NCBI RefSeq assembly: GCF_003044185.1
Contig: NZ_PYYB01000002.1
Span: 372,001-436,000 of the forward strand
DNA from: Paraconexibacter algicola
GTDB taxonomy: Bacteria > Actinomycetota > Thermoleophilia > Solirubrobacterales > Solirubrobacteraceae
Direction: 5' to 3'
Length of the DNA: 64,000 nucleotides
Part shown: positions 1 through 64,000 of the stretch, piece after piece
Layout: every line of letters begins with the position of its first letter
Position numbering within the stretch: the first letter of the stretch is position 1
Program-made: the position numbers and the translations under genes
The notes under the pieces: model-generated
The model's database searches: none
Told to the model about the DNA's origin: nothing
What the model saw: only the letters and a program-made list of their open reading frames with translations

Positions 1-1680
1 CTCCCGTGCGGGCACGCGCACGCGGGTGTCCGGGCGCGGCGGTGGCGCCTCGCGGTTGCCCGCCCGGTCGACCGCCACGGTGTAGAAGGCGTAGCGACTG
101 CCGCGCGCGACCCGCACGCGCGCGCTGCCCGTGCGCGAGCTCGCGATGCGCCGCGCCGGACGCCCGTTGGCCGAGCGCCAGAGCTCCACCCGGGCGACGC
201 CGCTGGCGGTCAGGCGGGCCGGTGCGCGATCGGCGCTCGTCCAGCGCAGGGTCAGGCGGCCGTCACGCGGCCGACCGGGGCGGCGCAGCCGCGAGGTCGG
301 CGCGGCACGGTCCAGGGCGCGTGCCGCGGTGACGGCGGCTCCCGCGTCGACGATGCCCCAGCCGAGCTCCGCGGTCCAGCCGGTCCCGGCCGGCCGGCGC
401 GCGGTCTCCTTCAGCAGCCGCACGACCTCCGCGACCGACAGGTCCGGGTTGAGGTCGCGCACGAGCGCGGCGACCGCGGCCACGATCGGGGTCGCCATCG
501 AGGTGCCCTGCAGGTAGGCGTAGCGGTCGTCCCCGTTCAGGGTCGCGCGGCAGCTGCAGCCGGCGTCGAACAGGCCGCCCCGCTCGAGCTCGGTGGTCTG
601 TCCGGGGAACGCGCCGAAGAGGCCGCGCGGCCCGCCGCTGACGTTGAACGCCCCGTAGGCCGCGAGGGAGATCTGGGAGCCGAAGCCGGCGAAGCTCGCC
701 CGCTCGTCGACGAAGTTCGCGGCGGTCACCGACAGGCCTAGGCCCTGGGTGATGTCGGGCCCGGTCCCGGTGGGCTGCAGGACGTTGCTCGGGTCGCCCT
801 GCTCCTGCACCGGCTCGTCGGCGGCCGCGGCCACCGGCACCGCGCCCTGGTCGACCGCGTACCGCAGGGCCTCGACGAGGACGCGTGCGGCGGGCTGCCG
901 GCCGTCGGTGCCGAAGCTCATCGTGATCGCGTGCGCCCCCGCGTCGGCGGCCGCGACGATCGCCCGGGCGATGCTCGAGTCCGACAGGTCGGACTTGTAG
1001 ACGAGCATCCGGCAGCCGAGCCCCGCGCCGGTGATGCCGATCCCGTCGTCACCGGCCGCGCACGCCATCGAGGCGACGTGGGTGCCGTGCCCCGTCTCGT
1101 CGGTGCGCGCGTCCCCACCGCCACGGTCGTCGAGGTCGACGGCGTCGATGATCCGGCCGGCGAAGTCCGGGTGCGCGGCGTCCACGCCGGTGTCGATCAC
1201 CGCGACGCGCGCGCCCTCGCCGCGGGTGACGTCCCAGGCCGCGAACAGCCCGGTCCGCGCGACCCACCACTGCAGCGGCGTGTCCGGTGACGCCCGCGGC
1301 TCGGGCGTCACGAGGGCCGGGTCGTCGGGCACGAACCGCGGGGTGTGCCGCTGCTCGGCCTCCGCGTGGGCCACGCCCGGCAGGGCGCGCAGCCGGGACG
1401 CGAACGCCGCGGGGCCGACCCCGGCCGGCGGGCGCACGACGACGGTGTCCAGGTGCGGCACCGCGATCCCGGTCGCGCGGGCACCGGCGCGCGCCGTGAG
1501 CGCCCGGACCGCCGCGGCGGTCGCGCGCGGGCCCTCGGCCGACCCGGCGGGCCGGTCGAGCGTCACGAGGACCCGGCCGGTCGCGGTGCTCGCGGTGGCC
1601 GTCGGCGCCGGGCCGAGGACCATGGCGAACAGAGCGAGGACCGTGAGCGTTCCTCCGCGCTGTCGGGTCGGGCCGGGCAT
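1..1680 (-). CDS. Secreted subtilisin-family (S8) serine peptidase, C-terminus beyond window edge
   Basis: Exported endopeptidase. There are 560 codons and no stop before the window edge, so the 3' end is missing. Residues 1-30 look like a signal peptide and 35-110 fit an I9-type propeptide. The triad is visible: Asp163 in VIDTGVD, His198 in GHGTHVA, Ser394 in GTSMATP. From about residue 450 a beta-rich, FN3-like domain follows. Oddity: the oxyanion-hole Asn normally seen in AAGN is replaced (AAAADE near residue 288), so Asp or Ala sits there. The ATG was chosen because the signal peptide follows directly and a -10-like TATCGT lies 10 bases upstream. Family assignment is firm; the substrate is unknown. 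Confidence 0.93.
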   Translation of the reverse strand, partial: MPGPTRQRGGTLTVLALFAMVLGPAPTATASTATGRVLVTLDRPAGSAEGPRATAAAVRALTARAGARATGIAVPHLDTVVVRPPAGVGPAAFASRLRALPGVAHAEAEQRHTPRFVPDDPALVTPEPRASPDTPLQWWVARTGLFAAWDVTRGEGARVAVIDTGVDAAHPDFAGRIIDAVDLDDRGGGDARTDETGHGTHVASMACAAGDDGIGITGAGLGCRMLVYKSDLSDSSIARAIVAAADAGAHAITMSFGTDGRQPAARVLVEALRYAVDQGAVPVAAAADEPVQEQGDPSNVLQPTGTGPDITQGLGLSVTAANFVDERASFAGFGSQISLAAYGAFNVSGGPRGLFGAFPGQTTELERGGLFDAGCSCRATLNGDDRYAYLQGTSMATPIVAAVAALVRDLNPDLSVAEVVRLLKETARRPAGTGWTAELGWGIVDAGAAVTAARALDRAAPTSRLRRPGRPRDGRLTLRWTSADRAPARLTASGVARVELWRSANGRPARRIASSRTGSARVRVARGSRYAFYTVAVDRAGNREAPPPRPDTRVRVPARE

Positions 1681-1753
1681 CTGCAGGAGCACGATAACTC
1701 CGCGGCCGGGTGTCCCGCAGCGGTTGCGGGCGGCGCGCCCGCGACCGCTCAGC

Positions 1754-2050
1754 TCAGTAGCCGAGCGCGAACTTGGCGTCCTCGCTCATCCGCTCCGCCG
1801 TCCACGGCGGCGTGAACGTCATCTCCGACTCGACGGACTCGACGCCCTCGAGCTCGCTGACGAACTCGTCGATCTGCTCGATGACCTGCGGGCCGATCGG
1901 GCAGCCGGGCGAGGTCAGCGTGAACGTCACGTGGACGTGCCCGCCGTCCACCGAGATGCCGTAGATCAGCCCGAGCTCCGGGAAGCTCAGCCCGAGCTCC
2001 GGGTCGATCACGTTCTCGAGCGCGGCCTCGACGTCGTCAACGGTCACCAT
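1754..2050 (-). CDS. DUF59/MIP18-family iron-sulfur assembly factor
   Basis: Small cytoplasmic protein (98 aa) of the SufT/PaaD/MIP18 family, whose members help mature or insert Fe-S clusters. The hallmark SPGCP motif with its conserved Cys is at residues 48-52, and the acidic VIDPELGLSFPELGLIY segment near the N-terminus is also typical. The length matches stand-alone family members. No suf genes are next to it, so the partner is not shown by context. A TAGACT -10 box sits 6 bases before the ATG with no Shine-Dalgarno, so the mRNA is probably leaderless. Its promoter is back-to-back with that of the STAS gene on the other strand. Confidence 0.9.
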   Translation of the reverse strand: MVTVDDVEAALENVIDPELGLSFPELGLIYGISVDGGHVHVTFTLTSPGCPIGPQVIEQIDEFVSELEGVESVESEMTFTPPWTAERMSEDAKFALGY

Positions 2051-2064
2051 GCGCCCAGTCTAGC

Positions 2065-2094
2065 TTGAGCGGTCGGCGGGCTCCGGGATAGGGT
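2065..2094 (+). promoter_or_regulatory. Promoter of the STAS gene (-35 TTGAGC, -10 TAGGGT)
   Basis: TTGAGC at 2065-2070 and TAGGGT at 2089-2094 are separated by 18 bases. The -10 box ends 6 bases before codon ATC at 2101, the same spacing seen at the leaderless genes of this window. The box itself contains an in-frame stop (TAG 2089-2091), so translation cannot begin further upstream in this frame. Confidence 0.6.
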
Positions 2095-2100
2095 CGCGCC

Positions 2101-2409
2101 ATCGTCGACTTCCACGATGAGCCCCCGTTCCTGCGCTGCTCCGGCGACGAGGACCGCACGACGCAGAGCCGCCGTCGCCGGGCCCTCTCGCGGGCGCTGC
2201 GCGCCCGTGGCGAGCTCGTCGTCGACCTCAGCGAGCTCGCGTGGGCCGACGCGTCGCTGATGCTCGACCTGATGATGGTCGCCCGCCGCCTGCGCCAGGT
2301 CGGGCACGGCATGGTGCTGCGCGGCGCGCAGCCGCAGATCGCACGGCTGATCGAGCTCGTCGGCCTGCACCGGCTGCCGGGCGTCCGCGTCGAGCCCGCA
2401 CCCGCCTGA
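2101..2409 (+). CDS. STAS-domain protein (anti-sigma factor antagonist-like), apparent AUC start
   Basis: Single STAS domain of about 102 residues, the SpoIIAA/RsbV fold that normally binds anti-sigma kinases. The core reads LVVDLSELAWADASLMLDLMM; the Asp-Ala-Ser keeps the Ser aligned with the phosphorylated Ser of SpoIIAA. The frame has a stop at 2089 and no ATG, GTG or TTG before the domain starts. Codon ATC at 2101 lies exactly where a leaderless mRNA from the adjacent promoter should begin; CTG at 2131 is the only other plausible start and would cut off ten residues. No cognate kinase or sigma factor is adjacent. The coding call is firm; the start is inferred. Confidence 0.75.
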   Translation: MVDFHDEPPFLRCSGDEDRTTQSRRRRALSRALRARGELVVDLSELAWADASLMLDLMMVARRLRQVGHGMVLRGAQPQIARLIELVGLHRLPGVRVEPAPA

Positions 2410-2462
2410 GCGCGGCGCCACGCCGCGGGGTGGTCGCGCGCCCCGCTGCCGTAGCCTTGACG

Positions 2463-2972
2463 GTGCGCATGCCGCTCCTCCTGGTCCTCCTGTTCCTGCT
2501 CGTCCCGATCGTCGAGCTCTACGTGATCATCCAGGTCGGCCAGGCGATCGGCGTCCTCAACACGATCGGGATCCTGATCCTCGACTCGGTGCTCGGCACC
2601 GTGCTGCTGCGCTCGCAGGGTCGCGCGGTCTGGCGGCGCTTCAACGAGGCGCTCGCCGCGGGCCGGCCGCCGGCCCGCGAGGTCCTCGACGGGGCGCTCG
2701 TCATCTTCGGCGGCGCGCTGCTGCTGACGCCCGGCTTTCTCTCCGACGTGCTGGGCATCGTGCTGCTGCTGCCGCCCACGCGCGCGGTCGTGCGGCGCAT
2801 CCTGCTGCGCGGCGCGCTGAGCCGGATCGCGTTCACGGTCGGCGGCCCGTTCGGCGCGGCCGGCGCGAACGCGGCGATGCGCGGCCGTCCGGGACCGCGC
2901 CGTCCCGCCGAGGACGACGTCGTCGAGGGCACCGCGCACGAGATCCACGACCCCCGCAAGGAGCTCCCGTGA
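2463..2972 (+). CDS. fxsA: FxsA family membrane protein
   Basis: Integral membrane protein of the FxsA family (169 aa from this start). In E. coli FxsA relieves F-plasmid exclusion of phage T7; its cellular role is otherwise unclear. The family signature is clear: a first helix ending in PIVELYVIIQVGQAIG, then a TPGFLSDVLGI motif and the final helix, with a charged cytoplasmic tail. GTG 2463 is chosen because TAGCCT (2452-2457) lies 5 bases before it; ATG 2469 is a close alternative. It overlaps the next gene by 4 bases (GTGA), so the two are translationally coupled. Confidence 0.85.
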   Translation: MRMPLLLVLLFLLVPIVELYVIIQVGQAIGVLNTIGILILDSVLGTVLLRSQGRAVWRRFNEALAAGRPPAREVLDGALVIFGGALLLTPGFLSDVLGIVLLLPPTRAVVRRILLRGALSRIAFTVGGPFGAAGANAAMRGRPGPRRPAEDDVVEGTAHEIHDPRKELP

Positions 2973-3895
2973 CCGTCACCGCCGAGCACGAGACCCCCCG
3001 GCCCGGACAGGGCGCCGCGTTCAGCGACGCCGTGACGTTCGCGTTCGGCGACCCCGCCGCGGACGTCTACGGCCTGGCCCGCATCGGCCGCTCCCCCGGC
3101 GAGGACGGCGCCCCGCAGGGCAGCGGCCTCGCGGTCCTGTTCTCCGGGCGCGAGCCGGTCGCGGTGCGTGCCGCGGGCGGCCTGCCGGTCGCCGGGGACG
3201 GCTGGGAGGGCGTCGACGCCGCCGGGGTCCGCACGACCGTCGAGGAGCCGCTCGCCGCCTGGACCGTGTCGTTCGAGAGCGAGGACGGCAGCTCGGGCTT
3301 CGAGCTGCGCTTCGAGGCCGCCAGCCAGCCGGGCGAGCTCGATCCCGAGAGCGACGCCGCACGGCTGGGCGGCATGACCGGCTACGACCAGCTCTGCCGC
3401 GTGACGGGGTCGGCACGGGTGCGCGGCGGACTGCGCCGCGTCGACTGCCTCGGGCAGCGCGGCCACTCGTGGGGCGCCCCCGACTGGGACGACGTGGCGC
3501 TGGCCCGGACGGTGAGCGCGTGGATCACGCCGACCGACGGCGCGACGCTGACCGCGATCCGTCCCAGCGACGGGCGCCGCGGCACCCGCACGCACGCCGA
3601 CGAGGCCCTCGCCGCGACGCTGTTCGCCCCGGACGGGGACGGCCCCGCCGTGGCCCTCGCGGTCGAGGAGCCCCGGCTGTCGACGACGATGGACGGCGAG
3701 CTGCGCCAGCGACGCGCCGGCCTGGAGCTGTGGGTCGATCCCGAGGGCTACCCGGCGCGGATCGCGGGCGAGGTGCTCTGCGGGACGTCCCTGGACCTGG
3801 GGCGGCTGCGGCTGGACTGCGCGTTCTTCGCCTGGTCGATGGACGGCCGCCACGGCGTGGGCCGCTACGACGTCGTGCGCCGGGTGGCCGCATGA
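2969..3895 (+). CDS. Hypothetical lipocalin-like protein (CrtC/DUF7064-like)
   Basis: Soluble 308-aa protein without signal peptide or membrane segment, predicted mostly beta. The region GQRGHSWGAPDWDD near residue 165 resembles the HSWG motif of the CrtC/AttH-like and DUF7064 lipocalin-fold group, whose characterised members include carotenoid hydratases; similar proteins are also found near lipid genes. I cannot assign a substrate. The gene starts with GTG inside the stop of fxsA and ends in an ATGA overlap with the HAD gene, making a tight three-gene unit. Function is unknown; the fold suggestion is an inference from one motif and overall character. Confidence 0.65.
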   Translation: MTVTAEHETPRPGQGAAFSDAVTFAFGDPAADVYGLARIGRSPGEDGAPQGSGLAVLFSGREPVAVRAAGGLPVAGDGWEGVDAAGVRTTVEEPLAAWTVSFESEDGSSGFELRFEAASQPGELDPESDAARLGGMTGYDQLCRVTGSARVRGGLRRVDCLGQRGHSWGAPDWDDVALARTVSAWITPTDGATLTAIRPSDGRRGTRTHADEALAATLFAPDGDGPAVALAVEEPRLSTTMDGELRQRRAGLELWVDPEGYPARIAGEVLCGTSLDLGRLRLDCAFFAWSMDGRHGVGRYDVVRRVAA

Positions 3896-4524
3896 GCCGC
3901 GGGGTCGTCTGCGACTTCGGCGGCGTGCTCACCTCGCCGCTGCAGGAGGCCTTCACGGCGTGGGAGCGGCTGTCGGGCGTGCCGCTGAGCGCGCTCGGCA
4001 CGGCGATGACCACCCTGACGGAGCGCACGGGCCGCCATCCGCTGTACGAGCTCGAGTGCGGCCGCGTGACCGAGGCGGCCTTCCAGGCCGACCTCGCCGC
4101 GCAGATGACCGTCGACCTGGGGCGCGAGGTGACGATGGACGGCTTCACCGAGACGTACTTCGCGAACCTGCACCCCAACGCCGAGCTGCTCGACTACCTG
4201 ACGGTCCTGCGCGGCGAGGGCGTGCCACTGGCGCTGCTGACGAACAACGTCCGCGAGTGGGGCCCGTACTGGCGGGCGATGTTCCCGGTCGACGACCTGT
4301 TCGAGATCGTCGTCGACTCCGCGCACGTCGGGATCCGCAAGCCGGACGAGGAGATCTACCGCATGACGTGCGAGCGGTTCGGCCGTCCGCCCGAGGCGTG
4401 CGCGTTCATCGACGACTTCGCGCACAACTGCGAGGCCGCCGCCGCGGTCGGCCTGCATCCCGTCTGGTACCAGGGCGACGTGCCCGCCACGATCGCGGCG
4501 GTCGACGCGTTCCTGGGACGCTAG
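3892..4524 (+). CDS. HAD superfamily phosphatase (DFGG subgroup)
   Basis: Haloacid-dehalogenase-fold hydrolase of 210 aa. All four motifs can be read: motif I DFGGVL with nucleophile Asp at residue 8, motif II LLTNN, motif III Lys in RKPDEEIY, and motif IV FIDDFAHNC. As in the soluble-epoxide-hydrolase N-terminal group, the second motif I Asp is replaced by Gly, which suggests phosphatase chemistry with altered acid/base or low activity. The ATG overlaps the stop of the upstream gene. Its stop overlaps that of the convergent gene on the minus strand by 4 bases. The substrate is unknown. Confidence 0.85.
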   Translation: MSRGVVCDFGGVLTSPLQEAFTAWERLSGVPLSALGTAMTTLTERTGRHPLYELECGRVTEAAFQADLAAQMTVDLGREVTMDGFTETYFANLHPNAELLDYLTVLRGEGVPLALLTNNVREWGPYWRAMFPVDDLFEIVVDSAHVGIRKPDEEIYRMTCERFGRPPEACAFIDDFAHNCEAAAAVGLHPVWYQGDVPATIAAVDAFLGR

Positions 4525-4976
4525 TTGTCGGAGCCCAGCCGGTCCCAGAGGTAGAGCTCGAGGCACTCGCTCGCGAGCTCGGTCGCGCGCTCGCGCGACA
4601 GGCGCGGCAGCACGGTCTCCAGCGCCTGCTCCTCCGCGACGCCGGCGTCGAACGCCTCCTCCCCGCGGAAGCCCGCGGCGATCTTCAGCGCCTCGCGCCG
4701 GTTCTCCCCGAGCTTCGGGAAGACGCCGGTCAGGAACTCGCGGTTGGCGATCGGATGCCCGACCTCAAGCGACGCGTGCCACGCGGCGAGCATCGACAGG
4801 TCGTGCTCGTCGAGGTCGGCGACCGCCTTGGCGTAGTGGGCCTCGAGGTCCTGCTCGGGGATCTCGTCGACCCACGCGCGGACGAGCTCGCCGAGCAGCT
4901 GCCGGCGGGCCTCGCGGCCGACGGATTCGGCGATGACGCGGATCGCGTCCTGGGGTTCGATGAAGCAGAGGGCCAT
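4521..4976 (-). CDS. Hypothetical protein, all-alpha, 151 aa
   Basis: Unrecognised soluble protein predicted to be almost entirely helical and rich in Glu and Ala, with no signal peptide, Cys cluster or known catalytic motif. The start at ATG 4976 is favoured over upstream in-frame codons because GAGGAA lies 9 bases before it and the upstream reading is Pro/Arg-rich filler. This is one of the few genes here with a clear ribosome binding site, so it has a real 5' leader in the 190-base gap behind the sigma gene. Function cannot be inferred. Confidence 0.7.
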   Translation of the reverse strand: MALCFIEPQDAIRVIAESVGREARRQLLGELVRAWVDEIPEQDLEAHYAKAVADLDEHDLSMLAAWHASLEVGHPIANREFLTGVFPKLGENRREALKIAAGFRGEEAFDAGVAEEQALETVLPRLSRERATELASECLELYLWDRLGSDN

Positions 4977-5167
4977 TGCAGCTTCCTCAAGCGCTCGAGG
5001 GACGGTGCGGACGTGCTGCACCGTAGGCCGCGGACCGGACGGCAGATCGGTACGGACCCGTACGGTCGCGGCGGGATTCCCGCACGTTGCGACAACGCCG
5101 CCGGCCGGGGCCGCGACGGCGTTTCCCGCAGGATGCGGGGTGATCGTCGCGCGCGGTCTGTGGACCG

Positions 5168-6460
5168 TCACGGCAGGAGGTCCCCGGAGTCGCCGCCCGA
5201 CGGCGCGCGGCGCGTGGGTGCGCGCGCGGCGGACGGGGCCGGCGCGGCCGCCGCGCCGGACGCCGGCGGGGCCGGTTGCGCGGCCCGGGCCGACGCGACG
5301 GCGGCGCGCGGCACGACGGCCGGCGCCGGGCGCTCGGCCGGCCCCGGGTCCTCCAGCGTGCCGGGGCCGAACTCGCCGCCGCCACCGCTCGAGGCGGCGG
5401 TCGCGGTCCGCCGGGCGCTCCGACGGGTGCGCCCCCGATCAGGGTCCACGGTCGGTGCGACCGGGCGGGACACCGCCGTCCGCGCCGCCGTCGCCACGGT
5501 CGCGGCCGGCACCGTGACCGGCCGCGCGCGGGCCGCTCGCGCCGGCGGCTCGGTGGGCGGGCCCGGGCGCGCGGCGCGCTCCTGCTGCGCCCCGCGCGGC
5601 GGGACCACGACGCGCTCGACCGCGACCGCCCCACCACCCGCGATCGCGGCGGCCGACGCGGCGACCGCGGCGGCCTTGCCGCCGGTGAGCGCCTCGACCG
5701 CCGCCTGGGCCCGCGCGGCGGAGCCGACCGCGCGCTCCTGCAGCGCCACCCAGAGCCCGACCGCCAGCGGGGCGAGCGCCAGCGGCCCGCGGGAGCGGTG
5801 CGCCGTGCGCAGCTCCGCGCGGCAGGCCGGACAGTTGCGCACGTGACGCCGGGCGGCGACGAGGTCCTCCGGTGCCGCGCGTCCGGACCGCAGCGCCCCG
5901 AGCAGCGGTCGCCAGCGGTCGCACTCCTCCCCGGACTCGATCCCCGCGATCCGGGCGCGCAGTCGCGCGCGGCCCTCGGCGAGCGAGCGGTTGACCTTCG
6001 TTCGCGTCCAGCCCAGATCGCGGGCGATCTCCTCGTAGCTCGCACCCGCGGCCTTCAGCCAGAGCGCCTGCAGCTCCGCCGGCTTGAGGTGCCCGAGCGC
6101 CTCGGTCGTGCGGTCCAGGCGCTCGCGCTCGAGCAGGCGCTCGTCCGGCGGCGGGACGTGCCGGGTGTCGCTGCGGTCGACCTCGTCGGCGCTGCCCCCG
6201 GGCAGCAGCCGCTGGCGCTCGGCGCGGACCGCCCACGCCTCCCGCTTGGTGACGGTGAAGAGCCAGCGGTGCGCGTCGGCAGGCTCCAGCCGGGCGGCGT
6301 GGCGCAGGAACAGCTCCAGCGCGCGCTGCAGCGCGTCGGCGGCGTCGTCCTCGCAGAGGCTGTGCCGGCGCGCGGTGCGCCGCAGCTCGTCGTGGTGTGC
6401 GGCGAGCGTCCGCGCGATCAGCGCCTGCGCCGCGTCCTGCCGGTCCTCCGTCGTCGCCAC
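5168..6460 (-). CDS. ECF-type sigma factor fused to zinc-finger and membrane tail
   Basis: RNA polymerase sigma-70 family protein of 430 aa, far longer than a plain ECF factor (about 180). Residues ~15-90 are region 2 (ADALQRALELFLRHAARL) and ~125-180 region 4, a helix-turn-helix with YEEIARDLGWTRTKVNRSL. Then follows a zf-HC2-like site: Cys in GEEC and HVRNCPAC. Two hydrophobic stretches follow, then a Pro/Ala-rich tail of about 150 residues that would lie outside the membrane. Sigma and anti-sigma functions thus seem joined in one chain. GTG 6460 is chosen because GGAGGA lies 9 bases upstream. No target genes are evident. Confidence 0.82.
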   Translation of the reverse strand: MATTEDRQDAAQALIARTLAAHHDELRRTARRHSLCEDDAADALQRALELFLRHAARLEPADAHRWLFTVTKREAWAVRAERQRLLPGGSADEVDRSDTRHVPPPDERLLERERLDRTTEALGHLKPAELQALWLKAAGASYEEIARDLGWTRTKVNRSLAEGRARLRARIAGIESGEECDRWRPLLGALRSGRAAPEDLVAARRHVRNCPACRAELRTAHRSRGPLALAPLAVGLWVALQERAVGSAARAQAAVEALTGGKAAAVAASAAAIAGGGAVAVERVVVPPRGAQQERAARPGPPTEPPARAARARPVTVPAATVATAARTAVSRPVAPTVDPDRGRTRRSARRTATAASSGGGGEFGPGTLEDPGPAERPAPAVVPRAAVASARAAQPAPPASGAAAAPAPSAARAPTRRAPSGGDSGDLLP

Positions 6461-6568
6461 GTCCTGCCGTCCTCCGGGTCCCGGGACCGCCCCCACGACG
6501 GTCCCTGCACCCCCTCCGAGTCGACGGCCGGCACGGCTGCCGGAAACCTCGCGGCGGGGAACGCCGCG

Positions 6569-7588
6569 TCAGGATGCAGCGTCGGAGGGCTCCTCCGGGG
6601 CCGGGGCGGCGCCGAGCACCCGGGCGACGCGGGCGCGGACCTCGTCGTCGACGCCGACCGTGGCCGCGGCCCGCAGCCGCGGGGCCGTCGCCGGCTGTCC
6701 GAAGTTGCGCAGCGCGAGGTCCAGTGCCGCGGCGGGCACGCCGGCCTCCGCGCAGAGCTCCGAGGACCGGCGCGAGAGGTTGATCGCGTCCCCGATCCCG
6801 AACACGCGCTTGGCGGCGACCACGACCGGATCGGTCGCGTCGGTGCCGTACATCAGCGTCCAGGGCTCGAGCTCGACGAGCCCGAGGCGGCTGACGAGCA
6901 CGAGCAGCTCGAACCGCGGCGAGCGACCGAAGCCCGGCAGCCCGAGCCGCTCGAACGCCCGGTCGAAGCGCCGCTGCGGCGTCCACGCCGCGTCACCGGC
7001 GAACGCCGCCTCCTGCGAGCCGGCACGCTGCGCCCAGGCCCGGTACGCCGCGAACGTGGCCGCGGCGCCCCGACGGCGGTCGATGCCGGCCCGCGGACCG
7101 AGCGGCAGCTCCCCCGGCTCGGGATCCGCCCCGTCCGCCCAGGTGGTCCGGACGGCGTCGATCGTCGCCCACGGCTCGTCGGTCTCCAGCGGACCGAGCG
7201 CCGCGATCTGGAACGCGAGCCAGAACGCCTCCTCGCGGTCCTCGTCCGCGAGGCGCGCGACCTCGCCGTAGCGGCCGGGCGCGGCGAGCTGCAGCTCCTC
7301 GACCCGGGCCACGGCGAACCCGAGCTCCTCCGCCAGCCGTGCGGCGTCCGCGGTCGCGCGCAGGCCGGGCACGAGCTCGTTGGCGTAGCCGTCCTCGGCC
7401 GCGCGGGCCTCCTTGCGGACCACGACACCGGGACGCGTGCGGGTCGCGCCGCCGGACGCGGTGCGCGGCGGGCGGCGCGGGGCGCTGCTCGTGCGCCGCG
7501 GCGCGGCCTCGCCGCTCGCCTTCTTCGCCTTCGCGACGCAGACGGGACAGCGCTCCTCGAGACGGCCGTGGCGGCAGAAGGTCGGCAT
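6569..7588 (-). CDS. Hypothetical protein with N-terminal zinc-ribbon-like site
   Basis: 339-aa protein I do not recognise. The first 20 residues carry a possible metal site (CRHGRLEERCPVC), followed by a Lys/Arg/Pro-rich linker to about residue 60 and a long alpha-helical domain with many Trp, Ala and Leu residues. No signal peptide or membrane span. The start is well supported: TAGACT lies 7 bases before the ATG, the leaderless arrangement common here. The Cys/His knuckle suggests nucleic-acid or protein binding, but that is only a guess. Confidence 0.72.
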   Translation of the reverse strand: MPTFCRHGRLEERCPVCVAKAKKASGEAAPRRTSSAPRRPPRTASGGATRTRPGVVVRKEARAAEDGYANELVPGLRATADAARLAEELGFAVARVEELQLAAPGRYGEVARLADEDREEAFWLAFQIAALGPLETDEPWATIDAVRTTWADGADPEPGELPLGPRAGIDRRRGAAATFAAYRAWAQRAGSQEAAFAGDAAWTPQRRFDRAFERLGLPGFGRSPRFELLVLVSRLGLVELEPWTLMYGTDATDPVVVAAKRVFGIGDAINLSRRSSELCAEAGVPAAALDLALRNFGQPATAPRLRAAATVGVDDEVRARVARVLGAAPAPEEPSDAAS

Positions 7589-7636
7589 GCCCCGCAGTCT
7601 AGGAGTCCGGCCCGCCCGGCCCTCCCCGGGCGGTGC

Positions 7637-8608
7637 TCAGCGGTCGTCGTCGGCCCCGGTCCGCACGCCCCAGCTCGCGGCCAGGAGCGTCGGATCCTCC
7701 GCATACGGCGGGGCGACCTGCGCGCGCGTCCTGCGGGTCGGCCGCTCCCCGGCCCGCCAGCGCCGGCGCAGCTCCGGCGCGGTGCGGGTCGAGAAGGAGC
7801 CGAGCAGCTGGGCGCCGAGCACGGGCGCCAGCAGCAGGATCACCGACGGCAGCACGGACTTCTGCAGGTAGCAGTAGCCGTAGCCCTCGCCGGACGGCGG
7901 GCAACGCCCCTCGACGCCCTGCAGGGGCAGCGCCCAGCGAACCCCGAGCAGGACGCCGAGGGCCAGCAGCCCCCAGCGCACGACGGACGCGACGGTCGCC
8001 GCACGCGGACGCGGCAGCCGCCGGACGAGCCCGACGACGGCCCGCAGGACCGTCGCGGGCCGTGGGAGCGCGGGGCGCCGGCGCCGCGCCACGCGGGCCC
8101 GGACCGCCCCCGCGGGAGGCGACGGCGGGTGGCCGACCGGGGCCAGCGCGGCGTGCCGCGCGTGGCGCCGGGCGAGGTCCGCCGTCTCCCAGCAGGCCGC
8201 CAGCAGCGTGGCGTCCTGGCCGCGGCGACGGGCGCCGCAGCGGCGCACCACGCCCCGGGCCGCATGCGGGCCGGTGGGTGCGCGCCCGATCCCGACCGGC
8301 GCGCCGGACGCGCACCGCCCGCGGGGCGGGTCGTCCCAGGGACCCAGTTCCGCGAGCGTCGACGCCCGCTCGCCGAGCACGTCGGCGAGCCGGTCGAGGG
8401 GGACGCTCCGGGCCGCCAGCTCGGGCGCCACCGGAGCGGGTCCCGCGTCACGCACGTCGCCCCACGAGGCGGCGTTGAGCAGGACACGGGGTGCCACGGA
8501 GCGACGGTCGGCGCCGGTGCGCCCGTTCTCGGGCGGACCGATGCGGACCCGCGGCTCCGCCGCGACGTGACCTCGGTCCTCTCCGGTCCTCCCCGTCATC
8601 CGTGACAT
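7637..8608 (-). CDS. Hypothetical membrane protein with repeated Trp motif
   Basis: Arg-rich protein of up to 323 aa, unrecognised. Two hydrophobic segments at about 207-225 and 252-272 suggest a double-pass anchor with a short Cys-containing loop (RCPPSGEGYGYCYLQ) between them. The motif LLxAxWxxxD occurs three times: LLNAASWGD near residue 43, LLAACWETAD in the middle and LLAASWGVRTG at the end, hinting at a repeated binding unit. The start is uncertain; initiation further inside the frame is possible. It lies 48 bases upstream of a divergent gene's end with no obvious operon partner. Confidence 0.55.
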   Translation of the reverse strand: MSRMTGRTGEDRGHVAAEPRVRIGPPENGRTGADRRSVAPRVLLNAASWGDVRDAGPAPVAPELAARSVPLDRLADVLGERASTLAELGPWDDPPRGRCASGAPVGIGRAPTGPHAARGVVRRCGARRRGQDATLLAACWETADLARRHARHAALAPVGHPPSPPAGAVRARVARRRRPALPRPATVLRAVVGLVRRLPRPRAATVASVVRWGLLALGVLLGVRWALPLQGVEGRCPPSGEGYGYCYLQKSVLPSVILLLAPVLGAQLLGSFSTRTAPELRRRWRAGERPTRRTRAQVAPPYAEDPTLLAASWGVRTGADDDR

Positions 8609-8676
8609 GCGAAGCGGATCGGCGACCGTCCGCGCTCACGCAAGGGGCCGGGCGAAAACTGGACCCGGACGCACGA

Positions 8677-8704
8677 GCGCCCTCCCCAGAACTGGGGAGG
8701 GCGC
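8677..8704 (-). terminator. Hairpin terminator after the glycoside hydrolase gene
   Basis: Perfect 11-base inverted repeat (GCGCCCTCCCC / GGGGAGGGCGC) around a 6-base loop, 22 bases past the stop of the minus-strand hydrolase gene. There is no T-run, as is common in GC-rich actinobacteria. Confidence 0.65.
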
Positions 8705-8726
8705 GGTGTGACGGATGTCGAGGCGG

Positions 8727-9653
8727 CTACTTGCCGCGCTTCACGGCGACGGTGTACGCCGGGCGCGGGTTGCCGGAGGCGTCGACGAGGCCGGAGTCGA
8801 AGCGCCCGCCCTCGTTGGCGGTCCAGTTGTAGAGGTAGAGCCGCTTGATCTGCTTGACCTGGCCCGCGATCTTGAACGCCTGCTTGACCGAGCGGGCCTG
8901 GCGCTGCAGGTCGAACGGGAAGCTGCCGCCGAACTGGGCGATGCCGCCGGTCTCGGTGACCCAGACCTTGGCGTTCTTCGGCAGGCCGTTCTTGACGATG
9001 AACTTCGTGCGCGTGGCGCTGCTGCGGTTCGTGTCGGAGTAGTTGTGCAGGCCGAAGACGGTCGGCTTGCTGCTCTTCGCGAACTTCACGAAGTTCTTCG
9101 CGTAGGCGGCCGTGCCGCGGTACGCCTTGGCGTTGTTGCCGTCGAGCAGGTCGACCGCGACGATCGTCTTGCCCTTCGCGCGCTTCTTCAGCTCCTTGAA
9201 GAGCGCGGCGGCGCGCTTGGCGCCGGTCGCGCCCTTGCAGAGCGCGGCGGGCTGCGAGCCGCAGTGGTTGATCTCGTTCCAGGTCTGGTACGCCTCGACC
9301 TGCGACTTGAAGGCGGCGTGGAACTTCGCGACGGCCTTGCCGTAGGCGGCGGGCGAGGGCGCGGCGGACTTCTTGCCGAAGCGCGAGTGGTTGAACGCGA
9401 CGAGGACCTTCGCGTTGCGGGACTTGGCGGCGGCCATGAAGGTCGCGACCTCACGGACCTCCTGGGGGTGGTTCATCGCGTCCCAGGACACGATGTAGCG
9501 GACGTGCGTGACCTTCAGCGCCGGGAAGAACGGGCTGGAGAACATGCTGGGCTGCTGATCACCGATGCCGGTGGTGAACGCGGCCTGGCCGGTGGCCGGG
9601 ACGGCGAGCAGGCCGGTGGCGGCGAGGCTCGCGAGGAGGGCGATGCGGCGCAT
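8727..9653 (-). CDS. Secreted glycoside hydrolase, TIM-barrel type
   Basis: Exported protein of 308 aa. A signal peptide covers residues 1-24 (MRRIALLASL start, cleavage near GQAA). The rest looks like a clan GH-A (beta/alpha)8 glycosidase: WNEINHCG near residue 125 fits the acid/base Glu after strand 4, and VWVTETGG near residue 230 fits the nucleophile Glu of strand 7. Closest families by eye are GH39/GH5-like. The mature protein is unusually Lys-rich for this GC level. A strong hairpin follows the gene, and it appears monocistronic. Confidence 0.75.
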   Translation of the reverse strand: MRRIALLASLAATGLLAVPATGQAAFTTGIGDQQPSMFSSPFFPALKVTHVRYIVSWDAMNHPQEVREVATFMAAAKSRNAKVLVAFNHSRFGKKSAAPSPAAYGKAVAKFHAAFKSQVEAYQTWNEINHCGSQPAALCKGATGAKRAAALFKELKKRAKGKTIVAVDLLDGNNAKAYRGTAAYAKNFVKFAKSSKPTVFGLHNYSDTNRSSATRTKFIVKNGLPKNAKVWVTETGGIAQFGGSFPFDLQRQARSVKQAFKIAGQVKQIKRLYLYNWTANEGGRFDSGLVDASGNPRPAYTVAVKRGK

Positions 9654-9777
9654 ACGGGTGGGGTACCTCTTCTGGGGTCGGGTCGGTCGGTCCGTCGAAC
9701 GAGGCCAACAGCCTAGCGGCGGCGGAGTTGCGGCGTGCCGCGTCCGATGGACGGACGGGCCGTCCGTCGACGGACCG

Positions 9778-10398
9778 TCAGGTGGTGCGCCGGGAGAGTT
9801 CCCGCAGCCCGCCGACGAAGATCGCGGAGACGAAGGCGACGGCCGCCTCGACGTCCGGCGCGTCGTCGTCGAGCATCCGCACGCCGATCTCGAAGCCCGC
9901 CCCGACCATCGCTCCGGCGAGCACCTCGGGGTCCACGTCGGGCAGGTAGCCGGCGGCGATCCCGCGGCGGATGTCGTCGGCGAGGTCCTCGGTCGCGGAG
10001 CCCAGCGCGGGCTCGTCGATCATCGAGCGGATCGTCCCGGCGTTGCGGCGCAGCACGGCCAGCAGCCGCCGGTCCTCGACGAGGAACGCGTAGTAGGCGC
10101 GGTAGCCGTTGGAGATGAACTCCTCGACGCTCGTGCCCTCGAGACGGGCCTGCCGCACGCGCGCGCGGGCCGCGGGCGCCGCGTCCTCCAGGAGCGCGCG
10201 CAGGACGCTCTCCTTGTCGGGGAAGTAGTTGTAGAAGGTGCCGGTGGCGAGCTCGGTCCGGCGCACGATGTCGCGCACGGTCGCCGCGCCGTAGCCGAGG
10301 TCGCCGAAGACCTCGAGCGCGGCGTCGAGGATCGCCCGGCGGTTGGCGGCCTTCGTCCGCTCGCGCTTGCCGGCGGGGGGTCCTTCGGCGGTCGTCAC
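9778..10398 (-). CDS. TetR family transcriptional regulator, likely autoregulated
   Basis: Repressor of 206 aa. The N-terminal helix-turn-helix spans about residues 15-62 (RRAILDAALEVFGDLGY ... TGTFYNYFPDKESVL); the rest is a helical ligand domain. The start at GTG 10398 is set by a promoter whose TAGGGT -10 box ends 7 bases before it, with TTGACG 16 bases further up. A perfect inverted repeat overlaps the -10 box and the start codon, so the protein very likely represses itself. The gene follows terC on the same strand but has its own promoter. The ligand and other targets are unknown. Confidence 0.88.
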   Translation of the reverse strand: MTTAEGPPAGKRERTKAANRRAILDAALEVFGDLGYGAATVRDIVRRTELATGTFYNYFPDKESVLRALLEDAAPAARARVRQARLEGTSVEEFISNGYRAYYAFLVEDRRLLAVLRRNAGTIRSMIDEPALGSATEDLADDIRRGIAAGYLPDVDPEVLAGAMVGAGFEIGVRMLDDDAPDVEAAVAFVSAIFVGGLRELSRRTT

Positions 10399-10433
10399 GA
10401 TCGCCACCCTAGCGATCGTGACGCCTGCGTCAA
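10394..10433 (-). promoter_or_regulatory. TetR promoter with overlapping palindromic operator
   Basis: On the minus strand, TTGACG (10433-10428) and TAGGGT (10411-10406) are spaced by 16 bases. The 11-base arms GTCACGATCGC and GCGATCGTGAC form a perfect inverted repeat at 10394-10422 with a 7-base centre, covering the -10 box and start codon. This is the classical layout for TetR self-repression. Confidence 0.72.
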
Positions 10434-10445
10434 CTTCGTCGCGGG

Positions 10446-11432
10446 TCAGCCGGCGACCGGGATCCGCGGCTCGGGCGGCCCCGGCGCCACGACGCCGCTG
10501 CCGCCGTCGCCCCCGTGCCCGTCCTCCGGCGGCTTGCGCAGCGACACGACCACCGACACGACGAGCGTCAGCACGATCACGCCGAGCGAGAGGCCGATCG
10601 GGATGTGCCAGAGGTCCTCGATGAGCATCTTGACGCCGATGAACACGAGCAGGAACGCCAGGCCGTACTTGAGGTAGTGGAACTGCTCCTGCGCGCCGTC
10701 GAGCAGGCGGTACAGCGCGCGCAGTCCGAGCAGCGCGAACGCGTTCGCGGCGAACACGATGAACGTGTCGGTGGTGATGCCGAAGATCGCCGGGATCGAG
10801 TCGACCGCGAAGATGACGTCCGCGGTCGCGACCGCGACGACGACGACGAGCAGCGGGGTCGCCATGCGGTGCCCGCCCTCGCGCACGAACAGCTTGTCGC
10901 CACGGTAGCCCTCGGTCACCGGGGTGAAGCGGCGCACGAGGTTGACGCCCGGCAGCTTCTCCGGATCCGGCTCGGAGTCGTCGGTGATCGCCATCCGGAT
11001 GCCGGTGAACAGCAGGATCGCCCCGAAGACGTACAGGACCCAGTGGAAGGACTCCACGAGCGCGGCGCCCGCCACGATGAAGATCGTGCGCAGGATCAGC
11101 GCGCCGATGATGCCCCACAGCAGGACCGTGGAGCGCACGACGGTCGGCACCGCCATCGCGCCGAAGATGATCGCGAAGACGAAGACGTTGTCGAGCGACA
11201 GCGACCGCTCGAGCACGTAGCCGGTCAGGAACTCGGTGCCCGCGTCCGACTCCCCGGCGACGATCAGGCCGAGCCCGAAGAGGATCGCCGCGGCGATCCA
11301 GACGATGCTGAAGACCACCGACCGCCGCATCGTCGCGACCTCGTCGCGCTTCTCGAACAGCAGCATGTCGACGGCCAGGCTGATCAGCACGAAGGCGATG
11401 AGCCCGGCCCAGAGGGCGAATCCGGCGTCCAT
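10446..11432 (-). CDS. TerC family integral membrane protein
   Basis: Polytopic protein of 328 aa with 7-8 membrane helices, family TerC/Alx (implicated in metal-ion, especially manganese, export and tellurite resistance). Conserved acidic intramembrane motifs are present: SLDNVFVFAIIFGA near residue 80 and its repeat VIFAVDSIPAIFGI near residue 210, reflecting the internal duplication of the family. A Pro/Gly-rich tail ends the protein. Length fits the family. Only 33 bases separate it from the upstream gene's end, leaving no room for a yybP-ykoY (Mn) riboswitch. Confidence 0.9.
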   Translation of the reverse strand: MDAGFALWAGLIAFVLISLAVDMLLFEKRDEVATMRRSVVFSIVWIAAAILFGLGLIVAGESDAGTEFLTGYVLERSLSLDNVFVFAIIFGAMAVPTVVRSTVLLWGIIGALILRTIFIVAGAALVESFHWVLYVFGAILLFTGIRMAITDDSEPDPEKLPGVNLVRRFTPVTEGYRGDKLFVREGGHRMATPLLVVVVAVATADVIFAVDSIPAIFGITTDTFIVFAANAFALLGLRALYRLLDGAQEQFHYLKYGLAFLLVFIGVKMLIEDLWHIPIGLSLGVIVLTLVVSVVVSLRKPPEDGHGGDGGSGVVAPGPPEPRIPVAG

Positions 11433-11465
11433 AGGTGTCCTTCAGTATGCCCGGCGGACGCCGGG

Positions 11466-12113
11466 TCAGGCTTTCACGAAGTCGCGGTACGGCACCGCCG
11501 GGCGACTGGGCGCACCGGAGCGCGCCGCGCCGACCAGTCGGCCCGCCACCAGATCGGCCGCCTCGTCACGGCGGCGGCGCCCGACCGCCAGCAGGGCACG
11601 CGAGACGAGCGTCGCGCCGAGGGCCCCGGGAGCACCCGCCACCGTCCGGACCTCGGCGTGGCCGAGCGCGACCTCCGCCACGGCCCGGGCCAGCGGCGCC
11701 GCCCGGTCCGCCGGGGCCTGGGCGAGCAGCGCCTCCGACAGCACGAGCGTCGATGCCCGGCGCGTCCGCGCGACCGGCGTCACGTCCGCGACGCCCTCGC
11801 CCCCGATCAGGAGCTCGGGCTCCGGCACGTCGGCCGCCGCGCACAGCGCCCCGACCTGCACGGACACCGACCGCAGCTGCGCGCGCTCGGCCGGCAGGCC
11901 GACCCGGGCGCGGAGCTCGCGCAGCATCACGTGCTCGGCGCGTCCGACGAGCACCGCCCCGGCGAGGGCGGCGAGCAGGACCGCGACGACGGGTGGCGTG
12001 CCCACGACCACGAGCATCGCCGCCACGAGGGCGAGCAGGCCCCCGAGCAGCAGGACCGGGACCGGCGCGGAGCGCTCGAGGTCGGCCGCAGGTGGTTCGG
12101 AGTGCGCGGGCAC
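11466..12113 (-). CDS. M48-like membrane protein lacking the HExxH motif
   Basis: 215-aa protein with two N-terminal membrane helices (about 17-55), then a soluble domain that follows the layout of HtpX/M48 peptidases: an ADVPEPELLI strand, a VLSEALLA helix, and DEAADLVAGRLVGA where HtpX has EFAADRGAAVLTG. At the catalytic helix, however, AVAEVALGHAEVRTV stands where HELAH is expected, so zinc binding and proteolysis should be lost. I read it as a pseudo-peptidase. GTG 12113 is chosen because GGAAGGA lies about 11 bases upstream; longer upstream readings run into the divergent regulator. Remote homology, moderate confidence. Confidence 0.6.
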   Translation of the reverse strand: MPAHSEPPAADLERSAPVPVLLLGGLLALVAAMLVVVGTPPVVAVLLAALAGAVLVGRAEHVMLRELRARVGLPAERAQLRSVSVQVGALCAAADVPEPELLIGGEGVADVTPVARTRRASTLVLSEALLAQAPADRAAPLARAVAEVALGHAEVRTVAGAPGALGATLVSRALLAVGRRRRDEAADLVAGRLVGAARSGAPSRPAVPYRDFVKA

Positions 12114-12185
12114 GGAGCGGTCTGTCCTTCCGTGGTTCGGGCGGGAGAGGGCGGGCCGCCCGTCTCTGATCTCGAGCACAACCCC

Positions 12186-12209
12186 GCCCCGGCGCCGGAG
12201 CGCCGGGGC
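12186..12209. other. 9-bp hairpin in divergent intergenic region
   Basis: Perfect inverted repeat GCCCCGGCG / CGCCGGGGC with a 6-base loop, between the M48-like gene (minus) and the response regulator (plus). It could be an attenuator or chance in GC-rich DNA. Confidence 0.35.
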
Positions 12210-12303
12210 GATGGTCGGGTCAGCGCACGGGAGAAGTGTCCCGCCGCACCGCCCGCACCGCCACGGGCCGGGCGGAGGGAGCCGCGACCCGATCGCGCCC
12301 CGT

Positions 12304-12324
12304 CGATCGGTTCCCCACCGATCG
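12304..12324 (+). promoter_or_regulatory. Palindromic operator candidate upstream of the response regulator
   Basis: Perfect 8-base arms CGATCGGT / ACCGATCG around TCCCC, centred about 45 bases upstream of the TACGCT -10 box at 12357-12362. The position suits an activator, possibly the LuxR-type regulator itself. Confidence 0.45.
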
Positions 12325-12368
12325 TCGGGCGGCGAACCGCAGGCCCCCGCACGCCGTACGCTCTGGCG

Positions 12369-13016
12369 ATGAGCCCCGTCGGCGACCGCATCCGGATCCT
12401 CGTCGCCGAGGACCATCCGCTGTTCCGCGAGGCGCTCGTGGCCACGATCCGCAGCCGCCCGGACTTCGAGCTGGTCGGCGAGGCCGCGGACGGGCGCGCC
12501 GCGCTCGAGCGCGCCCGGGAGACCCGGCCCGACGTCATCGTCCTGGACCTGAAGCTGCCCGAGCTCGACGGTCTGCAGGTGCTCGCCGCGCTGCGCCGCG
12601 AGAGCAGCCCGGTGAAGGTCGTGCTCCTCAGCGCCTTCCTCGACGGGGCGATCGCCTACGAGGCCGTCGCGGCCGGAGCCGAGGCGTACCTCTCCAAGGA
12701 CGCCGACCGCGACCGCGTCTGCGACACCATCGCGGCCGTCGCGCGCGGCGAGACGGTGCTCGCCCCCGAGATCCAGGCGGGCATCGCGCAGGAGATCCGC
12801 AGCCGCGGCACGACCTCGCGACCGGCGCTGTCCCCCCGCGAGCAGGAGGTCCTCGCCCTGGTCGCCGAAGGCCACAGCGCGCCCGACATCGGCAAGCAGC
12901 TCTACCTCTCCCCCGCCACCGTCAAGGGCCACCTGCAGAGCCTCTACGAGAAGCTCGGCGTCTCCGACCGGGCCGCGGCGGTCGCCGAGGCGATGCGGCG
13001 CGGCCTGCTCGAATGA
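12369..13016 (+). CDS. NarL/FixJ-type response regulator (REC-LuxR)
   Basis: DNA-binding response regulator of 215 aa. Receiver domain residues 8-125: acidic pair near AEDHP, phospho-acceptor Asp60 in VIVLDLKLP, signalling Ser in VVLLSAF, Lys in YLSKDAD. LuxR-type helix-turn-helix residues ~150-210 (LSPREQEVLALVAEGHSAPDI ...). The ATG lies 6 bases after a TACGCT box, so the transcript is probably leaderless. It overlaps the kinase gene by ATGA, so receiver and kinase form a cognate pair. The signal and regulon are not visible from neighbours. Confidence 0.93.
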   Translation: MSPVGDRIRILVAEDHPLFREALVATIRSRPDFELVGEAADGRAALERARETRPDVIVLDLKLPELDGLQVLAALRRESSPVKVVLLSAFLDGAIAYEAVAAGAEAYLSKDADRDRVCDTIAAVARGETVLAPEIQAGIAQEIRSRGTTSRPALSPREQEVLALVAEGHSAPDIGKQLYLSPATVKGHLQSLYEKLGVSDRAAAVAEAMRRGLLE

Positions 13017-14185
13017 GGTCCGCGGCGCTCCTGGACCACCCGGCGCGCGTCGTCGCGCTCGTGCGCCTCGCCGCCGTCCCGGTCTTCTTCTTCGGCGAGC
13101 GGCTGATCGACCACCCCGAGGCGCACAGCGGCGCGTTCCGCTTCGTTCTCGCGTTCGGCGTCGTCTACGCGGCGGTCCTCGCCGGCCTCGCGTTCTCCCC
13201 CGGCCGGCGCCCGCTGCCGCTGCGCGTCACCGCCACGATCGACCTCGCGCTCCTCGGCGGCCTGACGTACACCTCGGGCGGCCCGTTCTCGCAGTTGCGC
13301 TACGGGTTCTTCGTCGTGCCGGTCGCCGCCGCGCTCCTGCGCGGCCCGCGCGAGACCGCGATCGCCTCCGCCGCCGCCCTCACCTGCTACCTCGTCGCGA
13401 CGATCGCCTACCCCGACTCGCGCCAGGACGCGGTCGCCTTCGAGGCGACCCAGTCGCTGTACTTCGTCTGGCTCGTCATGGCCTCGACGCTCCTCAGCGC
13501 CGTGCTCGCGCGCCGCCAGCGGCAGATCGTCAGCCTCTCCGACGAGCGCGGCCGGCTCGTCGCGCGCGCGATCGAGGCCGAGGAGCGCGAGCGCCGCCGC
13601 CTCGCCGAGGCGCTGCACGACGACGCGATCCAGAACCTGCTCGCCGCCCGGCAGGCGCTCGGCAGCGGCGACGACGACCGCCCGGCGGACCTCGGGCTCG
13701 TGCGCACCGGGCTGGACCGGACCGTGTCGCAGCTGCGCGACGCGATCTTCGACCTGCACCCGCACCTGCTGCGCCACGCCGGACTCGCCGCCGCGCTGCA
13801 GGCCGTCGCCGACCGCTTCGCCGAACGCCTGCCCGACCGGTCGGTCGCCTGGGAGATCACGGTCGCCGACGACGCCACGGGTCCCACCGACGAGGTCGTG
13901 TTCGCGATCGCCCGCGAGCTCATGACCAACGCCGTCCGGCACGCCGACGCGCGCAGCGTCGCCGTCGAGGTCCGCCGGCGGCAGGGCGGGATCGCGCTGA
14001 CCGTCAGCGACGACGGGCGCGGCATCGACCGCAGGCGTGCGCGTGACGCGCCGCTGCACGGCCACATCGGACTGGCCTCGTGCGCCGAGCGCGCGGAGGC
14101 GCTCGGCGGTCGGCTGCAGCTCGCGAGCGCCCCCGGTGAGGGCGCCCGCGTCGAGGTCTGGCTGCCGGCCGACCCGCAGGCCTGA
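13013..14185 (+). CDS. Sensor histidine kinase (HisKA_3 type)
   Basis: Membrane-bound kinase of 390 aa paired with the preceding response regulator. Residues 1-165 hold about five membrane helices with little periplasmic mass, so it probably senses a membrane or intracellular cue. The dimerisation/phosphoacceptor helix carries His202 in EALHDDAIQN, typical for DesK/NarX-type kinases. The ATPase domain shows the N-box ELMTNAVRHA, the G1 box DDGRGI and the G2 region HGHIGLA. The stop lies 12 bases before the convergent end of gltD. Confidence 0.92.
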   Translation: MRSAALLDHPARVVALVRLAAVPVFFFGERLIDHPEAHSGAFRFVLAFGVVYAAVLAGLAFSPGRRPLPLRVTATIDLALLGGLTYTSGGPFSQLRYGFFVVPVAAALLRGPRETAIASAAALTCYLVATIAYPDSRQDAVAFEATQSLYFVWLVMASTLLSAVLARRQRQIVSLSDERGRLVARAIEAEERERRRLAEALHDDAIQNLLAARQALGSGDDDRPADLGLVRTGLDRTVSQLRDAIFDLHPHLLRHAGLAAALQAVADRFAERLPDRSVAWEITVADDATGPTDEVVFAIARELMTNAVRHADARSVAVEVRRRQGGIALTVSDDGRGIDRRRARDAPLHGHIGLASCAERAEALGGRLQLASAPGEGARVEVWLPADPQA

Positions 14186-14197
14186 CCGGCGGCGGCG

Positions 14198-15757
14198 TCA
14201 GAGGCCGGGCTCGGCCTGCTCGGGCGGCTCGGCGCCCGCGTGCGGCAGGGCGTCGCCCGCCGCCTGATCCCGGTCGCCCGGGCCGGGCTGGTCGGAGCCC
14301 TCGACCGGGCCGAGGCCGTGCAGGTAGCGGTCCGCCATGCGCGCCGCCTGGCGGCCCTCGTTGATCGCCCACACGATCAGCGACTGGCCGCGACGCGCGT
14401 CACCCGCGGCGAACACGCCCTCCTCGGAGGTCGCGTACGTCGGGGCCTTGATGTTGCCGCGCTGGTCCTTCGCGAGGCCGAGGCCGTCCACGAGCTCCGG
14501 CTCGGGGTGCAGGAAGCCCATCGCGAGGAACACGACGTCGGCCTTGATCTCGCGGGTCGTCCCCTCGACGGGGCCGAACGGCGGGGCGGGCTGGGCGTCG
14601 GCGACCTCGATCGCCGTGACCTTGCCGTCCTCCCCGACGAAGCGGGTCGTGACGACCGAGAAGTCCTGCTCGGCCTTGTCGACCGCCAGGCCCTCCTCCA
14701 TCGCGTAGGAGAGCCGGAACTTCTGCGGCCACAGCGGCCACGGGGTGCGGTCGTCCGGGCGCTTGGCGGGCGGCTCGGGCAGCAGCTCCAGCTGCGTGAC
14801 CGACAGGGCGCCCTCGCGCAGCGAGTTGCCGACGCAGTCGGCGCCGGTGTCGCCGCCGCCGATCACCACGACGTGCTTGCCGGCGGCGCTGATCGCGTCG
14901 GGCTCCGGCGCCTGCGAGCGCGGCGACGGCTGGTCGGGCTGCGTGGCCGCGACCCAGCGGTTGCGGACGTACAGGTACTCCATCGCGGAGTGGATGCCGT
15001 CGAGCTCGCGACCCTCGACCGGCAGGTCGCGCGGGACGCGCGAGCCGATCGACAGGACGACCGCGTCGTGCTCGGCGCGCAGCTGCTCGAGCGTGACGTC
15101 GGTGCCGACCTCGACGCCGCAGCGCAACTGCACGCCCTCGGCGACGAGCTGCTCGACGCGCCGCTCGATGACGCCCTTCTCGATCTTGAAGTCCGGGACG
15201 CCGAAGCGCATCAGGCCGCCGGGCGACTCGTCGCGCTCGTAGAGCGTGACGGTGTGGCCCGCGCGCCGCAGCTGCTGGGCGGCCGCGAGACCCGCCGGGC
15301 CGGCGCCGACGACCGCGACGGTCCGCCCGGTCTCCTTCTCGGGCGGCTCGGGCACGACCCAGCCGTTCTCCCAGGCGGTGTCGATGATCGTGTTCTCGAT
15401 CTGCTTGATCGTGATCGCCTCACCCTCCCGGATCTCCATGACGCAGGCCGCCTCGCAGGGGGCGGGACACAGGCGCCCGGTGAACTCCGGGAAGTTGTTC
15501 GTGCTGTGCAGCTGCTTGATCGCGTCCTTCATGCGACCCCGGTAGACGAGGTCGTTCCAGTCCGGGATCAGGTTGCCCAGCGGGCAGCCGTTGTGGCAGA
15601 ACGGGACGCCGCACTCCATGCAGCGCGCACCCTGCTCGGCGACCTCCTGGACCGGCCGCGGGGTGATGAACTCCTTGTAGTGCTCGAGCCGCTCGCTCGG
15701 GTCGTCGTAGCTGACGCCCGACCGCTCGATCTTCAGGAACGCTCCCAGCTCGCCCAT
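14198..15757 (-). CDS. gltD: Glutamate synthase small subunit
   Basis: NADPH-dependent beta subunit of GOGAT (519 aa), feeding electrons to GltB for glutamate formation from glutamine and 2-oxoglutarate. N-terminal ferredoxin-like Cys motifs for Fe-S clusters: CMECGVPFCHNGCPLGN and CPAPCEAAC. FAD site VAVVGAGPAGLAAAQ near residue 145, NADPH site VVVIGGGDTGADC near 295, and a second FAD contact FAAGDARRGQS near 455. ATG shares one base with the stop of gltB. A Pro/Glu/Ala-rich extension of about 30 residues follows the usual C-terminus. Confidence 0.96.
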   Translation of the reverse strand: MGELGAFLKIERSGVSYDDPSERLEHYKEFITPRPVQEVAEQGARCMECGVPFCHNGCPLGNLIPDWNDLVYRGRMKDAIKQLHSTNNFPEFTGRLCPAPCEAACVMEIREGEAITIKQIENTIIDTAWENGWVVPEPPEKETGRTVAVVGAGPAGLAAAQQLRRAGHTVTLYERDESPGGLMRFGVPDFKIEKGVIERRVEQLVAEGVQLRCGVEVGTDVTLEQLRAEHDAVVLSIGSRVPRDLPVEGRELDGIHSAMEYLYVRNRWVAATQPDQPSPRSQAPEPDAISAAGKHVVVIGGGDTGADCVGNSLREGALSVTQLELLPEPPAKRPDDRTPWPLWPQKFRLSYAMEEGLAVDKAEQDFSVVTTRFVGEDGKVTAIEVADAQPAPPFGPVEGTTREIKADVVFLAMGFLHPEPELVDGLGLAKDQRGNIKAPTYATSEEGVFAAGDARRGQSLIVWAINEGRQAARMADRYLHGLGPVEGSDQPGPGDRDQAAGDALPHAGAEPPEQAEPGL

Positions 15758-18700
15758 CAGGCCGTCACCTCCGAGCCCGCGTTCGCGGCCTCTTCCTTCG
15801 CGAGCTCGGCGAGCACGCGCTTGTAGTCGGTCGGGAACACCTTCACGAACTTCGCGCTCAGCGTGTCCCAGTCGTCGAGGATCCGCCGCGCGACGGCCGA
15901 GCCGGTGCGCGCGAGGTGCTCCTCGACGAGCTCGCGGACCTCGATGCGGTCCGCCTCGTCCAGCGGCTCGATCTGGTCGACCATCGTCGGGTTGATCCGG
16001 TGCTTGAAGCCGCCGAACTCGTCGAACACGAAGGCGAGGCCGCCGCTCATGCCCGCCGCGAAGTTGCGGCCGGTCGGGCCGAGCACGACGGCGCGGCCGC
16101 CGGTCATGTACTCGCAGCCGTGGTCGCCGACGCCCTCGACGACCGCAGAGGCACCCGAGTTGCGCACGCAGAACCGCTCGCCCGCGAGGCCGCGGAAGAA
16201 CGCCTTGCCCTTCGTGGCGCCGAACAGCACGGTGTTGCCGACGATCACGTTCTCCTCGGCGGCGAACGTCACGCCCTCGGGCGGCCGGACGGCGAGCGTG
16301 CCGCCGGACAGGCCCTTGCCGGTGTAGTCGTTGGCGTCGCCCGAGAGCGTGAACACCACGCCCGGGGCGAGCCAGCCGCCGAAGCTCTGGCCGGCGGAGC
16401 CCGTGAAGCGGACCTGCACGGTGTCCGCGGGCAGGCCCTCGACGCCGTGCTTCTCGGCGATCCGCGACGACAGCATGCCGCCGACGGTGCGATTGACGTT
16501 GCGGACCGCGATGTCGAGCTCGCACGCCTCGCCCGCGTCGACCCGGTCGCCGATCGCCGCGAGGATCTCGTGGTCGAGATGGTCCCCGAGGGCGTACGGC
16601 GGCGCCTCGATGCGGTGCAGCGCGGTGCCCGCCGGCAGCTCCGGCCGGTGCAGGATGTGCGTGAGGTCGATGCCGCGCGCCTTCCAGTGGTCGATCGCCG
16701 CGTCGGCCATCAGCAGGTCGCTGCGGCCGATCAGCTCGTCGAACGTCCGCACGCCGAGCGAGGCCATGATCTCCCGGACCTCCTCCGCGACGAAGAAGAA
16801 GAAGTTCACGACGTGCTCCGGCTGGCCGCGGAACCGCTTGCGCAGCTCCGGGTCCTGCGTCGCGATGCCGACCGGACAGGTGTTCAGGTGGCAGGCGCGC
16901 ATCATGATGCAGCCCGTCGCGATCAGCGGGGCGGTCGAGAAGCCCATCTCGTCGGCGCCCAGCAGCGCCGCGATCGCGACGTCGCGACCGGTCTTCAGCT
17001 GGCCGTCGGTCTGGACGGTGATCCGCGAGCGCAGGTCGTTGAGCAGCAGCGTCTGCTGCGTCTCGGCGAGCCCGAGCTCCCACGGCGTGCCCGCGGACAC
17101 GATCGAGCTCAGCGGCGACGCGCCGGTGCCGCCGTCGTGGCCGGCGATGACGACGTGGTCGGCGTTGGCCTTCGCGACGCCCGCGGCGACCGTGCCGACC
17201 CCGACCTCGGAGACGAGCTTCACCGACACGCTCGCCTTCGGGTTCGCGCAGCGCAGGTCGTAGATGAGCTGCTTGAGGTCCTCGATCGAGTAGATGTCGT
17301 GGTGCGGCGGCGGCGAGATCAGGCCGACGCCGGGCGTGGTGTGCCGGACGCTGCCGATGTACTTGTCGACCTTGTGTCCGGGCAGCTGGCCGCCCTCGCC
17401 GGGCTTGGCGCCCTGCGCCATCTTGATCTGGATCTGGTCCGCGTTGACGAGGTAGTGCGCGGTGACGCCGAAGCGGCCGGACGCCACCTGCTTGATCGCC
17501 GAGCGGCGCAGGTCGCCGTTCTCGTCACGGGTGAAGCGGCGCGGGTCCTCCCCGCCCTCCCCGGTGTTCGACTTGCCGCCGATCCGGTTCATGGCGATCG
17601 CGAGCGTCTCGTGCGACTCGGTGGAGATCGACCCCAGCGACATCGCGCCGGTCGCGAACCGCTTCACGATCTCGGAGACCGGCTCGACCTCCTCGAGCGG
17701 GATCGCCTCGACGTCGGTGCGGAAGGTGAGCAGGCCGCGGAGCGTCGCCTTGCGGGCGGCGTCCTCGTTGATCGCCTTCGCGTACTCGCGGTACTTCTCG
17801 CGCGCGTCGAGCTCGTCGTCGGTGCGGACCGCGTGCTGCAGCAGCGAGATCGTCTGCGGGTTCCACTGGTGGTGCTCGCCATCGCGCCGCCACGCGTAGA
17901 CGCCGCCGACGGGCAGCAGCTCCTCGTCGTCCTCGGTGCCCGCCCAGCCGTAGCCGCGGGCGTGACGGTCGAGCGCCTCCTGGGCGAGGACCTCGAGGCC
18001 GACACCGCCGATGCGCGACGCGGTCCCGGTGAAGTGGCGCTCGACGAGCTGCTTCTCGAGACCGACGGCCTCGAAGATCTGGGCGCCGCAGTAGGACTGC
18101 GTCGTCGAGATCCCCATCTTGGAGATGGTCTTCAGCAGGCCCTTGCCGATCGCCTTGACGACGTGCCGCTCGGACTCCTCGAGCGTGTCGGTCGCGAGCT
18201 GGCCCTCGTCCTGCAGCTCGGTCAGCGACTCGAACATCAGGTACGGGTTGATCGCGCTGCAGCCGAAGCCGATGAGCGTCGCGAAGTGGTGCACCTCGCG
18301 CGGCTCCCCGGACTCGAGGACGAGCCCCGCCTGCAGGCGGGTGCCCTCGCGCACGAGATGGTGGTGGATCGCGGCGACCGCCAGCAGCGCCGGGATCGCG
18401 GCCCGGTCGGCGCCGAGGTTGCGGTCGCTGAGGATGATGATGTTGAAGCCGGCCTCGATGAGGTCGTGGGCCTCGTCGCAGGCGTTGGTGAGCCGCGCCT
18501 GCATGCCCTCGGGACCCTCGGCGACCGGCCAGGTGATGTCGATCGTCCCCGAGCGGAACGCCGGGTGCTCGATCTGCTTGAGCGTCTCGAGCTCGTGGTT
18601 GCGCAGGATCGGCTGCTCCATCGCGATCTGGCGGGCGTGCGCCGGCGTCTCGGTGAGGAGGTTGCCCTCCGCGCCGATGCCGGTGCCCAGCGACATGACG

Positions 18701-20292
18701 ATGGCCTCGCGGATCGGGTCGATCGGCGGGTTGGTGACCTGCGCGAACAGCTGCTTGAAGTACGAGTACAGCGGCGGGCGCTGGTCGGAGAGGACCGCGA
18801 GCGCGTTGTCGTTGCCCATCGAGCCGATCGGCTCCTCGCCCTTGTTGGCCATCGGGGCGAGCAGGACCCGCAGGTCCTCCTGGCTGAACCCGAAGGCGAG
18901 CTGGCGGGCGCGCAGCGGCTCGGTGCGCTCGACGCGCGGCTCCTTCACCGGCAGGTCGTCGAAGTGGACGACGTTCTCCTGGAACCAGTCCGCGTACGGG
19001 CGCTGGGTCGCGACCTCCTTCTTGACCTCCTCGTCGGCGATGATGCGGCCGCGCTCGAGGTCGACGAGGAAGAGCTTGCCCGGCTGCAGACGGCCGAGGC
19101 GCTTCACCTCGCCCGGGGCGACCGGCAGCATGCCCGTCTCCGAGCCGAGGATCACGTGGCCGTCGGTGGTCTCGACCCAGCGGCCGGGACGCAGGCCGTT
19201 GCGGTCGAGCGTCGCGCCGACGACCTTGCCGTCGGTGAAGCAGACCGCGGCGGGGCCGTCCCACGGCTCCATGAAGCACGAGTGGAAGGCGTAGAAGCCC
19301 TTGAGGTCGTCCGGGAGGTCGTCGCGGTCGGCGTAGGCCTCCGGGATCATCATCATGATCGCGTGCGGCAGCGAGCGGCCGGCGAGCATCAGGAGCTCGA
19401 GGACGTTGTCGAACGTCGCCGAGTCCGACCCGCCGACGCGCACGACCGGCAGCACCTTCTGCAGGTCGCCGCCGAACAGCTCGCTGGCGAGCTGCGACTC
19501 GCGGGCGCGCATCCAGTTGATGTTGCCCATCAGCGTGTTGATCTCGCCGTTGTGGGCGATCACGCGGAACGGGTGCGCGAGCTCCCAGGACGGGAACGTG
19601 TTCGTCGAGAAGCGCGAGTGGACAAGCGCCAGGGCGCTCTTGAACCGCTCGTCCTGCAGGTCCGGGAAGAACGTGCGGACCTGGTCGGAGATCAGCATGC
19701 CCTTGTACACGCACGTGCGCGAGGAGAACGAGGGCGCGTAGAAGTCGGGGCCGGCGGCGATCTCGACGATCCGGCGGATGACGTACAGCTTGCGCTCGAA
19801 CGCCATCTGGTCGTGCGTGAAGCCCGGGCCGGCCGCGATGAACAGCTGCGCGATGTGCGGGCGCGACTGGTTGGCGGTGACGCCGACGTGGTCCTCGTCG
19901 ATCGGGACCTCGCGCCAGCCCAGGACGATCTGGCCCTCGACGCGGACGTTGAGCTCCAGCAGGCCCTCGACCTTGGCGCGCAGCGCCGCGTCGCGGGGCA
20001 GGTAGCAGGTGGCGACGCCGTACTGGCCGAGGTCGGGCAGCTCGAAGTCGCAGACGCCGCGGAAGAACTCGTCCGGCATCTGGACGAGGATCCCGGCGCC
20101 GTCCCCGGTCTTGGCGTCCGCCCCGGCCGCTCCGCGGTGCTCGAGGTTCTCGAGCGCCGTCAGGGCGCGGTCGACGACCTCGTGCGTGGGCGTGTTGTCC
20201 AGGCGTGCGACCATCGCGACGCCACAGGCGTCGTGCTCGTTCGCGGGGTCGTACAGGCCTTGGGCCGGTGGGCGCTGGTGATGCAGAGTCAT
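15757..20292 (-). CDS. gltB: Glutamate synthase large subunit
   Basis: Alpha subunit of GOGAT (1511 aa, typical length). Class II glutaminase domain first: catalytic Cys23 in EHDACGVAMV becomes N-terminal after removal of a 22-residue propeptide. Central and FMN-binding synthase domains follow, with SNTGEGGEDP, the GAKPGEGGQLPGHKV loop and the 3Fe-4S Cys set in CHLNTCPVGIATQ. The C-terminal GXGXG beta-helix contains GSAGQSFGGWLAPG and GGRAVVLGPTGRNFAAGMSGG. ATG 20292 was chosen because CGGGAG lies 6 bases upstream and the propeptide starts there. A -10-like TACCCT is at 20343-20348. Operon gltB-gltD. Confidence 0.97.
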   Translation of the reverse strand: MTLHHQRPPAQGLYDPANEHDACGVAMVARLDNTPTHEVVDRALTALENLEHRGAAGADAKTGDGAGILVQMPDEFFRGVCDFELPDLGQYGVATCYLPRDAALRAKVEGLLELNVRVEGQIVLGWREVPIDEDHVGVTANQSRPHIAQLFIAAGPGFTHDQMAFERKLYVIRRIVEIAAGPDFYAPSFSSRTCVYKGMLISDQVRTFFPDLQDERFKSALALVHSRFSTNTFPSWELAHPFRVIAHNGEINTLMGNINWMRARESQLASELFGGDLQKVLPVVRVGGSDSATFDNVLELLMLAGRSLPHAIMMMIPEAYADRDDLPDDLKGFYAFHSCFMEPWDGPAAVCFTDGKVVGATLDRNGLRPGRWVETTDGHVILGSETGMLPVAPGEVKRLGRLQPGKLFLVDLERGRIIADEEVKKEVATQRPYADWFQENVVHFDDLPVKEPRVERTEPLRARQLAFGFSQEDLRVLLAPMANKGEEPIGSMGNDNALAVLSDQRPPLYSYFKQLFAQVTNPPIDPIREAIVMSLGTGIGAEGNLLTETPAHARQIAMEQPILRNHELETLKQIEHPAFRSGTIDITWPVAEGPEGMQARLTNACDEAHDLIEAGFNIIILSDRNLGADRAAIPALLAVAAIHHHLVREGTRLQAGLVLESGEPREVHHFATLIGFGCSAINPYLMFESLTELQDEGQLATDTLEESERHVVKAIGKGLLKTISKMGISTTQSYCGAQIFEAVGLEKQLVERHFTGTASRIGGVGLEVLAQEALDRHARGYGWAGTEDDEELLPVGGVYAWRRDGEHHQWNPQTISLLQHAVRTDDELDAREKYREYAKAINEDAARKATLRGLLTFRTDVEAIPLEEVEPVSEIVKRFATGAMSLGSISTESHETLAIAMNRIGGKSNTGEGGEDPRRFTRDENGDLRRSAIKQVASGRFGVTAHYLVNADQIQIKMAQGAKPGEGGQLPGHKVDKYIGSVRHTTPGVGLISPPPHHDIYSIEDLKQLIYDLRCANPKASVSVKLVSEVGVGTVAAGVAKANADHVVIAGHDGGTGASPLSSIVSAGTPWELGLAETQQTLLLNDLRSRITVQTDGQLKTGRDVAIAALLGADEMGFSTAPLIATGCIMMRACHLNTCPVGIATQDPELRKRFRGQPEHVVNFFFFVAEEVREIMASLGVRTFDELIGRSDLLMADAAIDHWKARGIDLTHILHRPELPAGTALHRIEAPPYALGDHLDHEILAAIGDRVDAGEACELDIAVRNVNRTVGGMLSSRIAEKHGVEGLPADTVQVRFTGSAGQSFGGWLAPGVVFTLSGDANDYTGKGLSGGTLAVRPPEGVTFAAEENVIVGNTVLFGATKGKAFFRGLAGERFCVRNSGASAVVEGVGDHGCEYMTGGRAVVLGPTGRNFAAGMSGGLAFVFDEFGGFKHRINPTMVDQIEPLDEADRIEVRELVEEHLARTGSAVARRILDDWDTLSAKFVKVFPTDYKRVLAELAKEEAANAGSEVTA

Positions 20293-20442
20293 AGAAGGCT
20301 CCCGGTAGACGCGGGGGTGCCCGGAGGCGGAGCGAGCGCCGAAGGGTAGCAACGAGGGGGCCGACGATCACCGTTGCGGCGCGTCGGCGACGGCTGCGGA
20401 CGCGCCCGCGCAGGGACCCGCCCGCGGGCTCGAACCCCCTGC

Positions 20443-21321
20443 TCAGGTGCTCTCGGCGGCCGTCTTCTTCTTCGCGGCGGGCTTGGCGGCGGCCTTGCCG
20501 CCGCGGCCCTTCGGCTTCGCCGCTGCCTCGGTGCCGCGCACCGCGTCCAGGGACGCCTTGAGCGCGGCCATGAGGTCCGGGACCTCCTCGGGCGCCTCCT
20601 CGGGCGTCTCGACGACCGCGATCTCCTCGCCGGAGGCCTTCGCCTCGATGAGCTTGAGGACCTCCTCGCGGTAGCTGTCCTCGTAGCGGTCGGGCTCCCA
20701 GTCGGCGGCGAGGGACTCGACCAGCTGCTTGGCGATGTCGAGCTCGCGCTTGGTCGTCTTCACCTCGCCGGCGGCCTCGAGCTCCTCGAGCGTGTCGGCG
20801 GGGACGACCTCGTCGGCGAAGACCATCGTCGAGCAGCCGATCACCGAGCCGGCCGCCATCGGGCGGATCGCGACGAGCGCCTCCTTCGTGCGCAGCACGA
20901 CCCGGGCGATCGCGACCTTGCCGGTCTCGTTCATCGCGTCGAGCAGGAGCTTGTAGGGCTTGGCGCCCCCGACCGCGGGCGCGAGGTAGTACGGCGTGTC
21001 GAAGTGGACCGGGTCGATGTCGGCCAGGTCGACGAAGTCCTCGATCTCGATCGTCTTCGTCTTCTCGGGCTGGATCGCCTCGAGCTCCTTCGGCTCGATG
21101 ACCACGTAGCGGTCCGGGGACAGCTCGTAGCCCTTGACGAGGCGGTCGTACGGGACCTCCTCGCCGGTGGCGGCGTTGATCCGCTGCTGCTTGATGCGGG
21201 AGTTGTCCGCGCCGTCGAGCTGGTTGAAGCGGACCGTCTTGGCACGGACGGCCGGGTACATCTTCACGGGCACCGTGACCAGCCCGAAGCTGATCGCGCC
21301 ACTCCACATCGCGCGGGGCAT
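20443..21321 (-). CDS. ku: Non-homologous end joining protein Ku
   Basis: Bacterial Ku (292 aa), a homodimeric ring that binds DNA double-strand ends and recruits a ligase. The N-terminus MWSGAISFGLVTVPVKMYPA is diagnostic; the core beta-barrel follows to about residue 255. The C-terminal 35 residues are Lys/Ala-rich (GRGGKAAAKPAAKKK), a DNA-binding tail seen in some actinobacterial Ku proteins. No LigD or other ligase gene is next to it, so the partner must be elsewhere. A SRPBCC gene precedes it on the same strand with a 48-base gap. Confidence 0.96.
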   Translation of the reverse strand: MPRAMWSGAISFGLVTVPVKMYPAVRAKTVRFNQLDGADNSRIKQQRINAATGEEVPYDRLVKGYELSPDRYVVIEPKELEAIQPEKTKTIEIEDFVDLADIDPVHFDTPYYLAPAVGGAKPYKLLLDAMNETGKVAIARVVLRTKEALVAIRPMAAGSVIGCSTMVFADEVVPADTLEELEAAGEVKTTKRELDIAKQLVESLAADWEPDRYEDSYREEVLKLIEAKASGEEIAVVETPEEAPEEVPDLMAALKASLDAVRGTEAAAKPKGRGGKAAAKPAAKKKTAAEST

Positions 21322-21369
21322 GGAGGGAGTCTTCCCGGCGCAGCGCCCGATGCCTACACGTGCACGCGG

Positions 21370-21840
21370 CTATGCGCCGTAGTGCCGGCGCGTGTCCTTG
21401 AACAGGCTGCCGAAGATCGCGCCGTTCAGCGGCCCGCCGGGCCGGCCGGCCGCGGTCGGCTCGACGGCGATCGTCCAGTCGAAGCGGCAGCTCGAGTCGC
21501 CGGTCGGGGTCACGACGTAGTCCTCGGCGATCCGCTTGATCAGCGGCAGGTTGCTGCGGTCGCCGACGAAGGCCTTGCGCGTGCCCTCGTCCCAGGCGAT
21601 GTAGCGCTCGTCGAGGCTGATGAGGCCGAGGACCTTGACGGTCTTCGTCGCGCCGACGCCGTGCGGGCGCGGCGAGGTCCAGCGCACCGTCGTGAGCGCC
21701 TTGCACCAGTGCAGCGCGCTGTCGGAGGTCAGGTCGGCCCAGACCGCGGCGGCGGGCAGCGGGATCGCGAAGCTGTCCCGGTAGATCTTCGGGGCGGAGG
21801 TGAGGAACGACTCGTCGGTCGGCGCGCAGGAGAAGGCCAT
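21370..21840 (-). CDS. SRPBCC (START-fold) protein
   Basis: Soluble 156-aa protein of the SRPBCC/polyketide-cyclase-like superfamily, a helix-grip fold with a deep hydrophobic pocket used by many small lipid- or metabolite-binding proteins. Supporting signs are the N-terminal PLPAAAVWADLTSDSALHWCK segment, alternating strands, and the C-terminal helix GAIFGSLFKDTRRHYG. ATG 21840 is chosen because TAGGGT ends 7 bases upstream, so the mRNA is leaderless; a GTG 9 bases earlier overlaps the -10 box. The ligand is unknown. Confidence 0.8.
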   Translation of the reverse strand: MAFSCAPTDESFLTSAPKIYRDSFAIPLPAAAVWADLTSDSALHWCKALTTVRWTSPRPHGVGATKTVKVLGLISLDERYIAWDEGTRKAFVGDRSNLPLIKRIAEDYVVTPTGDSSCRFDWTIAVEPTAAGRPGGPLNGAIFGSLFKDTRRHYGA

Positions 21841-21873
21841 GGCGCGCACCCTAGTGGGTACGCGCCACGGCGT

Positions 21874-23211
21874 TCAGTCCTTGAACGGGTCGACCGTGTC
21901 CGCCGCCGCCATCGCGACCCCGATGGGGGTCAGGCGATGGAGGATCTCGACCGTGTCGGCGTGGGCCTGCAGCACCACGTCGAGGCGCTTGTAGGCGTCC
22001 GGAGCCTCGTCGGCGGCGCCGCCGCGGAGCTCGATCCCCTTCGTGGCGAGGTCCGCCTGGACCGCGGCGAAGTCGATCAGCCCGTCGCGGATCCGGCCGC
22101 GGCGCTTGCTCATCCGCCCGTCCGGGTGGTCGGGGCAGAGCGTGAACCGGTCGTTCGTGGCCCCGGCCCTGTCGCGCTCGTGGCGGAACTGGCCCCAGGT
22201 GACCCAGAACGAGCAGTCCCGCGCGTTGCACTCCGCCCGGGTCCCGACCTTGCCCGCCGCCTGCGTCCGCGACATCACGCGACCCGCACCGTGGACGGTC
22301 GAGTGCAGGAGCCCGGCACCGGCCGCGGCGTCGGTGCCCCGCAGGATCACCGCGTCCTCGCCCATGCTCGCGCCCACGAAGCCCTCCTGCCCCGGGAACG
22401 CCGGCGTGCAGCCCTTGCGGACGACCCAGCAGTCCACGCCGTGGTGCTCCTCGCGCCAGGCGTAGTTGTGGTGGTTGTGGACCTCGTGCAGCGAGCGCGC
22501 ACCGAGGATCTCGAGCACCTTGTCGACGACGACGTCGCGGCCCGCGTACGCGTACGCGCCCGCCAGCTCCATCGCCGCGATGTACGACTGCCCGATCTCG
22601 GAGTCGACGTGGAAGAGCACCGGCGGGGAGTCCATCTCGCCGTCGCTGCCCCGCTCGTCGAAGCGGCCGCCCTGCGCCATCGACAGGAACCCGCTCGCCG
22701 TCTTGTGCCCGAACCCGCGGGAGCCGAAGTGGACGCCGACCCACACGTGGCCGTCGTCGCCGGCGAAGAGGTCGACGTAGTGGTTGCCGGCGCCGACCGT
22801 GCCCAGCTGGTTGCGGGCGCTGTGCACCAGCTTCCGCTGCGGGCGGAAGTCGGCGTGGAGGATCTGGTCGAGGACCGGGTGGTCGACGGGCTCGTCGTTC
22901 TTGCGGCCCATGCCGAAGCTGACGCGGGCTGCGACCTCGTCCATCAGGCGCGGCACGTCTGCGCGGACGTCCTCGGTCAGGAGGTCCGTGCGGACGGCCT
23001 TGTTGCCGCAGCCGATGTCGTAGCCGACGCCCGAGGGGCTGATGTGGTCCGGGTAGGCGATCGCGCCGCCGATCGGCTGCGAGTAGCCGACGTGGCCGTC
23101 GGCGCACAGCACGCCGGCGACGGCGTCACCGGCCTGCGCGCAGCGGCGCAGCTGCTCGATCGCGCGGGCGTCCACGTCCCCGCGGACCTCGATCCTCATC
23201 TCACTGCTCAT
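21874..23211 (-). CDS. rtcB: RtcB-family RNA ligase
   Basis: GTP-dependent RNA 3'-phosphate/2',3'-cyclic phosphate to 5'-OH ligase family (445 aa). Readable motifs are ADGHVGYSQPIGG, the metal-binding Cys in GYDIGCGN, the His cluster NHHNYAW, and the guanylylated His in STVHGAGRVMSR. In bacteria RtcB repairs tRNA and rRNA cleaved under stress. No RtcA or sigma-54 RtcR is nearby. The gene follows a 181-aa hypothetical gene on the same strand by 42 bases, probably one transcript. Family call is firm; the exact substrate is inferred from the family. Confidence 0.93.
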   Translation of the reverse strand: MSSEMRIEVRGDVDARAIEQLRRCAQAGDAVAGVLCADGHVGYSQPIGGAIAYPDHISPSGVGYDIGCGNKAVRTDLLTEDVRADVPRLMDEVAARVSFGMGRKNDEPVDHPVLDQILHADFRPQRKLVHSARNQLGTVGAGNHYVDLFAGDDGHVWVGVHFGSRGFGHKTASGFLSMAQGGRFDERGSDGEMDSPPVLFHVDSEIGQSYIAAMELAGAYAYAGRDVVVDKVLEILGARSLHEVHNHHNYAWREEHHGVDCWVVRKGCTPAFPGQEGFVGASMGEDAVILRGTDAAAGAGLLHSTVHGAGRVMSRTQAAGKVGTRAECNARDCSFWVTWGQFRHERDRAGATNDRFTLCPDHPDGRMSKRRGRIRDGLIDFAAVQADLATKGIELRGGAADEAPDAYKRLDVVLQAHADTVEILHRLTPIGVAMAAADTVDPFKD

Positions 23212-23253
23212 GCGTCGATCCTCGCGGTCGGCGCCGTGCGCTGCGCCACGGCC

Positions 23254-23799
23254 TCAGCGGCGCCGCGGACCCGAACCGCGGAGGTTCCACTCCTCTTCGA
23301 GCGTCCCGCCCCGCCGCGTGGCCGCCCACCGCGCCGCACCGTCCTGCAGCCGCCGGCCGGCCCGCTCGAGCCGGTCGGCGTCGAGGCCGGGCGGCGGGCC
23401 GAGGTCGCCGAGCAGGTGCACGAACGTCGAGACGTCCCGCAGCCGGCGCTCCAGCGCCGCGTCGCTCACAGCGCGGACGAGCAGCTCGGCGTGGGCCAGT
23501 CCGGTGCCGGCGGCGCGGATGATCTCGCGGGCGCGCCGGTCCGCGTGCGGCTTGCGGCGACCCTCGAGCACCACGCAGTGGTCGAACATCCCGCCGCGCT
23601 CGAGGACCGCCCACAGGCCCTGGTCGAGTCCGAGCTCGCGTTCGACGAGCAGGTGCGCGAGGTCGTGCGGCACGGAGCCCTCGGGCGCGCCGACCTTGTT
23701 GTAGCCCCCGCCGTCGAGCTCGACGAGCAGGCCGTCGACCGACCGGTAGGTCGCCCGGTAGCGGGTGCCGGAGTCGGGCTTGTGGAACGTGACGAGCAT
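23254..23799 (-). CDS. Hypothetical protein upstream of rtcB
   Basis: Soluble 181-aa protein I do not recognise. The first 45 residues look beta-rich, then VPHDLAHLLVERELGLDQGLW forms a helix with spaced His/Glu residues that could bind a metal, followed by helices and an Arg-rich C-terminus. No signal peptide. ATG 23799 is chosen because the beta domain starts there and the upstream frame reads like non-coding. Its position as first gene of a two-gene unit with rtcB suggests a role in RNA repair, but that rests on context only. Confidence 0.72.
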   Translation of the reverse strand: MLVTFHKPDSGTRYRATYRSVDGLLVELDGGGYNKVGAPEGSVPHDLAHLLVERELGLDQGLWAVLERGGMFDHCVVLEGRRKPHADRRAREIIRAAGTGLAHAELLVRAVSDAALERRLRDVSTFVHLLGDLGPPPGLDADRLERAGRRLQDGAARWAATRRGGTLEEEWNLRGSGPRRR

Positions 23800-23883
23800 G
23801 TGAGGATTCGAACCCGAAACGGCGTCGGGCGACGCGAAAGAGAGGTTGCGGGACCGGCGTCCCTCCCCTACCGTGATCGGACC

Positions 23884-24012
23884 ATGTTCACCACCTGGCA
23901 CACCCCCATGCGCCCGAAAAGCGCCGCGGTCCGCGGTCGGCTCTTCGTGTCCGTGTGCCCGACCGTGGACACGGACATCGTCGCGTCGCCGAACCAGCTC
24001 CAGCTGAGCTAG
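23884..24012 (+). CDS. Small ORF (42 aa) leading the HNH-repeat gene
   Basis: Frame MFTTWHTPMRPKSAAVRG... ending NQLQLS, with third codon positions almost all G or C as in the neighbouring genes, which favours real coding. TACCGT (23869-23874) ends 9 bases before the ATG. The stop is 13 bases before the ATG of the next gene, and that gap carries GGGAGG. It could be a leader peptide coupling translation of the next gene, or a small protein of its own. No known family. Confidence 0.5.
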   Translation: MFTTWHTPMRPKSAAVRGRLFVSVCPTVDTDIVASPNQLQLS

Positions 24013-24025
24013 CCGGGAGGTCCAC

Positions 24026-25195
24026 ATGACTCCCGCGAGCTTCGCGGGAGTGCAGTCGCCGAAGGCCCGGGTGGGCCGGAAGGCGCTGTGGGACCGCGAC
24101 ACCATCATCCAGGCCATCCAGGAGTGGGTGGCCCTCTATGGCGAGCCGCCCCGTGCGGCCGACTGGAACCCGTCCTCGGCGAGGTGGTCCGGCCAGGAGT
24201 GGCGCGTGCAGCGCTACCGGGCCGGCCGTGCCGACGGCACGCCGTGGCCGGCGCTCAACGCGGCCAAGCGGCCGTTCGGCGGGTCCCTGGTGGCTGCCGT
24301 GCGGGCCGCGGGCTTCGAGCCGGCCAAGCCGGGACCGAAGCGGCGTACCGACGTCGACCTCGCGCAGGCCGACCGAGCTGTGATCAGCCCGGAGGGCCGC
24401 GCGATGCTCGAGGCGGCGCTCGCGGAGGCCCGCGAGGCCGGACGGAGCGTGGCTGCCCTGGAGGCGAAGCTCGAGCGTGCGCAGGCGCGCGCCCGGGACC
24501 TCGCCGACCAGCGGGATGCCGCGCGCCGCGAGGCCCGTCGCACGCCGAAGGTCGTGCGCGAGCGCGTCGTCGACGACGCGGAGCTGCGCCGTGCCCGGAC
24601 CGCGGCCGAGAAGGCCGGGGCCCGGGTGGCGACGCTCCGCGACGAACTGGCGAGCGCCCGCATGGACGCGGCGGAGGCCCGGACGGCCGCCGGACGCCTC
24701 GCGTCCCGCCTCGAGCGGGCGGAGGCGACCGTGGCCGACCTGCGGACCCAGCGGCGCGACCTGCGCGCGCAGCTCGACGACGCCCTGCACGAGAGTGCGG
24801 GCCTCGACCAGCTGCTCACGGAGGCGCGGGCCGCCGGCGCCGCAGCCGCGGCCGAGACCGTCGTCGTGCAGGCGCAGGCCCCGGAGGCCGCGGTCGTGCG
24901 CGAGGCGCTCGCCGACGCAGCGGCCGCCCGCCGCGCCGCCGAGCAGGCGGACGCGCGGGCGGCCCGGGCCGATCGCGAGCTGCGCGAGACGGTCGCCGCC
25001 GTGCGCGGCGAGCCGCGTCGCCTGGCTCCCGAGGAGCTCGCCGAGCTCCGGGCCGACGGCCCGGCCGGCCCCGCCGTCCTCGCGACGGCCCTGCAGGACC
25101 TCGCCGCCGCGCGCAGGCACGGCGGCGAGCAGCGGCTCGCGGCCGCGCTGCGGCGCGTCGCGGAGGCCGCCGTCACGTGGCAGGAGCGGATCTGA
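24026..25195 (+). CDS. HNH-associated-repeat protein with long coiled coil
   Basis: 389-aa protein. Residues ~12-95 match the homing-endonuclease-associated repeat (HNH_repeat, PF18780-like): WDRDTIIQAIQEWVALYGEPPRAADWNPS ending in FGGSLVAAVRAAGFEP, a small DNA-binding module. From about residue 120 to 340 the chain is an uninterrupted Ala/Glu/Arg heptad-rich coiled coil (VAALEAKLERAQARARDLADQ and so on), then a short helical end. GGGAGG 8 bases before ATG fixes the start. It lies between a micro-ORF and an HNH nuclease gene on the same strand. Function is unknown; a DNA-tethered scaffold for the nuclease is one idea. Confidence 0.78.
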   Translation: MTPASFAGVQSPKARVGRKALWDRDTIIQAIQEWVALYGEPPRAADWNPSSARWSGQEWRVQRYRAGRADGTPWPALNAAKRPFGGSLVAAVRAAGFEPAKPGPKRRTDVDLAQADRAVISPEGRAMLEAALAEAREAGRSVAALEAKLERAQARARDLADQRDAARREARRTPKVVRERVVDDAELRRARTAAEKAGARVATLRDELASARMDAAEARTAAGRLASRLERAEATVADLRTQRRDLRAQLDDALHESAGLDQLLTEARAAGAAAAAETVVVQAQAPEAAVVREALADAAAARRAAEQADARAARADRELRETVAAVRGEPRRLAPEELAELRADGPAGPAVLATALQDLAAARRHGGEQRLAAALRRVAEAAVTWQERI

Positions 25196-25221
25196 GGGAT
25201 CCCGGGCGACCGGGGTCCCTC
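25194..25221 (+). terminator. Stem-loop between coiled-coil and HNH genes
   Basis: GAGGGATCCC pairs with GGGGTCCCTC (10 bp with one G-T wobble) around an 8-base loop, starting inside the stop codon of the coiled-coil gene. No T-run. It could terminate, or partly attenuate, transcription into the HNH gene. Confidence 0.4.
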
Positions 25222-25255
25222 GGCTCCGGCCGCCCGACCCGGACCCCCGATCCCG

Positions 25256-25582
25256 ATGACCCGCGACGCCCTCCTCACCACCTACCTGCGCGACGACGCC
25301 GGCACCCCGCTCGGCCCCGGCATGCCGGGCGGTCGGCCGCTGCGCCGGGACGGCGAGCGCCACTACGACGCCTGGCTCGCGCTCGTGCGGCTCGACCCGT
25401 GCGCGTACTGCGGCGTCGTCCCGGCGGGCACCGTCGACCACGTCGAGCCGCGCTCGCGCAGCACGCGGGGCCTCGGTGGCGCGCACGGCTGGACGAACGT
25501 CGTCGGCGCCTGCGAGCGGTGCAACGGCCGCAAGGCCGACCGGCCGCTCCTGGCGTTCCTGCGCGCCCGGCGTGTGCGCTGA
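25256..25582 (+). CDS. HNH endonuclease
   Basis: Small nuclease of 108 aa. The HNH core is complete: zinc Cys pair [14 protein letters not shown] with the catalytic His, the Asn of [15 protein letters not shown], and the second Cys pair CERC. Length and motif spacing match stand-alone HNH proteins. No HNH_repeat is present in this chain; the repeat is in the protein encoded just upstream, so the usual two-domain architecture appears split over two genes. A stem-loop separates them. Possible roles are a decayed homing element, a defence nuclease or a housekeeping nickase. Confidence 0.88.
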
Positions 25583-25660
25583 CGCACGCCGACGTTCCGC
25601 GCGGCGGCAGGCGGGTATCACGGGGGGAGCACCCCACGAATCCGGAGGGACCACCCCACC

Positions 25661-26176
25661 ATGACACCCGCCACCCGCACCGCCGGCCACGGCATCCTGT
25701 CCGACGACAAGGCCGAGGCCCGTGAGCAGCTCGTCGAGATGCTGAAGAAGGCCTACTGGATGGAGATCGAGACGGTGATGAGCTACATCACCAACTCCAC
25801 CAACCCCGACGGCATCCGCGCGCAGGAGGTCATCGAGAGCCTCCGCGGCGACATCCAGGAGGAGCTCGGCCACGCCCAGGAGTTCGCCAAGCGCATCAAG
25901 GAGCTCTACGGCGTCGTCCCCGGCTCGCTGGAGTTCTCGGCCGAGCAGAGCTTCCTGCAGCCGCCGGAGCAGCAGACCGACATCGTCCACGTCATCAAGG
26001 GCGTGATCGAGGCCGAGTCCGGCGCCATCGAGTACTACAACCAGATCATCGAGTTCGCGGGCGAGCACGACCCGGTCACCGAGGACATGGTCATCGCGAT
26101 TCTCCGCGACGAGGAGGGCCACCGCCGCCTGTTCGAGGGCTTCCTGCGCGAGTACGAGGCCGAGGGCCTGGCCTAG
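25661..26176 (+). CDS. Ferritin-like diiron protein
   Basis: 171-aa four-helix-bundle protein of the ferritin-like superfamily. Helix 1 contains YWMEIETVMSYI, helix 2 GDIQEELGHAQEF, helix 3 IEAESGAIEYYNQII and helix 4 ILRDEEGHRRLFEGF; the ExxH pairs in helices 2 and 4 (EELGH, DEEGH) plus Glu in helices 1 and 3 supply a full diiron site. This suggests iron handling or oxidant protection. GGAGGG lies 11 bases before the ATG, and the 5' leader is about 78 bases at most. Its stop overlaps the stop of the convergent DUF6328 gene. Confidence 0.85.
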   Translation: MTPATRTAGHGILSDDKAEAREQLVEMLKKAYWMEIETVMSYITNSTNPDGIRAQEVIESLRGDIQEELGHAQEFAKRIKELYGVVPGSLEFSAEQSFLQPPEQQTDIVHVIKGVIEAESGAIEYYNQIIEFAGEHDPVTEDMVIAILRDEEGHRRLFEGFLREYEAEGLA

Positions 26177-26664
26177 TCGTCCCCCGCTGCGCGGCCCCGA
26201 GCGAGGCCGAGCACGAACCAGAGCAGCACGAAGACGCCCGTGGTCGTCCCGGCGAGGACCGCGGGCGTCCGTCCGTCGAGGATGAAGCTCGTGACCACGA
26301 ACACCGCGCTGTTCATCGCCACGAGCAGCATCGCGAGACCGGCGATGACCATCCGGTTGCCGAGCGCGACGAGGAACGCCTTATCCCGCCGCCGGAAGCG
26401 CAGGCGGTGGAACGCCGACGGCGTCACGAACAGGGCGGTCGCAGCCGCCGCGCTCAGGAGCGCCACGACGTACGCGTCGCGCTCGAGTTCGGAGAGGTCC
26501 GTGAAGCGCTGCTGGAACGGCACCGCCAGCAGGAACGCGAACAGCACCTGCACGCCGGGCATGGCGACCCGCGTCTCCTCGAGCAGCTCGCGCAGCCGGC
26601 GCGAGTCCCGTTCGTGCGGGGTCTCCCCCGGCGGTCCCTCCCGGTCGTCCATGGACGCACGCAT
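26173..26664 (-). CDS. DUF6328 family membrane protein
   Basis: 163-aa protein with four predicted membrane helices after a charged N-terminus. The line RLRELLEETRVAMPGVQVLF, the following PFQQRF and the HRLRFRRRDK loop match the actinobacterial DUF6328 family, which has no assigned function. ATG 26664 is used; an in-frame ATG 12 bases downstream is equally possible because no ribosome site or -10 box decides. The promoter region is shared with the divergent YihY gene. Confidence 0.78.
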   Translation of the reverse strand: MRASMDDREGPPGETPHERDSRRLRELLEETRVAMPGVQVLFAFLLAVPFQQRFTDLSELERDAYVVALLSAAAATALFVTPSAFHRLRFRRRDKAFLVALGNRMVIAGLAMLLVAMNSAVFVVTSFILDGRTPAVLAGTTTGVFVLLWFVLGLARGRAAGDD

Positions 26665-26747
26665 GCCCGGAACCGGGCTCGGTACCCGGGCATCGCGCCG
26701 CGAGCGCCGATGGTGCGACGCGGGCCTCGCCGGGTACGGTCACGGAC

Positions 26748-27725
26748 GTGAGCACGATCGCCGACCGCGACAGCGAGCGCCCCGCGCGCGAGCCCGGCAC
26801 GCACGACGACGCCGACGGGGCCCTGCGCCCCTGGCCCGTGCTCGTCCGGACGGTCCGCAGCTACCTCGACCACAACATGACCGACCACGCGGCGTCGCTG
26901 ACGTACTTCGCGATGATGTCGCTGTTCCCGTCGCTGCTCGCGGGCATCGCGGTGCTGTCGCTCGTCGGCGAGGTCGGCCTCGCCCAGGACGCCGCCGACT
27001 ACCTCATCGACCGGGGCGCCGACGCGTCCACCGCGGAGGTCGTCCGCTCGACGCTCGCACGGATGATCGAGACCAGCGGCGGGGCCGCAGGCTTCGCGCT
27101 GCTGCTCTCCTTCGGCCTGGCCCTCAACGGCGCGTCGGGCGCGTTCGGCTCCGCCGGACGCGCGCTGAACGTCGTGTGGGCGGCCAACGAGGACCGTGGG
27201 TTCGTGCGCCGCAAGGCCCAGGACATCGCGATGGCGCTCGTCGTCATCCTGCTGTTCGCGATCGTCGTGATCGCGATGTTCCTCGGCGGCGGGATCGCCG
27301 ACGACCTGCTCGGCACGATCGGGCTCGGCGAGACGGGGGCGGCGATCTGGAGCATCGCGCGGTTCCCGCTGGCGATCGCCGCCGCCATGGTCGGCTACTC
27401 GATCATCTACGCGTACGCGCCCGCCGTCGAGCAGCGCCGCTGGCGCTGGATCACCGTCGGCTCCGCGGCCGGCGTCACGATCTGGATCGTCGCCTCCGCC
27501 GCGTTCGCCGTCTACATCCGCAACTTCTCGAGCTACGGCGCCGCGTACGGGGCGTTCGGAGCGGCGATCGTCCTGCTGCTGTGGCTCTACGTGTCCGCCA
27601 ACGCGTTCCTGCTCGGCGCCGAGCTCAACGCGACGATCGAGCGGTCCCGCGCCGCCGGTCGCGGCGGCCCCCCGCCTCCGATGGTCGGGGCGCCCGAGCC
27701 GCCCGCCGGCCCGGACCGCGACTAG
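26748..27725 (+). CDS. YihY/virulence factor BrkB family membrane protein
   Basis: Integral membrane protein (325 aa) with six or seven helices after a hydrophilic N-terminus of about 30 residues. Family markers are DHAASLTYFAMMSLFPSLLA, the loop LNVVWAANEDRGFVRRK and the ending LLLWLYVSANAFLLGAELNA. Members were once called RNase BN, which is now known to be wrong for YihY; their transport role is unsettled. TACGGT (26736-26741) lies 6 bases before GTG, a leaderless arrangement. A Pro-rich tail ends the protein, overlapping the stop of the convergent helicase gene. Confidence 0.92.
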   Translation: MSTIADRDSERPAREPGTHDDADGALRPWPVLVRTVRSYLDHNMTDHAASLTYFAMMSLFPSLLAGIAVLSLVGEVGLAQDAADYLIDRGADASTAEVVRSTLARMIETSGGAAGFALLLSFGLALNGASGAFGSAGRALNVVWAANEDRGFVRRKAQDIAMALVVILLFAIVVIAMFLGGGIADDLLGTIGLGETGAAIWSIARFPLAIAAAMVGYSIIYAYAPAVEQRRWRWITVGSAAGVTIWIVASAAFAVYIRNFSSYGAAYGAFGAAIVLLLWLYVSANAFLLGAELNATIERSRAAGRGGPPPPMVGAPEPPAGPDRD

Positions 27726-30700
27726 AACAGCGTGTCCTGCCCCGGTGGGGGCGTCGCGCCGCGCGCACGGCGCGGGCGGGGCGCCGCCGTGTCCACGACA
27801 GGCCCCGGGGCCGTCCCGGAGTCCTCCGGCGCGGGCGCCGGCGCCACCGCGAGGGTCCGCTCCAACGGGACGGGGCACAGCCCGCCCCGCCCGGGACAGC
27901 CGCCGCACACCGACGGTCCCGGCGTGTCGGTCGGGCGGAAGTCCCGGCGCAGGATGCCCGCGGCCCGCCCGCGCAGGTCCTCGCGCAGCCCCGGCGCGTC
28001 CGCGGCGGCGAAGCTCGCCAGCACGGGCTCGTCGGGCCGGTCGAGGTACAGGTGCGCGACGTCCACGCGCGCGGCCCCGGCCTCGAGCGCCGCCAGCGCG
28101 TAGACGGTGCGCTGCAGCCCGTAGCCGTCCGCGACCAGCGCGTCGAGGTCCGCGTCGGAGGCCACCCGGTCGGTCTTGTAGTCGACGACGAGCGCGGTGC
28201 CCGCGGCCTCCTGCGCGACGACGTCGACGACGCCGTGCAGCACCGGGACCGCCGGGTCGCCCGCCACCAGCGGGATCGTGAAGCTCGTCTCGCGGCGCAC
28301 GCGCACCGCGTCACGCAGCCGGCCCAGGAGCGGGGTCGCCAGGGCACGACCCACCAGGCCGGCGAGCGCGTGCGCCTCGGCGTCGCGCAGCTCCACCTCG
28401 TGCTCGGCCGCCGCGGCGTGCACGGCCTGCGGTCCGGGCGGCGGGCCGTCGAGCTCGTGCAGCTCGAGGACCCGATGGACGATCGAGCCGCGCGCCCGCC
28501 CGTCGAGGCCGCCCGCCGCCGTCCGCCCGCGGAAGGGGCGCTCGCGCTCGCGCAGGCCGGCGATCCGCTCGAGGTCGAACCGCAAGCCGCAGCGCGCGTA
28601 CTGCCGCAGCGACGAGTAGGACAGGTGCGCCACCGGCGCCGGACCCGCCCCGGGCTCCGCGCCGGTCACGGTCGCGAGCACCGGGCCGAGCGCCGCGAGC
28701 GGGTCCGGGGCGCCCTGCGCGGCGGAGCCGGCGGTCAGCGGCGCCGCGTCCGCCGGCGGCAGGACCGCGCGGGCGGCGCGGGCGTCGATCCAGCGCACGT
28801 CGACCCGCACGGGGTCGTCGACCCCGGGGCCGACGAGCAGCCGCCCCTCGGCCAGCAGCTCGGCGGGCGGCACGCGGCTGCCCAGCACCCCCTCGGCGAT
28901 CCAGCCCGAGGGCTTGCGGGCCTCGATGTCCCCGTCGCGGCGGCGCTTGGCCACGGCGCTCATCACCAGCCGCCGCTCCGCGCGCGTGAGGCCGACGTGG
29001 AGGATGCGCCGCTCCTCGGACTCCGCCGCCGCGGCGCGCTCGGCGTCGAGTTCGGTGAACGCGAACGCGCGGCCCGACTCGCCGCCGTGTCGCGGGACCC
29101 GCAGCCCGAGCCGGTCCCCGTCGACGAGCACGTCCGGCCCGACCGCGGGCGCGGTGCGAGCCAGGTCGCAGGCGACGACGACGGGGAACTCGAGGCCCTT
29201 CGCGGCGTGCACGGTCATCAGCCGCACCGCCGGGATCCCCGGCAGCTCGACCGGGGCCTCGGGCTCGCGCGCGCGGGCCTGGGCCTCCTCCTGGGCGCGG
29301 TCGATGAACGAGCGCAGGTCGCGGCCGGCGAGCGCCTCGTGCTCGGCCGCCAGGCGCATGAGCTTGTGGACGTTCGCCAGCCGGCGCGGCCCGCCGGGGA
29401 GCGCGAGCACGTGCGCGTCGTAGCCGGTCTCCTGCACGACCCGCTCGATCAGCTCGTCGAGGCCCAGCCACGGCAGCCGCTCGCGCGCCGCCCGGAACCG
29501 TGCGGTGAACGCGGCGAGCGCCACGTCGGTGGGTCCGTCGACGCGGCGGCGCAGGTCCGCCGCCACCGGGGACGGCGTGCCCGGCACGGCAGGCGGGTCG
29601 GGGTAGGTCTCGTCCAGCAGCCGCCAGACGTCCCCGGCGGTGCCGCGTCGCGCGACCGAGGAGCAGATCGCCAGGCCGTCCGGGTCGATCCCCCCGAGCG
29701 GGGAGGCGAGCGCGCTGAGGACCGCGTGCCCGTCCTGCGGGTTCGCCAGCGCCGCGAGCCAGGCGGTCAGGTCCTGGACCTGCTGGCGCAGCCAGAACCC
29801 GCGGCCGCCCGAGGCGAGCGTCGAGAGGCCCTCGAGCTCCAGCGCCCGCTCGTAGACGGGCATGTCGGTCGCGGCGCGCAGCAGCAGCACGACGTCCTGC
29901 GGCTCGTGCTCGCCCGCGTCGACCCCCGCCCGGACCCAGCGGGCCACCGCGCGGGCCTCGAGCGCGGTCGGCACCGAGGTGCCCGCGGGCAGCCCGGCGA
30001 CGACCGCGGCGAGCGCCTCCTCGTCCTGCGGCGAGGGGTCCTCCGCGACCGCGGCGTCGACGAGCAGCAGCGAGGTGGCGGGACGACCGGCCTGCGCCGC
30101 GTCGGCCCGGCCGGCGACGAAGCCGGTGTAGTCGTCGTGCCCGTGGCCGAGCGCGTGGTCGAGCGTGCGGAGGATCTCGGGCGCCGTGCGCCAGTTCGTG
30201 CGCAGCTGGGCCTCCGTGCCCGCGATGCGGTGCCGGGCGCGGGCCTCCTGGAACACGCGGACGTCCGCGTGGCGGAAGCCGTAGATCGACTGCAGCGCGT
30301 CCCCGACGACGAACAGGTCCTCGTGGCCCAGCAGCTCGAGCAGCTCGAGCTGGCGCGGGTTCGTGTCCTGGAACTCGTCGACCATCACGCGGCCGAAGCG
30401 CTGCGCGAGATGACGGGCGATCGCGGGCTGGTCGCGCAGCAGGTCGCGCGCGACGAGCTCGAGGTCGTCGTAGTCGAGGCCGGCGCGCGCGGTCTTCGCC
30501 GCCTCGTAGCGCGCGGAGAAGTCGCGCAGGAGCGCGTCGAGGAGCGCGTGGTGACGGACGCCCTCCTCGTCGTCGTGGACCTCCAGCAGCGCGGCGAGGG
30601 CGTCGCGGTAGGCGTCGGCCGCCGGGGTCTGCAGCGCCCTGCCGCGGCGGGGCGCGCCGAGCTCCCGCACCGTCACGTCCCCGAGGTCGCCGCCGCGCTC

Positions 30701-31432
30701 GAGGACCTCCGCGCAGCGGCCGAGCGCGTCACGGACCTGCAGGACGGTCGCGTTCTCCGGGGCGGCGGCGAGCTCGGCGGCCAGCGCGTCCCGGGCGGCG
30801 GCCAGCGCGCCGCAGGCCGCGGCGCGGGTCCGTCGCGGGACGGCGGCCGGCAGCCGCGGGTGGCGCTGCCCGCGGCTGCGCAGCGCGTCGTGGACCTCGA
30901 GGACCGCGTCGGTCAGGCGGTCCGCCCCCCACGTCGCGACCGTGGCGAGCATCATCGGGTCGGCGGTGTCGAGGACCGCGGCGAGGGCCGCGTCGAACGC
31001 GTCGGCGCGCAGCCGCCGGGCGACGCTCTCGTCGAGGACCTCGAACGCCGGGTCCACGCCGGCCGCGGCCGCGTGCGCGCGCAGCACCCGCGTGCAGAAC
31101 CCGTGGATCGTCGAGATCCACGCCTGGTCGGCGGCACGCGCCGCCTCCTGCGCCCCCAGCTCGGCGAGCCGCAGACGGATCCGGTGGCGCAGCTCGCCGG
31201 CCGCCTTGTCGGTGAAGGTGATCGCCAGCAGCGAGCCGGGGTCCAGGCCGTCCTCCACGACCGCGCGGGCGAACCGCTCCGCCAGGACCGCGGTCTTCCC
31301 CGAGCCGGCGTTGGCGGCGAGCAGCATCGGCCCCTCGCGACGCAGCACGGCGACCGCCTGCTCGGCGGTGAACGCGAGGCCACCGCGGCCCAGCGGCCGG
31401 CCCTCGGGGTCGTGCAGGGGGACGGCGGTCAT
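27722..31432 (-). CDS. UvrD/RecB-like helicase-nuclease (AddA-like)
   Basis: ATP-dependent DNA helicase-nuclease of 1236 aa, expected to process double-strand breaks for recombination. Walker [17 protein letters not shown] near residue 38, [10 protein letters not shown] Walker B near 375, motif IV-VI regions [11 protein letters not shown] and [15 protein letters not shown]. The C-terminal PD-(D/E)XK nuclease is shown by VVDYKTD and flanked by four Cys (YARC ... CGGC ... GGLC) that look like an Fe-S clamp. ATG overlaps the stop of the AddB-like gene by ATGA. AdnA/AdnB is the other possible name, as in mycobacteria. Confidence 0.9.
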
Positions 31433-34401
31433 GCCTCGCAGCGGCAGATCGACGGGTACTGGCAGCCGTCCCCGCGGAAGCCGCAGGTCGCGGGGCGTGG
31501 CTCGAGCCGGCCGGCGCGGATCTCCTGCAGCGCGCGGCCGGCGAGCGTCGCCGCCTCGCCGATGAGCGCCGCGTACTCGTCGGCCCCGAGCAGGTCCGCG
31601 TCGCGCAGCGCCCCGGTCCCGGCGTCGTCGCGCTCGGCGCCGCGCGCGCGGGCGTCCCGGGGGCGCGCGGTCGGCTGGTAGACGCCCGCGACGGTCTCGA
31701 CGTCGAGCAGCTGCTCGACGACGCGCGCGTAGAGCGCGACCTGGATGCGCCCGTCGGGCAGCCACTCCTTCGCCGGGTAGGCGGTGGCGCCCTTGTAGTC
31801 GACGACCATCGCGCGCGTGCCCGTGGCGTCGACGTCGACGCGGTCGATCCGGCCGCTGAGCCGCAGGCCGGGCGCGACCTCCACCGCGGGCCACGGGTCC
31901 TCCCGGCCGCCGAAGCCGAGCTCGAAGTGCGCGGGCCGGTAGCGCCAGCCCGCGTCGGCGAGGTGGTCGACGAGCGCGAGCAGGTCCGCCTCGACGCGGC
32001 GCCGGGCGATGCGGTCGCGCTGCGGGTCCACGCTCAGCCGGTGGCGGGCGCCCTCGACCTCGAGCGCCTCGTGCACGAGCCGGCGCGCCTCCTCCCGACG
32101 CGCGGGCGTCAGCGGGCCGGGACGCGCGTCGCGCAGCGCGGTGAACACGTGCTCGAGCACCGCGTGCGCGAGCCGTCCGCGGCCGAGCGGCTCGGGCTCG
32201 GGCAGGAGGTCCGCGGGCTGCAGGAGGCGGTCGACGAACCAGCGCACCGGGCAGGCGAGCCAGGTCTCCAGCGACGACGCCGACCAGACCTCCCGGCCCG
32301 CCAGCTCCGCGAGCACCCCGGGGTCGCGCAGCGGCGGGATCGGCGCGGGCGTCTCCCCCACCCGCCGGCCGGCCGCCGCCAGCGCGCGCTCGCGGTCGGT
32401 CGTGGCCAGCGCGCCGTCGAAGCCCGCCGCGCCGAGCGCCCGCGTCACGATCCGGGTCGGCGCGTCGGCGGGCAGCAGGTCCAGGACGTCGTCGAGGAAC
32501 GGGGACGGGACCACGGGGTTGCCGCGGTCGTCCGCCGCGTGCCAGGAGAGCGCGAGCAGCGCCTCGGGCCGCGACACCGCCGCGTAGAACAGGTGGCGCT
32601 CGCGCCCGGCGGCGTCCTGCGGCCCGGTGAGCCGCAGGCCCAGGCCGCTGGCGGCGTTGAGCGCGCGGCGCTCCGCGTCGCCGAGCAGCGCGTCGGGACG
32701 CGCCGCCGCCGGGAACGAGCCCTCCTGCAGGTCGCAGAGGAACAGCGCGCGCACGCGCCGGGCGCGCAGCTGCAGCGGGTCGGCGACGACGACCCGGCCG
32801 TCCCCCGGCGGATCGCCGACGCGGACGCCCACCGCGGCGAGCAGCGCGGCCAGCCCATCGGCGTCGGGGACGAGCTCGGGGTCCTCGGCGGCGAGCGTCG
32901 CGAGGTCCTCGAGCGCGGCAGCGAGCTGCGCGGTGACCCGCGCGTCGAGCGTCTCGGTCGCGGTCGGGGGCGCCCAGGGCGCACCGGCCTGGCGCGGCGG
33001 CCCGGCGGCGCGCTGGCGGTCGAGGGTCCGGACGAGGCGCCGGCAGAGCGCCTCGCCCCCCTCCTGCGCGGCGGCGGCGACCGCGTCGAGCTCGGTCAGC
33101 GGGAAGGTCGGCGTCAGCGCCTCCCAGCGCGCCCGTGCCGCCGCGACCTCGCGCAGCCCGTCGCGCCGGATCTCCGCCTCCAGGCGGTCGACGAGCGCGA
33201 CCGAGGTCACGAACCCGGGCGTGCGCAGCCAGGCGACGAGGTCCTCGCTGCTCGCACCCGCCCCACCGGTCGCGGCGCGCAGCAGGCCGAGCAGCCCACG
33301 CCCGGGGGCGGTATGGCCGGCCGGGACCTCGCGCTGCAGCGAGACGGGGACCCCGGCCGCGGCGAACACACGCTCCACGAGCGCCGCGACCGCCTCGGGG
33401 CGGCGCACGGCCACCGCGACCTCGTCGGCGGGCACCCCGCGCGCGAGCAGCAGCCGCACGTGCGCGGCGACGAGCTCGAGCTCCTCGCGCGCGCCACCGC
33501 CGCGCAGCAGCAGCACGCCGCTGTCGGTCCCGGCGCGCGCGGCGTCGGGCTCGAAGAGGCCGCGCTCGAGCCGGTGCAGGACGGTACGTGCCCCGTCGGC
33601 GTAGTAGCCGGCGTTGGCGGGGAGCGCGAGCGTCGCGCCCGCGGCGATCTCCGCCAGGCGCGCGGCGGTCGCGTGGCGCCCGTCGAACGCGGCGCGCGCG
33701 GCGCCGGCCTCGTAGGGCAGCGAGACGACGAGCTCGGCGCCGCAGCGCACCGCGAGCGCGTCGACGGCGTCGAGCTGCAGTGCCGTGAGGTCGTCGAAGC
33801 CGTAGAGGGCGACCGGTGTCGCGCCCCAGCGGTGCGGGTCGGTCCGCAGCGCGTCGAGCGTCGCGGCGGCCTGCAGGGCAGGGTCGCGGCGCCCGAGCCG
33901 CTCCAGCAGCCGTCGGTAGGACCCGTACGCGGTGGCCAGCGCGCCGGCGTAGGCGGCGCGTCCCGGCTCCTCGCGCGCCCAGGCGTCGAACGCCACGTGC
34001 ACCCGCTGCGGGGTCAGGCCCCGTTCGCCGAGCTCGTCGCACAGCCCCAGGAAGGCGCGCACGAAGCCGGGGGCGGCGGCCAGCGGCGCGAGCTCCCCGA
34101 GGTCGGCGCGTCGCAGCGCGAGGGCGGCGACCCGCTCGCGCGCGAGCCCGCGGACGGGCTCCCCGCGCACGCCTGCGCGCTGCGCGGCGAGGCCGAGCAG
34201 GCCGTCGAACCGCAGGACGGTCGCGTCGTAGACGAGCCCGCGCTCGGCGAGCTCGCGCCGGTAGCGCGCGACGTCCGCCACGGTCGGGACGACGAGCAGC
34301 GGCGCGCGCCCCGCCTGCGCCCAGGCGGCGAACGCGTCGAGGACGACGGCGGCCTTGCCCGCGTTCGCGGGACCGGTGACGAGCTGCAGTGGCACGACCA
34401 C
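31429..34401 (-). CDS. AddB-like nuclease subunit (PD-(D/E)XK)
   Basis: 990-aa partner of the following helicase. The N-terminal GPANAGKAAVVLDAF is a Walker A-like loop with Ala instead of Ser/Thr after the Lys, so ATP use is doubtful. UvrD-like motifs elsewhere are degenerate, as expected of AddB, which acts as the Chi-scanning and nuclease arm. Near the C-terminus GRIDRVDV and VVDYKGATAYPAKEW give the nuclease core, with Cys in TWLACPVRW and CGFRGDGCQYPSICRC for an Fe-S cluster. GTG start. Operon order: this gene, then the helicase, overlapping by 4 bases. Confidence 0.85.
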   Translation of the reverse strand: MVVPLQLVTGPANAGKAAVVLDAFAAWAQAGRAPLLVVPTVADVARYRRELAERGLVYDATVLRFDGLLGLAAQRAGVRGEPVRGLARERVAALALRRADLGELAPLAAAPGFVRAFLGLCDELGERGLTPQRVHVAFDAWAREEPGRAAYAGALATAYGSYRRLLERLGRRDPALQAAATLDALRTDPHRWGATPVALYGFDDLTALQLDAVDALAVRCGAELVVSLPYEAGAARAAFDGRHATAARLAEIAAGATLALPANAGYYADGARTVLHRLERGLFEPDAARAGTDSGVLLLRGGGAREELELVAAHVRLLLARGVPADEVAVAVRRPEAVAALVERVFAAAGVPVSLQREVPAGHTAPGRGLLGLLRAATGGAGASSEDLVAWLRTPGFVTSVALVDRLEAEIRRDGLREVAAARARWEALTPTFPLTELDAVAAAAQEGGEALCRRLVRTLDRQRAAGPPRQAGAPWAPPTATETLDARVTAQLAAALEDLATLAAEDPELVPDADGLAALLAAVGVRVGDPPGDGRVVVADPLQLRARRVRALFLCDLQEGSFPAAARPDALLGDAERRALNAASGLGLRLTGPQDAAGRERHLFYAAVSRPEALLALSWHAADDRGNPVVPSPFLDDVLDLLPADAPTRIVTRALGAAGFDGALATTDRERALAAAGRRVGETPAPIPPLRDPGVLAELAGREVWSASSLETWLACPVRWFVDRLLQPADLLPEPEPLGRGRLAHAVLEHVFTALRDARPGPLTPARREEARRLVHEALEVEGARHRLSVDPQRDRIARRRVEADLLALVDHLADAGWRYRPAHFELGFGGREDPWPAVEVAPGLRLSGRIDRVDVDATGTRAMVVDYKGATAYPAKEWLPDGRIQVALYARVVEQLLDVETVAGVYQPTARPRDARARGAERDDAGTGALRDADLLGADEYAALIGEAATLAGRALQEIRAGRLEPRPATCGFRGDGCQYPSICRCEA

Positions 34402-34458
34402 CCAGGGTCGCAGCCGGACCTGACGACCTGACGGCGGCCGGGCCGGGCGCGGCCCGGA

Positions 34459-36738
34459 TCAGGCGGCGGCGTCGTCCGCCGGGCGCGCCGCGGCGGCGGC
34501 GGCGTTCGCTGCGGCCTCGGCGTTGGCCTGGACCTCGGCCTCGTCGGTCTCCGGGGGCTTGGCGCCCTCCTTGGCCCACGGCTCGTCGAACTCGACGCGC
34601 CAGCGGCCCTCCTCGTTCTGCATCAGCGCGAGCTTCGCGCGGAACGAGCGGCCGGAGCGGCCCTTGAAGCCGGTGACCGGGCGGGCGGTGCGGCCCGTGG
34701 CGATGAGCTCGCGCGCGACCGCGGCGGGCAGCTGCTTGCCGGCCTTGCCCTTCCAGATCACGAAGCCGCAGCCCGGGTCCTCGCGCGACCAGCACGAGAA
34801 GCCCTTGCGGTTCTCGATGATGTGCTGCCCGCAGACCGGGCAGGGTCCGAGGTCCGCCCGCGGGATCTTGACGTCCTTGAGCTTCGTGTCGAGCTCGCCG
34901 ACGGTGGCGCCCGCGAACTTCGCGATGTCCGCCATGAACGCCTTGCGGGTCTCCTCGCCGGACTCGATCCGCTCGAGCCGGTGCTCCCAGTCGCCGGTCA
35001 GCGACGGGGAGGTCAGCTGGTGGTCGCCGAGCAGCCGGATGACGTTCAGGCCCTTCTCGGTGGCGACGAGCGACCGGGCGTCACGCTCGACGTAGCCGAC
35101 ATCGATGAGGCGCTCGATGATCGCGGCGCGGGTCGCCGGCGTGCCGATGCCGGACTCCTTCATCGCCTCACGGGCCTCCTCGTCGTCGACGAGCTTGCCC
35201 GCGGTCTCCATCGCACCGAGCAGCGAGGCGTCGGTGTAGCGCCGCGGCGGCTTGGTCTCCTTCTCCAGCGACTCGACGTGCGTGACGCCCGCCTCCTCGC
35301 CCTTGACGAGCTTCGGCAGCGTCTGGTCGCGGCCCTCGTCCTCCTGCTCGGCGGAGCGCTCGCCCTCGGGCATCTCGCCGTAGACGCCGCGCCAGCCCGG
35401 GACGATGAGGACCTTGCCGCGCGTGCGGAAGACCCGCTCGGCGACGGTTGTCTCGATCCGCGTGTTCTCGAACTCGGCCTCCGGGTGGAAGGCGGCGAGG
35501 TAGCGGCGGACGACCATGTCGTAGATCTTCAGGTCGTCGCCGTCGAGCTTCGCGACGTTGTGCGGGCTGTTCGTCGGGATGATCGCGTGGTGGTCGCCGA
35601 CCTTCTCGTCGTTGACGATCCGGCCGAGCGGCAGCACGTCGAGGCCCATGACGTAGCGGGCGGCGGTCGCGTACTCGGCGCCGCTGCCGACCTTCTCGGC
35701 GATCTCCTTCAGCTCGCCGATCATGTCGCTCGTCAGGTACCGCGACGAGGTTCGCGGATAGGTGAGGACCTTGTGCTCCTCGTAGCAGCGCTGCGCGGCG
35801 CCCAGCGTACGGCGGGCGCTGAACCCGAAGCGGGTGTTCGCGTCGCGCTGCAGCGACGTGAGGTCGTAGAGCAGCGGCGCCTTCTCGGTGCGCTTGGTCT
35901 TCTCGAGCTTCGTGATCGTGCCGCGGCCGTCGCGGACGGCGTCGACGATCGCCTTCGCGGTGTCGGCGTCCGGGATCCGGGGCTTGGCGCCCTCGTGGAA
36001 GCGGCCCTCGTAGCGGCGCCCGTCGTCGGTGGCGAACTTCGCGTCGACGAGCCAGTACTTCTCGGGGACGAAGGCGCGGATCTCCTCCTCGCGCCGGGCG
36101 ATGATCGCCAGCGTCGGGGTCTGCACGCGACCGAGCGACACCGCGCCGTCGAACGAGGACCGCAGCCGGATCGTCGCGGCGCGCGTCGCGTTCATGCCGA
36201 CGATCCAGTCCGCCTCCGAGCGCGACCGGGCGGCGTCGGCGAGCTGCTCCATCTCCTCGCCGTCGCGGAGGTTGGCGAGCGCGTCCTTCATCGCCTGGTT
36301 CGTCATCGACGAGAGCCACAGCCGCTTGGTGGGCTTCTTCGCCTTCGCGTGCTCGTAGAGGTAGCGGAAGATGAGCTCGCCCTCACGGCCGGCGTCGCAC
36401 GCGTTGACGACGAGGTCGACCTCGGCGGAGTTCAGGAGCTTCTTGACGACGCTCATCTGCTTCTGGCTGCGCTCGTCGCGCACGATGAGCTTGAACTTCG
36501 CGGGCACGATCGGCAGATCGGCCATCCGCCACTTCTTGAACTTGTCGTCGTACTCGTCGGGCTCGGCGAGCTGGACGAGGTGGCCGACGGCCCACGTGAT
36601 GATGTGCTCGGGACCCTCGAGCCAGCGGGCCGTGCGCTCACCGCTGCTGCCGGTGTGCTTCTGGAACGGCCCGGGGAGCACGCGGGCGAGGTCCTGCCCG
36701 ACCGACGGCTTCTCCGCGATGACGAGGGTCTTGCCCAT
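34459..36738 (-). CDS. topB: DNA topoisomerase III (type IA)
   Basis: Type IA topoisomerase of 759 aa that decatenates and relaxes DNA by single-strand passage. TOPRIM domain: Glu in IAEKPS and CDAGREGE near residue 115. Catalytic Tyr327 in VLTYPRTSSRYL. A C-terminal Cys motif (CPVCG ... CWSREDPGC) and a TOPRIM-C-repeat-like segment GFKGRSGRSFRAKLALMQ follow, then an Ala-rich tail. Most actinobacteria rely on TopA, so a TopB-type enzyme is notable. TACTGT ends 9 bases before the ATG. The gene lies directly upstream of the AddAB-like pair, 57 bases apart, suggesting a recombination module. Confidence 0.93.
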   Translation of the reverse strand: MGKTLVIAEKPSVGQDLARVLPGPFQKHTGSSGERTARWLEGPEHIITWAVGHLVQLAEPDEYDDKFKKWRMADLPIVPAKFKLIVRDERSQKQMSVVKKLLNSAEVDLVVNACDAGREGELIFRYLYEHAKAKKPTKRLWLSSMTNQAMKDALANLRDGEEMEQLADAARSRSEADWIVGMNATRAATIRLRSSFDGAVSLGRVQTPTLAIIARREEEIRAFVPEKYWLVDAKFATDDGRRYEGRFHEGAKPRIPDADTAKAIVDAVRDGRGTITKLEKTKRTEKAPLLYDLTSLQRDANTRFGFSARRTLGAAQRCYEEHKVLTYPRTSSRYLTSDMIGELKEIAEKVGSGAEYATAARYVMGLDVLPLGRIVNDEKVGDHHAIIPTNSPHNVAKLDGDDLKIYDMVVRRYLAAFHPEAEFENTRIETTVAERVFRTRGKVLIVPGWRGVYGEMPEGERSAEQEDEGRDQTLPKLVKGEEAGVTHVESLEKETKPPRRYTDASLLGAMETAGKLVDDEEAREAMKESGIGTPATRAAIIERLIDVGYVERDARSLVATEKGLNVIRLLGDHQLTSPSLTGDWEHRLERIESGEETRKAFMADIAKFAGATVGELDTKLKDVKIPRADLGPCPVCGQHIIENRKGFSCWSREDPGCGFVIWKGKAGKQLPAAVARELIATGRTARPVTGFKGRSGRSFRAKLALMQNEEGRWRVEFDEPWAKEGAKPPETDEAEVQANAEAAANAAAAAARPADDAAA

Positions 36739-36795
36739 GGACGGCGCACAGTAGCGCGTCGCGGCCCGGACCCCTCCGGCGGCGCCGACCGGGCG

Positions 36796-37944
36796 CTACG
36801 GCGCGCAGGGACCGGTGCCGACCGGTCCGTCGGCCCCGCGCAGCAGGTCGCGCACGATGTCGTTGGGGACGGCGAAGCCGCCGCGCGGGGACGATCCGCG
36901 GGTCGAGGCGAAGACCGTGGCGGCGACGCGACCGCGCGCGTCGACCAGCGGCCCGCCCGAGTTGCCGGGCCGCACGGTGCCGCGGAACGACGTGATCGTC
37001 CGGCGGATCGGCCCGCGGCCGTAGGCGTCCGGCGAGAGGACCCGCTCGGTCTCCCCCAGCCGCGCGGCGCGCACGTCGTAGGGGCCGTTCTCCGGGAAGC
37101 CGAGGACCGCGCCGGCGCGCCCGCGCGGCGCCTCGTCGGCGATCGGGAGCGCCGGTGCCCCGAGGCCGGGGACGCGCAGGATCGCGATGTCGTCGCGGGC
37201 GCTGAAGCCGATCACCTCGGCGTCGAGCTTCTCGCCCTCGCCGCGCCGCTGCACGGCCGTGTCCTCCTGACCGGCGACGACGTGCGCGTTGGTGACGACG
37301 ATCCCGTCGGAGGCCACCCAGCCGGAGCCCGTGACCCCGAGGCCGCACGCGGTCCCGACGACGCGCACGACGCTGGCGGCGGCCGCGCGGACCTCCGGGT
37401 CGCGGGCGATCGCGGCGCGGGGCGCGGGGACCTGCGGTGCGGGCCCGTCGAGCTGCGGGAACGGGTCGAACCGCGCGAGCGCGTTGAGCAGCGGCCCCGA
37501 GGGCGGCAGGACGGCGTTGAGCTCCTTGAGGATCGCCGAGCGCTGGATGTCGGCGCGCAGCTCGCGGGCGCCCGGGGTCTGCAGCGCGACGGCGCCCGCC
37601 ACCCAGCTGATGCCGAGCGCCACGCACGCCGCGAGCGCCGCGCCGAGCAGGCCGTCGACGGCCGCCAGGCCCGGCAGTCGCAGGCCCTGGCGCAGCCGCC
37701 ATCCGAGGCCCTCGAGGCCGGTCGAGAGGATCGCGCCACCGAGCAGCGCGCCGCCCATGCCGAAGATCGGCGCGTAGGGAGAGCTGCTGCCCTCGCTCAG
37801 GAGCTGCGGTCCGAGGCGCGTCCCGATGATCGCCCCGACGACGAAGCCCGCCAGCGACAGCGCGCCGACGACGAACCCCTGCCGCCAGCCGAAGGCGGCC
37901 ATCAGGACCGTGAGCCCGAGGATGATCACGTCGATCGTCGTCAT
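36796..37944 (-). CDS. marP: MarP-like membrane serine protease
   Basis: Membrane-anchored periplasmic protease of 382 aa. Residues 1-125 hold four membrane helices of the CvpA type. The trypsin-like domain follows, with His221 in TNAHVV, Asp252 in ARDDIAIL and Ser329 in GNSGGP, closely matching the layout of M. tuberculosis MarP, an acid-resistance protease that processes a peptidoglycan hydrolase. Cys200 and one near the C-terminus could form the family disulfide. TACGCT lies 10 bases before the ATG. Its promoter is back-to-back with that of a penicillin-binding protein, consistent with a cell-wall role. Confidence 0.9.
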   Translation of the reverse strand: MTTIDVIILGLTVLMAAFGWRQGFVVGALSLAGFVVGAIIGTRLGPQLLSEGSSSPYAPIFGMGGALLGGAILSTGLEGLGWRLRQGLRLPGLAAVDGLLGAALAACVALGISWVAGAVALQTPGARELRADIQRSAILKELNAVLPPSGPLLNALARFDPFPQLDGPAPQVPAPRAAIARDPEVRAAAASVVRVVGTACGLGVTGSGWVASDGIVVTNAHVVAGQEDTAVQRRGEGEKLDAEVIGFSARDDIAILRVPGLGAPALPIADEAPRGRAGAVLGFPENGPYDVRAARLGETERVLSPDAYGRGPIRRTITSFRGTVRPGNSGGPLVDARGRVAATVFASTRGSSPRGGFAVPNDIVRDLLRGADGPVGTGPCAP

Positions 37945-38021
37945 GCGCGCGCCAAGCGTACGGCCCGCGCGGAGCGACCGGCGTCGTGCGGGCCGCTCCG
38001 TCGCCTATTCTCCCGCGCGCA

Positions 38022-39800
38022 ATGAACGATCGGCAGGGAAGGTCCGGTCAGTCCCGCGGCCGTGCGCCCGCTCGGCAGGCCCCCGTGCGCCGCGCGGGCT
38101 CCGCCGCCCAGCGCCGCCGTCGCACCGTCGCGGTGGTCGTGTTCGTCGCGGGGGCGGCCTCGTTCGGCGGCGGCCTCGTCGTCGGCGCCGCGCACGTGCC
38201 GCAGGAGCGCACGCTCGTCGAGCGGTTCGCGGCCGCCTGGTCGCGCGGGGACTACGCCGCGATGTACCGGGACCTCAGCGCCGCGTCGCGCGACCGCTTC
38301 ACCCGCGAGCAGTTCTCCGCCGCTTACCGGACGGCGCGGGAGACGGCCACCGCGCTGACGCTGCGCACCGGCGAGGTCCGCGAGCAGGACGGGTCCTATG
38401 TCGTGCCGGTCGTCGTGCGCACCCGCATCTTCGGCACGATCACCCGCCCGATGACCCTGCCGGTCGAGGGCGAGGGCGAGGACGCGCGCATCGCCTGGGG
38501 CCGCGAGCACGCCTTCCCGGGACTCACCCCGGGCGCGAAGCTGCGCCGTGAGACGCGCATGCCGCCGCGCGCCGACATCCTGGCGCGCGACAACACGCCG
38601 CTGGCCACCGGCCCGGACCGCACCTCCGACGTGCCCGACGTGGCGATCAACGTCGTCGGACGGGTCGGGGAGGCGCCCGCGGAGCGCCGCGACGAACTGC
38701 GTGAGCGCGGCTGGCCGAGCGACGCGACGGTCGGGCTGAACGGCCTCGAGCGGGCGCTCGACATCCAGCTGGCCGGCACGCCGGGCGGCACGCTGCGCGC
38801 CGGCGACACGGTCCTCGCACGGACCGAGCCGCGCGCGGCGGCCCCTGTGCGCACGAGCATCTCGATCCCCGTCGAGCGCGCGGCGGTCACCGCGCTGGCC
38901 GACCGGCTCGGCGGCGTCGTGGCGATCGCCCCGCGTACCGGCGAGGTGCTCGCCTTCGCCGGGATCGCGTTCAGCGGCCTGCAGCCGCCCGGGTCGACGA
39001 TGAAGATCATCACGGTCACGGGCGGCCTCGAGCAGGGCATCGCCGACCTGTCGTCGAGCTACCCGGTCGAGACCTTCACGACGCTCGAGGGCGTCGAGCT
39101 CGAGAACGCCAACGGCGAGGCGTGCGGCGGCACGCTCACCCAGGTGTTCGCGGAGTCGTGCAACTCGGTGTTCGCCCCGATGGGCGCCCAGCTCGGGGCC
39201 GAGAAGCTCGTCGACATCGCGGAGCGCTTCGGCTTCAACCGCCAGCCCGACATCCCGGGCGCCGCGATCCCCACGATCCCCGCCGCCGGTGAGATCGGGG
39301 ACGCCCTGGCCGTCGGCTCCTCCGCGATCGGGCAGGGGCGCGTGCAGGCGACCGCGCTGACGATGGGCACGGTCGCCGCGACGATCGGGCTGCGCGGCCG
39401 CCGGCCGCGGCTGTCGCTGCTCTACGACGAGCGTCAGCGCGCCGCGCCGACGACGCGGGTGACGCGCACCGAGGTCGCGCGGACGGTCGAGAAGCTGATG
39501 CTCGCGGTCGTCCGCGAGGGCACCGGGACGCTCGCCGCGATCCCCGGCGTCAAGGTCGCCGGCAAGACCGGGACGGCCGAGCTCGAGACGACGAAGCGCT
39601 GCGAGCCGACCGAGGAGAACAACCCCGAGTCCTGCAGCGACGAGGCGGACCCCACGGACACCGACGCGTGGTTCTCCGCCTACGCGCCCGCCGGCGAGCC
39701 CGAGGTCGCCGTCGGCGTCATGCTCGTGCGCGCCGGAGCCGGCGGGGACACCGCCGCGCCCGTGGCGCGGCAGGTCATCCAGGCGGCGCTGGACCGCTGA
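38022..39800 (+). CDS. Penicillin-binding transpeptidase with NTF2-like domain
   Basis: Class B penicillin-binding protein of 592 aa that cross-links peptidoglycan outside the membrane. One anchor helix at about 36-58, then a MecA_N/NTF2-like domain (ERFAAAWSRGDYAAMYRDL), a dimerisation domain, and the transpeptidase domain with Ser325 in PPGSTMK, SCN in ESCNSVF and KTGTAE. ATG 38022 fits a TATTCT box at 38006-38011, leaving a leader of only a few bases; an earlier in-frame start would lie upstream of that promoter. Lies divergently from marP. Confidence 0.93.
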   Translation: MNDRQGRSGQSRGRAPARQAPVRRAGSAAQRRRRTVAVVVFVAGAASFGGGLVVGAAHVPQERTLVERFAAAWSRGDYAAMYRDLSAASRDRFTREQFSAAYRTARETATALTLRTGEVREQDGSYVVPVVVRTRIFGTITRPMTLPVEGEGEDARIAWGREHAFPGLTPGAKLRRETRMPPRADILARDNTPLATGPDRTSDVPDVAINVVGRVGEAPAERRDELRERGWPSDATVGLNGLERALDIQLAGTPGGTLRAGDTVLARTEPRAAAPVRTSISIPVERAAVTALADRLGGVVAIAPRTGEVLAFAGIAFSGLQPPGSTMKIITVTGGLEQGIADLSSSYPVETFTTLEGVELENANGEACGGTLTQVFAESCNSVFAPMGAQLGAEKLVDIAERFGFNRQPDIPGAAIPTIPAAGEIGDALAVGSSAIGQGRVQATALTMGTVAATIGLRGRRPRLSLLYDERQRAAPTTRVTRTEVARTVEKLMLAVVREGTGTLAAIPGVKVAGKTGTAELETTKRCEPTEENNPESCSDEADPTDTDAWFSAYAPAGEPEVAVGVMLVRAGAGGDTAAPVARQVIQAALDR

Positions 39801-39814
39801 GGTCCGGCCGGGTA

Positions 39815-39833
39815 CGCCGCCGGGAGGGCGGCG
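39815..39833. terminator. Hairpin 1 between convergent genes
   Basis: CGCCGCC / GGCGGCG, 7-bp stem with loop GGGAG, just after the transpeptidase stop. No T-run. Confidence 0.45.
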
Positions 39834-39839
39834 CGGGCG

Positions 39840-39860
39840 GGACCGCGACGTGCGCGGTCC
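39840..39860. terminator. Hairpin 2 between convergent genes
   Basis: GGACCGCG / CGCGGTCC, perfect 8-bp stem with a 5-base loop, 10 bases past the stop of the minus-strand lipoprotein gene. With hairpin 1 it probably ends transcription from both directions. Confidence 0.55.
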
Positions 39861-39869
39861 GCGCGACGA

Positions 39870-40427
39870 TCAGATGTCGAGGTCGACCTCGGCGTGCTTG
39901 GCCGGATCCTCGGGATCCTCGATCACGAAGGCGAGCGGCCGGTTCTCCAGCGCCGCGCGGGTGATCTGGAAGAGCAGCATCGAGCCGTTCGTGTTGAACG
40001 ACGAGGCGACCGAGTCCGGGGGCGGCAGGATGCCGTCGGCGGGCACGAGCTCGGGCTTGTAGGCGATCGGGTTGTCGACCTCGATCGGCTCGAACTCCTC
40101 ACCGAGGGTGTCCTCGATGACGAACTTCTCGGCCGAGGCGTGCGGCTCGTCCCGGTTGTTGCGGGCCTGGACGAAGACCGCGAACCACTCGGCGCCCTCC
40201 GGGAGCGTCTGCTTCGCGATCGGCACGCCCTGGAGCAGGCCCTTGTCCTCGACCTCGGACGGGTTGAGCACGCGGGACATCTGCACCTGGTACTGCAGGT
40301 CACCGACGGTGACCTGGATGCCCTCGGTCTCGCCCTCGGACGTCTCGCCCTTCTTGTCGCTGCCGCAGGCGGCGAAGGAGAGGCTCAGGGTGGCGGCGGC
40401 CGCCAGTGCGGAAAGTCGACGAGTCAC
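39870..40427 (-). CDS. DUF4352-like lipoprotein
   Basis: 185-aa lipoprotein. Signal peptide residues 1-20 end in a lipobox LSFAAC, with Cys21 to be acylated (Lgt is encoded in this window). The acidic linker is followed by an immunoglobulin-like beta domain containing EWFAVFVQARNNRDEP, as in DUF4352 (telokin-like) extracellular proteins of Gram-positive bacteria, whose role is unknown. TAGACT ends 8 bases before the GTG, so the message is effectively leaderless. Convergent with the transpeptidase gene, separated by two hairpins. Confidence 0.82.
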   Translation of the reverse strand: MTRRLSALAAAATLSLSFAACGSDKKGETSEGETEGIQVTVGDLQYQVQMSRVLNPSEVEDKGLLQGVPIAKQTLPEGAEWFAVFVQARNNRDEPHASAEKFVIEDTLGEEFEPIEVDNPIAYKPELVPADGILPPPDSVASSFNTNGSMLLFQITRAALENRPLAFVIEDPEDPAKHAEVDLDI

Positions 40428-40482
40428 GGCGCGTGAGTCTAATGAAGGTCCGCGCGGATCGGCGCCCGGTGGCCCGTCGCGC

Positions 40483-41007
40483 CTAGAGGCGGAAGTTCGA
40501 GGCGGGCTTGCGCGCCCCGCCGCTGATCGTCGTGCGCTGACCGCGGTCGCGGCCGTCCTCGAGGATCGACTGCAGCCGCCGCAGCGCCTTGGCGTTCTTG
40601 CGCTTCACCATGCCACGCACGCCGAGCGACTCCAGGAACTTGTCCGTCAGCAGCTTCGGCTCGGTCTCCGACGTGAACGTGACCCGGGTGGAGCCGCCCG
40701 GACCGGGCGTCAGCTCGTACACCCCGACCGTGCGGATGCGGTTGAACTTGCCCGTGCGCCCGACCTCGACGATCCGGTGCGGCCGGACCGCCTCGGCGAT
40801 CGTGACGTCCATCCACGGGAACCGGTTGCCGCGCATCTTGATCTTGAAGCGCGCGCCCGCCCCGACGCCGTAGGAGTCCTCGCGCGTCAGGTGCCAGTCC
40901 ACGAGGTAGTGGTCGGTGAACTCCTGGTGGTTGGCGATGTCCAGGAGGTACTCGTAGACCTCCTCGATCGGCCGCGAGACGACGGTGCTGGTGCTGACGG
41001 GATCCAC
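40483..41007 (-). CDS. SRPBCC (polyketide cyclase/START-like) protein
   Basis: 174-aa soluble protein of the SRPBCC superfamily. MDPVSTSTVVSRPIEEVYEYLLDIANHQEF gives the first strand and helix; ARFKIKMRG, GKFNRIRTVGVYELTP and STRVTFTSET supply the beta sheet; the long C-terminal helix GMVKRKNAKALRRLQSILE closes the pocket. An Arg/Ser-rich tail follows. Start GTG, with TAGACT ending 7 bases upstream (leaderless). The ligand is unknown. Unlike the SRPBCC gene near Ku, this one resembles the coenzyme Q-binding/cyclase branch. Confidence 0.84.
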   Translation of the reverse strand: MDPVSTSTVVSRPIEEVYEYLLDIANHQEFTDHYLVDWHLTREDSYGVGAGARFKIKMRGNRFPWMDVTIAEAVRPHRIVEVGRTGKFNRIRTVGVYELTPGPGGSTRVTFTSETEPKLLTDKFLESLGVRGMVKRKNAKALRRLQSILEDGRDRGQRTTISGGARKPASNFRL

Positions 41008-41070
41008 GCCGGGCAGTCTAGTGCGCCCGTCCCCCGGCCCGCCGCGCGACGGGACCCGGACGCCCCGGCG

Positions 41071-41334
41071 CTACAGCGCGCGAGCGCGCAGCCGCACGGC
41101 CTGACCGCGCTCGCTGTGGTGCACGACGACCGTGCTCTCCGGCTCGGCGCGGCGGTGCGGCCGGCACAGCTGGCACACGGTGCGGCTTCCGTAGAGGTGG
41201 ACGTGCTCGCCGACGAGCGGCGTGCGGCCGCAGTCCGCGCAGGCGTGGCGGTCGGCCCGCAGCCGCCCCACGCTGTTGCGCAGCAGCTGCCGCTCGAGAT
41301 CCCGTTCGGAGAGGCCCAGCAGCGGTCGGAACAT
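41071..41334 (-). CDS. Small zinc-ribbon-like protein
   Basis: 87-aa protein: an N-terminal helix with MFRPLLGLSERDLERQLLRN, then CADCG and CQLC knuckles about 25 residues apart that should bind one zinc, and a short basic end. No known family. The start is uncertain because no ribosome site or -10 box decides and the frame stays open upstream, but the upstream reading loses coding character. Lies divergently from the FHA gene across a 255-base gap. Confidence 0.62.
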   Translation of the reverse strand: MFRPLLGLSERDLERQLLRNSVGRLRADRHACADCGRTPLVGEHVHLYGSRTVCQLCRPHRRAEPESTVVVHHSERGQAVRLRARAL

Positions 41335-41513
41335 GCCGTGGGGTTCGCCGCCGGGACGGTCGTCCCCTTCCCCTGCACAGATCCGCCCGCACGCCGCGGA
41401 TGGTTCGACGGGCGCCGCCCCGGGAAGGACGAGGGGGCCGGCCGACCGGAGCATCCTCACACGCGGATGCACCGCAAAGCAGGCGGCTTTAGGGCCCCAG
41501 AAGGTTGGGCGCC

Positions 41514-41519
41514 TACGCT
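41514..41519 (+). promoter_or_regulatory. -10 box of the FHA gene
   Basis: TACGCT about 70 bases before the ATG. With AGGAG in front of the start codon, this gene appears to have a conventional leader of some 60 bases, unlike most neighbours. Nothing else is recognised in the 41335-41589 gap. Confidence 0.4.
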
Positions 41520-41589
41520 CGCAACACCGCACTCGGTGGAGCGGTCTCCGAAGAAGCGCCCCGTCCCCAGTCCCGTCCGAGGAGTCGCA

Positions 41590-42159
41590 ATGGAGTCATT
41601 CACGACAGGCACGATCGCCGGTGACGGCACGTTCCGGTGCGAGAAGTGCGGCGCGGTGGGCCCGCTGGCCCGTTCCGCCGACGTCCCCGCCTGCCCCGAG
41701 TGCGGGAGCACCCAGGTGTCGCGGACGTCGCTCTTCGGCGAACGGCTGCGGCAGGACGCCGGCGGCGACGACCAGCGCGAGCGCGAGCTGCTCGTCGCGG
41801 CGGCCGTCGAGCACGCCCCCACCCCCGGGACCTACCTGGCGTTCCGCGACGGCGACGACGTGCGCGTGGTGACCCTCGACGCCGAGCACGTGAAGATCGG
41901 GCGCAGCCTGACCGCTGACGTGCGCTTCGACGACCCGACCGTCTCGCGGCGGCACGCGCTGCTGGTCCGCCAGGACGAGGGCGTGCGGGTCGTCGACGAC
42001 CGCAGCATGAACGGCGTGTTCGTCAATGGCGAGCGGGTCGAGTGGCGCGTCCTGCGCCACGGCGACGAGCTCGTCGTCGGCCGCCACCGGCTGATGTTCG
42101 TCGACACCGCCGTGCACGCGGCGTCCGGCGCGGCTGCGGCGCGCGCCGGCAGCGCCTGA
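41590..42159 (+). CDS. FHA-domain protein with N-terminal zinc ribbon
   Basis: 189-aa cytoplasmic phosphothreonine-binding protein. A zinc ribbon occupies residues 15-42 (CEKCG ... CPECG). The FHA domain spans about 95-170, with the diagnostic IGRS, SRRHALL and NGVFVNG motifs that contact pThr. Such proteins act as adaptors downstream of Ser/Thr kinases; none is encoded in this window. AGGAG 6 bases before the ATG sets the start. It ends with an Ala-rich tail. The zinc ribbon-FHA pairing resembles GarA-like or secretion-associated proteins, but the partner is unknown. Confidence 0.87.
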   Translation: MESFTTGTIAGDGTFRCEKCGAVGPLARSADVPACPECGSTQVSRTSLFGERLRQDAGGDDQRERELLVAAAVEHAPTPGTYLAFRDGDDVRVVTLDAEHVKIGRSLTADVRFDDPTVSRRHALLVRQDEGVRVVDDRSMNGVFVNGERVEWRVLRHGDELVVGRHRLMFVDTAVHAASGAAAARAGSA

Positions 42160-42207
42160 CCGGCTCGGGCGCCCGCCGATCTCCCGGGCGGGTCCTAGAC
42201 TCGCCCG

Positions 42208-43068
42208 GTGACCGAGATCCTGCGCTACGCCGCGTTCACGGCCACGCCCACGGGAGGCAACCCGGCCGGCGTGGTCCTCGACGCGCGGGGCCTCGACGAG
42301 GCCACGATGCGCACGATCGCCACCGACCTCGGCCACCCCGAGACCGCGTTCGTGGTGCCCGGCGAGGACGGCGCCCTGCGCGTGCGGTACTTCTCGGGCG
42401 GCTCGGTGTCGATCGAGGTGCCGTTCTGCGGGCACGCGACGATCGCGACCGCGGTCGCCCACGCCGAGCGCCACGGGCCGGGACGCCTCGACCTCGACAC
42501 CGTCGCGGGCCGGGTGGTCGTGCGCACGACGCCGGGCGCCGCAGGCGCGCCGCCGAGCGCGACGCTGACGAGCGTGCCCCCGCGCGTGGACCTCGTCTCC
42601 CGCTCGCACCTGCAGGAGGCGCTGGCGGCGCTGCGGTGGGACCCGACGGACCTCGACCCGCGCCTGCCGCCGCGCATCGCCGACGCCGGCGCCCGCCACC
42701 TCGTGCTCGCGGCGCTCACGCGGGCGCGCCTGGCGGCGCTGGACTACGACGTGCCGCGGCTGCGCGCGTTCCTGGAGGAGCTCGGGCTCGTGACCGTCGC
42801 GCTCGTGCACCGCCGCCGCCCGGACGGGCTCGTGTTCGACGTGCGCAACCCGTTCCCGACCGGCGGCATCCACGAGGACCCCGCCACGGGGGCGGCGGCC
42901 GCGGCGCTCGGCGGCTACCTGCGGGAGGAGGAGCTCGTGGCGGTCCCGGCGCGGCTCACGCTGCACCAGGGCGTCGACCTCGGCCGTCCGAGCCTGCTGG
43001 TCGTGGACGTCCCCGCCGAACGGGGGTCGGGCATCGACGTCACCGGGACCGCGGTGCCGATCGGCTGA
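42208..43068 (+). CDS. PhzF family isomerase/epimerase
   Basis: 286-aa enzyme of the PhzF/diaminopimelate-epimerase fold. The general acid/base Glu45 sits in LGHPETAFV; GGNPAGVV at the N-terminus, PFCGHATIAT and DPATGAAAAALGGYL are the paired phosphate/substrate loops of the two half-barrels. PhzF proper isomerises a phenazine precursor, but most homologues have unknown substrates and no phenazine genes are near. TAGACT (42195-42200) ends 7 bases before the GTG, so it is leaderless and likely transcribed alone. Confidence 0.9.
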   Translation: MTEILRYAAFTATPTGGNPAGVVLDARGLDEATMRTIATDLGHPETAFVVPGEDGALRVRYFSGGSVSIEVPFCGHATIATAVAHAERHGPGRLDLDTVAGRVVVRTTPGAAGAPPSATLTSVPPRVDLVSRSHLQEALAALRWDPTDLDPRLPPRIADAGARHLVLAALTRARLAALDYDVPRLRAFLEELGLVTVALVHRRRPDGLVFDVRNPFPTGGIHEDPATGAAAAALGGYLREEELVAVPARLTLHQGVDLGRPSLLVVDVPAERGSGIDVTGTAVPIG

Positions 43069-43090
43069 CCGGGCGCGATAGGGTCCGCCC

Positions 43091-43921
43091 GTGGCCCAGA
43101 AGATCGCGATCCTCTCCCAGAAGGGCGGTACCGGGAAGACGACGGCGGTCCGCACCATCGCCGACGTGCTCCGGCGCACCGGCCTGCGGGTCCTGGCGGT
43201 CGATCTCGACCCGCAGGGCAACCTCTCCGACTACCTCGACGTGCCGCCGGACGCGACGCCGACGATCGGCGACGTGCTCGCCGGTCGCGCGAAGGCGCCC
43301 GCCGCCGTGCACCCGGCACCCGACCACGGGGAGCCCGCCGACCCGCCGGTCCCGCCGATCCACGTCATCCCCGCGAACCTGTCGCTGGCCGAGAGCGAGC
43401 TGCTGCTCGCGGGCAAGATGGGCCGTGAGCTGACGCTCCGCAAGGCGCTCAAGACGGTCGACGAGGACCACGACGTCGTGCTGATCGACTGCCCGCCCGC
43501 GCTGGGCCTGCTGACCGTGAACGCCCTCGTCGCGGCCGACTACGCGCTGCTGAGCTCGGAGGCGCAGTACTTCGCCCTGCAGGGCGTCGAGCAGGCGCTC
43601 GAGGTGATCGAGCTCGCGCGCGACGGCCTGAACCCGGATCTCGAGTGGCTCGGCGTGTTCTTCAACATCGCCGACATGCGGACCGTGCACTCGCGCGAGG
43701 CGTTCGACTCGCTCAAGGAGCACGTCGGCGACAAGCTCTTCGACACGACGATCCGGTCGTCGATCGCCTACGCGAACTCCGCGGAGCGCGCGACCTCGAT
43801 CCTCGACCACCGCCCCGACCTCGGCGCCGACTACCTGCACCTGACCGACGAGCTGCTCGCCCGGCTCGGCCGTCCGGCGCAGCGCCGCCGGCTCAAGGCG
43901 CTGCTGCCCGACCCGGCCTGA
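43091..43921 (+). CDS. ParA/Soj family ATPase (orphan)
   Basis: 276-aa Walker-type ATPase that partitions cargo over the nucleoid or membrane. Deviant Walker A with signature Lys, QKGGTGKTTA at residues 9-18; Walker A' VLAVDLDPQGNLSDYL; Walker B VVLIDCPPALG. No parB or parS-like site is next to it, so it may position something other than the chromosome origin. TAGGGT (43079-43084) lies 6 bases before the GTG start, leaderless. The gene ends 4 bases before the convergent sigma-factor gene. Confidence 0.92.
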   Translation: MAQKIAILSQKGGTGKTTAVRTIADVLRRTGLRVLAVDLDPQGNLSDYLDVPPDATPTIGDVLAGRAKAPAAVHPAPDHGEPADPPVPPIHVIPANLSLAESELLLAGKMGRELTLRKALKTVDEDHDVVLIDCPPALGLLTVNALVAADYALLSSEAQYFALQGVEQALEVIELARDGLNPDLEWLGVFFNIADMRTVHSREAFDSLKEHVGDKLFDTTIRSSIAYANSAERATSILDHRPDLGADYLHLTDELLARLGRPAQRRRLKALLPDPA

Positions 43922-43924
43922 GGG

Positions 43925-45337
43925 TCACGGGCAGAGCGCGGCGGTCCGCACCCAGCCGGTCAGCCGGAACTCGGTCTCGATCTGCGTCCAGGCGCCGCTG
44001 GCACTGCGGCGCAGCACCACGACGCGGTCGCCCGCGACGACGTTGCCGATGAACTCGCGGCCGGGGCTGCGCAGCACCGTCTGGCGCTCGCAGAGCCGAC
44101 CGGCCTTCTCGCCCGGACCGGCGCGACGCGGGTCGGCGATCGTCGAGCCCAGCGCGTCGGGCTGCTTGCAGACGACGCCGATGCGGGTCCGCAGCGCCTC
44201 GTCCAGGACGGAGTCGGCGAAGGTCACCGTGACGCCGCGGCTGCGGCCGTCGATCGCGGGGGCGAAGCGATAGCGGACCGGCAGCTCGCGGTCGGGCACG
44301 GCGAGGCCGACGGCGCGCATGCGTCCCGGGCAGCCGAGCCGCACGACGCGCTCGCCCGGGCGCTCGACCGGTCCGGCGGGCAGCTGCACCTTCGCGTAGG
44401 TCACGGCGACCCCGGCCGGGAGCCGCTCGCCGAGGGAGATCCGCTGGCCGGTCGCCGCGCCGGCCCCGAGGAGGCGCAGCGGCGTGGCCTCGCCCTCGCG
44501 GACGACGTCGCGGTCGAGGACCACGATCCCGGCGCCCGCGACGACGAGCGTCGCGGCGGCGGCGCCGGCCGCGACCTTGCCGCCGCCCCCGCCGCCGAGC
44601 TTCGCGGCGAGGGCGGCGGGGAGGATCCACAGCGGCGGGGTGAGCGCACGCAGGCGCCGGTCGACGCGCCGCAGGTCGCGGCGGTACCCGGTGCAGCCCG
44701 GGCAGCCGCGCGTGTGACGCAGCGCGTGCTCGGCGGGTCGGGTGCCGCGCTCGTGGGCGAGCATCAGCTGCTCGCGCACGTCGTGGCAGTCGGCGTCCCG
44801 CGCCTCGCGCGCGCGGACGAGCGCCCCGCGGGCCCGGGCGACGAGCATCTGCGCCGCCGCGGGGCTGACGCCGAGCTCCTCGCCGACGGCGGCCGCGTCA
44901 CGGCCGTCGAGCTCGCGCAGCAGCAGCGCGGTGCGCTGCTGGTCGGGCAGCGCGGCGATGTCCTCCACCAGCCGCCGGACGGTCTCCTTGCGGGTGAGGA
45001 TCATCGCGGGATCACCGCCGCCGCGGTCGGTGGTCTCGGCCGGGAGCTCGGCTTCGCCGTACCGGGCCCGCCGCGTCTCGTCGATCGCGCCGTTGCGGAC
45101 CAGGGTGTAGAGCCACGGCTTGATCTCGCGGACCGCCGGGCGTGACGGGTCGGCCAGGACCGCGTGCGCCTTGACGAGCGCGTCCTGGACGACGTCCTCG
45201 GCGTCGTGCTCGGAGCGCAGCAGCCGCCGGGCGTACGCGACGAGCGCCCGGCGGTGGCGGCGGTCGAGCTCGGCGAACGCGGAGCCGTCGCCGGTCTGCA
45301 GCCGGCGGACGAGCTCCGTGTCACCGCGTCGGGACAT
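43925..45337 (-). CDS. ECF sigma factor fused to zinc finger, TM helix and SH3-like domain
   Basis: 470-aa sigma-70 family factor with an extra C-terminal half. Region 2 covers ~18-85 (YARRLLRSEHDAEDVVQDAL), region 4 ~125-180 (ELDGRDAAAVGEELGVSPAAAQ). The anti-sigma-like zinc site is Cys in DADC plus HTRGCPGC. A membrane helix (VAAGAAAATLVVAGAGIVVL) puts the last ~200 residues outside the cell; their end, from VLRSPGREFIGNVVAGDRVVV to TGWVRTAAL, looks like a bacterial SH3 domain. The design suggests envelope sensing in one chain. It follows a small secreted-protein gene by 16 bases, probably as an operon. Confidence 0.86.
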   Translation of the reverse strand: MSRRGDTELVRRLQTGDGSAFAELDRRHRRALVAYARRLLRSEHDAEDVVQDALVKAHAVLADPSRPAVREIKPWLYTLVRNGAIDETRRARYGEAELPAETTDRGGGDPAMILTRKETVRRLVEDIAALPDQQRTALLLRELDGRDAAAVGEELGVSPAAAQMLVARARGALVRAREARDADCHDVREQLMLAHERGTRPAEHALRHTRGCPGCTGYRRDLRRVDRRLRALTPPLWILPAALAAKLGGGGGGKVAAGAAAATLVVAGAGIVVLDRDVVREGEATPLRLLGAGAATGQRISLGERLPAGVAVTYAKVQLPAGPVERPGERVVRLGCPGRMRAVGLAVPDRELPVRYRFAPAIDGRSRGVTVTFADSVLDEALRTRIGVVCKQPDALGSTIADPRRAGPGEKAGRLCERQTVLRSPGREFIGNVVAGDRVVVLRRSASGAWTQIETEFRLTGWVRTAALCP

Positions 45338-45353
45338 GCGTCGTCAGCCGCTC

Positions 45354-45788
45354 CTACCGGCTGCACAGCGCGTACATGGTGCCGCGCGTGTTCCGGCCGG
45401 CCTTGCCGTCGGCGCGGAGCTTCACCACGCGCGTGCCGACGTAGTCGCTGCGCTTCTGGGCGAGGTTGAAGATCGGGCCGCCCTCGCTCGGGGCGAGCCC
45501 GCGGTGGACGGAGCCCGACCCGCAGCTCAGCGTGAAGCGGGCGGTGTCCCCCGGCTGGACCTCGACGGTGCGGAAGACGATCTTCTGGTTCTTCTTCAGG
45601 GTCGTGCCCTTCTTGACGGACGTCCCGGGGATGTCGATCGGGGAGGCCTTGCCGGCCGCGATCGTCTGCTGCTTGCCGACCTCGGGCGCCTGGGCGGCAC
45701 CGGCCTGGGCGGCGGCCGCGACGCCCGGGGCGACGGCGGCGGCGAGCGCGATGGTGGTGAGGGTGGAGCGGATCTTGGTGGTGGTCAT
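45354..45788 (-). CDS. Small secreted hypothetical protein upstream of sigma factor
   Basis: 144-aa exported protein with a signal peptide ending near AQAGA (residues 1-30). The mature part is predicted beta-rich and contains KIVFRTVEVQPGDTARFTLSC and a C-terminal Cys, so one disulfide is possible. No family recognised. ATG 45788 is preceded by CAGGGG. It heads a two-gene unit with the membrane-anchored sigma factor, so it may be the extracytoplasmic ligand or regulator of that factor; this is an inference from gene order. Confidence 0.75.
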   Translation of the reverse strand: MTTTKIRSTLTTIALAAAVAPGVAAAAQAGAAQAPEVGKQQTIAAGKASPIDIPGTSVKKGTTLKKNQKIVFRTVEVQPGDTARFTLSCGSGSVHRGLAPSEGGPIFNLAQKRSDYVGTRVVKLRADGKAGRNTRGTMYALCSR

Positions 45789-45843
45789 GCCCCTGGGACG
45801 GGCCGTCGCCACGGGGGCAACGGCACACCTCACGGTTGGCGCG

Positions 45844-46695
45844 TCAAAGCTCGCTGACGCGGGCGCCCTGCACCTCGAACGGCACCCGCAGCACCTCGGC
45901 CCAGCCCGCCGTCTCGACGCGCAGCGTCTCGAACAGACGCCCGGTCTGCTCATAGTGGCTCCAGAACAGCACGGTCGGTCCGGCCCCGGAGATCGTCGCC
46001 CCGAGCGCGCCCAGCTCACGGGCGCGACCGAGCAGCTCGGCCGAGCGCGGGAACAGCGGGGCGCGGCGGTCCTGGTGCAGCCGGTCGGCCAGCCCCCGGG
46101 CGACGAGGTCCCAGTCGCCGCGGGCGAGGCCGAGCGTGAGCAGCGCGCCGTGGGCGACGTTGAAAACGGCCTCCCCCATCGGCACCTCGGCCGGCAGCGC
46201 GGCGCGCGCCTCCTTCGTGCGGACCGCCGTCTCGGGGACGACGAGCACCGCCTCGAGCCCGGTCGGCGGGTCGAACCGGGTCGCCTCGTCGTCGGCGCAG
46301 ATGACGAAGCCGCCCAGCAGCGCGGCGGCGACGTTGTCGGGATGGCCCTCCAGCTCGGTCGCCAGGGCGAGCAGGTCGGCGTCCAGCTCGAACAGATGGT
46401 CCGCGGCCATCAGGCCCGCCAGGTACGCGGCGGCGCTCGAGCCCAGGCCGCCGGAGAGCGGGATCTCCGACCGGATCCGGAAGGTGAAGGCGTCCGGCGG
46501 GGCGAGCCGCTCGAAGCCGCGCACGACGAGGTTGCGCCGGTCGCGGGCGATCTGCAGGTCCGTCTCGACCGCGAAGCGGCCGGTCTCCAGGACCTCCACC
46601 TCGACATGGAGCGCGAGCGCGGCCGCGAAGGTGTCGAACCCCGGACCGAGGTTGGCGCTGCTGGCGGGGACGCGGACGACGCGGCGACGCTGCAT
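45844..46695 (-). CDS. thrB: Homoserine kinase
   Basis: GHMP-family kinase (283 aa) that phosphorylates homoserine for threonine synthesis. PASSANLGPGFDTFAAAL at residues 10-27 is the N-terminal GHMP motif, PLSGGLGSSAAAYLAGL near residue 80 the ATP-binding loop, and GATISGAGPTVLF near residue 235 the third motif. TAGCGT ends 8 bases before the ATG, leaderless. It is not linked to hom-thrC: a divergent DUF427 gene lies between, so it is probably controlled separately. Confidence 0.95.
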   Translation of the reverse strand: MQRRRVVRVPASSANLGPGFDTFAAALALHVEVEVLETGRFAVETDLQIARDRRNLVVRGFERLAPPDAFTFRIRSEIPLSGGLGSSAAAYLAGLMAADHLFELDADLLALATELEGHPDNVAAALLGGFVICADDEATRFDPPTGLEAVLVVPETAVRTKEARAALPAEVPMGEAVFNVAHGALLTLGLARGDWDLVARGLADRLHQDRRAPLFPRSAELLGRARELGALGATISGAGPTVLFWSHYEQTGRLFETLRVETAGWAEVLRVPFEVQGARVSEL

Positions 46696-46748
46696 GGCGC
46701 GCCACGCTACGCGATCCGCCGGGTTCCCGTCCTCCGTACCCTCGATCG

Positions 46749-47030
46749 ATGAAGGCCACCTGGAACGGCGCCGTGATCGCCGAGAGCGACGACACCGTCG
46801 TCGTCGAGAACAACCACTACTTCCCGCGGGCCGCGCTCGCGGACGGGCTGTTCACCGAGTCCGACACCACGAGCGTCTGCCCGTGGAAGGGCACGGCGAG
46901 CTACCTGAACGTCGTCGTCGACGGGAAGACCAACGCGGACGCCGCCTGGTACTACCCGACGCCGAAGGACGCGGCCAAGGAGATCGAGGGCCGCGTCGCG
47001 TTCTGGAAGGGCGTGGAGGTGAGCGCCTGA
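46749..47030 (+). CDS. DUF427 family protein
   Basis: 93-aa single-domain protein of the DUF427 (NTP-transferase-like beta-barrel) family. The signature residues are visible: YFPRAAL, CPWKGTASYLNVVVDG, AAWYYPTPKDAAKEIEGRVAFW. Function unknown. TACCCT (46736-46741) lies 7 bases before the ATG, leaderless. It sits divergently from thrB and converges on thrC; I see no functional link to threonine synthesis. Confidence 0.93.
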   Translation: MKATWNGAVIAESDDTVVVENNHYFPRAALADGLFTESDTTSVCPWKGTASYLNVVVDGKTNADAAWYYPTPKDAAKEIEGRVAFWKGVEVSA

Positions 47031-47041
47031 GCGCCTGAGCG

Positions 47042-48106
47042 CTACCCCAGGACGGCGGACTCGACCGCCGCGAGCTCGGGCTCGCAGGGCACGACCCCCC
47101 CGGCCTGCTCCAGCGCGGTCTGCGGGTCCTTCAGGCCGTGCCCGGTGAGCACGCAGGCGACCCGGCCGGCGTCTCCGGCCCCGTGGACCATCAGGCCCGC
47201 GACGGAGGCGGCGCTGGCCGGCTCGCAGAAGACGCCCTCGTTGGCGGCGAGGAAGCGGTACGCGTCGAGGATCTGCTCGTCGGTCACCGCGGCGATGCGC
47301 CCGTTGGAGGTCGTCATCGCGGTCATCGCCTCCTCCCAGCGGGCGGGGTTGCCGATGCGGATCGCGCTGGCGACGGTCTCGGGCTTCTCCACCGGTGCGC
47401 CGTTGACCAGCGGCGCCGCCCCGGCCGCCTGGAAGCCGAACATCATCGGGCTGTGCCCGGCCTCCTGGAAGCCCTTCCAGTAGGCGGTGATGTTGCCCGC
47501 GTTGCCGACCGGGATGCACAGCGCGTCGAGCGAGCCGAGCTCCTCGACGAGCTCGAAGGCCGCGGTCTTCTGCCCCTCGATCCGGTACGGGTTGACCGAG
47601 TTGACGAGCGCGATGGGGTGCTCGGCGACGAGCTCGCGCACGAGCTGCAGTGCGACGTCGAAGTTGCCGCGCAGCGCGATCACGCGCGCGCCGTGCATGA
47701 GCGCCTGGGCGAGCTTGCCGGTCGCGATCTTCCCCTCGGGCACGATCACGGCGGGCTTGAGGCCCGCGCGCGACGCGTAGGCCGCGGCGCTCGCGGCCGT
47801 GTTGCCGGTGGAGGCGCAGATGACGGCCTTCGCGCCCTCCTTCTTGGCCTGCGTGACCGCGCAGCACATGCCACGGTCCTTGAACGAGCCGGTGGGGTTC
47901 GCGCCCTCGATCTTCAGGTAGACCTCGGCGCCGACGATCTCGCTGACGCGCTCGGCGAGCACGAGCGGCGTGGAGCCCTCCTGGAGCGTGACGATCGGGT
48001 CGTCGGCCTCGAACGGGAGCCGGTCGAGGAAGCGGTGGATGAGGCCGGGGTGGCCGTGGCCGCCGCGCTGGGCGCAGGGCGGACCGGACGGGTACGTGGT
48101 GCTCAC
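47042..48106 (-). CDS. thrC: Threonine synthase
   Basis: PLP-dependent enzyme (354 aa) converting O-phosphohomoserine to threonine. The cofactor Lys76 is in [23 protein letters not shown] binds substrate and [15 protein letters not shown] the PLP phosphate. Length fits the short class of threonine synthases found in actinobacteria. GTG 48106 lies inside the end of hom (4-base GTGA overlap), so it is translated with it. Last gene of the lysA-hom-thrC unit. Confidence 0.96.
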
Positions 48107-49332
48107 GCGGCGAACTCCTCGTCGAGGACGCGGATCGCCCGGGGCGTTCCGCGCAGGAAGTCGAGCCGCGAGATGAGGTCCACCGCGGCGAAGAACTTGG
48201 ACTCGAGCATCGGGTGCACGACCATCACGAGCCGTGCGCCGGAGCCGGTGCCCTGCTGCACGACGCTCTTGATCGACGCGCCCTGCAGGCCGAGCAGCTG
48301 CGCGATCTGCGCGAGCACGCCGGGCCGGTCCTCGACCTCGAGGTGCAGGTAGAACGCGGACTCCGCGTCGGCGACGACCGGCAGCTGCTGGGTCGTCTCC
48401 GGCGTCGAGGCGGGCGGGATCATCGCGCTGATGACGTCGCCGAGCACCGCGCTGGCGGTCTGCGGCCCACCGGCGCCCGGCCCGGACATCGTGATCTCGG
48501 TGATCGCGGGCGACTCGACGGTGACGGCGTTGAACGAGCCGTTGATCGAGGCGAGCGGATGGCCCGCGTACAGGAACGCGGGATGGACGCGCACCGAGAT
48601 GCCCTCCCCCACGCGCTCGGCGGTCCCGATGAGCTTCAGCGACAGCCCGAGGTCGCGCGCGTAGGCGATGTCCTCCTGCGTGATCTGCTCGATGCCCTCG
48701 TAGCGGACGTCGTCGAGGTGCACGGGGGTGTCGAACGCCAGCCGCGCGATGATCGCCATCTTCGCCGCCGCGTCCTTGCCGTTGACGTCGTCGGACGGGT
48801 CGGCCTCCGCGTAGCCCAGGCGCTGCGCCTCGGCGAGCGCGTCGGCGTACGAGGCGCCGGTGCTCGCCATCTGCGTGAGGATGAAGTTCGTGGTGCCGTT
48901 GACGATGCCGTGCACGCGGTCGACGTGGGCGGCGGCCAGCGACTCCTGCAGCACCCGGATGACCGGCACGACACCGGCGACCGCGGCCTCGAACCGCAGC
49001 TGCACCCCGTGCTCGCGCGCGGCGGCCCACAGCTCCTCGCCGTGGTGGGCGAGCAGCTGCTTGTTGGCCGTCACGACGTGCTTGCCCGCCGCCATCGCCG
49101 CGAGCACGTAGCCGCGCGCGGGCTCGAGGCCGCCGATCAGCTCGACGACGAGGTCGCTGGCGGCGAGGATCTCCTCGAAGGTCCCGCGCGAGGTCGTGAG
49201 CACCCCGGTGATCTCGGGGCGCAGGCCGGTGGTCGCGGCGATCTGGTCGGCGCGCTCGGGCAGCAGCTCGGCGAACGCGGCACCGACGGTGCCGTGGCCG
49301 AGCAGGCCGATCTTGAAGGGCTCAGCAGTCAC
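48103..49332 (-). CDS. hom: Homoserine dehydrogenase with ACT domain
   Basis: NAD(P)-dependent enzyme (409 aa) reducing aspartate semialdehyde to homoserine. Rossmann motif [10 protein letters not shown] at residues 7-16, catalytic/substrate residues in [12 protein letters not shown] and [13 protein letters not shown], and a C-terminal ACT domain from about 330 ([21 protein letters not shown]) for feedback by threonine. GTG 49332 was chosen because the Rossmann strand follows at once; it overlaps the end of lysA by 11 bases. A longer upstream reading would add a Pro/Ser-rich stretch inside lysA. Confidence 0.95.
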
Positions 49333-50593
49333 GGGCGTAGAGGTCCTCGTAGGTCTCGCGGCGGACGACGACGGTGGCCTCGCCACGCTCGACGAACACG
49401 ATCGGCGGGCGCAGCGCGCCGTTGTAGTTGTTGGCCATGGCGTGCCCGTAGGCCCCGGTCACCGGGGTGGCGACGACGTCCCCCACGTGCGGGGTGGGCA
49501 GCGCCGCGCCGTCGACGATGACGTCGCTGCTCTCGCAGTGCTTGCCGGTGAGCTTCACGGTGGCCTGCGGCTCGGCGGCGGCGCGGTCGGCGAGGACCGC
49601 CTCGTAGCGGGCGCCGTAGAGCATCGGCCGCAGGTTGTCGGACATGCCGCCGTCGACGCCGACCCAGGTGGAGACGTTCTGCTTGATCGTCTCGACGGTG
49701 TAGAGCGTCACGCCGGCGTTGGCGACGAGCGCGCGGCCGGGCTCGTCGACGATCCGCCGGCCGGGACCGAGCAGCTCGCGGACCGCGGAGACCTTCGCCT
49801 CGACGTAGTCCTCGATCGACGGGGGCCGCTGGTCGGCGGTGTACGCGACGCCGAGGCCGCCGCCGAGGTTGTAGGTGCGGAAGTCGCCGAGGCCGGCGAT
49901 CGCGCGGACCGCCTCCCGGAACGGCGCGAGCTCGAGCAGCTGCGAGCCGATGTGCAGGTGCAGCCCGTCGAGCTGCAGGTGCGGGCTGGCCTGCGCGCGG
50001 GCGATCGCGTCGGCGGCCGCGGCGAGGCCGAGCCCGAACTTCGAGTCGGCCTGGCCGGTCGAGATGCCGGCGTGCGTCTCGCCGCGCACGTCGGGGGTGA
50101 CGCGCACGAGGACGGTCTGCGGGCCGCGGCCGTCGGCGGCGACGACGCGCTCGAGCCGCTCGAGGTCGTGCAGGGAGTCCAGGACGACGGTGCCGACGCC
50201 CGCCTCGCGGGCGAACCGCAGCTCGTCCTCGCTCTTGGCGTTGCCGTGGAGCGTGATCCGCGCGGGCTCGAACCCGCCGCGCAGCGCGAGCGCGAGCTCG
50301 CCGCCCCCGGCGACGTCGCAGCCGATGCCCTCGCCGGCGAGCAGCCGGTAGACGGCGGTGCACGGGAACGCCTTGGACGCGAACGTCACCTCGAAGTCGT
50401 CGCAGCGCGCGGCGAACGCCTGGACGAACGCGCGCGCCCGCGCCCGGACGTCGTCGACGACGACGACGTAGGCAGGGGTGCCGTGCTCGCGGGCCAGCTC
50501 CACGGCGTCGCAGCCACCGAGGATCAGGTGACCGCGCTCGTCGACCGTGGTGCCGAGGGGCCAGACGTGCGAGAGCTGCTGTGCCGCGGCCAT
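49322..50593 (-). CDS. lysA: Diaminopimelate decarboxylase
   Basis: PLP enzyme (423 aa) making lysine from meso-diaminopimelate. Lys74 in FASKAFPC should bind PLP; HLHIGSQ, the GGGLGVAY glycine loop and the active-site Cys of GKHCESSDV are all present. First gene of lysA-hom-thrC. The end overlaps hom by 11 bases, which implies translational coupling between the lysine and threonine branches. ATG 50593 is the first plausible start; the divergent hydrolase gene begins 37 bases away. Confidence 0.96.
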   Translation of the reverse strand: MAAAQQLSHVWPLGTTVDERGHLILGGCDAVELAREHGTPAYVVVVDDVRARARAFVQAFAARCDDFEVTFASKAFPCTAVYRLLAGEGIGCDVAGGGELALALRGGFEPARITLHGNAKSEDELRFAREAGVGTVVLDSLHDLERLERVVAADGRGPQTVLVRVTPDVRGETHAGISTGQADSKFGLGLAAAADAIARAQASPHLQLDGLHLHIGSQLLELAPFREAVRAIAGLGDFRTYNLGGGLGVAYTADQRPPSIEDYVEAKVSAVRELLGPGRRIVDEPGRALVANAGVTLYTVETIKQNVSTWVGVDGGMSDNLRPMLYGARYEAVLADRAAAEPQATVKLTGKHCESSDVIVDGAALPTPHVGDVVATPVTGAYGHAMANNYNGALRPPIVFVERGEATVVVRRETYEDLYARDC

Positions 50594-50629
50594 GGGCGGC
50601 GGATCATGCCAGCCTGCGACGCTTCCCGG

Positions 50630-51397
50630 ATGCCACGCCCCGGGACACGCATCGTGACGGTCGACGAGCCGCAGGAACGCGGGCGGCACCGCGGGCTCGC
50701 CTACACGCTGTTCCTGCCCGCGGAGCCGCGGGTCCCGGCGGGCGCGGTGCTCGTGCTCCACGGGGCGGGATCGACGAAGGAGTCCCACCAGGACTTCGCG
50801 CGCGCGTGCCGCGAGGTCGGCCTCGCGGCGCTGTGCGTGGACCTGCGCGGGCACGGCGAGAGCGACGGGCCCATGGACGGCCGCGCGGTCGAGGACGTGG
50901 TCGCGCTGGCGCAGCACCTCCGCGCCCGTGTGGCCGAGCGGTGTCCGGCCGCGCCCGCCCCGCTGCCGCTGGCGCTGCGCGGGTCGAGCATGGGCGGCTG
51001 GTTCGCGCTGACCGCGGCGGCGGGGGCGCGGGCCGACGCGGTGGTCGCGATCTGCCCGGCGTCGTCGGACGGGCTGCGCCGCGGGCTGCAGGAGGGACGG
51101 TTCGCCTTCGCCGCCGACGAGGAGCCGCTGCTGCAGCTGCTCGCGGAGCACGACCCGTACGTCGCGGCCGGCGATCTCGGGGAGCGGCTGCTGCTGCTGC
51201 ATGCCGAGGGCGACGAGACCGTGCCCGTGGAGCACTCCCGGGAGCTGCACGCGCGGGCGCCGGGGAGCCGCCTGATCGCCGTCCCGGGCGGGCACCACCG
51301 GTCGATCCAGCACGACGCGGAGCTGCAGGGCGTCGCACTGCGGTTCGTGGCGCGGCGGTTCCGGGCCGTCGCCGACGGCGCTCAGGGCAGCCGCTGA
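50630..51397 (+). CDS. Alpha/beta-hydrolase fold protein
   Basis: 255-aa serine hydrolase. HGAGSTKE after strand 3 forms the oxyanion turn; the nucleophile Ser is in RGSSMGGW near residue 122, Asp in HAEGDETVP near 202 and His in GGHHRSI near 230. The compact size without a large lid resembles dienelactone hydrolase or acyl-esterase types; the substrate is unknown. ATG 50630 is preceded by a TGCGACGCT sequence 6 bases upstream; an in-frame ATG 24 bases earlier is possible. Confidence 0.87.
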   Translation: MPRPGTRIVTVDEPQERGRHRGLAYTLFLPAEPRVPAGAVLVLHGAGSTKESHQDFARACREVGLAALCVDLRGHGESDGPMDGRAVEDVVALAQHLRARVAERCPAAPAPLPLALRGSSMGGWFALTAAAGARADAVVAICPASSDGLRRGLQEGRFAFAADEEPLLQLLAEHDPYVAAGDLGERLLLLHAEGDETVPVEHSRELHARAPGSRLIAVPGGHHRSIQHDAELQGVALRFVARRFRAVADGAQGSR

Positions 51398-52023
51398 AGC
51401 GCCTGGGCGACCGCGTCGGCCGCCCGCTCGACCGTGCGCGCGGCACGGTCGGAGGTCTCGGTCGTCGCGTCGCCGGGCCGGCCGCCGAGCGCGGTGCCGA
51501 GCGCGGCGCCGGCCGCGCGGGTCGTGTCGGCGAGGACGCCGCCCGCCTGGACACCGGCGCCACCGAGGACCGGGCCGATCGCGGGGGTCGGCTCCGCCGC
51601 CGGGGTCGCGGGCGGGCGCTCCGGGCCGGCCCCCGCGCCGGGCGGTCGGGGGGTCGGCCGCGGTCCGGCGGTCACGGGTGCGGCGGCGGGCGCGGACGGG
51701 GCGGCGCTCGCGTCCCGGCGGTCCGGCGTCGCCGCCCGGTCGGACGTCGTCCGGGGCCGCGTGCGGACGGGGGCGCGGTCGGGCACGCTCGGGGTCGGGC
51801 CGGCCGCCGCGGTCGTCGCCGTCGGGGTCGTGGGCCCGGGGGCCAGCGGCAGCGCCGCGCGGTCGCGCTCGCCGTCGGCCGCGGGCCAGGAGTCGAACGC
51901 GACCATGGCGGTCCCGAACAGGCCGACGGCGGCGACGGCGGCGATCAGGGCGACCGTCGACCCGGCTCCGGCCACGAGCACCCGCCCGCGCCACCACCGT
52001 GGTGACCGCCGCCCGCCGGTCAT
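51382..52023 (-). CDS. Single-pass membrane protein with Pro/Ala/Thr-rich tail
   Basis: 213-aa protein: a basic N-terminus with RRSPRWWRGR, one membrane helix at about 17-42, then about 150 residues of low-complexity Pro, Ala, Thr and Arg, likely spanning the cell wall, and a final amphipathic helix (RAARTVERAADAVAQAL). No family recognised. ATG shares one base with the stop of lgt, so it is coupled to lgt and may be an envelope accessory. Its stop overlaps the end of the divergent hydrolase gene. Confidence 0.7.
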   Translation of the reverse strand: MTGGRRSPRWWRGRVLVAGAGSTVALIAAVAAVGLFGTAMVAFDSWPAADGERDRAALPLAPGPTTPTATTAAAGPTPSVPDRAPVRTRPRTTSDRAATPDRRDASAAPSAPAAAPVTAGPRPTPRPPGAGAGPERPPATPAAEPTPAIGPVLGGAGVQAGGVLADTTRAAGAALGTALGGRPGDATTETSDRAARTVERAADAVAQALQRLP

Positions 52024-52820
52024 CAGGTCGTCGCCGGCCTCGGTCGGGCTCCGGCGGCCGCCCCGCCGCCCGCGGCGCGCAGGCCGCCGCCGCGCAGCAG
52101 CACGACGATCCAGACGAGCCCCGCGACCATCATCACGAAGCTCTCGACCTGCGCGGTCGTCAGGCCCAGCAGCACGCTGTCGTTGCGCCGGATGAACTCG
52201 ACGAGGAACCGCTCGAGACCGCCGACGAGGAGGTAGAGCGCGAAGATCACGCCGGGCCGCACACGATCGCGCAGCGTCCACAGGGCCCAGGCCAGCAGGC
52301 CCATCGTGACGGTCTCGTAGATCGGCGTCGGGTGCACGTCGTCGGTCGTCGGCACGGTGCCGTCCGGGTAGGGCATCCCCCAGGGCAGGTCGGTCGGCTG
52401 CCCGTAGTCCCCGTCCCCGGAGATCTGGCAGCCGATCCGGCCGATGGCGTAGCCGAGCGCGAGCGCCGGGGCGCAGAGGTCGAGCAGCGACAGGTTCAGG
52501 ACGCCGCGCCGCCACGCCCACGCGCAGACGAACAGCGCGCCGCCGATCGCGCCGCCGTACCAGACGAGGCCGGAGCCGCCGAAGAGCGCGTCGACGAGGT
52601 CGTCGGAGGCCTCGTCCCAGTTCTGGAACACCCATGCCAGCCGCGACCCGATCAGGCCGCCCGCGAGCGCCACGAAGATCAGCTCGTAGGCCCAGTCGAC
52701 CGGCTGACCCGTCTCCTTGAGGCGGCGGGACAGGACGGCGCCGGCCGCCAGGAACCCGAGGGCGAACATCAGCCCGAAGGTCTTCAGCGGGAGGCCGAGG
52801 AGATCGATCTCGGGCTGCAT
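52023..52820 (-). CDS. lgt: Prolipoprotein diacylglyceryl transferase
   Basis: Seven-helix membrane enzyme (265 aa) that adds diacylglycerol to the lipobox Cys of prolipoproteins, such as the lipoproteins encoded at 39870 and 58913. Recognisable are the YGGAIGGALF loop, the signature Arg in YAIGRIGCQISGDGDYG (Cys replaces the usual Asn after GRIG), and the PTPIYET region. The first ATG fits the family start. Forms a two-gene unit with the downstream Pro-rich membrane protein. Confidence 0.94.
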   Translation of the reverse strand: MQPEIDLLGLPLKTFGLMFALGFLAAGAVLSRRLKETGQPVDWAYELIFVALAGGLIGSRLAWVFQNWDEASDDLVDALFGGSGLVWYGGAIGGALFVCAWAWRRGVLNLSLLDLCAPALALGYAIGRIGCQISGDGDYGQPTDLPWGMPYPDGTVPTTDDVHPTPIYETVTMGLLAWALWTLRDRVRPGVIFALYLLVGGLERFLVEFIRRNDSVLLGLTTAQVESFVMMVAGLVWIVVLLRGGGLRAAGGGAAAGARPRPATT

Positions 52821-52854
52821 CGGCCCCGAAGACTACGCGGACCGGCGGCGAGGG

Positions 52855-54054
52855 CTAGAGGTAGCCCATCGGGTTGACCGGGGACCCGTTGATCCGGACC
52901 TCGAAGTGGAGGTGCGGGCCGGTCGAGTTGCCGGTGTTGCCGACGAGGCCGATGACCTGCCCGCGCCGCACGTTGGCGCCGACCGAGGTCTTGAACGCGG
53001 ACTGGTGCGCGTAGCACGTCGACATCGACGCGGTGTGCTGCACGCAGGTGTAGTTGCCGTAGCCGCCGGTCGGGCCCATGAGCACGACCTTGCCGCTGTC
53101 GGCGGCGTAGATCGGGGTGCCGACGGGGGCGGCGATGTCGATGCCGGCGTGCAGGCGGCCCCAGCGCATGCCGAACGGGCTGGTGAAGGTGCCGTTGGTC
53201 GGCATCGACAGCGGGCCGCCGCTGCCCTTGAAGCCGCCCGCGGGGGGCGTCGTGGCGGCCGGGCCGCGCAGCGCGCGCTCGATCTTCGCCTGCTCCTTCT
53301 CGAGGCCCTCGAGGTGCCCCTCGAGGTCCTTGCGCTCGACGCGGACCTTGGTCAGCGCGGCCTGCTTGCCGGCGCGGGTGCGCTCCTTGCCGACGCGCGT
53401 GTCGATGATCGCCTGCTTGATCTGGGCGATCTCGTCGCGGCGCTGCTGGATGCGGCTGGTGACCTTCGCCTGCCGGCCCTCGAGCCGGTCCAGGCGCGCG
53501 GCGGTGCTGGTGGCGTCCTTCTTGGCGTTCTTGACGAGCGTGACGATCGTGCGGTCCTGCTCGTGGATGCGCTCGAGGAAGTCGCCGCGCTCGACGAGGT
53601 CGGCGAAGCCGTCGGCGTTCAGCACGACGGTGACGAGGTCGGGCGTGTCGGCCTTGTAGAGCTCGGCGAGCCGGTTGGAGAGCACGACGCGCGCCTCGGC
53701 CAGGCGCGCCTTGAGGCGCACGAGGCGGCGGCGCTCGGAACGCAGGTCGGCCTGGATGCGGGTGAGCGCGGCGCGCTGGGTGTCGAGGTCGCTCTGGACG
53801 ACCGCCTGCCGGCGGTTGTAGCGGTCGATGCGGTCCTGCAGGCTCTCGATCCGCTGCGTGTACTGCGTGATGTCGCGCGAGAGGACCCGCTCGGTGCCCT
53901 TGCGCTTGCCGATCTTGCCGCGGGTGACCTCGATCTTCTTCTGGATCGCCTGGGCGCTGCGCGCGGTCGGCTCCTCGCCGCTGGAGAGCACGGGCAGGGC
54001 CGCCCACAGCAGGAGCGGCAGGAGGACGGAGACGAGCAGCAGGCGCAGACGCAC
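52855..54054 (-). CDS. M23 (LytM) peptidase with coiled coil, EnvC-like
   Basis: 399-aa exported protein. Residues 1-24 form a signal peptide or anchor, residues ~35-255 a long two-part coiled coil, and residues ~285-399 a LytM domain. Zinc ligands are seen: HAGIDIAAP (His/Asp) and HLHFE (His), so it should be catalytically active, unlike the degenerate EnvC. It likely cleaves peptidoglycan crossbridges or activates an amidase during division. GTG start, with TAGCGT ending 8 bases upstream. Divergent from htpX. Confidence 0.92.
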   Translation of the reverse strand: MRLRLLLVSVLLPLLLWAALPVLSSGEEPTARSAQAIQKKIEVTRGKIGKRKGTERVLSRDITQYTQRIESLQDRIDRYNRRQAVVQSDLDTQRAALTRIQADLRSERRRLVRLKARLAEARVVLSNRLAELYKADTPDLVTVVLNADGFADLVERGDFLERIHEQDRTIVTLVKNAKKDATSTAARLDRLEGRQAKVTSRIQQRRDEIAQIKQAIIDTRVGKERTRAGKQAALTKVRVERKDLEGHLEGLEKEQAKIERALRGPAATTPPAGGFKGSGGPLSMPTNGTFTSPFGMRWGRLHAGIDIAAPVGTPIYAADSGKVVLMGPTGGYGNYTCVQHTASMSTCYAHQSAFKTSVGANVRRGQVIGLVGNTGNSTGPHLHFEVRINGSPVNPMGYL

Positions 54055-54190
54055 GGCGGTTCACGCTAGCAACGGTCCGGCGGAGCCCGAGCCACTGCAA
54101 GCAGTCCTGCGCAGCGGCCTGCGGGCGCGTCGGTGCGCCCGCGTCGGTCCCCTTTACCGATCGTGAAGCCGGGCCTGTCACCATCCACCC

Positions 54191-55084
54191 ATGAGACCGA
54201 CCTCCTTCGGCAAGGACACGGGCCTGCAGGCCCGGATGCTCCTGACGATGTTCCTGCTGGGCGCCGTCTACGTGGTGTTCATGGGCGTCCTCTTCGCCGC
54301 CGGTGCGTCCGGCGTCATCATCGCCGTCGTCGCCGGCGGCCTGGTGTTCCTGCAGCTGTTCGCCTCCGAGGCGATCGGCCTGCGCGCGATGGGTGCGCGC
54401 GAGGTCTCGCCGCAGGAGGCGCCGGAGCTGCACGCGATGATCGAGCGGCTCTGCCTGCAGGCGGACCTGCCCAAGCCGAAGGTCGCCGTGGCGTACACGG
54501 ACATGCCCAACGCGTTCGCGATGGGCCGCTCCAAGAAGCACGCGACCGTCTGCGCGACCACCGGCATCATGGACCTCCTGACGCCGGCCGAGCTCGAGGG
54601 CGTCATGGCGCACGAGCTCGCGCACATCGCCAACCGCGACGTGATGATCATGACCCTGGCGAGCTTCTTCGCCTCGGTCGCCTCGATGATCCTGCAGTTC
54701 GGCTTCATGTTCGGCGGCGGGCACAGCGACGACGACGACGGCCCGGGCTTCCTCGCGGTCATCATGGTGTCGCTGGCCGTGTACGTGATCTCGTTCTTCC
54801 TCATGCAGGCCCTCTCGCGCTACCGCGAGTTCGCGGCCGACCGCGGCGCCGCGGTGCTGACCGGCCGCCCGAGCGCGCTGGCGTCGGCGCTGATGAAGAT
54901 CAGCGGCGGCATGGACCGGATCCCGCAGAAGGACCTGCGGGCGAGCAGCGAGATGGCCGCGTTCTACATCTTCCCTCCGGGGACGAAGTCGGCGATCGGC
55001 AGCCTGTTCTCCACGCACCCGCCGATGGACAAGCGGATCGACGCGCTGATGCGCCTCGAGGGGCAGCTCCAGGGCACCCGCTGA
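54191..55084 (+). CDS. htpX: M48 membrane metalloprotease HtpX
   Basis: 297-aa membrane zinc protease that degrades damaged membrane proteins. Two N-terminal helices (20-58), the catalytic HELAH in VMAHELAHIANRD near residue 142, two further helices, and EFAADRGAAVLTG with the third ligand Glu near 220. Ends with FSTHPPMDKRIDAL, typical of the family. Upstream lies a 136-base gap shared with the M23 gene. The next gene, pspAB, starts one base after its stop, the arrangement known for actinobacterial Psp sets. Confidence 0.95.
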   Translation: MRPTSFGKDTGLQARMLLTMFLLGAVYVVFMGVLFAAGASGVIIAVVAGGLVFLQLFASEAIGLRAMGAREVSPQEAPELHAMIERLCLQADLPKPKVAVAYTDMPNAFAMGRSKKHATVCATTGIMDLLTPAELEGVMAHELAHIANRDVMIMTLASFFASVASMILQFGFMFGGGHSDDDDGPGFLAVIMVSLAVYVISFFLMQALSRYREFAADRGAAVLTGRPSALASALMKISGGMDRIPQKDLRASSEMAAFYIFPPGTKSAIGSLFSTHPPMDKRIDALMRLEGQLQGTR

Positions 55085-55085
55085 C

Positions 55086-55655
55086 ATGGGCTTCTTCGAC
55101 GCCCTGCTCGGCAAGCGGAAGGTCGCGCCGCCGGCCGCCAAGGACCGGCTGTTCGCGATGTCCACCGCGCACATCGCGATGGACGTCGACGGCCTGCGGG
55201 CGCGCGGCCGGGCGGGAATCGTCTTCCAGTCCCTGGGAACCGCGGACTTCTCGCGGGTCGTCCAGGAGATGGAGGAGGTCCTGCACGGGACCGGCGAGGA
55301 GACCGGCACGACCGTCTCCTCGCAGGACGACTCGTTCGGCTACCGCTGGATGATCCTCGAGGACCCCGACGTCGAGGACCTCGTCGTCGGCGTGCACGCG
55401 GTCAACGATGCGCTGGCGATCGCCGGCTACGGCGACCGCACGCTGGCCGCGGTGTTCGCCTACGAGGACGGCAGCCAGCCCCTGTACTGGATCTACAACA
55501 TCAAGCGGGGCTCCTGGTACCCGTTCGTGCCGGCGGGCGGCGAGCAGGCCCGGTCCAACGAGCGCGAGCTGCAGCTGAAGGCCCGCTACGGCGGCGACCT
55601 GCCGATCGAGCCGGAGCTCGAGCGCTGGTTCCCCCTGTGGGGCGTGCCGCTCTAG
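55086..55655 (+). CDS. pspAB: PspA-associated protein PspAB
   Basis: 189-aa cytoplasmic protein of the PspAB family that accompanies PspA and HtpX in actinobacteria and archaea. MGFFDALLGKRKVAPPAAKDRLFAM, GRAGIVFQSLG, SQDDSFGYRWMILEDPD and SWYPFVP match the family pattern. Its biochemical role is not established. Begins directly after the htpX stop, so it is co-translated with it. Confidence 0.87.
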   Translation: MGFFDALLGKRKVAPPAAKDRLFAMSTAHIAMDVDGLRARGRAGIVFQSLGTADFSRVVQEMEEVLHGTGEETGTTVSSQDDSFGYRWMILEDPDVEDLVVGVHAVNDALAIAGYGDRTLAAVFAYEDGSQPLYWIYNIKRGSWYPFVPAGGEQARSNERELQLKARYGGDLPIEPELERWFPLWGVPL

Positions 55656-55661
55656 GAGCGC

Positions 55662-56231
55662 TCAGCGGTCGCGGTAGGCGCGGACCTTCGCGCGGTTGCC
55701 GCAGACCTCCATCGAGCACCAGCGGCGCGAGCGGTTGCGCGAGACGTCGTAGAAGGCCCAGCCGCAGTCGTCGGCCGGGCAGATCTTCAGCCGGGTCCAG
55801 GTGCCGTCCGCCTGCGCGGCGGCGACGATGGCCAGCAGCCGCCCGAACGCGCCGCGCACGCCCGGGACACCGCAGGCGACGACCGACCGGCCCTCCGGGG
55901 CGAAGCGCACGCCCAGGTCGGCGTCCGCCGCGGTGGCGTTGAGGACGCGGACCGCGGACGGGTCGGGCGTGCCGCCGTCGTGGTTGCAGGCGAGCAGCGC
56001 CCGCAGCGCGTCGCGCAGGGCGCGGGCCGCCTGCACGTCGGCCGCCGTGGGGACGGCCTCGGCGGCCAGGCCCACGGTGCCCCGCAGCGCCTCGACGAGC
56101 CCGTCGGGATCGGTCAGCCCGTCGGTGCCCGCGTCGAGGTCGAGCGTGTTGACGAACACGCGCACGGGCTCCAGCGCCGCCGGGGCGCAGAAGCCGTCGT
56201 GATGGCCGCCATCAGGAAATGTCACCGCCAT
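55662..56231 (-). CDS. CGNR zinc-finger regulator (ABATE domain)
   Basis: 189-aa protein: an N-terminal ABATE (ligand-binding, stress-response) domain and a C-terminal CGNR treble-clef zinc finger from about residue 145, with CPADDC, SRRWCSMEVCGNRAK and the closing basic residues. These act as one-component DNA-binding regulators. ATG 56231 is chosen because TAACCT lies 11 bases upstream. A palindrome in the divergent promoter region could be its operator and would link it to the cupin unit. It lies between the two halves of the Psp set. Confidence 0.87.
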   Translation of the reverse strand: MAVTFPDGGHHDGFCAPAALEPVRVFVNTLDLDAGTDGLTDPDGLVEALRGTVGLAAEAVPTAADVQAARALRDALRALLACNHDGGTPDPSAVRVLNATAADADLGVRFAPEGRSVVACGVPGVRGAFGRLLAIVAAAQADGTWTRLKICPADDCGWAFYDVSRNRSRRWCSMEVCGNRAKVRAYRDR

Positions 56232-56286
56232 GGGCAATTGACAGGTTACACCTCGCCACCTAGGTTGGTCACCACTGTCATCGCAA

Positions 56287-56308
56287 GACCGGTTACGACC
56301 TACCGGTC
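56287..56308. promoter_or_regulatory. Palindromic operator candidate between CGNR and cupin genes
   Basis: GACCGGT N8 ACCGGTC, perfect 7-base arms, in the 91-base divergent region and just ahead of the ribosome site of the plus-strand unit. Candidate site for the CGNR regulator. Confidence 0.45.
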
Positions 56309-56322
56309 GGTCGGGAGGCCAC

Positions 56323-56439
56323 CATGCTCCACCCCTCGTCGCTCACCCACGACCTCGCCGCGGCGCGGCGCGCCGACGTCGCCCGGCGCGCCCGGCGCGT
56401 ACGCCTCGTCCGCCCGCGGCCCGACCGCCGCACCCCGTG
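56323..56439 (+). CDS. Small Arg-rich protein (38 aa)
   Basis: MLHPSSLTHDLAAARRADV... then an Arg/Val-rich end. GGGAGG stands 6 bases before the ATG, the best ribosome binding site nearby, and its stop overlaps the start of the cupin gene (GTGA). It therefore looks translated and coupled to the cupin. The sequence resembles the tiny Arg-rich ORFs often annotated in actinobacteria; no function known. Confidence 0.55.
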
Positions 56440-56853
56440 AGCGCCGCGATGCGCGTCCTGCACCTCGACGAGACGCCGCCCGTCGACACGCCGTGGGACG
56501 GCGTGCCCGCCTGGACGCCCGTCCGGCGCCTCCTCGACGTCGGCGCGTTCGGCGTCAACGTCCAGACCGCGGCCGCCGTCGGCGACCCGCTGATCGAACC
56601 GCACGATGAGACCGCGAGCGGCCACGAGGAGCTGTACGTCGTGCTGCGCGGCAGCGCGACGGTGACGGCCGGGGACCGGACGGTCGACGTCCGGGCCGGC
56701 AGCCTCGTCTTCCTGCCCGATCCGACCGTGCATCGGTCGGCGACCGCGACGGCGCCGGACACGGCCGTCCTGGCCGTCGGCGCCGCCCGCGGGACCGCGT
56801 ACGCCCCACCCGCCTGGGAGGAGCGCTGGGCGCGCGAGCTCGGCCTCCCCTGA
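56437..56853 (+). CDS. Cupin-domain protein
   Basis: 138-aa single cupin barrel. Motif 1 is GHEELYVVLRGSATVTAG and motif 2 AGSLVFLPDPTVHRS; the metal ligands read His, Glu and a final His, with one usual His missing, so metal binding may be weak or it may serve as a ligand sensor. GTG start overlaps the stop of the 38-aa ORF. Lies divergently from the CGNR regulator, which probably controls it. Substrate unknown. Confidence 0.84.
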   Translation: MSAAMRVLHLDETPPVDTPWDGVPAWTPVRRLLDVGAFGVNVQTAAAVGDPLIEPHDETASGHEELYVVLRGSATVTAGDRTVDVRAGSLVFLPDPTVHRSATATAPDTAVLAVGAARGTAYAPPAWEERWARELGLP

Positions 56854-56882
56854 GCGGGAGGCCCACCCGCGCGCCCGCGCGA

Positions 56883-57161
56883 TCAGTCCGGGATCAGGCC
56901 GTCACCGGTGAACTCGGCGGCGGCCTCGGTGAGCGTGAGGTCCGCGGGCGGCACGATCACGTCCGAGGACTCGATCTCGTCGTCGCCGACCGCGACCCCG
57001 TTGGTGCGGATGAACTGGAGCAGCTCCTCGAAGGACTCGTGGAAGCGGTCCTCGTCGTCGGCCTCCACGGCCGCGACGACCGCGTTGTCGAGCTCGTTGA
57101 GCGGGCCCTGGTGCTCGTCGGGGATGCGGTACTGCCCCTCGTTGGAGACGCGGACGATCAC
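56883..57161 (-). CDS. pspAA: PspA-associated protein PspAA
   Basis: 92-aa acidic protein of the PspAA family. MIVRVSNEGQYRIPDEHQG, LNELDNAVVAAVEADDEDRF and the VIVPPADLTLTEAAAEF end fit the family found behind pspA in actinobacteria. Thought to bind PspA; mechanism unknown. ATG overlaps the pspA stop by 4 bases. Confidence 0.88.
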   Translation of the reverse strand: MIVRVSNEGQYRIPDEHQGPLNELDNAVVAAVEADDEDRFHESFEELLQFIRTNGVAVGDDEIESSDVIVPPADLTLTEAAAEFTGDGLIPD

Positions 57162-57973
57162 GGCTTCTCCTCCTGCGCGGGCTCGGCCGCCGGCACGTCA
57201 CCGGTCGGGGTCGCGGCACCGCCGGCGCCGGCCTCGAGCTGACCGGGAGCGGCGCCCCCGCCGACCCCGAGCTCGGCCCGCATCTTCGCGAGCTCGTCGT
57301 CCACCATGCTGCCGCTCGTCAGCTCGGCGAGCTGACGGTCGATGTCATCGGTCCCACCCTCCCCCAGCTGGGTGAGGTCCTCGAAGGTGCCGGCCGCCTC
57401 GAGCTCGGCGACCGCGTCCGCGCGTGCCTTCATGTTCTCGGTCTTGTCGACGGCGCGCTGCATCGCGAGCCCGACGTCGGCCATCTCCTCGCCGACCCCG
57501 GTCGCAGCCTCGGAGATCCGGACCTGGGCCTCCGCGGCGGAGTACTGGGCCTTGATGACCTCCTTCTTCGTCCGGAAGGCCTCGATCTTCGCGCGGAGCT
57601 TCTTCTCCGAGTCGATCAGCTTCTGCTGCTGGGCCTCGAGCTCGGCGACCTGCTGGTCGAGCGACTGCAGCTCGGTCTGCGCGAGCTGCTTGCGCTCCAG
57701 CGCGGTGCGGGCGAGCTCCTCGTTGCCGGCGGAGAGCGCCTGACGGGCCTGCGTGTCGAGCTTCACGACGGACTGCTCGAGCTTCTGCGACTGCATCTGC
57801 AGGCGCTTCTTCGAGGTGACGACGTCGGCGATGCCCTTCTTGACGTTCTGGAGGGCCTCCAGCTGCTTCTGGTAGCTGTAGTCCAGCGTCTCGGCGGGGT
57901 CCTCCGCCTTGTCCAGCATCTTCGAGATCTTCGCCTTGATGACGGTGGACATGCGTCCGGTCATTCCGGCCAT
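57158..57973 (-). CDS. pspA: Phage shock protein A / IM30 family
   Basis: 271-aa ESCRT-III-related coiled-coil protein that coats and repairs stressed membranes. The N-terminal amphipathic helix is followed by KAKISKMLDKAEDPAETLDYSYQKQLEAL, then an extended helical hairpin with LEAQQQKLIDSEKKLRAKIEAF. The last ~50 residues are Gly/Ala/Glu-rich and likely disordered, longer than in E. coli PspA. GAGGAG lies about 5 bases before the ATG. Operon pspA-pspAA. Confidence 0.94.
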   Translation of the reverse strand: MAGMTGRMSTVIKAKISKMLDKAEDPAETLDYSYQKQLEALQNVKKGIADVVTSKKRLQMQSQKLEQSVVKLDTQARQALSAGNEELARTALERKQLAQTELQSLDQQVAELEAQQQKLIDSEKKLRAKIEAFRTKKEVIKAQYSAAEAQVRISEAATGVGEEMADVGLAMQRAVDKTENMKARADAVAELEAAGTFEDLTQLGEGGTDDIDRQLAELTSGSMVDDELAKMRAELGVGGGAAPGQLEAGAGGAATPTGDVPAAEPAQEEKP

Positions 57974-58041
57974 ACGGTCTCCTCGGGCTCAGGTGGAACG
58001 TGCCCCCTGAGCGTACTGGACGCGCCCGGTGTGCCGGGCGC

Positions 58042-58662
58042 CTACAGGCCGACCGGCCGGCGCGCCTTGAAGCCCCGGTTGGACTTCCGCAGCGGGCGCC
58101 AGCGCGGGCCCTTCAGACCGCCGCGGTCGTCCGCGGCGCTGGTGTCGAGGCGGATGCCCGCGACCGTCATGTACGCGTGGTCGGACGCCGTGTAGACCGT
58201 GACCCACTTGCCGCGGCCCGCCTTGCCCCAGGTGAAGAACGAGCGCGAGTCGCGCGGGCGCCGCAGCAGGTCGGCGCCGGCGAGCGCGAAGGAGACCGTG
58301 CCGGAGCAGTCGTAGGCGGTGTCCTCGAAGTCGCCGTGGCCGCCGCCGAACCGGTACGGCAGGCCGACGATCTCGTTCGCGGCCCAGATGATCCGCTTGA
58401 CCGCATCGGGCGCGTTCTCGGGTGCGGCCGCGATGCCGTCCTCGTCGATCACCGCGACGTCCCCCGGGACGGTCGGGAAGCTCGTCGGGTCGACCGTGCC
58501 GAACTCCGCGCCACCGGCCTTCGCCGACTCGTCGGACTGGACCGCCGGGACCTGCTCCTCCTGCGCGGCCTTGCCCTTCTTCGCGGCGGACGCCCCGGAC
58601 GGGACGACGAGCGCGAGGCCGGCGAGCACGGCTATGAGAAGGAACGCCCGGAGTCGGAGCAC
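58042..58662 (-). CDS. Exported NlpC/P60-like hydrolase under riboswitch control
   Basis: 206-aa exported protein with signal peptide residues 1-26 (cleavage near GASA). After an acidic linker, the NlpC/P60-like fold shows Cys in YDCSGTVSFAL and His in SDHAYMTVAG, a cysteine peptidase pair that in this family cuts peptidoglycan stem peptides; the third polar residue is not obvious. GTG 58662 follows a purine-rich GAAAGAAAG. The leader carries a c-di-AMP riboswitch-like RNA, as known for actinobacterial cell-wall hydrolase genes, so expression should drop when c-di-AMP is high. Confidence 0.82.
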   Translation of the reverse strand: MLRLRAFLLIAVLAGLALVVPSGASAAKKGKAAQEEQVPAVQSDESAKAGGAEFGTVDPTSFPTVPGDVAVIDEDGIAAAPENAPDAVKRIIWAANEIVGLPYRFGGGHGDFEDTAYDCSGTVSFALAGADLLRRPRDSRSFFTWGKAGRGKWVTVYTASDHAYMTVAGIRLDTSAADDRGGLKGPRWRPLRKSNRGFKARRPVGL

Positions 58663-58680
58663 AGACGGACTGCTTTCTTT

Positions 58681-58803
58681 CGACGGCCTCCGGGGTTAGC
58701 TGACGGGCTCGCGCAGAAAGAACCAGCGCGTCCGATCACGATCGGATTCGCCCCAACGACGTGGGTCCCCCGTCCCTGGTGTTCCGTCCAGGGTTCGGCA
58801 ATT
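58681..58803 (-). promoter_or_regulatory. ydaO/yuaA (c-di-AMP) riboswitch
   Basis: On the minus strand, from the probable transcription start at about 58803, the leader reads GCCGAACCCTGG, then ACGGGGGACCCACG, GGGGCGAATCCG and near its end CAGCTAACCCCGGAGGC. These are the conserved blocks of the ydaO RNA in their normal order, ending about 20 bases before the GTG. A TACGCT -10 box is at 58810-58815. Family members bind c-di-AMP and switch expression off. Recognised by eye, not by covariance search. Confidence 0.82.
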
Positions 58804-58912
58804 CGCGGCAGCGTAGCGAACTGCACGACGGATTGCAGCCTTTCGTGCTGCCAGCGTCCGTGCAGCGCCGACAGGCGCGTGCCACGGGCGTCGTGGATAT
58901 GGTCGCGCCAGC

Positions 58913-60190
58913 ATGCTCCGTCCCGCCCTGCCCGCCGCCCTCCTCGTCCTCGCGCTCGCCGCCGCCGGTTGCGGCAAGGGCGACGGTCCTGCCACGGGAT
59001 CGACGACCGCGGCCCCCGCCGTCGGCGCGAAGAGCGACGAGAAGGACGCGGCCACCGACCTCGGCTTCCCGACGTTCGCGACGAAGAACACGACGCGGGT
59101 CGGCGGCGGGGACGCCCCGACGATCGCCGCCGCGGTCGCCCGGGCCGTGTACCCCGGCGGCGAGCGCGGCCAGCGGCCCGCCGCCGTCGCGCTCGCGCCC
59201 GCGAAGGACTGGCGCGTCGCGCTCGCCTCCGCCTCGCTGATGGCCCCCCCGGTGCGCGCCCCGCTGCTGCTCTCCGACGGCGACGGGCCCGACGTGACGG
59301 TCGAGGCGCTGCAGGCGCTCGCCCCCACGGGCTCGGCGCAGGCCGGCGGCGCGCAGGTCGTCCGGGTCGGCGACGTGTTCCGTCCGGCCCGCCTGAAGAC
59401 CACCGACGTCGGCGGCCGCAACCCCGCCGCGATCGCGCGGGCGCTCGACGCGTTCGGGCGGGCGGTGCGCGGGTCGGACACCGGCCGCGTGCTCGTCGTC
59501 AGCAGCGACGCGCCCGAGTACGCGATGCCGGCCGCCGCCTGGGCCGCGAAGTCCGGCGACCCGATCCTGTTCGTCACGCGCACGGCGGTTCCCGCGGAGA
59601 CGCTCGCCGCGCTGAAGACCCACAGCAAGCCGAAGATCTACGTGCTCGGGCCCTCCAAGGTCATCGGACCGGCGGTGACCAAGGCGCTGCGCGCGACCGG
59701 CACGGTGACGCGGATCGGCGATCAGGACCCGGTCACCAACGCGATCGCCTTCGCGCGCTATCGCGACGGCGAGTTCGGCTGGGGCATCACCGATCCCGGC
59801 CACGGACTCGTGTTCGCGGGCACCCGGCGCCCCGCCGACGCCGGTGCCGCCGCCGCGCTCTCGGCCAGCGGCACCTACGGCCCGTTGCTGCTGCTGGCGC
59901 GCGGCGACGCGCTGCCCAAGCCGCTCGAGCAGTTCCTGCTCGACATCCAGCCCGGCTACGACCGGGACCCCGTGCGCGGGGTCTACAATCACGGCTGGAT
60001 CGTGGGCGACGACCAGGCCGTCGAGACCGGGGTCCAGGCGACCGTCGACGGTCTCCTGGAGATCGCGCCGGTGAACGCCGCCGCACCGGAGCCCACGGCC
60101 ACCACGACGCAGCCGACGGCGACCACCAAGGCGCCGCCGACCCGCACCACTCCCACCACCACCACGACGACCCCCCGGAGCGCCCCGTGA
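58913..60190 (+). CDS. Cell-wall-binding-repeat-2-like lipoprotein
   Basis: 425-aa lipoprotein. Signal peptide with lipobox LAAAGC (Cys20). A disordered linker to about residue 55 precedes repeated alpha/beta units with VLVVSSDAPEYAMPAAAWAA, DPILFVTRTAVPAETL and KIYVLGPSKVIGPAV, the cell wall binding repeat 2 (CWB2) pattern used to anchor proteins to anionic wall polymers. The C-terminal 40 residues are Thr/Pro-rich. TATGGT lies 10-11 bases before the ATG. Overlaps the next gene by GTGA. Confidence 0.85.
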   Translation: MLRPALPAALLVLALAAAGCGKGDGPATGSTTAAPAVGAKSDEKDAATDLGFPTFATKNTTRVGGGDAPTIAAAVARAVYPGGERGQRPAAVALAPAKDWRVALASASLMAPPVRAPLLLSDGDGPDVTVEALQALAPTGSAQAGGAQVVRVGDVFRPARLKTTDVGGRNPAAIARALDAFGRAVRGSDTGRVLVVSSDAPEYAMPAAAWAAKSGDPILFVTRTAVPAETLAALKTHSKPKIYVLGPSKVIGPAVTKALRATGTVTRIGDQDPVTNAIAFARYRDGEFGWGITDPGHGLVFAGTRRPADAGAAAALSASGTYGPLLLLARGDALPKPLEQFLLDIQPGYDRDPVRGVYNHGWIVGDDQAVETGVQATVDGLLEIAPVNAAAPEPTATTTQPTATTKAPPTRTTPTTTTTTPRSAP

Positions 60191-60477
60191 GCGAAGCAGA
60201 GTCCCCCGAGCGCAGCGACCGTCGCGGCTCCGTCCCGGACGTCACGATCGACGACGTGCGCGAGCTCATGGGGGCCTCCACCCCGCACTTCGCGCTGCAG
60301 ATCCGCAACCGGATCGCCAAGCTCGTCCGCGACCTGCCGGCCGAGCACCCCGCCCGCATCCTCGGCGAGCAGGAGATCGCCCGGCTGACCAAGCTCGGCT
60401 TCTCCGGCGAGACGCGCGGCACGCAGCGCGAGGAGGGCATCGCCCCGCTCGCCTCCGTGTCCGAGGACCTGCGCTGA
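60187..60477 (+). CDS. Hypothetical protein, 96 aa
   Basis: Soluble small protein, unrecognised: a charged N-terminus, VTIDDVRELMGASTPHFALQIRNRI and AKLVRDLPAEHPARILGEQEIARL suggest two or three helices. Starts with GTG inside the stop of the lipoprotein gene, so it is translationally coupled to it, though it has no export signal. Ends 4 bases from the convergent hydrolase gene. Confidence 0.72.
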   Translation: MSEAESPERSDRRGSVPDVTIDDVRELMGASTPHFALQIRNRIAKLVRDLPAEHPARILGEQEIARLTKLGFSGETRGTQREEGIAPLASVSEDLR

Positions 60478-60481
60478 GGCG

Positions 60482-61744
60482 CTAGCGGCGCAGGCTGCTG
60501 CGCCGGCAGCGCGGCGTGAAGACGCCCGCGTGGCGCAGGCAGATCTCGACCTCCGCCGCCTTGCCCTGGACCGAGAACGAGCCGTCCTTCACGCCCCCGC
60601 GGCCGGAGGCCGGCCACTCGTTCCAGCTGATCCCGCGGAACCAGCCGCCGTCGTACGCGATCGGCGTCCAGACGTCGAACGCCGCCCGCACCGGGCGGGC
60701 CTGCGCGGACTCGCGCACGACGCCCCCGGCCTGCTGCTGGTCGAAGTCCGACTTCTCCGGGAACGCCGCCGTGCCGGTGCGGGACAGGTACCCGAGGCTC
60801 AGGCCGACCGGCTTGTCGTACTCGGCCTGGATGTTGCGCACGAGCTGCGCGGGCCCGGCGGGCAGGCCCGTCGTCGACGACGCCCACGCGGCGGTGAGCG
60901 CGCCGATCGTCGGGTCGGGCGGCTCGGCGAGCAGCGGGAACTCGGCGGAGATCGACACGAGGTCGAGGGCGTCCCAGAAGAACAGGTGCTGCTCGGGGTC
61001 CTTGGCGTCCTCGACGATCGAGTCCCACGCCGCCGTGTAGGTCAGCTCCCCCCGGTAGCCGCGCCCGTCGCCCATCAGCGCCCCGGAGCGCAGCTCGGCG
61101 ATGATCGCCCGCCACTCGGCCCGGTCGTCCTCGCTGTCGGTCATGCCCGACAGCCCCGTGCCGATCACCAGGCCCTCGGCGCCCGTGTCGCGCGCGATCC
61201 GCGCGTAGGTGCTGAGGAACCGCTTGTAGCTGTCGAACCACGCGCGCTTCTCCCCCGGTCCCTTCTGCACGAGGTCGCGCTCGGTCGCGGTGCGCGCGTT
61301 GCGGCCGACCTCCAGCTGCGGGCGCAGCACCACGCGCAGCCCGAGCGACCGGGCGCGGCGGACCGCCGCGGCGACCGCCGCGTCGCTGGGCGTCTTGCAG
61401 CGCGTGAAGCTGCTGCCGATCCGCCGGCAGGTGCGGGCGTCCCCGGGCGAGCGATGGATCTCGGTCGCGTTGAGGTGGTCGCTGCGGTTGCGGTCGGAGA
61501 AGTACTGGAACCACGGGATCACGAACGTGACCTCGCGCGCGCGGGCGCTCGACCGGGCGCGCCCCAGCCAGGTGCGAAAGCGCGGCCCGGAGAGGTCCTG
61601 CCACCAGAACGCGGTGACGTTCAGCCCCTCCCGCCAGGTCGGCGGGAGCGGCGTGATCGACCGCGCGGCGCCCGCCGGGGCGGGCACGGCGAGCGCGAGG
61701 ACGAGCAGGAGCGGCGGCAGCAGGCGGGGACGGACCGGGCGCAT
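60482..61744 (-). CDS. Exported TIM-barrel protein (GH113-like glycoside hydrolase)
   Basis: 420-aa exported protein with a signal peptide (residues 1-27, cleavage near AGAA). The rest reads as a (beta/alpha)8 barrel: GLNVTAFWWQDL, EVTFVIPWFQYFSD, LRVVLRPQLEVG, GAEGLVIGTGLSGM, and near the end FDVWTPIAYDGGWFRGISWNEWP. This resembles GH113-type endo-mannanase-like proteins, which begin the same way, but the acid Glu after strand 4 reads GTGLSG rather than GNE, so activity is doubtful. Substrate unknown. Confidence 0.68.
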   Translation of the reverse strand: MRPVRPRLLPPLLLVLALAVPAPAGAARSITPLPPTWREGLNVTAFWWQDLSGPRFRTWLGRARSSARAREVTFVIPWFQYFSDRNRSDHLNATEIHRSPGDARTCRRIGSSFTRCKTPSDAAVAAAVRRARSLGLRVVLRPQLEVGRNARTATERDLVQKGPGEKRAWFDSYKRFLSTYARIARDTGAEGLVIGTGLSGMTDSEDDRAEWRAIIAELRSGALMGDGRGYRGELTYTAAWDSIVEDAKDPEQHLFFWDALDLVSISAEFPLLAEPPDPTIGALTAAWASSTTGLPAGPAQLVRNIQAEYDKPVGLSLGYLSRTGTAAFPEKSDFDQQQAGGVVRESAQARPVRAAFDVWTPIAYDGGWFRGISWNEWPASGRGGVKDGSFSVQGKAAEVEICLRHAGVFTPRCRRSSLRR

Positions 61745-61793
61745 CGCGGCGACCGTACCCGCCCGGACGGGCGGGTACGCCGGTCCGTCGCGC

Positions 61794-63353
61794 TCAGACC
61801 GCGACCGCGACGCGCCCGCGGATCAGGTCCGCCGCGCGCTCGGCGACCGCCTGCACGGTGCCGTGCGTGTGGCCGCGGGGCAACGACGGGAACACGGACG
61901 CGTCGACGACCCGCAGGCCGTCGACGCCCTGCACGCGCAGCTCGGTGTCGACGACGCCCTGACCGCCGCCCCCGATCCGGCAGGTGCCGACCGGGTGGTA
62001 GAGCGTGTGGGCGATCGTGCGGATGCCGGCCGCCAGCTCCTCGTCGGTCTGCAGGTGCGCGCCAGGCAGCCGCTCGCTGCCGCGGTGCTCGGCGAAGGCC
62101 GGTCGGTCGAGGATCGCGCGGGCGCGGCGCAGGCCGGCGACCATGACGGCCATGTCGTGCCCGTCCGGGTCGCCGAAGTAGTTCGGGTCCACGACGGGCG
62201 CGACGCGGGGGTCGCGGGAGGCGAGGCGGACGCGGCCGCGGCTCTCCGGGCGCAGCAGGACGACGCCGACGCTGACCCCGTGCTCCTCCGCGTCGACGAG
62301 GCCCTCCCCCTCGAACAGGACGGGCGCGAAGATCAGCTCGTAGTCCGGGGCGGGCAGGGACGGGTCGCTGCGCACGAACGCCGCGATCTCGCCGACGTTC
62401 GAGGTCAGCATCCCGGTCCGGCGGGTGAGGAACTTCACGAGCTCGGCGGGCTTCTCGGCCGCGAACAGCGACGTCGGGGTCGACGTCCGGGCGGTCGTCA
62501 GCGCGACGAGGTGGTCCTGGAGGTGCTCGCCGACGTGCGGGCTGTCGAGGACGACGTCGATGCCGTGCTCGGCGAGGTGGTCGGCGGGCCCGACGCCGGA
62601 GCGCAGCAGGATCTGCGGCGTGTTCAGGGCCCCGGCGCAGAGGACGACCTCGCGGGCCGCGTGGACGGTCTGCGGCGCGCCGGTCGCGTCGAGGTAGGTC
62701 ACGCCGGTCGCCCGGCGGTCGCCGTCGAAGAGGACCCGGTCGACGAGCACGTCGGCGCGGATCTCGAGGTTGGGGCGCCCCTTGGCCGGCGTGAGGTACG
62801 CGTCGGCGGCGGTGCGGCGCATGCCGCGGCTCTGCGCCAGCGGCGTCACCGCGACGCCGTCGGGCTCGTCCCCGGTGAGCGGCTTGGACAGCGGCAGGCC
62901 GTCCTGCTGCGCGGCCTCCAGGAACGCCGCGGAGAGCGGGTTCAGCGAGCGCGGCGCGCGCGGCTGCTGGGCGCGGTTGTGCCGCTCGCGGTAGGGCGCG
63001 AGCTCTCGCGGGCCCCAGCCCTCGGCGCCCTCCTGGACCCAGTCCTCCTGGTCCTGGTGGTGGCCCGGGATCTGCATCATCGCGTTCATCGCCGAGCAGC
63101 CGCCGAGCATCTTTCCGCGCGGCGTGAACACGCGGCGGCCGTCGAGGCCGGGCTGCGGCTCGGTCTCGTAGTTCCAGTCGCGGTCGGTCTTGAAGAGCTT
63201 CGGGAAGGCGGCCGGGATCCGGACCTCCTTGCTCGGCTTGGGCGGCCCCGCCTCGAGCAGCAGCACCCGGGTGCCCGGGTCCTCGCTCAGCCTCGCCGCG
63301 ACCACGCAGCCGGCGGATCCACCGCCGACGACCACCACATCGAACTCGCTCAT
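61794..63353 (-). CDS. GMC family FAD-dependent oxidoreductase
   Basis: 519-aa flavoprotein of the glucose-methanol-choline family, oxidising an alcohol. FAD-binding VVVVGGGSAGCVVAARL at residues 6-22, GKMLGGCSAMNAM near 82, and the GALNTPQILLRSGVGP signature near 240. Catalytic His in YHPVGTCRIGG near 455 and the second catalytic position in RGHTHGTV near 500, where many choline oxidases have NTN. No aldehyde dehydrogenase neighbour. A strong promoter with a palindromic operator precedes it, so it is likely inducible. Confidence 0.93.
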   Translation of the reverse strand: MSEFDVVVVGGGSAGCVVAARLSEDPGTRVLLLEAGPPKPSKEVRIPAAFPKLFKTDRDWNYETEPQPGLDGRRVFTPRGKMLGGCSAMNAMMQIPGHHQDQEDWVQEGAEGWGPRELAPYRERHNRAQQPRAPRSLNPLSAAFLEAAQQDGLPLSKPLTGDEPDGVAVTPLAQSRGMRRTAADAYLTPAKGRPNLEIRADVLVDRVLFDGDRRATGVTYLDATGAPQTVHAAREVVLCAGALNTPQILLRSGVGPADHLAEHGIDVVLDSPHVGEHLQDHLVALTTARTSTPTSLFAAEKPAELVKFLTRRTGMLTSNVGEIAAFVRSDPSLPAPDYELIFAPVLFEGEGLVDAEEHGVSVGVVLLRPESRGRVRLASRDPRVAPVVDPNYFGDPDGHDMAVMVAGLRRARAILDRPAFAEHRGSERLPGAHLQTDEELAAGIRTIAHTLYHPVGTCRIGGGGQGVVDTELRVQGVDGLRVVDASVFPSLPRGHTHGTVQAVAERAADLIRGRVAVAV

Positions 63354-63360
63354 GCCTCCC

Positions 63361-63389
63361 AGCGTACGACACTCGACAACGTGTCAAGT
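63361..63389 (-). promoter_or_regulatory. Promoter and operator of the GMC oxidoreductase gene
   Basis: Minus strand: TTGACA (63387-63382) and TACGCT (63366-63361) with a 15-base spacer, the -10 box 7 bases before the ATG; GGGAGG also lies between. ACTTGACA N3 TGTCGAGT (63371-63389, 7 of 8 pairs) covers the -35 box, fitting a repressor site of TetR type. Confidence 0.65.
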
Positions 63390-64000
63390 CAGGGGCGCTG
63401 CAGCAGCACGACGGCCCCCGGACCGAGGGCTCCGAGGGCGCCCGGGTCCACCGCCGCGCCCGCCGGGTCGGCGGGCGCGTACGCGGCCGCCGACCACGTG
63501 CTCGCGCGGCGCACCGTCGGCGGGGCGAAGCCGGGGACCTGCCCGGGCGGGGCGGGCGCGTCGGTCCGGCCGCCCGCCGAGGTGCCCGCCACGCCGAGCA
63601 CGACGAGGCCGTCGACGACCTCCGGCCGGCGCAGCAGCCGGGCCCCGGGGAGGTAGTGCTCGACCGCGACGCGCCCGCTGCCCGGCAGCACGACGATCGC
63701 GCGACCGCGCCCCGTCGCCTCGTGACCGAACGCCGCGGTCGCGTCGCGCCAGTTCTCCCGCTGCGACCCGTCGTCGACCTGGACGGCGATCGCGGTCGCC
63801 GCCCCGACCGTCGCCAGCGCCACCGCCACCACCGTCCCCGCCCGCGGCGGCAGGCCCGCGGTCCCGACCGCCAGCAGGACGAGCAGCGGCACCGCGACGG
63901 CGAGCAGGTTGCGGGTCACGAGGTAGTCGTCCCCGGCCACGACGAGGAGCAGCGGGACCAGCACCGAGGCGGCCGCGACCGCCGCGAGGGCGCGGACCGG
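63389..64000 (-). CDS. Membrane protein, probable glycosyltransferase C-terminus (5' end outside window)
   Basis: Only the last 203 residues are in the window; the frame is open at the right edge. It starts within membrane helices (VLVPLLLVVAGDDYLVTRNLLAVAVPLLVL), then a further helix and an extracytoplasmic domain with WRDATAAF and IVVLPGSGRVAVEHYLPG. The helix-DDYLVTRNLL-helix end and following soluble domain resemble ArnT/GT39-like polytopic glycosyltransferases. The stop is inside the operator of the next gene. Family call tentative. Confidence 0.6.
   Translation of the reverse strand, partial: PVRALAAVAAASVLVPLLLVVAGDDYLVTRNLLAVAVPLLVLLAVGTAGLPPRAGTVVAVALATVGAATAIAVQVDDGSQRENWRDATAAFGHEATGRGRAIVVLPGSGRVAVEHYLPGARLLRRPEVVDGLVVLGVAGTSAGGRTDAPAPPGQVPGFAPPTVRRASTWSAAAYAPADPAGAAVDPGALGALGPGAVVLLQRP

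Follow-up and report, generated by a model that had tools for sequence, protein, structure and literature searches.

Where does translation begin in a bacterial gene whose reading frame offers no conventional start codon before its first folded segment? This question is raised by a STAS-domain gene of Paraconexibacter algicola, located in a window of 64,000 nucleotides of contig NZ_PYYB01000002.1 (the whole stretch of DNA analyzed, to which the coordinates in Table 1 refer). The forward-strand frame at 2101–2409 is preceded by an in-frame stop (TAG, 2089–2091), 12 nt 5′ of an ATC codon, and remains open until the TGA at 2407–2409. Its product exceeded the Pfam cut-offs for both STAS_2 (E = 2.5e-11) and STAS (E = 1.4e-7), and the earliest in-frame ATG, GTG or TTG is an ATG at codon 54, within the fold. 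The original prediction, made from sequence alone, had described this stop, the lack of a canonical start before the STAS domain, and a −35/−10 pair pointing to the ATC at 2101; these descriptive parts held on inspection of the sequence and in the Pfam search. It had further proposed that the gene starts with AUC on a leaderless mRNA. Based on comparative sequence evidence, without RNA or protein data, the likely answer is a leaderless mRNA with a weak AUC start, shared across the clade.

Table 1. Features at the STAS locus (positions in the 64,000-nt window).
Feature	Position	Strand	Details
FeS_assembly_P (SufT/PaaD-like) gene, divergent, leaderless-type, ATG start	1754..2050	-	Pfam PF01883
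-10 box TAGACT of the divergent iron-sulfur gene	2057..2062	-	6 nt to ATG; overlaps STAS promoter region
-35 box TTGAGC	2065..2070	+	18-nt spacer; TTG at 15-19 nt spacer in 44/69 relatives
-10 box TAGGGT	2089..2094	+	6 nt (CGCGCC 2095-2100) to ATC; contains in-frame stop TAG 2089-2091
ATC start codon, also inferred transcription start	2101..2103	+	ATC in 72/75 relatives
STAS-domain protein gene	2101..2409	+	102 aa, start codon ATC, stop TGA 2407-2409
Codon 2, GTC	2104..2106	+	GTC 64/75, ATC 8/75, GTG never
Site of the A/C-rich motif (+16 to +20)	2116..2121	+	window species reads GATGAG, motif lost
FxsA-like membrane protein gene	2469..2972	+	Pfam PF04186, E=1e-37; downstream neighbour in most of 70 loci

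A genome search recovered the STAS gene from 75 of 146 Solirubrobacteraceae genomes, representing 16 of the 25 genera, and in a class-level sample of 399 genomes matches at E ≤ 1e-12 were confined to this family. The start region was read in all 75 genes. An alignment of this region among relatives had been suggested as a check by the original prediction, and it showed the codon aligned with 2101 to be ATC in 72 genes, ATG in two (L012, L074) and GTG in one (L073). The replacements represented three separate changes on a protein tree built without residue 1, many forks of which were weak. Because 99.5% of the Ile codons in the window genome are ATC, the third-base C alone proves nothing; what argues for an ATC start is its position, the stops, and the replacement of this very codon by ATG or GTG. 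Among the 72 ATC genes, 39 contained no canonical start in the interval from the upstream in-frame stop to the ATC, most often owing to the −10 box TAG, and 17 of these 39 also lacked one before codon 28. The gene meets the criterion of a non-canonical, conserved start codon that characterizes the infC/sigR class.

One alternative is that a canonical start was misplaced by a sequencing or assembly error, or that an upstream start adds an N-terminal extension. Some relatives do have an open upstream frame holding GTG or ATG, but 72 genomes agree on ATC, no extension is possible in the 39 genes without a canonical start after the upstream stop, and in the window the TAG in the −10 box already refutes it. 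We regard this explanation as practically eliminated. The ATC at 2101 is neither a chance occurrence nor a sequencing error, and the latter, which would have refuted the predicted start, is ruled out.

A second alternative is a later start at a CTG, TTG or GTG at codon 10 or 11, which would leave the ATC region as untranslated leader sequence or as a DNA operator. In its favor, codon 11 is CTG, TTG or GTG in 51 of 70 species and codon 10 is GTG in 21 of 70, and the constraint on nucleotides in codons 2 and 6, described below, shows a non-coding role of this stretch. Against it, no canonical start is conserved there, and the window species has none until codon 54. Replacement by ATG or GTG was observed at codon 1 only, and codons 1–9 display amino-acid conservation of the coding type. 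In the AlphaFold model of 26 Solirubrobacteraceae STAS sequences (pLDDT 94.7), strand 1 comprises residues 2–6 and strand 2 residues 9–17; beginning translation at codon 10 or 11 would delete strand 1, which makes up part of the predicted fold from residue 2 onward, so that in the model the ATC start coincides with the edge of the STAS domain. A later start is hence highly improbable.

The leaderless nature of the transcript is inferred from the DNA, and the fixed −10 spacing supports it. A TANNNT element was found 5–9 nt 5′ of the STAS start in 69 of the 75 genes (gap 6, n = 37; gap 7, n = 19; gap 5, n = 5; gap 8, n = 5; gap 9, n = 3). T and A occupy positions 1–2 of this element and T position 6, and TAGGTT/TAGGGT are its commonest forms. 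For comparison, codon usage served to call genes of the window genome, both within the window and in the other genome parts obtained. In the first 864 kb (750 genes), TANNNT ended 6 nt upstream of 5.3% of candidate ATG/GTG codons vs. 0.2% of others, the excess covering gaps 6–10. Within 2.06 Mb, the leaderless layout was assigned to 424 of 1862 genes (285 ATG, 139 GTG), and it occurred with TTG once in 144 candidates. The claim that twelve or so other genes in the window share the same −10-to-start distance also held, with 15 of the 56 genes called there. The distribution of STAS gaps (mode 6) matches that of the ATG/GTG leaderless genes of the window genome, and the −10 spacing criterion for a leaderless mRNA gene is met. 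Of 69 STAS genes, 44 have a TTG −35 element 15–19 nt 5′ of the −10 box, vs. 13 among 181 leaderless genes in the window genome: a good-looking STAS promoter is paired with a poor start codon. A leaderless mRNA need not be assumed for every species, since the gap is 5 nt in five relatives and a few lack a TANNNT at leaderless spacing. The 5′ end of the STAS mRNA did not differ from that of other leaderless genes in being unusually open or folded.

ATC codons at the leaderless gap occurred at background level in the 2.06 Mb of the window genome, and apart from the STAS gene none of them lacked a canonical start close by, within the limits applied. Genome-wide use of AUC was rejected, the STAS gene being the sole such case in these 2.06 Mb. 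As a separate observation, an ATC on the minus strand (G000 C1 1020277, locus L241) lies 6 nt after TAGGGT, has a stop 12 nt upstream and heads a 188-aa open frame; given an ATG at its codon 7, an ordinary start is possible for this frame.

A third alternative retains the AUC start and assumes that a promoter farther upstream yields a leadered mRNA, with the AGG of TAGGTT, or GGAGGAG in the genus designated g6, acting as Shine-Dalgarno sequence. Several points favor it. In the four g6 species (L012, L017, L025, L026), GGAGGAG stands immediately before codon 1 (ATC in three, ATG in one) in place of the −10 spacing. GG follows TA in most STAS −10 boxes, more so than in the other leaderless promoters of the window genome, and the AGG of TAGGTT could be a weak Shine-Dalgarno sequence on a longer transcript. 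Moreover, AUC combined with a Shine-Dalgarno sequence is weakly yet genuinely active in mycobacteria (PMC4633059), and Streptomyces infC uses ATC (PMC5472188). Against it, outside g6 the element acts like a −10 box, with its T1, A2 and T6 and its associated −35 TTG in 44 of 69, and the gap distribution equals that of leaderless ATG/GTG genes. We consider a leadered AUC start unlikely. A GGAGG-type ribosome binding site is absent in the window species and was seen among the relatives only in the four g6 species, and the upstream ribosome binding site typical of the infC/sigR class is a criterion the window STAS gene does not meet. The g6 sequences suggest an apparent switch from leaderless to leadered within one genus, and their Shine-Dalgarno sequence is an independent sign of initiation at the aligned codon. 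The predicted AUC start at 2101 is supported by the conserved ATC, the three ATG/GTG replacements, the g6 Shine-Dalgarno sequence and AlphaFold strand 1.

Two synonymous constraints following the start codon are new observations and, together with the start position, the −10 spacing and the conservation of both, are established from the sequences. At codon 2, the third base was C in 67 of 70 species vs. 45.4 expected, and GTG was never found, 21.4 third-base G being expected. Only one synonymous change had occurred among the 60 Val rows of the 70 species at this codon, compared to 6 to 20 in other well-populated Val columns. A GTG at this codon could itself serve as a leaderless start, and its absence therefore hints that a more efficient start has been selected against. 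Elsewhere in the window genome, codon 2 likewise shows a mild shortage of third-base G, and because codon 2 of the STAS gene rarely changes, the absence of GTG rests on few independent lineages. The original prediction suggested that AUC probably limits the amount of protein; this is plausible and consistent with the missing GTG, the effect on expression being inferred, without a measurement.

At codon 6, the third base was A or C in 69 of 70 species and never G (37.0 expected). Glu was encoded there by 34 GAA and no GAG, although GAA accounts for 8% of the Glu codons elsewhere in the STAS gene, and the codon state underwent at least 13 changes on the tree, never being GAG. The corresponding +16 to +20 motif read GAACA in 28, GACA in 22, GCACA in 6 and GAAA in 6 of the 70 species. 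Its loss in the window species means that the motif cannot be essential there. The motif as a general leaderless feature was rejected, since GAA and GAG stand at 1:5 at codon 6 of 181 leaderless genes and at 1:9 in 207 genes with a Shine-Dalgarno sequence. In E. coli, leaderless translation is raised by CA repeats downstream of the start codon (PMC9031893), and on these grounds our preferred reading of the motif is a downstream helper for the weak start; a DNA operator or an RNA-binding site remains possible and is not excluded. A bolder reading would take the 5′ AUC, the GUG-avoiding codon 2 and the A/C-rich motif as one distinct, selected initiation signal, read by the ribosome or a factor and regulating this single STAS gene across the family; the balance of evidence tips slightly against it.

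Regarding the protein, the best Foldseek matches of the STAS model were SpoIIAA structures, the top one being SpoIIAA bound to SpoIIAB (TM 0.82). In its fold, the window protein resembles the anti-sigma factor antagonists SpoIIAA and RsbV, as does its Pfam match to STAS_2, and the fold criterion for a SpoIIAA-type antagonist is met by AlphaFold, Foldseek and Pfam. It differs from them in that the residue at the D-x-S serine position is not conserved among relatives, and in scoring below the NCBIfam cut-offs for anti-sigma antagonists. The position motif-aligned with the phosphorylated serine (D-x-S; D-S-S-G type) was occupied by A in 21, P in 21, T in 14, S in 11 and others in 8 of the 75 homologues (A, P, T, S, V, G, M and F being seen across relatives), which do not share a conserved phosphorylatable Ser/Thr after Asp. 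As this residue is not conserved, the label “classical anti-sigma factor antagonist” is not justified. No gene for an anti-sigma kinase partner was found adjoining the STAS gene, considering neighboring genes at the locus only.

The divergent iron-sulfur assembly gene accompanied the STAS gene in all 70 loci examined. The leaderless-type promoters of the two genes point away from each other and overlap, with the iron-sulfur −10 box (2057–2062, minus strand) adjoining the STAS −35 box (2065–2070, plus strand). In most of the STAS-less genomes in which the iron-sulfur gene was found (n = 12), the FxsA gene directly follows it. The STAS gene at the iron-sulfur/FxsA locus is a case of clean presence or absence.

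In the mechanism that we propose, a sigma-70-type promoter (TTGAGC, 18 nt, TAGGGT) would set the mRNA 5′ end at 2101 or within a base or two, and translation would begin at the 5′-terminal AUC, with the initiator tRNA pairing despite a third-base mismatch; both the leaderless transcript and initiation by fMet-tRNA are inferences. A special initiator tRNA was not apparent among the 45 tRNAs, which comprised one ordinary-looking initiator (GGG/CCC anticodon stem) and one ordinary tRNA-Ile(GAT). The weak start would be retained family-wide most likely to hold a regulator-type STAS protein at a low level, the lowering of expression by AUC being inferred. It would also make STAS expression sensitive to initiation fidelity, and thereby to IF3, and to the leaderless pathway, while the A/C-rich motif may help to position the ribosome on the weak start, a role that is likewise inferred. 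As IF3 represses the AUU/AUC start of infC and the GTC start of sigR, its control of the STAS gene is a reasonable inference by analogy.

In Streptomyces, the GTC start codon of sigR is repressed by IF3 and conserved in 32 of 34 species (Feeney et al., 2017; PMC5472188). The STAS gene and sigR share a non-canonical, clade-conserved start codon in an actinobacterial regulator gene of sigma/anti-sigma type, and both are overlooked by gene finders that assume ATG, GTG or TTG. The two differ in that sigR combines GTC with an extensive ribosome binding site (AGGAGGTG), whereas the STAS gene has AUC at the inferred 5′ end, without a Shine-Dalgarno sequence in most species, and in that IF3 control has been shown for sigR and is only inferred here. 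The start codon of infC, the IF3 gene, is AUU in E. coli, in Streptomyces ATC, and this non-canonical start is repressed by IF3 (PMC5472188). Keeping an AUC/AUU start for regulation through IF3 discrimination would be common to infC and, by inference, the STAS gene; infC differs in being leadered and in encoding IF3 itself. In Solirubrobacteraceae (L077 1447–1501, L148–L176), infC has GTG, ATG or TTG at the conserved position (GTGCCGGT...), in contrast to Streptomyces infC with its ATC, and IF3 may consequently not regulate itself there by way of the infC start codon. That infC shares AUC in this family was rejected, since these codons at the conserved position leave no need for it.

In mycobacterial reporters, leaderless initiation was obtained at ATG and GTG only, ATC being a presumed negative control (Shell et al., 2015; PMC4633059). 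Mycobacterial leaderless genes and the STAS gene have in common a start codon at the mRNA 5′ end, inferred for the latter, and a layout common in the genome; they differ in that the former use only ATG or GTG, whereas ATC is the conserved STAS codon. With ATC in 72 of 75 genes, the STAS gene departs from the mycobacterial rule, which requires AUG or GUG as the 5′-terminal codon. Precedents exist for non-canonical starts and for leaderless genes alike, and it is their combination that conflicts with this rule (PMC4633059). A bacterial leaderless AUC start was not found in the open-licence literature searched, which yielded mitochondrial, archaeal and eukaryotic cases only; as far as this literature shows, a family-wide leaderless AUC is new.

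Gene finders and the rules of leaderless translation allow only AUG and GUG, with UUG when leadered, and as standard gene callers disallow ATC, such genes are likely mis-annotated. If true, a leaderless AUC in at least 16 genera would mean that near-cognate starts can function at the 5′ end and be selected for, and the STAS gene of the Solirubrobacteraceae would offer a natural system in which to test the cooperation of initiator tRNA, IF3 and downstream sequence.

What the first reader, a model, noticed from the sequence alone, without database searches (positions are those of the whole stretch)
43925..45788. Membrane-anchored sigma factor with external SH3-like domain and a secreted partner
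One chain carries sigma regions 2 and 4, an anti-sigma zinc finger, a membrane helix and an outside domain. It is preceded in the same unit by a small secreted protein. This suggests a self-contained envelope sensor where the external part controls the sigma part, with the secreted protein as ligand. ECF factors with C-terminal membrane extensions are known, but this pairing with a secreted protein is not one I recognise.
Basis: partly seen in the sequence, partly recalled or inferred. Interest (0 to 1): 0.52.

Follow-up and report, generated by a model that had tools for sequence, protein, structure and literature searches.

The report
Sensor sigma factor with secreted twin
A soil bacterium encodes a gene switch that appears to be anchored in the cell membrane with a sensing part outside, and right next to it a small exported protein that is an old copy of that same sensing part; the pairing is conserved in related bacteria and suggests an undescribed way of tuning such switches.

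Summary
Window 43925-45337(-) encodes one 470-aa chain: ECF sigma regions 2 and 4, an anti-sigma zinc motif, a hydrophobic segment, a beta-sandwich domain and an SH3-like domain. A 144-aa exported protein (45354-45788) ends 16 nt upstream. New result: the exported protein is homologous to the sigma factor's own external beta-sandwich (profile-profile E about 1e-15; same seven-strand order in separate AlphaFold models). In other loci the exported neighbour is a free copy of the SH3 domain; two loci carry both in tandem. Of 32 intact loci found in Thermoleophilia (one, G071, with an in-frame stop), 28 have at least one such twin upstream on the same strand, in all eight genera of the order that hold this sigma type. 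Attached and free beta-sandwich copies form separate clades, so the pair is old and co-inherited. The sigma chain is a known kind (compare ECF48/52/53); the cotranscribed soluble twin was not found in the papers searched. Most likely the twin works with the ectodomain as a detachable or competing co-sensor that sets when the sigma part is released. Nothing was tested at the bench.

The parts
43925..45337 (-). ECF sigma factor with fused anti-sigma zinc motif, hydrophobic segment and two-domain extracytoplasmic part; 470 aa
45062..45262 (-). sigma region 2 (aa 26-92)
   Evidence: Pfam Sigma70_r2 E 3.1e-13
44819..44959 (-). sigma region 4 (aa 127-173)
   Evidence: Pfam Sigma70_r4_2 E 2.7e-9
44693..44788 (-). 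anti-sigma zinc motif C184-x23-H208-x3-C212-x2-C215
   Evidence: four residues invariant in 19 of 19 homologues; zf-HC2 reached by 1 of 19
44519..44575 (-). probable membrane segment (aa 255-273)
   Evidence: mean hydropathy 2.2; not modelled as helix by AlphaFold
44150..44506 (-). external beta-sandwich domain (aa 278-396), homologous to the secreted protein
   Evidence: hhalign prob 98.7 and 98.4, E 1.4e-15 and 8.6e-15; strands in model
43928..44128 (-). external SH3-like domain (aa 404-470)
   Evidence: SH3_3 weak here, 13 of 19 homologues; all-beta in model with high local confidence
45354..45788 (-). exported twin: signal peptide plus one free-standing beta-sandwich domain, 144 aa
45338..45353 (-). 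16-nt gap between secreted stop and sigma start; no room for a terminator
45789..45843 (-). 55-nt gap after homoserine kinase; the room for a promoter of the pair's own
   Evidence: no match to the Patulibacter motif in the window with up to 3 mismatches

Best explanation
Shown: the locus encodes a sigma factor covalently joined to its own zinc-type anti-sigma region, a hydrophobic segment and two beta domains, and, in the gene directly upstream, an exported protein that is an ancient free-standing copy of one of those two domains. Inferred: the beta domains lie outside the membrane; the zinc region holds sigma regions 2 and 4 silent at the membrane; the exported twin and the ectodomain either bind each other or bind the same envelope target (SH3b domains commonly bind cell wall; recalled), so the twin acts as a detachable co-sensor. 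When the envelope is disturbed and the twin is drawn off or runs short, the ectodomain changes state, the chain is cut or opened, and the sigma part transcribes its targets, probably including its own operon, which restores the twin and resets the switch. I favour an inhibitory, RseB-like role for the twin; the sign is not determined.
For: Homology of twin and ectodomain: hhalign E 1.4e-15 and 8.6e-15; the HMM of sigma domains finds 16 of 16 secreted proteins (E<=2e-5; best of 820 shuffles 0.015) and the HMM of secreted proteins finds 25 of 25 sigma proteins (worst 0.0098; best shuffle 0.033); seven strands in the same order in two separate models. Linkage: 28 of 32 intact sigma loci have a twin upstream, same strand, gaps -11 to +79 nt in the 23 loci measured. 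Free SH3 copies in 23 genomes: 40 rows = 21 inside sigma genes, 18 directly upstream of one, 1 elsewhere. Five of seven sigma proteins that lack SH3 have a free SH3 gene upstream, a Rosetta-stone pattern arguing for joint action. Attached (24) and free (18) beta-sandwich copies are reciprocally monophyletic, support 100/98, in all 200 bootstrap trees. Seven other membrane-type sigma genes of the window's own genome, with Pro/Ala-rich tails, have no such neighbour. Precedents: RseB/MucB shields RseA/MucA outside the membrane; RsgI6's sensor domain is 57% identical to the secreted Xyn10D.
Against: No binding, cleavage or expression data. 4 of 32 intact loci (G189a, G192a, G178c, G109) have no detectable twin, and 7 of 19 secreted homologues are not beside an intact sigma gene, so the domain can work alone. 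A secreted copy is no more like its own sigma's domain than like others' (20.7% v 21.9% identity over 10 pairs). Distance correlation within pairs (r 0.68) is no higher than secreted copy v sigma N-terminus (0.82), so it shows co-inheritance, not contact. Topology is inferred. Patulibacter secreted copies lost both cysteines that the attached copies keep, so the copies are not equivalent.
Confidence: 0.45

Rival explanations
1. The secreted protein is an output, not a regulator: an envelope protein whose amount or assembly the sigma factor monitors through an attached copy of the same domain, as RsgI6 carries a domain like the secreted xylanase Xyn10D.
For: Same-domain logic is documented for RsgI6/Xyn10D (passages of PMC4711584); twin shares the operon; 7 of 19 secreted homologues are not beside an intact sigma gene, as expected of a protein with its own job.
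Against: The twin gene is nearly always the neighbour rather than a distant target; SH3-less sigma proteins have a free SH3 gene upstream in 5 of 7 loci, which fits a shared sensor better than an output.
Confidence: 0.3
2. Passive relic: the ectodomain was duplicated or split off once, and the two copies stay together by vertical descent without acting on each other.
For: One old split with no sign of gene conversion; 4 of 32 intact loci do without a twin; distance correlation is explained by shared descent.
Against: Adjacency and strand are kept although the domains have diverged to about a third identity, in nine genera, for two unrelated domains, while the further upstream genes vary; 18 of 19 free SH3 copies sit beside a sigma gene.
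Confidence: 0.15
3. One reading: the secreted protein is a dedicated ligand that switches the sigma factor on.
For: Conserved pairing; a homologous domain could bind the ectodomain.
Against: A co-expressed activating ligand would tend to keep the switch on; homology points rather to co-sensor or competitor. Sign untested.
Confidence: 0.1

Closest known systems
ECF52 (SCO4117 of Streptomyces coelicolor) and ECF48/ECF53: ECF sigma factors fused to a C-terminal membrane anti-sigma part
   Same: Sigma regions 2/4, then zinc motif, membrane part and outside domain in one chain; actinobacterial; proteolytic release proposed (passages of PMC8999054 and PMC5826349).
   Different: No carbohydrate-binding domain found here; instead a beta-sandwich plus SH3, and a secreted copy of one of them encoded directly upstream. 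No such partner is mentioned in the passages read.
RpoE-RseA-RseB / AlgU-MucA-MucB
   Same: A secreted protein and a membrane anti-sigma belong to the sigma system; RseB/MucB bind the outside part and block cleavage (passages of PMC7400510).
   Different: In the passages read RseB is not described as a copy of RseA's outside domain; here sigma and anti-sigma are one chain and the partner is homologous to the sensor itself.
SigI/RsgI6 of Clostridium thermocellum
   Same: Sensor ectodomain homologous to a secreted protein of the regulon (passages of PMC4711584).
   Different: Sigma and anti-sigma are separate proteins; the secreted homologue is an enzyme, not a single-domain twin directly upstream.

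Membership tests
ECF sigma factor | regions 2 and 4 without region 3 | tested here: met
   Pfam Sigma70_r2 and Sigma70_r4_2, no region 3 model; TIGR02937 sigma70-ECF above cut-off; Foldseek best hits are ECF sigma and sigma/anti-sigma structures
ECF sigma with fused C-terminal anti-sigma (kind of ECF48/52/53) | zinc anti-sigma motif after region 4 in the same chain | tested here: met
   C-H-C-C invariant in 19 of 19; zf-HC2 model reached by only 1 of 19
ECF sigma with fused C-terminal anti-sigma (kind of ECF48/52/53) | transmembrane helix between cytoplasmic and outside parts | tested here: inconclusive
   hydropathy 2.2 at aa 255-273, second weaker segment 229-247; low confidence in model
ECF52 | extracytoplasmic carbohydrate-binding domain | tested here: not met
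   no carbohydrate-binding Pfam model at E<=1 in the chain or among 19 C-terminal halves at E<=0.01; so not filed as ECF52
ECF48/ECF52/ECF53 | assignment by the ECF classification models | not testable with these tools
   no ECF group models on hand; the classification paper is not held
Bacterial SH3 (SH3b) domain | match to SH3_3 above Pfam cut-off | tested here: inconclusive
   window protein 19.2 bits against 27; 13 of 19 homologues match at E<=0.01
RseB/MucB | sequence or fold relation of the secreted protein to RseB/MucB | tested here: inconclusive
   not among PDB sequence hits of the secreted profile nor among listed fold matches; absence is not proof
RseB/MucB | binds the outside part of the anti-sigma and blocks cleavage | not testable with these tools
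   needs binding and protease assays
RsgI anti-sigma | separate SigI-type sigma and RsgI N-terminal domain | tested here: not met
   chain is a fused ECF sigma; no RsgI domain in the Pfam scan

The most novel reading that the evidence does not exclude
A general design in Thermoleophilia: outside domains of a membrane-bound sigma factor have soluble twins made from the same operon, and the twins associate with the sensor in the envelope, so sigma release reads the free-to-bound ratio of a protein that is a copy of the sensor itself.
Probability: 0.35. Interest if true: 0.78.

Novelty: new variant of a known kind. Interest (0 to 1): 0.6.

Why it matters
One-chain sigma/anti-sigma sensors occur in several actinobacterial groups, and how they sense is mostly unknown. 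Here the genome itself points at a partner and at a likely interface: the partner is a copy of the sensor domain, small and predicted to fold on its own, with two natural loci in Patulibacter minatonensis DSM 18081. That makes the question of what such fused sigma factors sense testable with two purified proteins.

Tried and rejected
Rejected: chance neighbour (28 of 32 intact loci). Rejected: repeated recent duplication or gene conversion of the mid domain (own v other identity). For SH3 this cannot be excluded: the tree has 63 columns and needs 3 label changes.

Led nowhere or inconclusive: fold of the secreted domain (Foldseek no hit at E<=0.001; VIA-align best Z 5.6, a fibrillar adhesin domain, among unrelated jelly-roll/cupin rows). 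A sequence hit of the secreted profile to a biofilm-associated surface protein (7dm0, E 2e-6) is the sum of two repeats scoring E 0.2-0.4 each, and the sigma-domain profile finds nothing; not relied on. No Pfam family for the secreted domain. Promoter: no sigma-70 match in the region (not suited to ECF promoters); the Patulibacter 16-mer is absent from the window at up to 3 mismatches. Third upstream secreted gene family (A10): nothing useful in Pfam or PDB. A site-2 protease exists in the genome but also in all 14 control genomes, so it says little. Alignment A4 was not used. ECF group assignment not possible.

Counting caveats: genome searches score only part of the first-look candidates, so counts are lower bounds. 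G187 and G188 give near-identical hits; without G187's three loci the count is 25 of 29. G071's sigma gene has an in-frame stop. G073 was left out of the 32 as a remnant (sigma N-terminus and twin gone). In G181 the twin is kept and only a sigma C-terminal scrap remains.

Full report
What is there. On the minus strand, homoserine kinase ends at 45844; 55 nt later a 144-aa exported protein starts (45788-45354); 16 nt later a 470-aa sigma factor starts (45337-43925). The sigma chain has region 2 (aa 26-92) and region 4 (aa 127-173) by Pfam, a C-H-C-C zinc motif at aa 184-215 invariant in 19 of 19 homologues, a hydrophobic segment at aa 255-273, and two all-beta domains at about aa 272-391 and 411-464 in an AlphaFold model made from six sequences (mean pLDDT 75, pTM 0.41). 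The segment aa 231-268 was not modelled, and a second weaker hydrophobic stretch lies at aa 229-247, so the single membrane crossing is an inference; it is supported by the fact that the domain beyond it is homologous to a protein with a signal peptide.

The key result. The exported protein is a free-standing copy of the sigma factor's own first external domain. The lead came when a search with the secreted protein hit inside the sigma gene of a Patulibacter genome. Profile-profile comparison gives E 1.4e-15 (17 secreted v 25 sigma sequences) and 8.6e-15 (16 v 24). An HMM built only from sigma domains finds 16 of 16 secreted proteins at E<=2e-5, best of 820 shuffled sequences 0.015; an HMM built only from secreted proteins finds 25 of 25 sigma proteins, worst 0.0098, best shuffle 0.033. 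The two proteins were modelled separately and show the same seven strands in the same order (secreted: 41-43, 68-77, 82-88, 94-100, 106-109, 121-127, 134-143; sigma: 272-279, 310-319, 330-335, 341-346, 356-360, 368-373, 382-391).

How general it is. In 232 genomes of the order, the sigma-domain profile hits 22 genomes in 38 places, of which 32 are sigma genes and 6 secreted proteins. One of the 32 (G073) is a remnant. A survey of 399 genomes spread over the class adds one sigma locus in another family, G447. Of the resulting 32 intact loci, 28 have a free copy of one of the sigma's own external domain types upstream on the same strand: ten have the beta-sandwich twin directly upstream (the window's type, including G447), and eighteen have a small exported SH3 protein directly upstream, of which two (G196, G106) have a beta-sandwich twin just before it and one (G075) has one about 1.4 kb further up. 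In five of the eighteen the sigma itself has lost its SH3 domain. Four loci (G189a, G192a, G178c, G109) have no twin. Gaps in the 23 loci measured run from -11 to +79 nt, several overlapping by 4 or 8 nt. All eight genera of the order that hold this sigma type hold the pairing. Named members are Patulibacter minatonensis DSM 18081 (two loci), P. americanus DSM 16676 and two Patulibacter MAGs; the window's own genus was not named.

Specificity. The secreted-protein profile finds 19 secreted proteins at E<=1e-5 in 232 genomes; 12 are in a sigma operon and 7 are not. One of the 7 (G181) is followed by a scrap of a sigma C-terminus, so it derives from a pair. The free-SH3 profile finds 40 places in 23 genomes: 21 inside sigma genes, 18 directly upstream of one, 1 elsewhere. 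Seven sigma proteins lack the SH3 domain, and five of these have a free SH3 gene upstream. The other membrane-type sigma paralogues of the window's genome end in Pro/Ala-rich tails, and none has a neighbour similar to its tail.

Evolution. In a tree of 42 beta-sandwich domains the 24 attached and 18 free copies form two clades (support 100/98, all 200 bootstrap trees). A free copy is not closer to its own partner than to others (20.7% v 21.9% identity, 10 pairs), and distances correlate within pairs (r 0.68, p 2e-4), as they also do with the sigma N-terminus (r 0.82). So one old split was followed by long co-inheritance. This shows a kept partnership, not contact. The SH3 tree has too few columns to decide.

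Mechanism. Known for related systems: fused zinc anti-sigma regions are expected to hold the sigma part silent and to be removed by proteolysis (passages of PMC8999054 and PMC5826349); a secreted partner can bind and shield the outside part of an anti-sigma (RseB/MucB, passages of PMC7400510); and a sensor domain can be a copy of a secreted protein of the regulon (RsgI6 and Xyn10D, passages of PMC4711584). The twin combines features of the last two. I commit to a co-sensor that binds the ectodomain or its envelope target and keeps the sigma part held; the direction of the effect and proteolysis are inference. The SH3-less sigma proteins with a free SH3 gene next door are the best argument for direct joint action.

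Literature. Searches listed no paper that by title or abstract describes a cotranscribed soluble copy of a sigma or anti-sigma ectodomain; they cover only open-licence PMC papers, and the main ECF reclassification paper is not held. I read passages of four papers only, no whole paper.

Verdict. Observation confirmed; interpretation partly supported and sharpened: not a sigma factor with an unrelated secreted ligand, but a sigma factor with a secreted twin of its own sensor. The sigma chain is of a known kind; the twin makes it a new variant.

Noticed in passing
L078, L080 (Patulibacter minatonensis DSM 18081): A 16-mer with inverted ends, GAACGTGCGTGCGTTC, lies upstream of both secreted twin genes and has exactly two perfect copies in the genome; near copies occur upstream of the twin in other Patulibacter. 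Candidate promoter or operator.
   Followed up: partly
L076, L062, L077, L047, L060, L075, L035: A further exported protein of about 235-270 aa (alignment A10), often with a Lys-rich tail, lies upstream of the twin gene(s) in seven of the sigma loci; no useful Pfam or PDB match.
   Followed up: partly
L117 (G181) and L089 (G073): Decayed loci: in G181 the twin is kept and the sigma gene is reduced to a C-terminal scrap; in G073 the twin and the sigma N-terminus are gone and the ectodomain remains.
   Followed up: partly
L093-L097, L099, L100 (window's own genome): At least seven further ECF-type sigma genes have about 200-340 aa C-terminal extensions rich in Pro/Ala, a large expansion of membrane-type sigma factors in one genome.
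   Followed up: partly
43091-43921 (+): ParA/Soj-like ATPase gene converges on the sigma gene with 3 nt between the two ends.
   Followed up: no
45844-49386 (-): Genes read as homoserine dehydrogenase, threonine synthase and homoserine kinase lie just upstream on the same strand; the sigma pair could be read from this operon in this genome (by eye).
   Followed up: no
52855-54054 (-): Coiled-coil protein with a C-terminal M23-like peptidase region, a likely cell-wall hydrolase (by eye).
   Followed up: no
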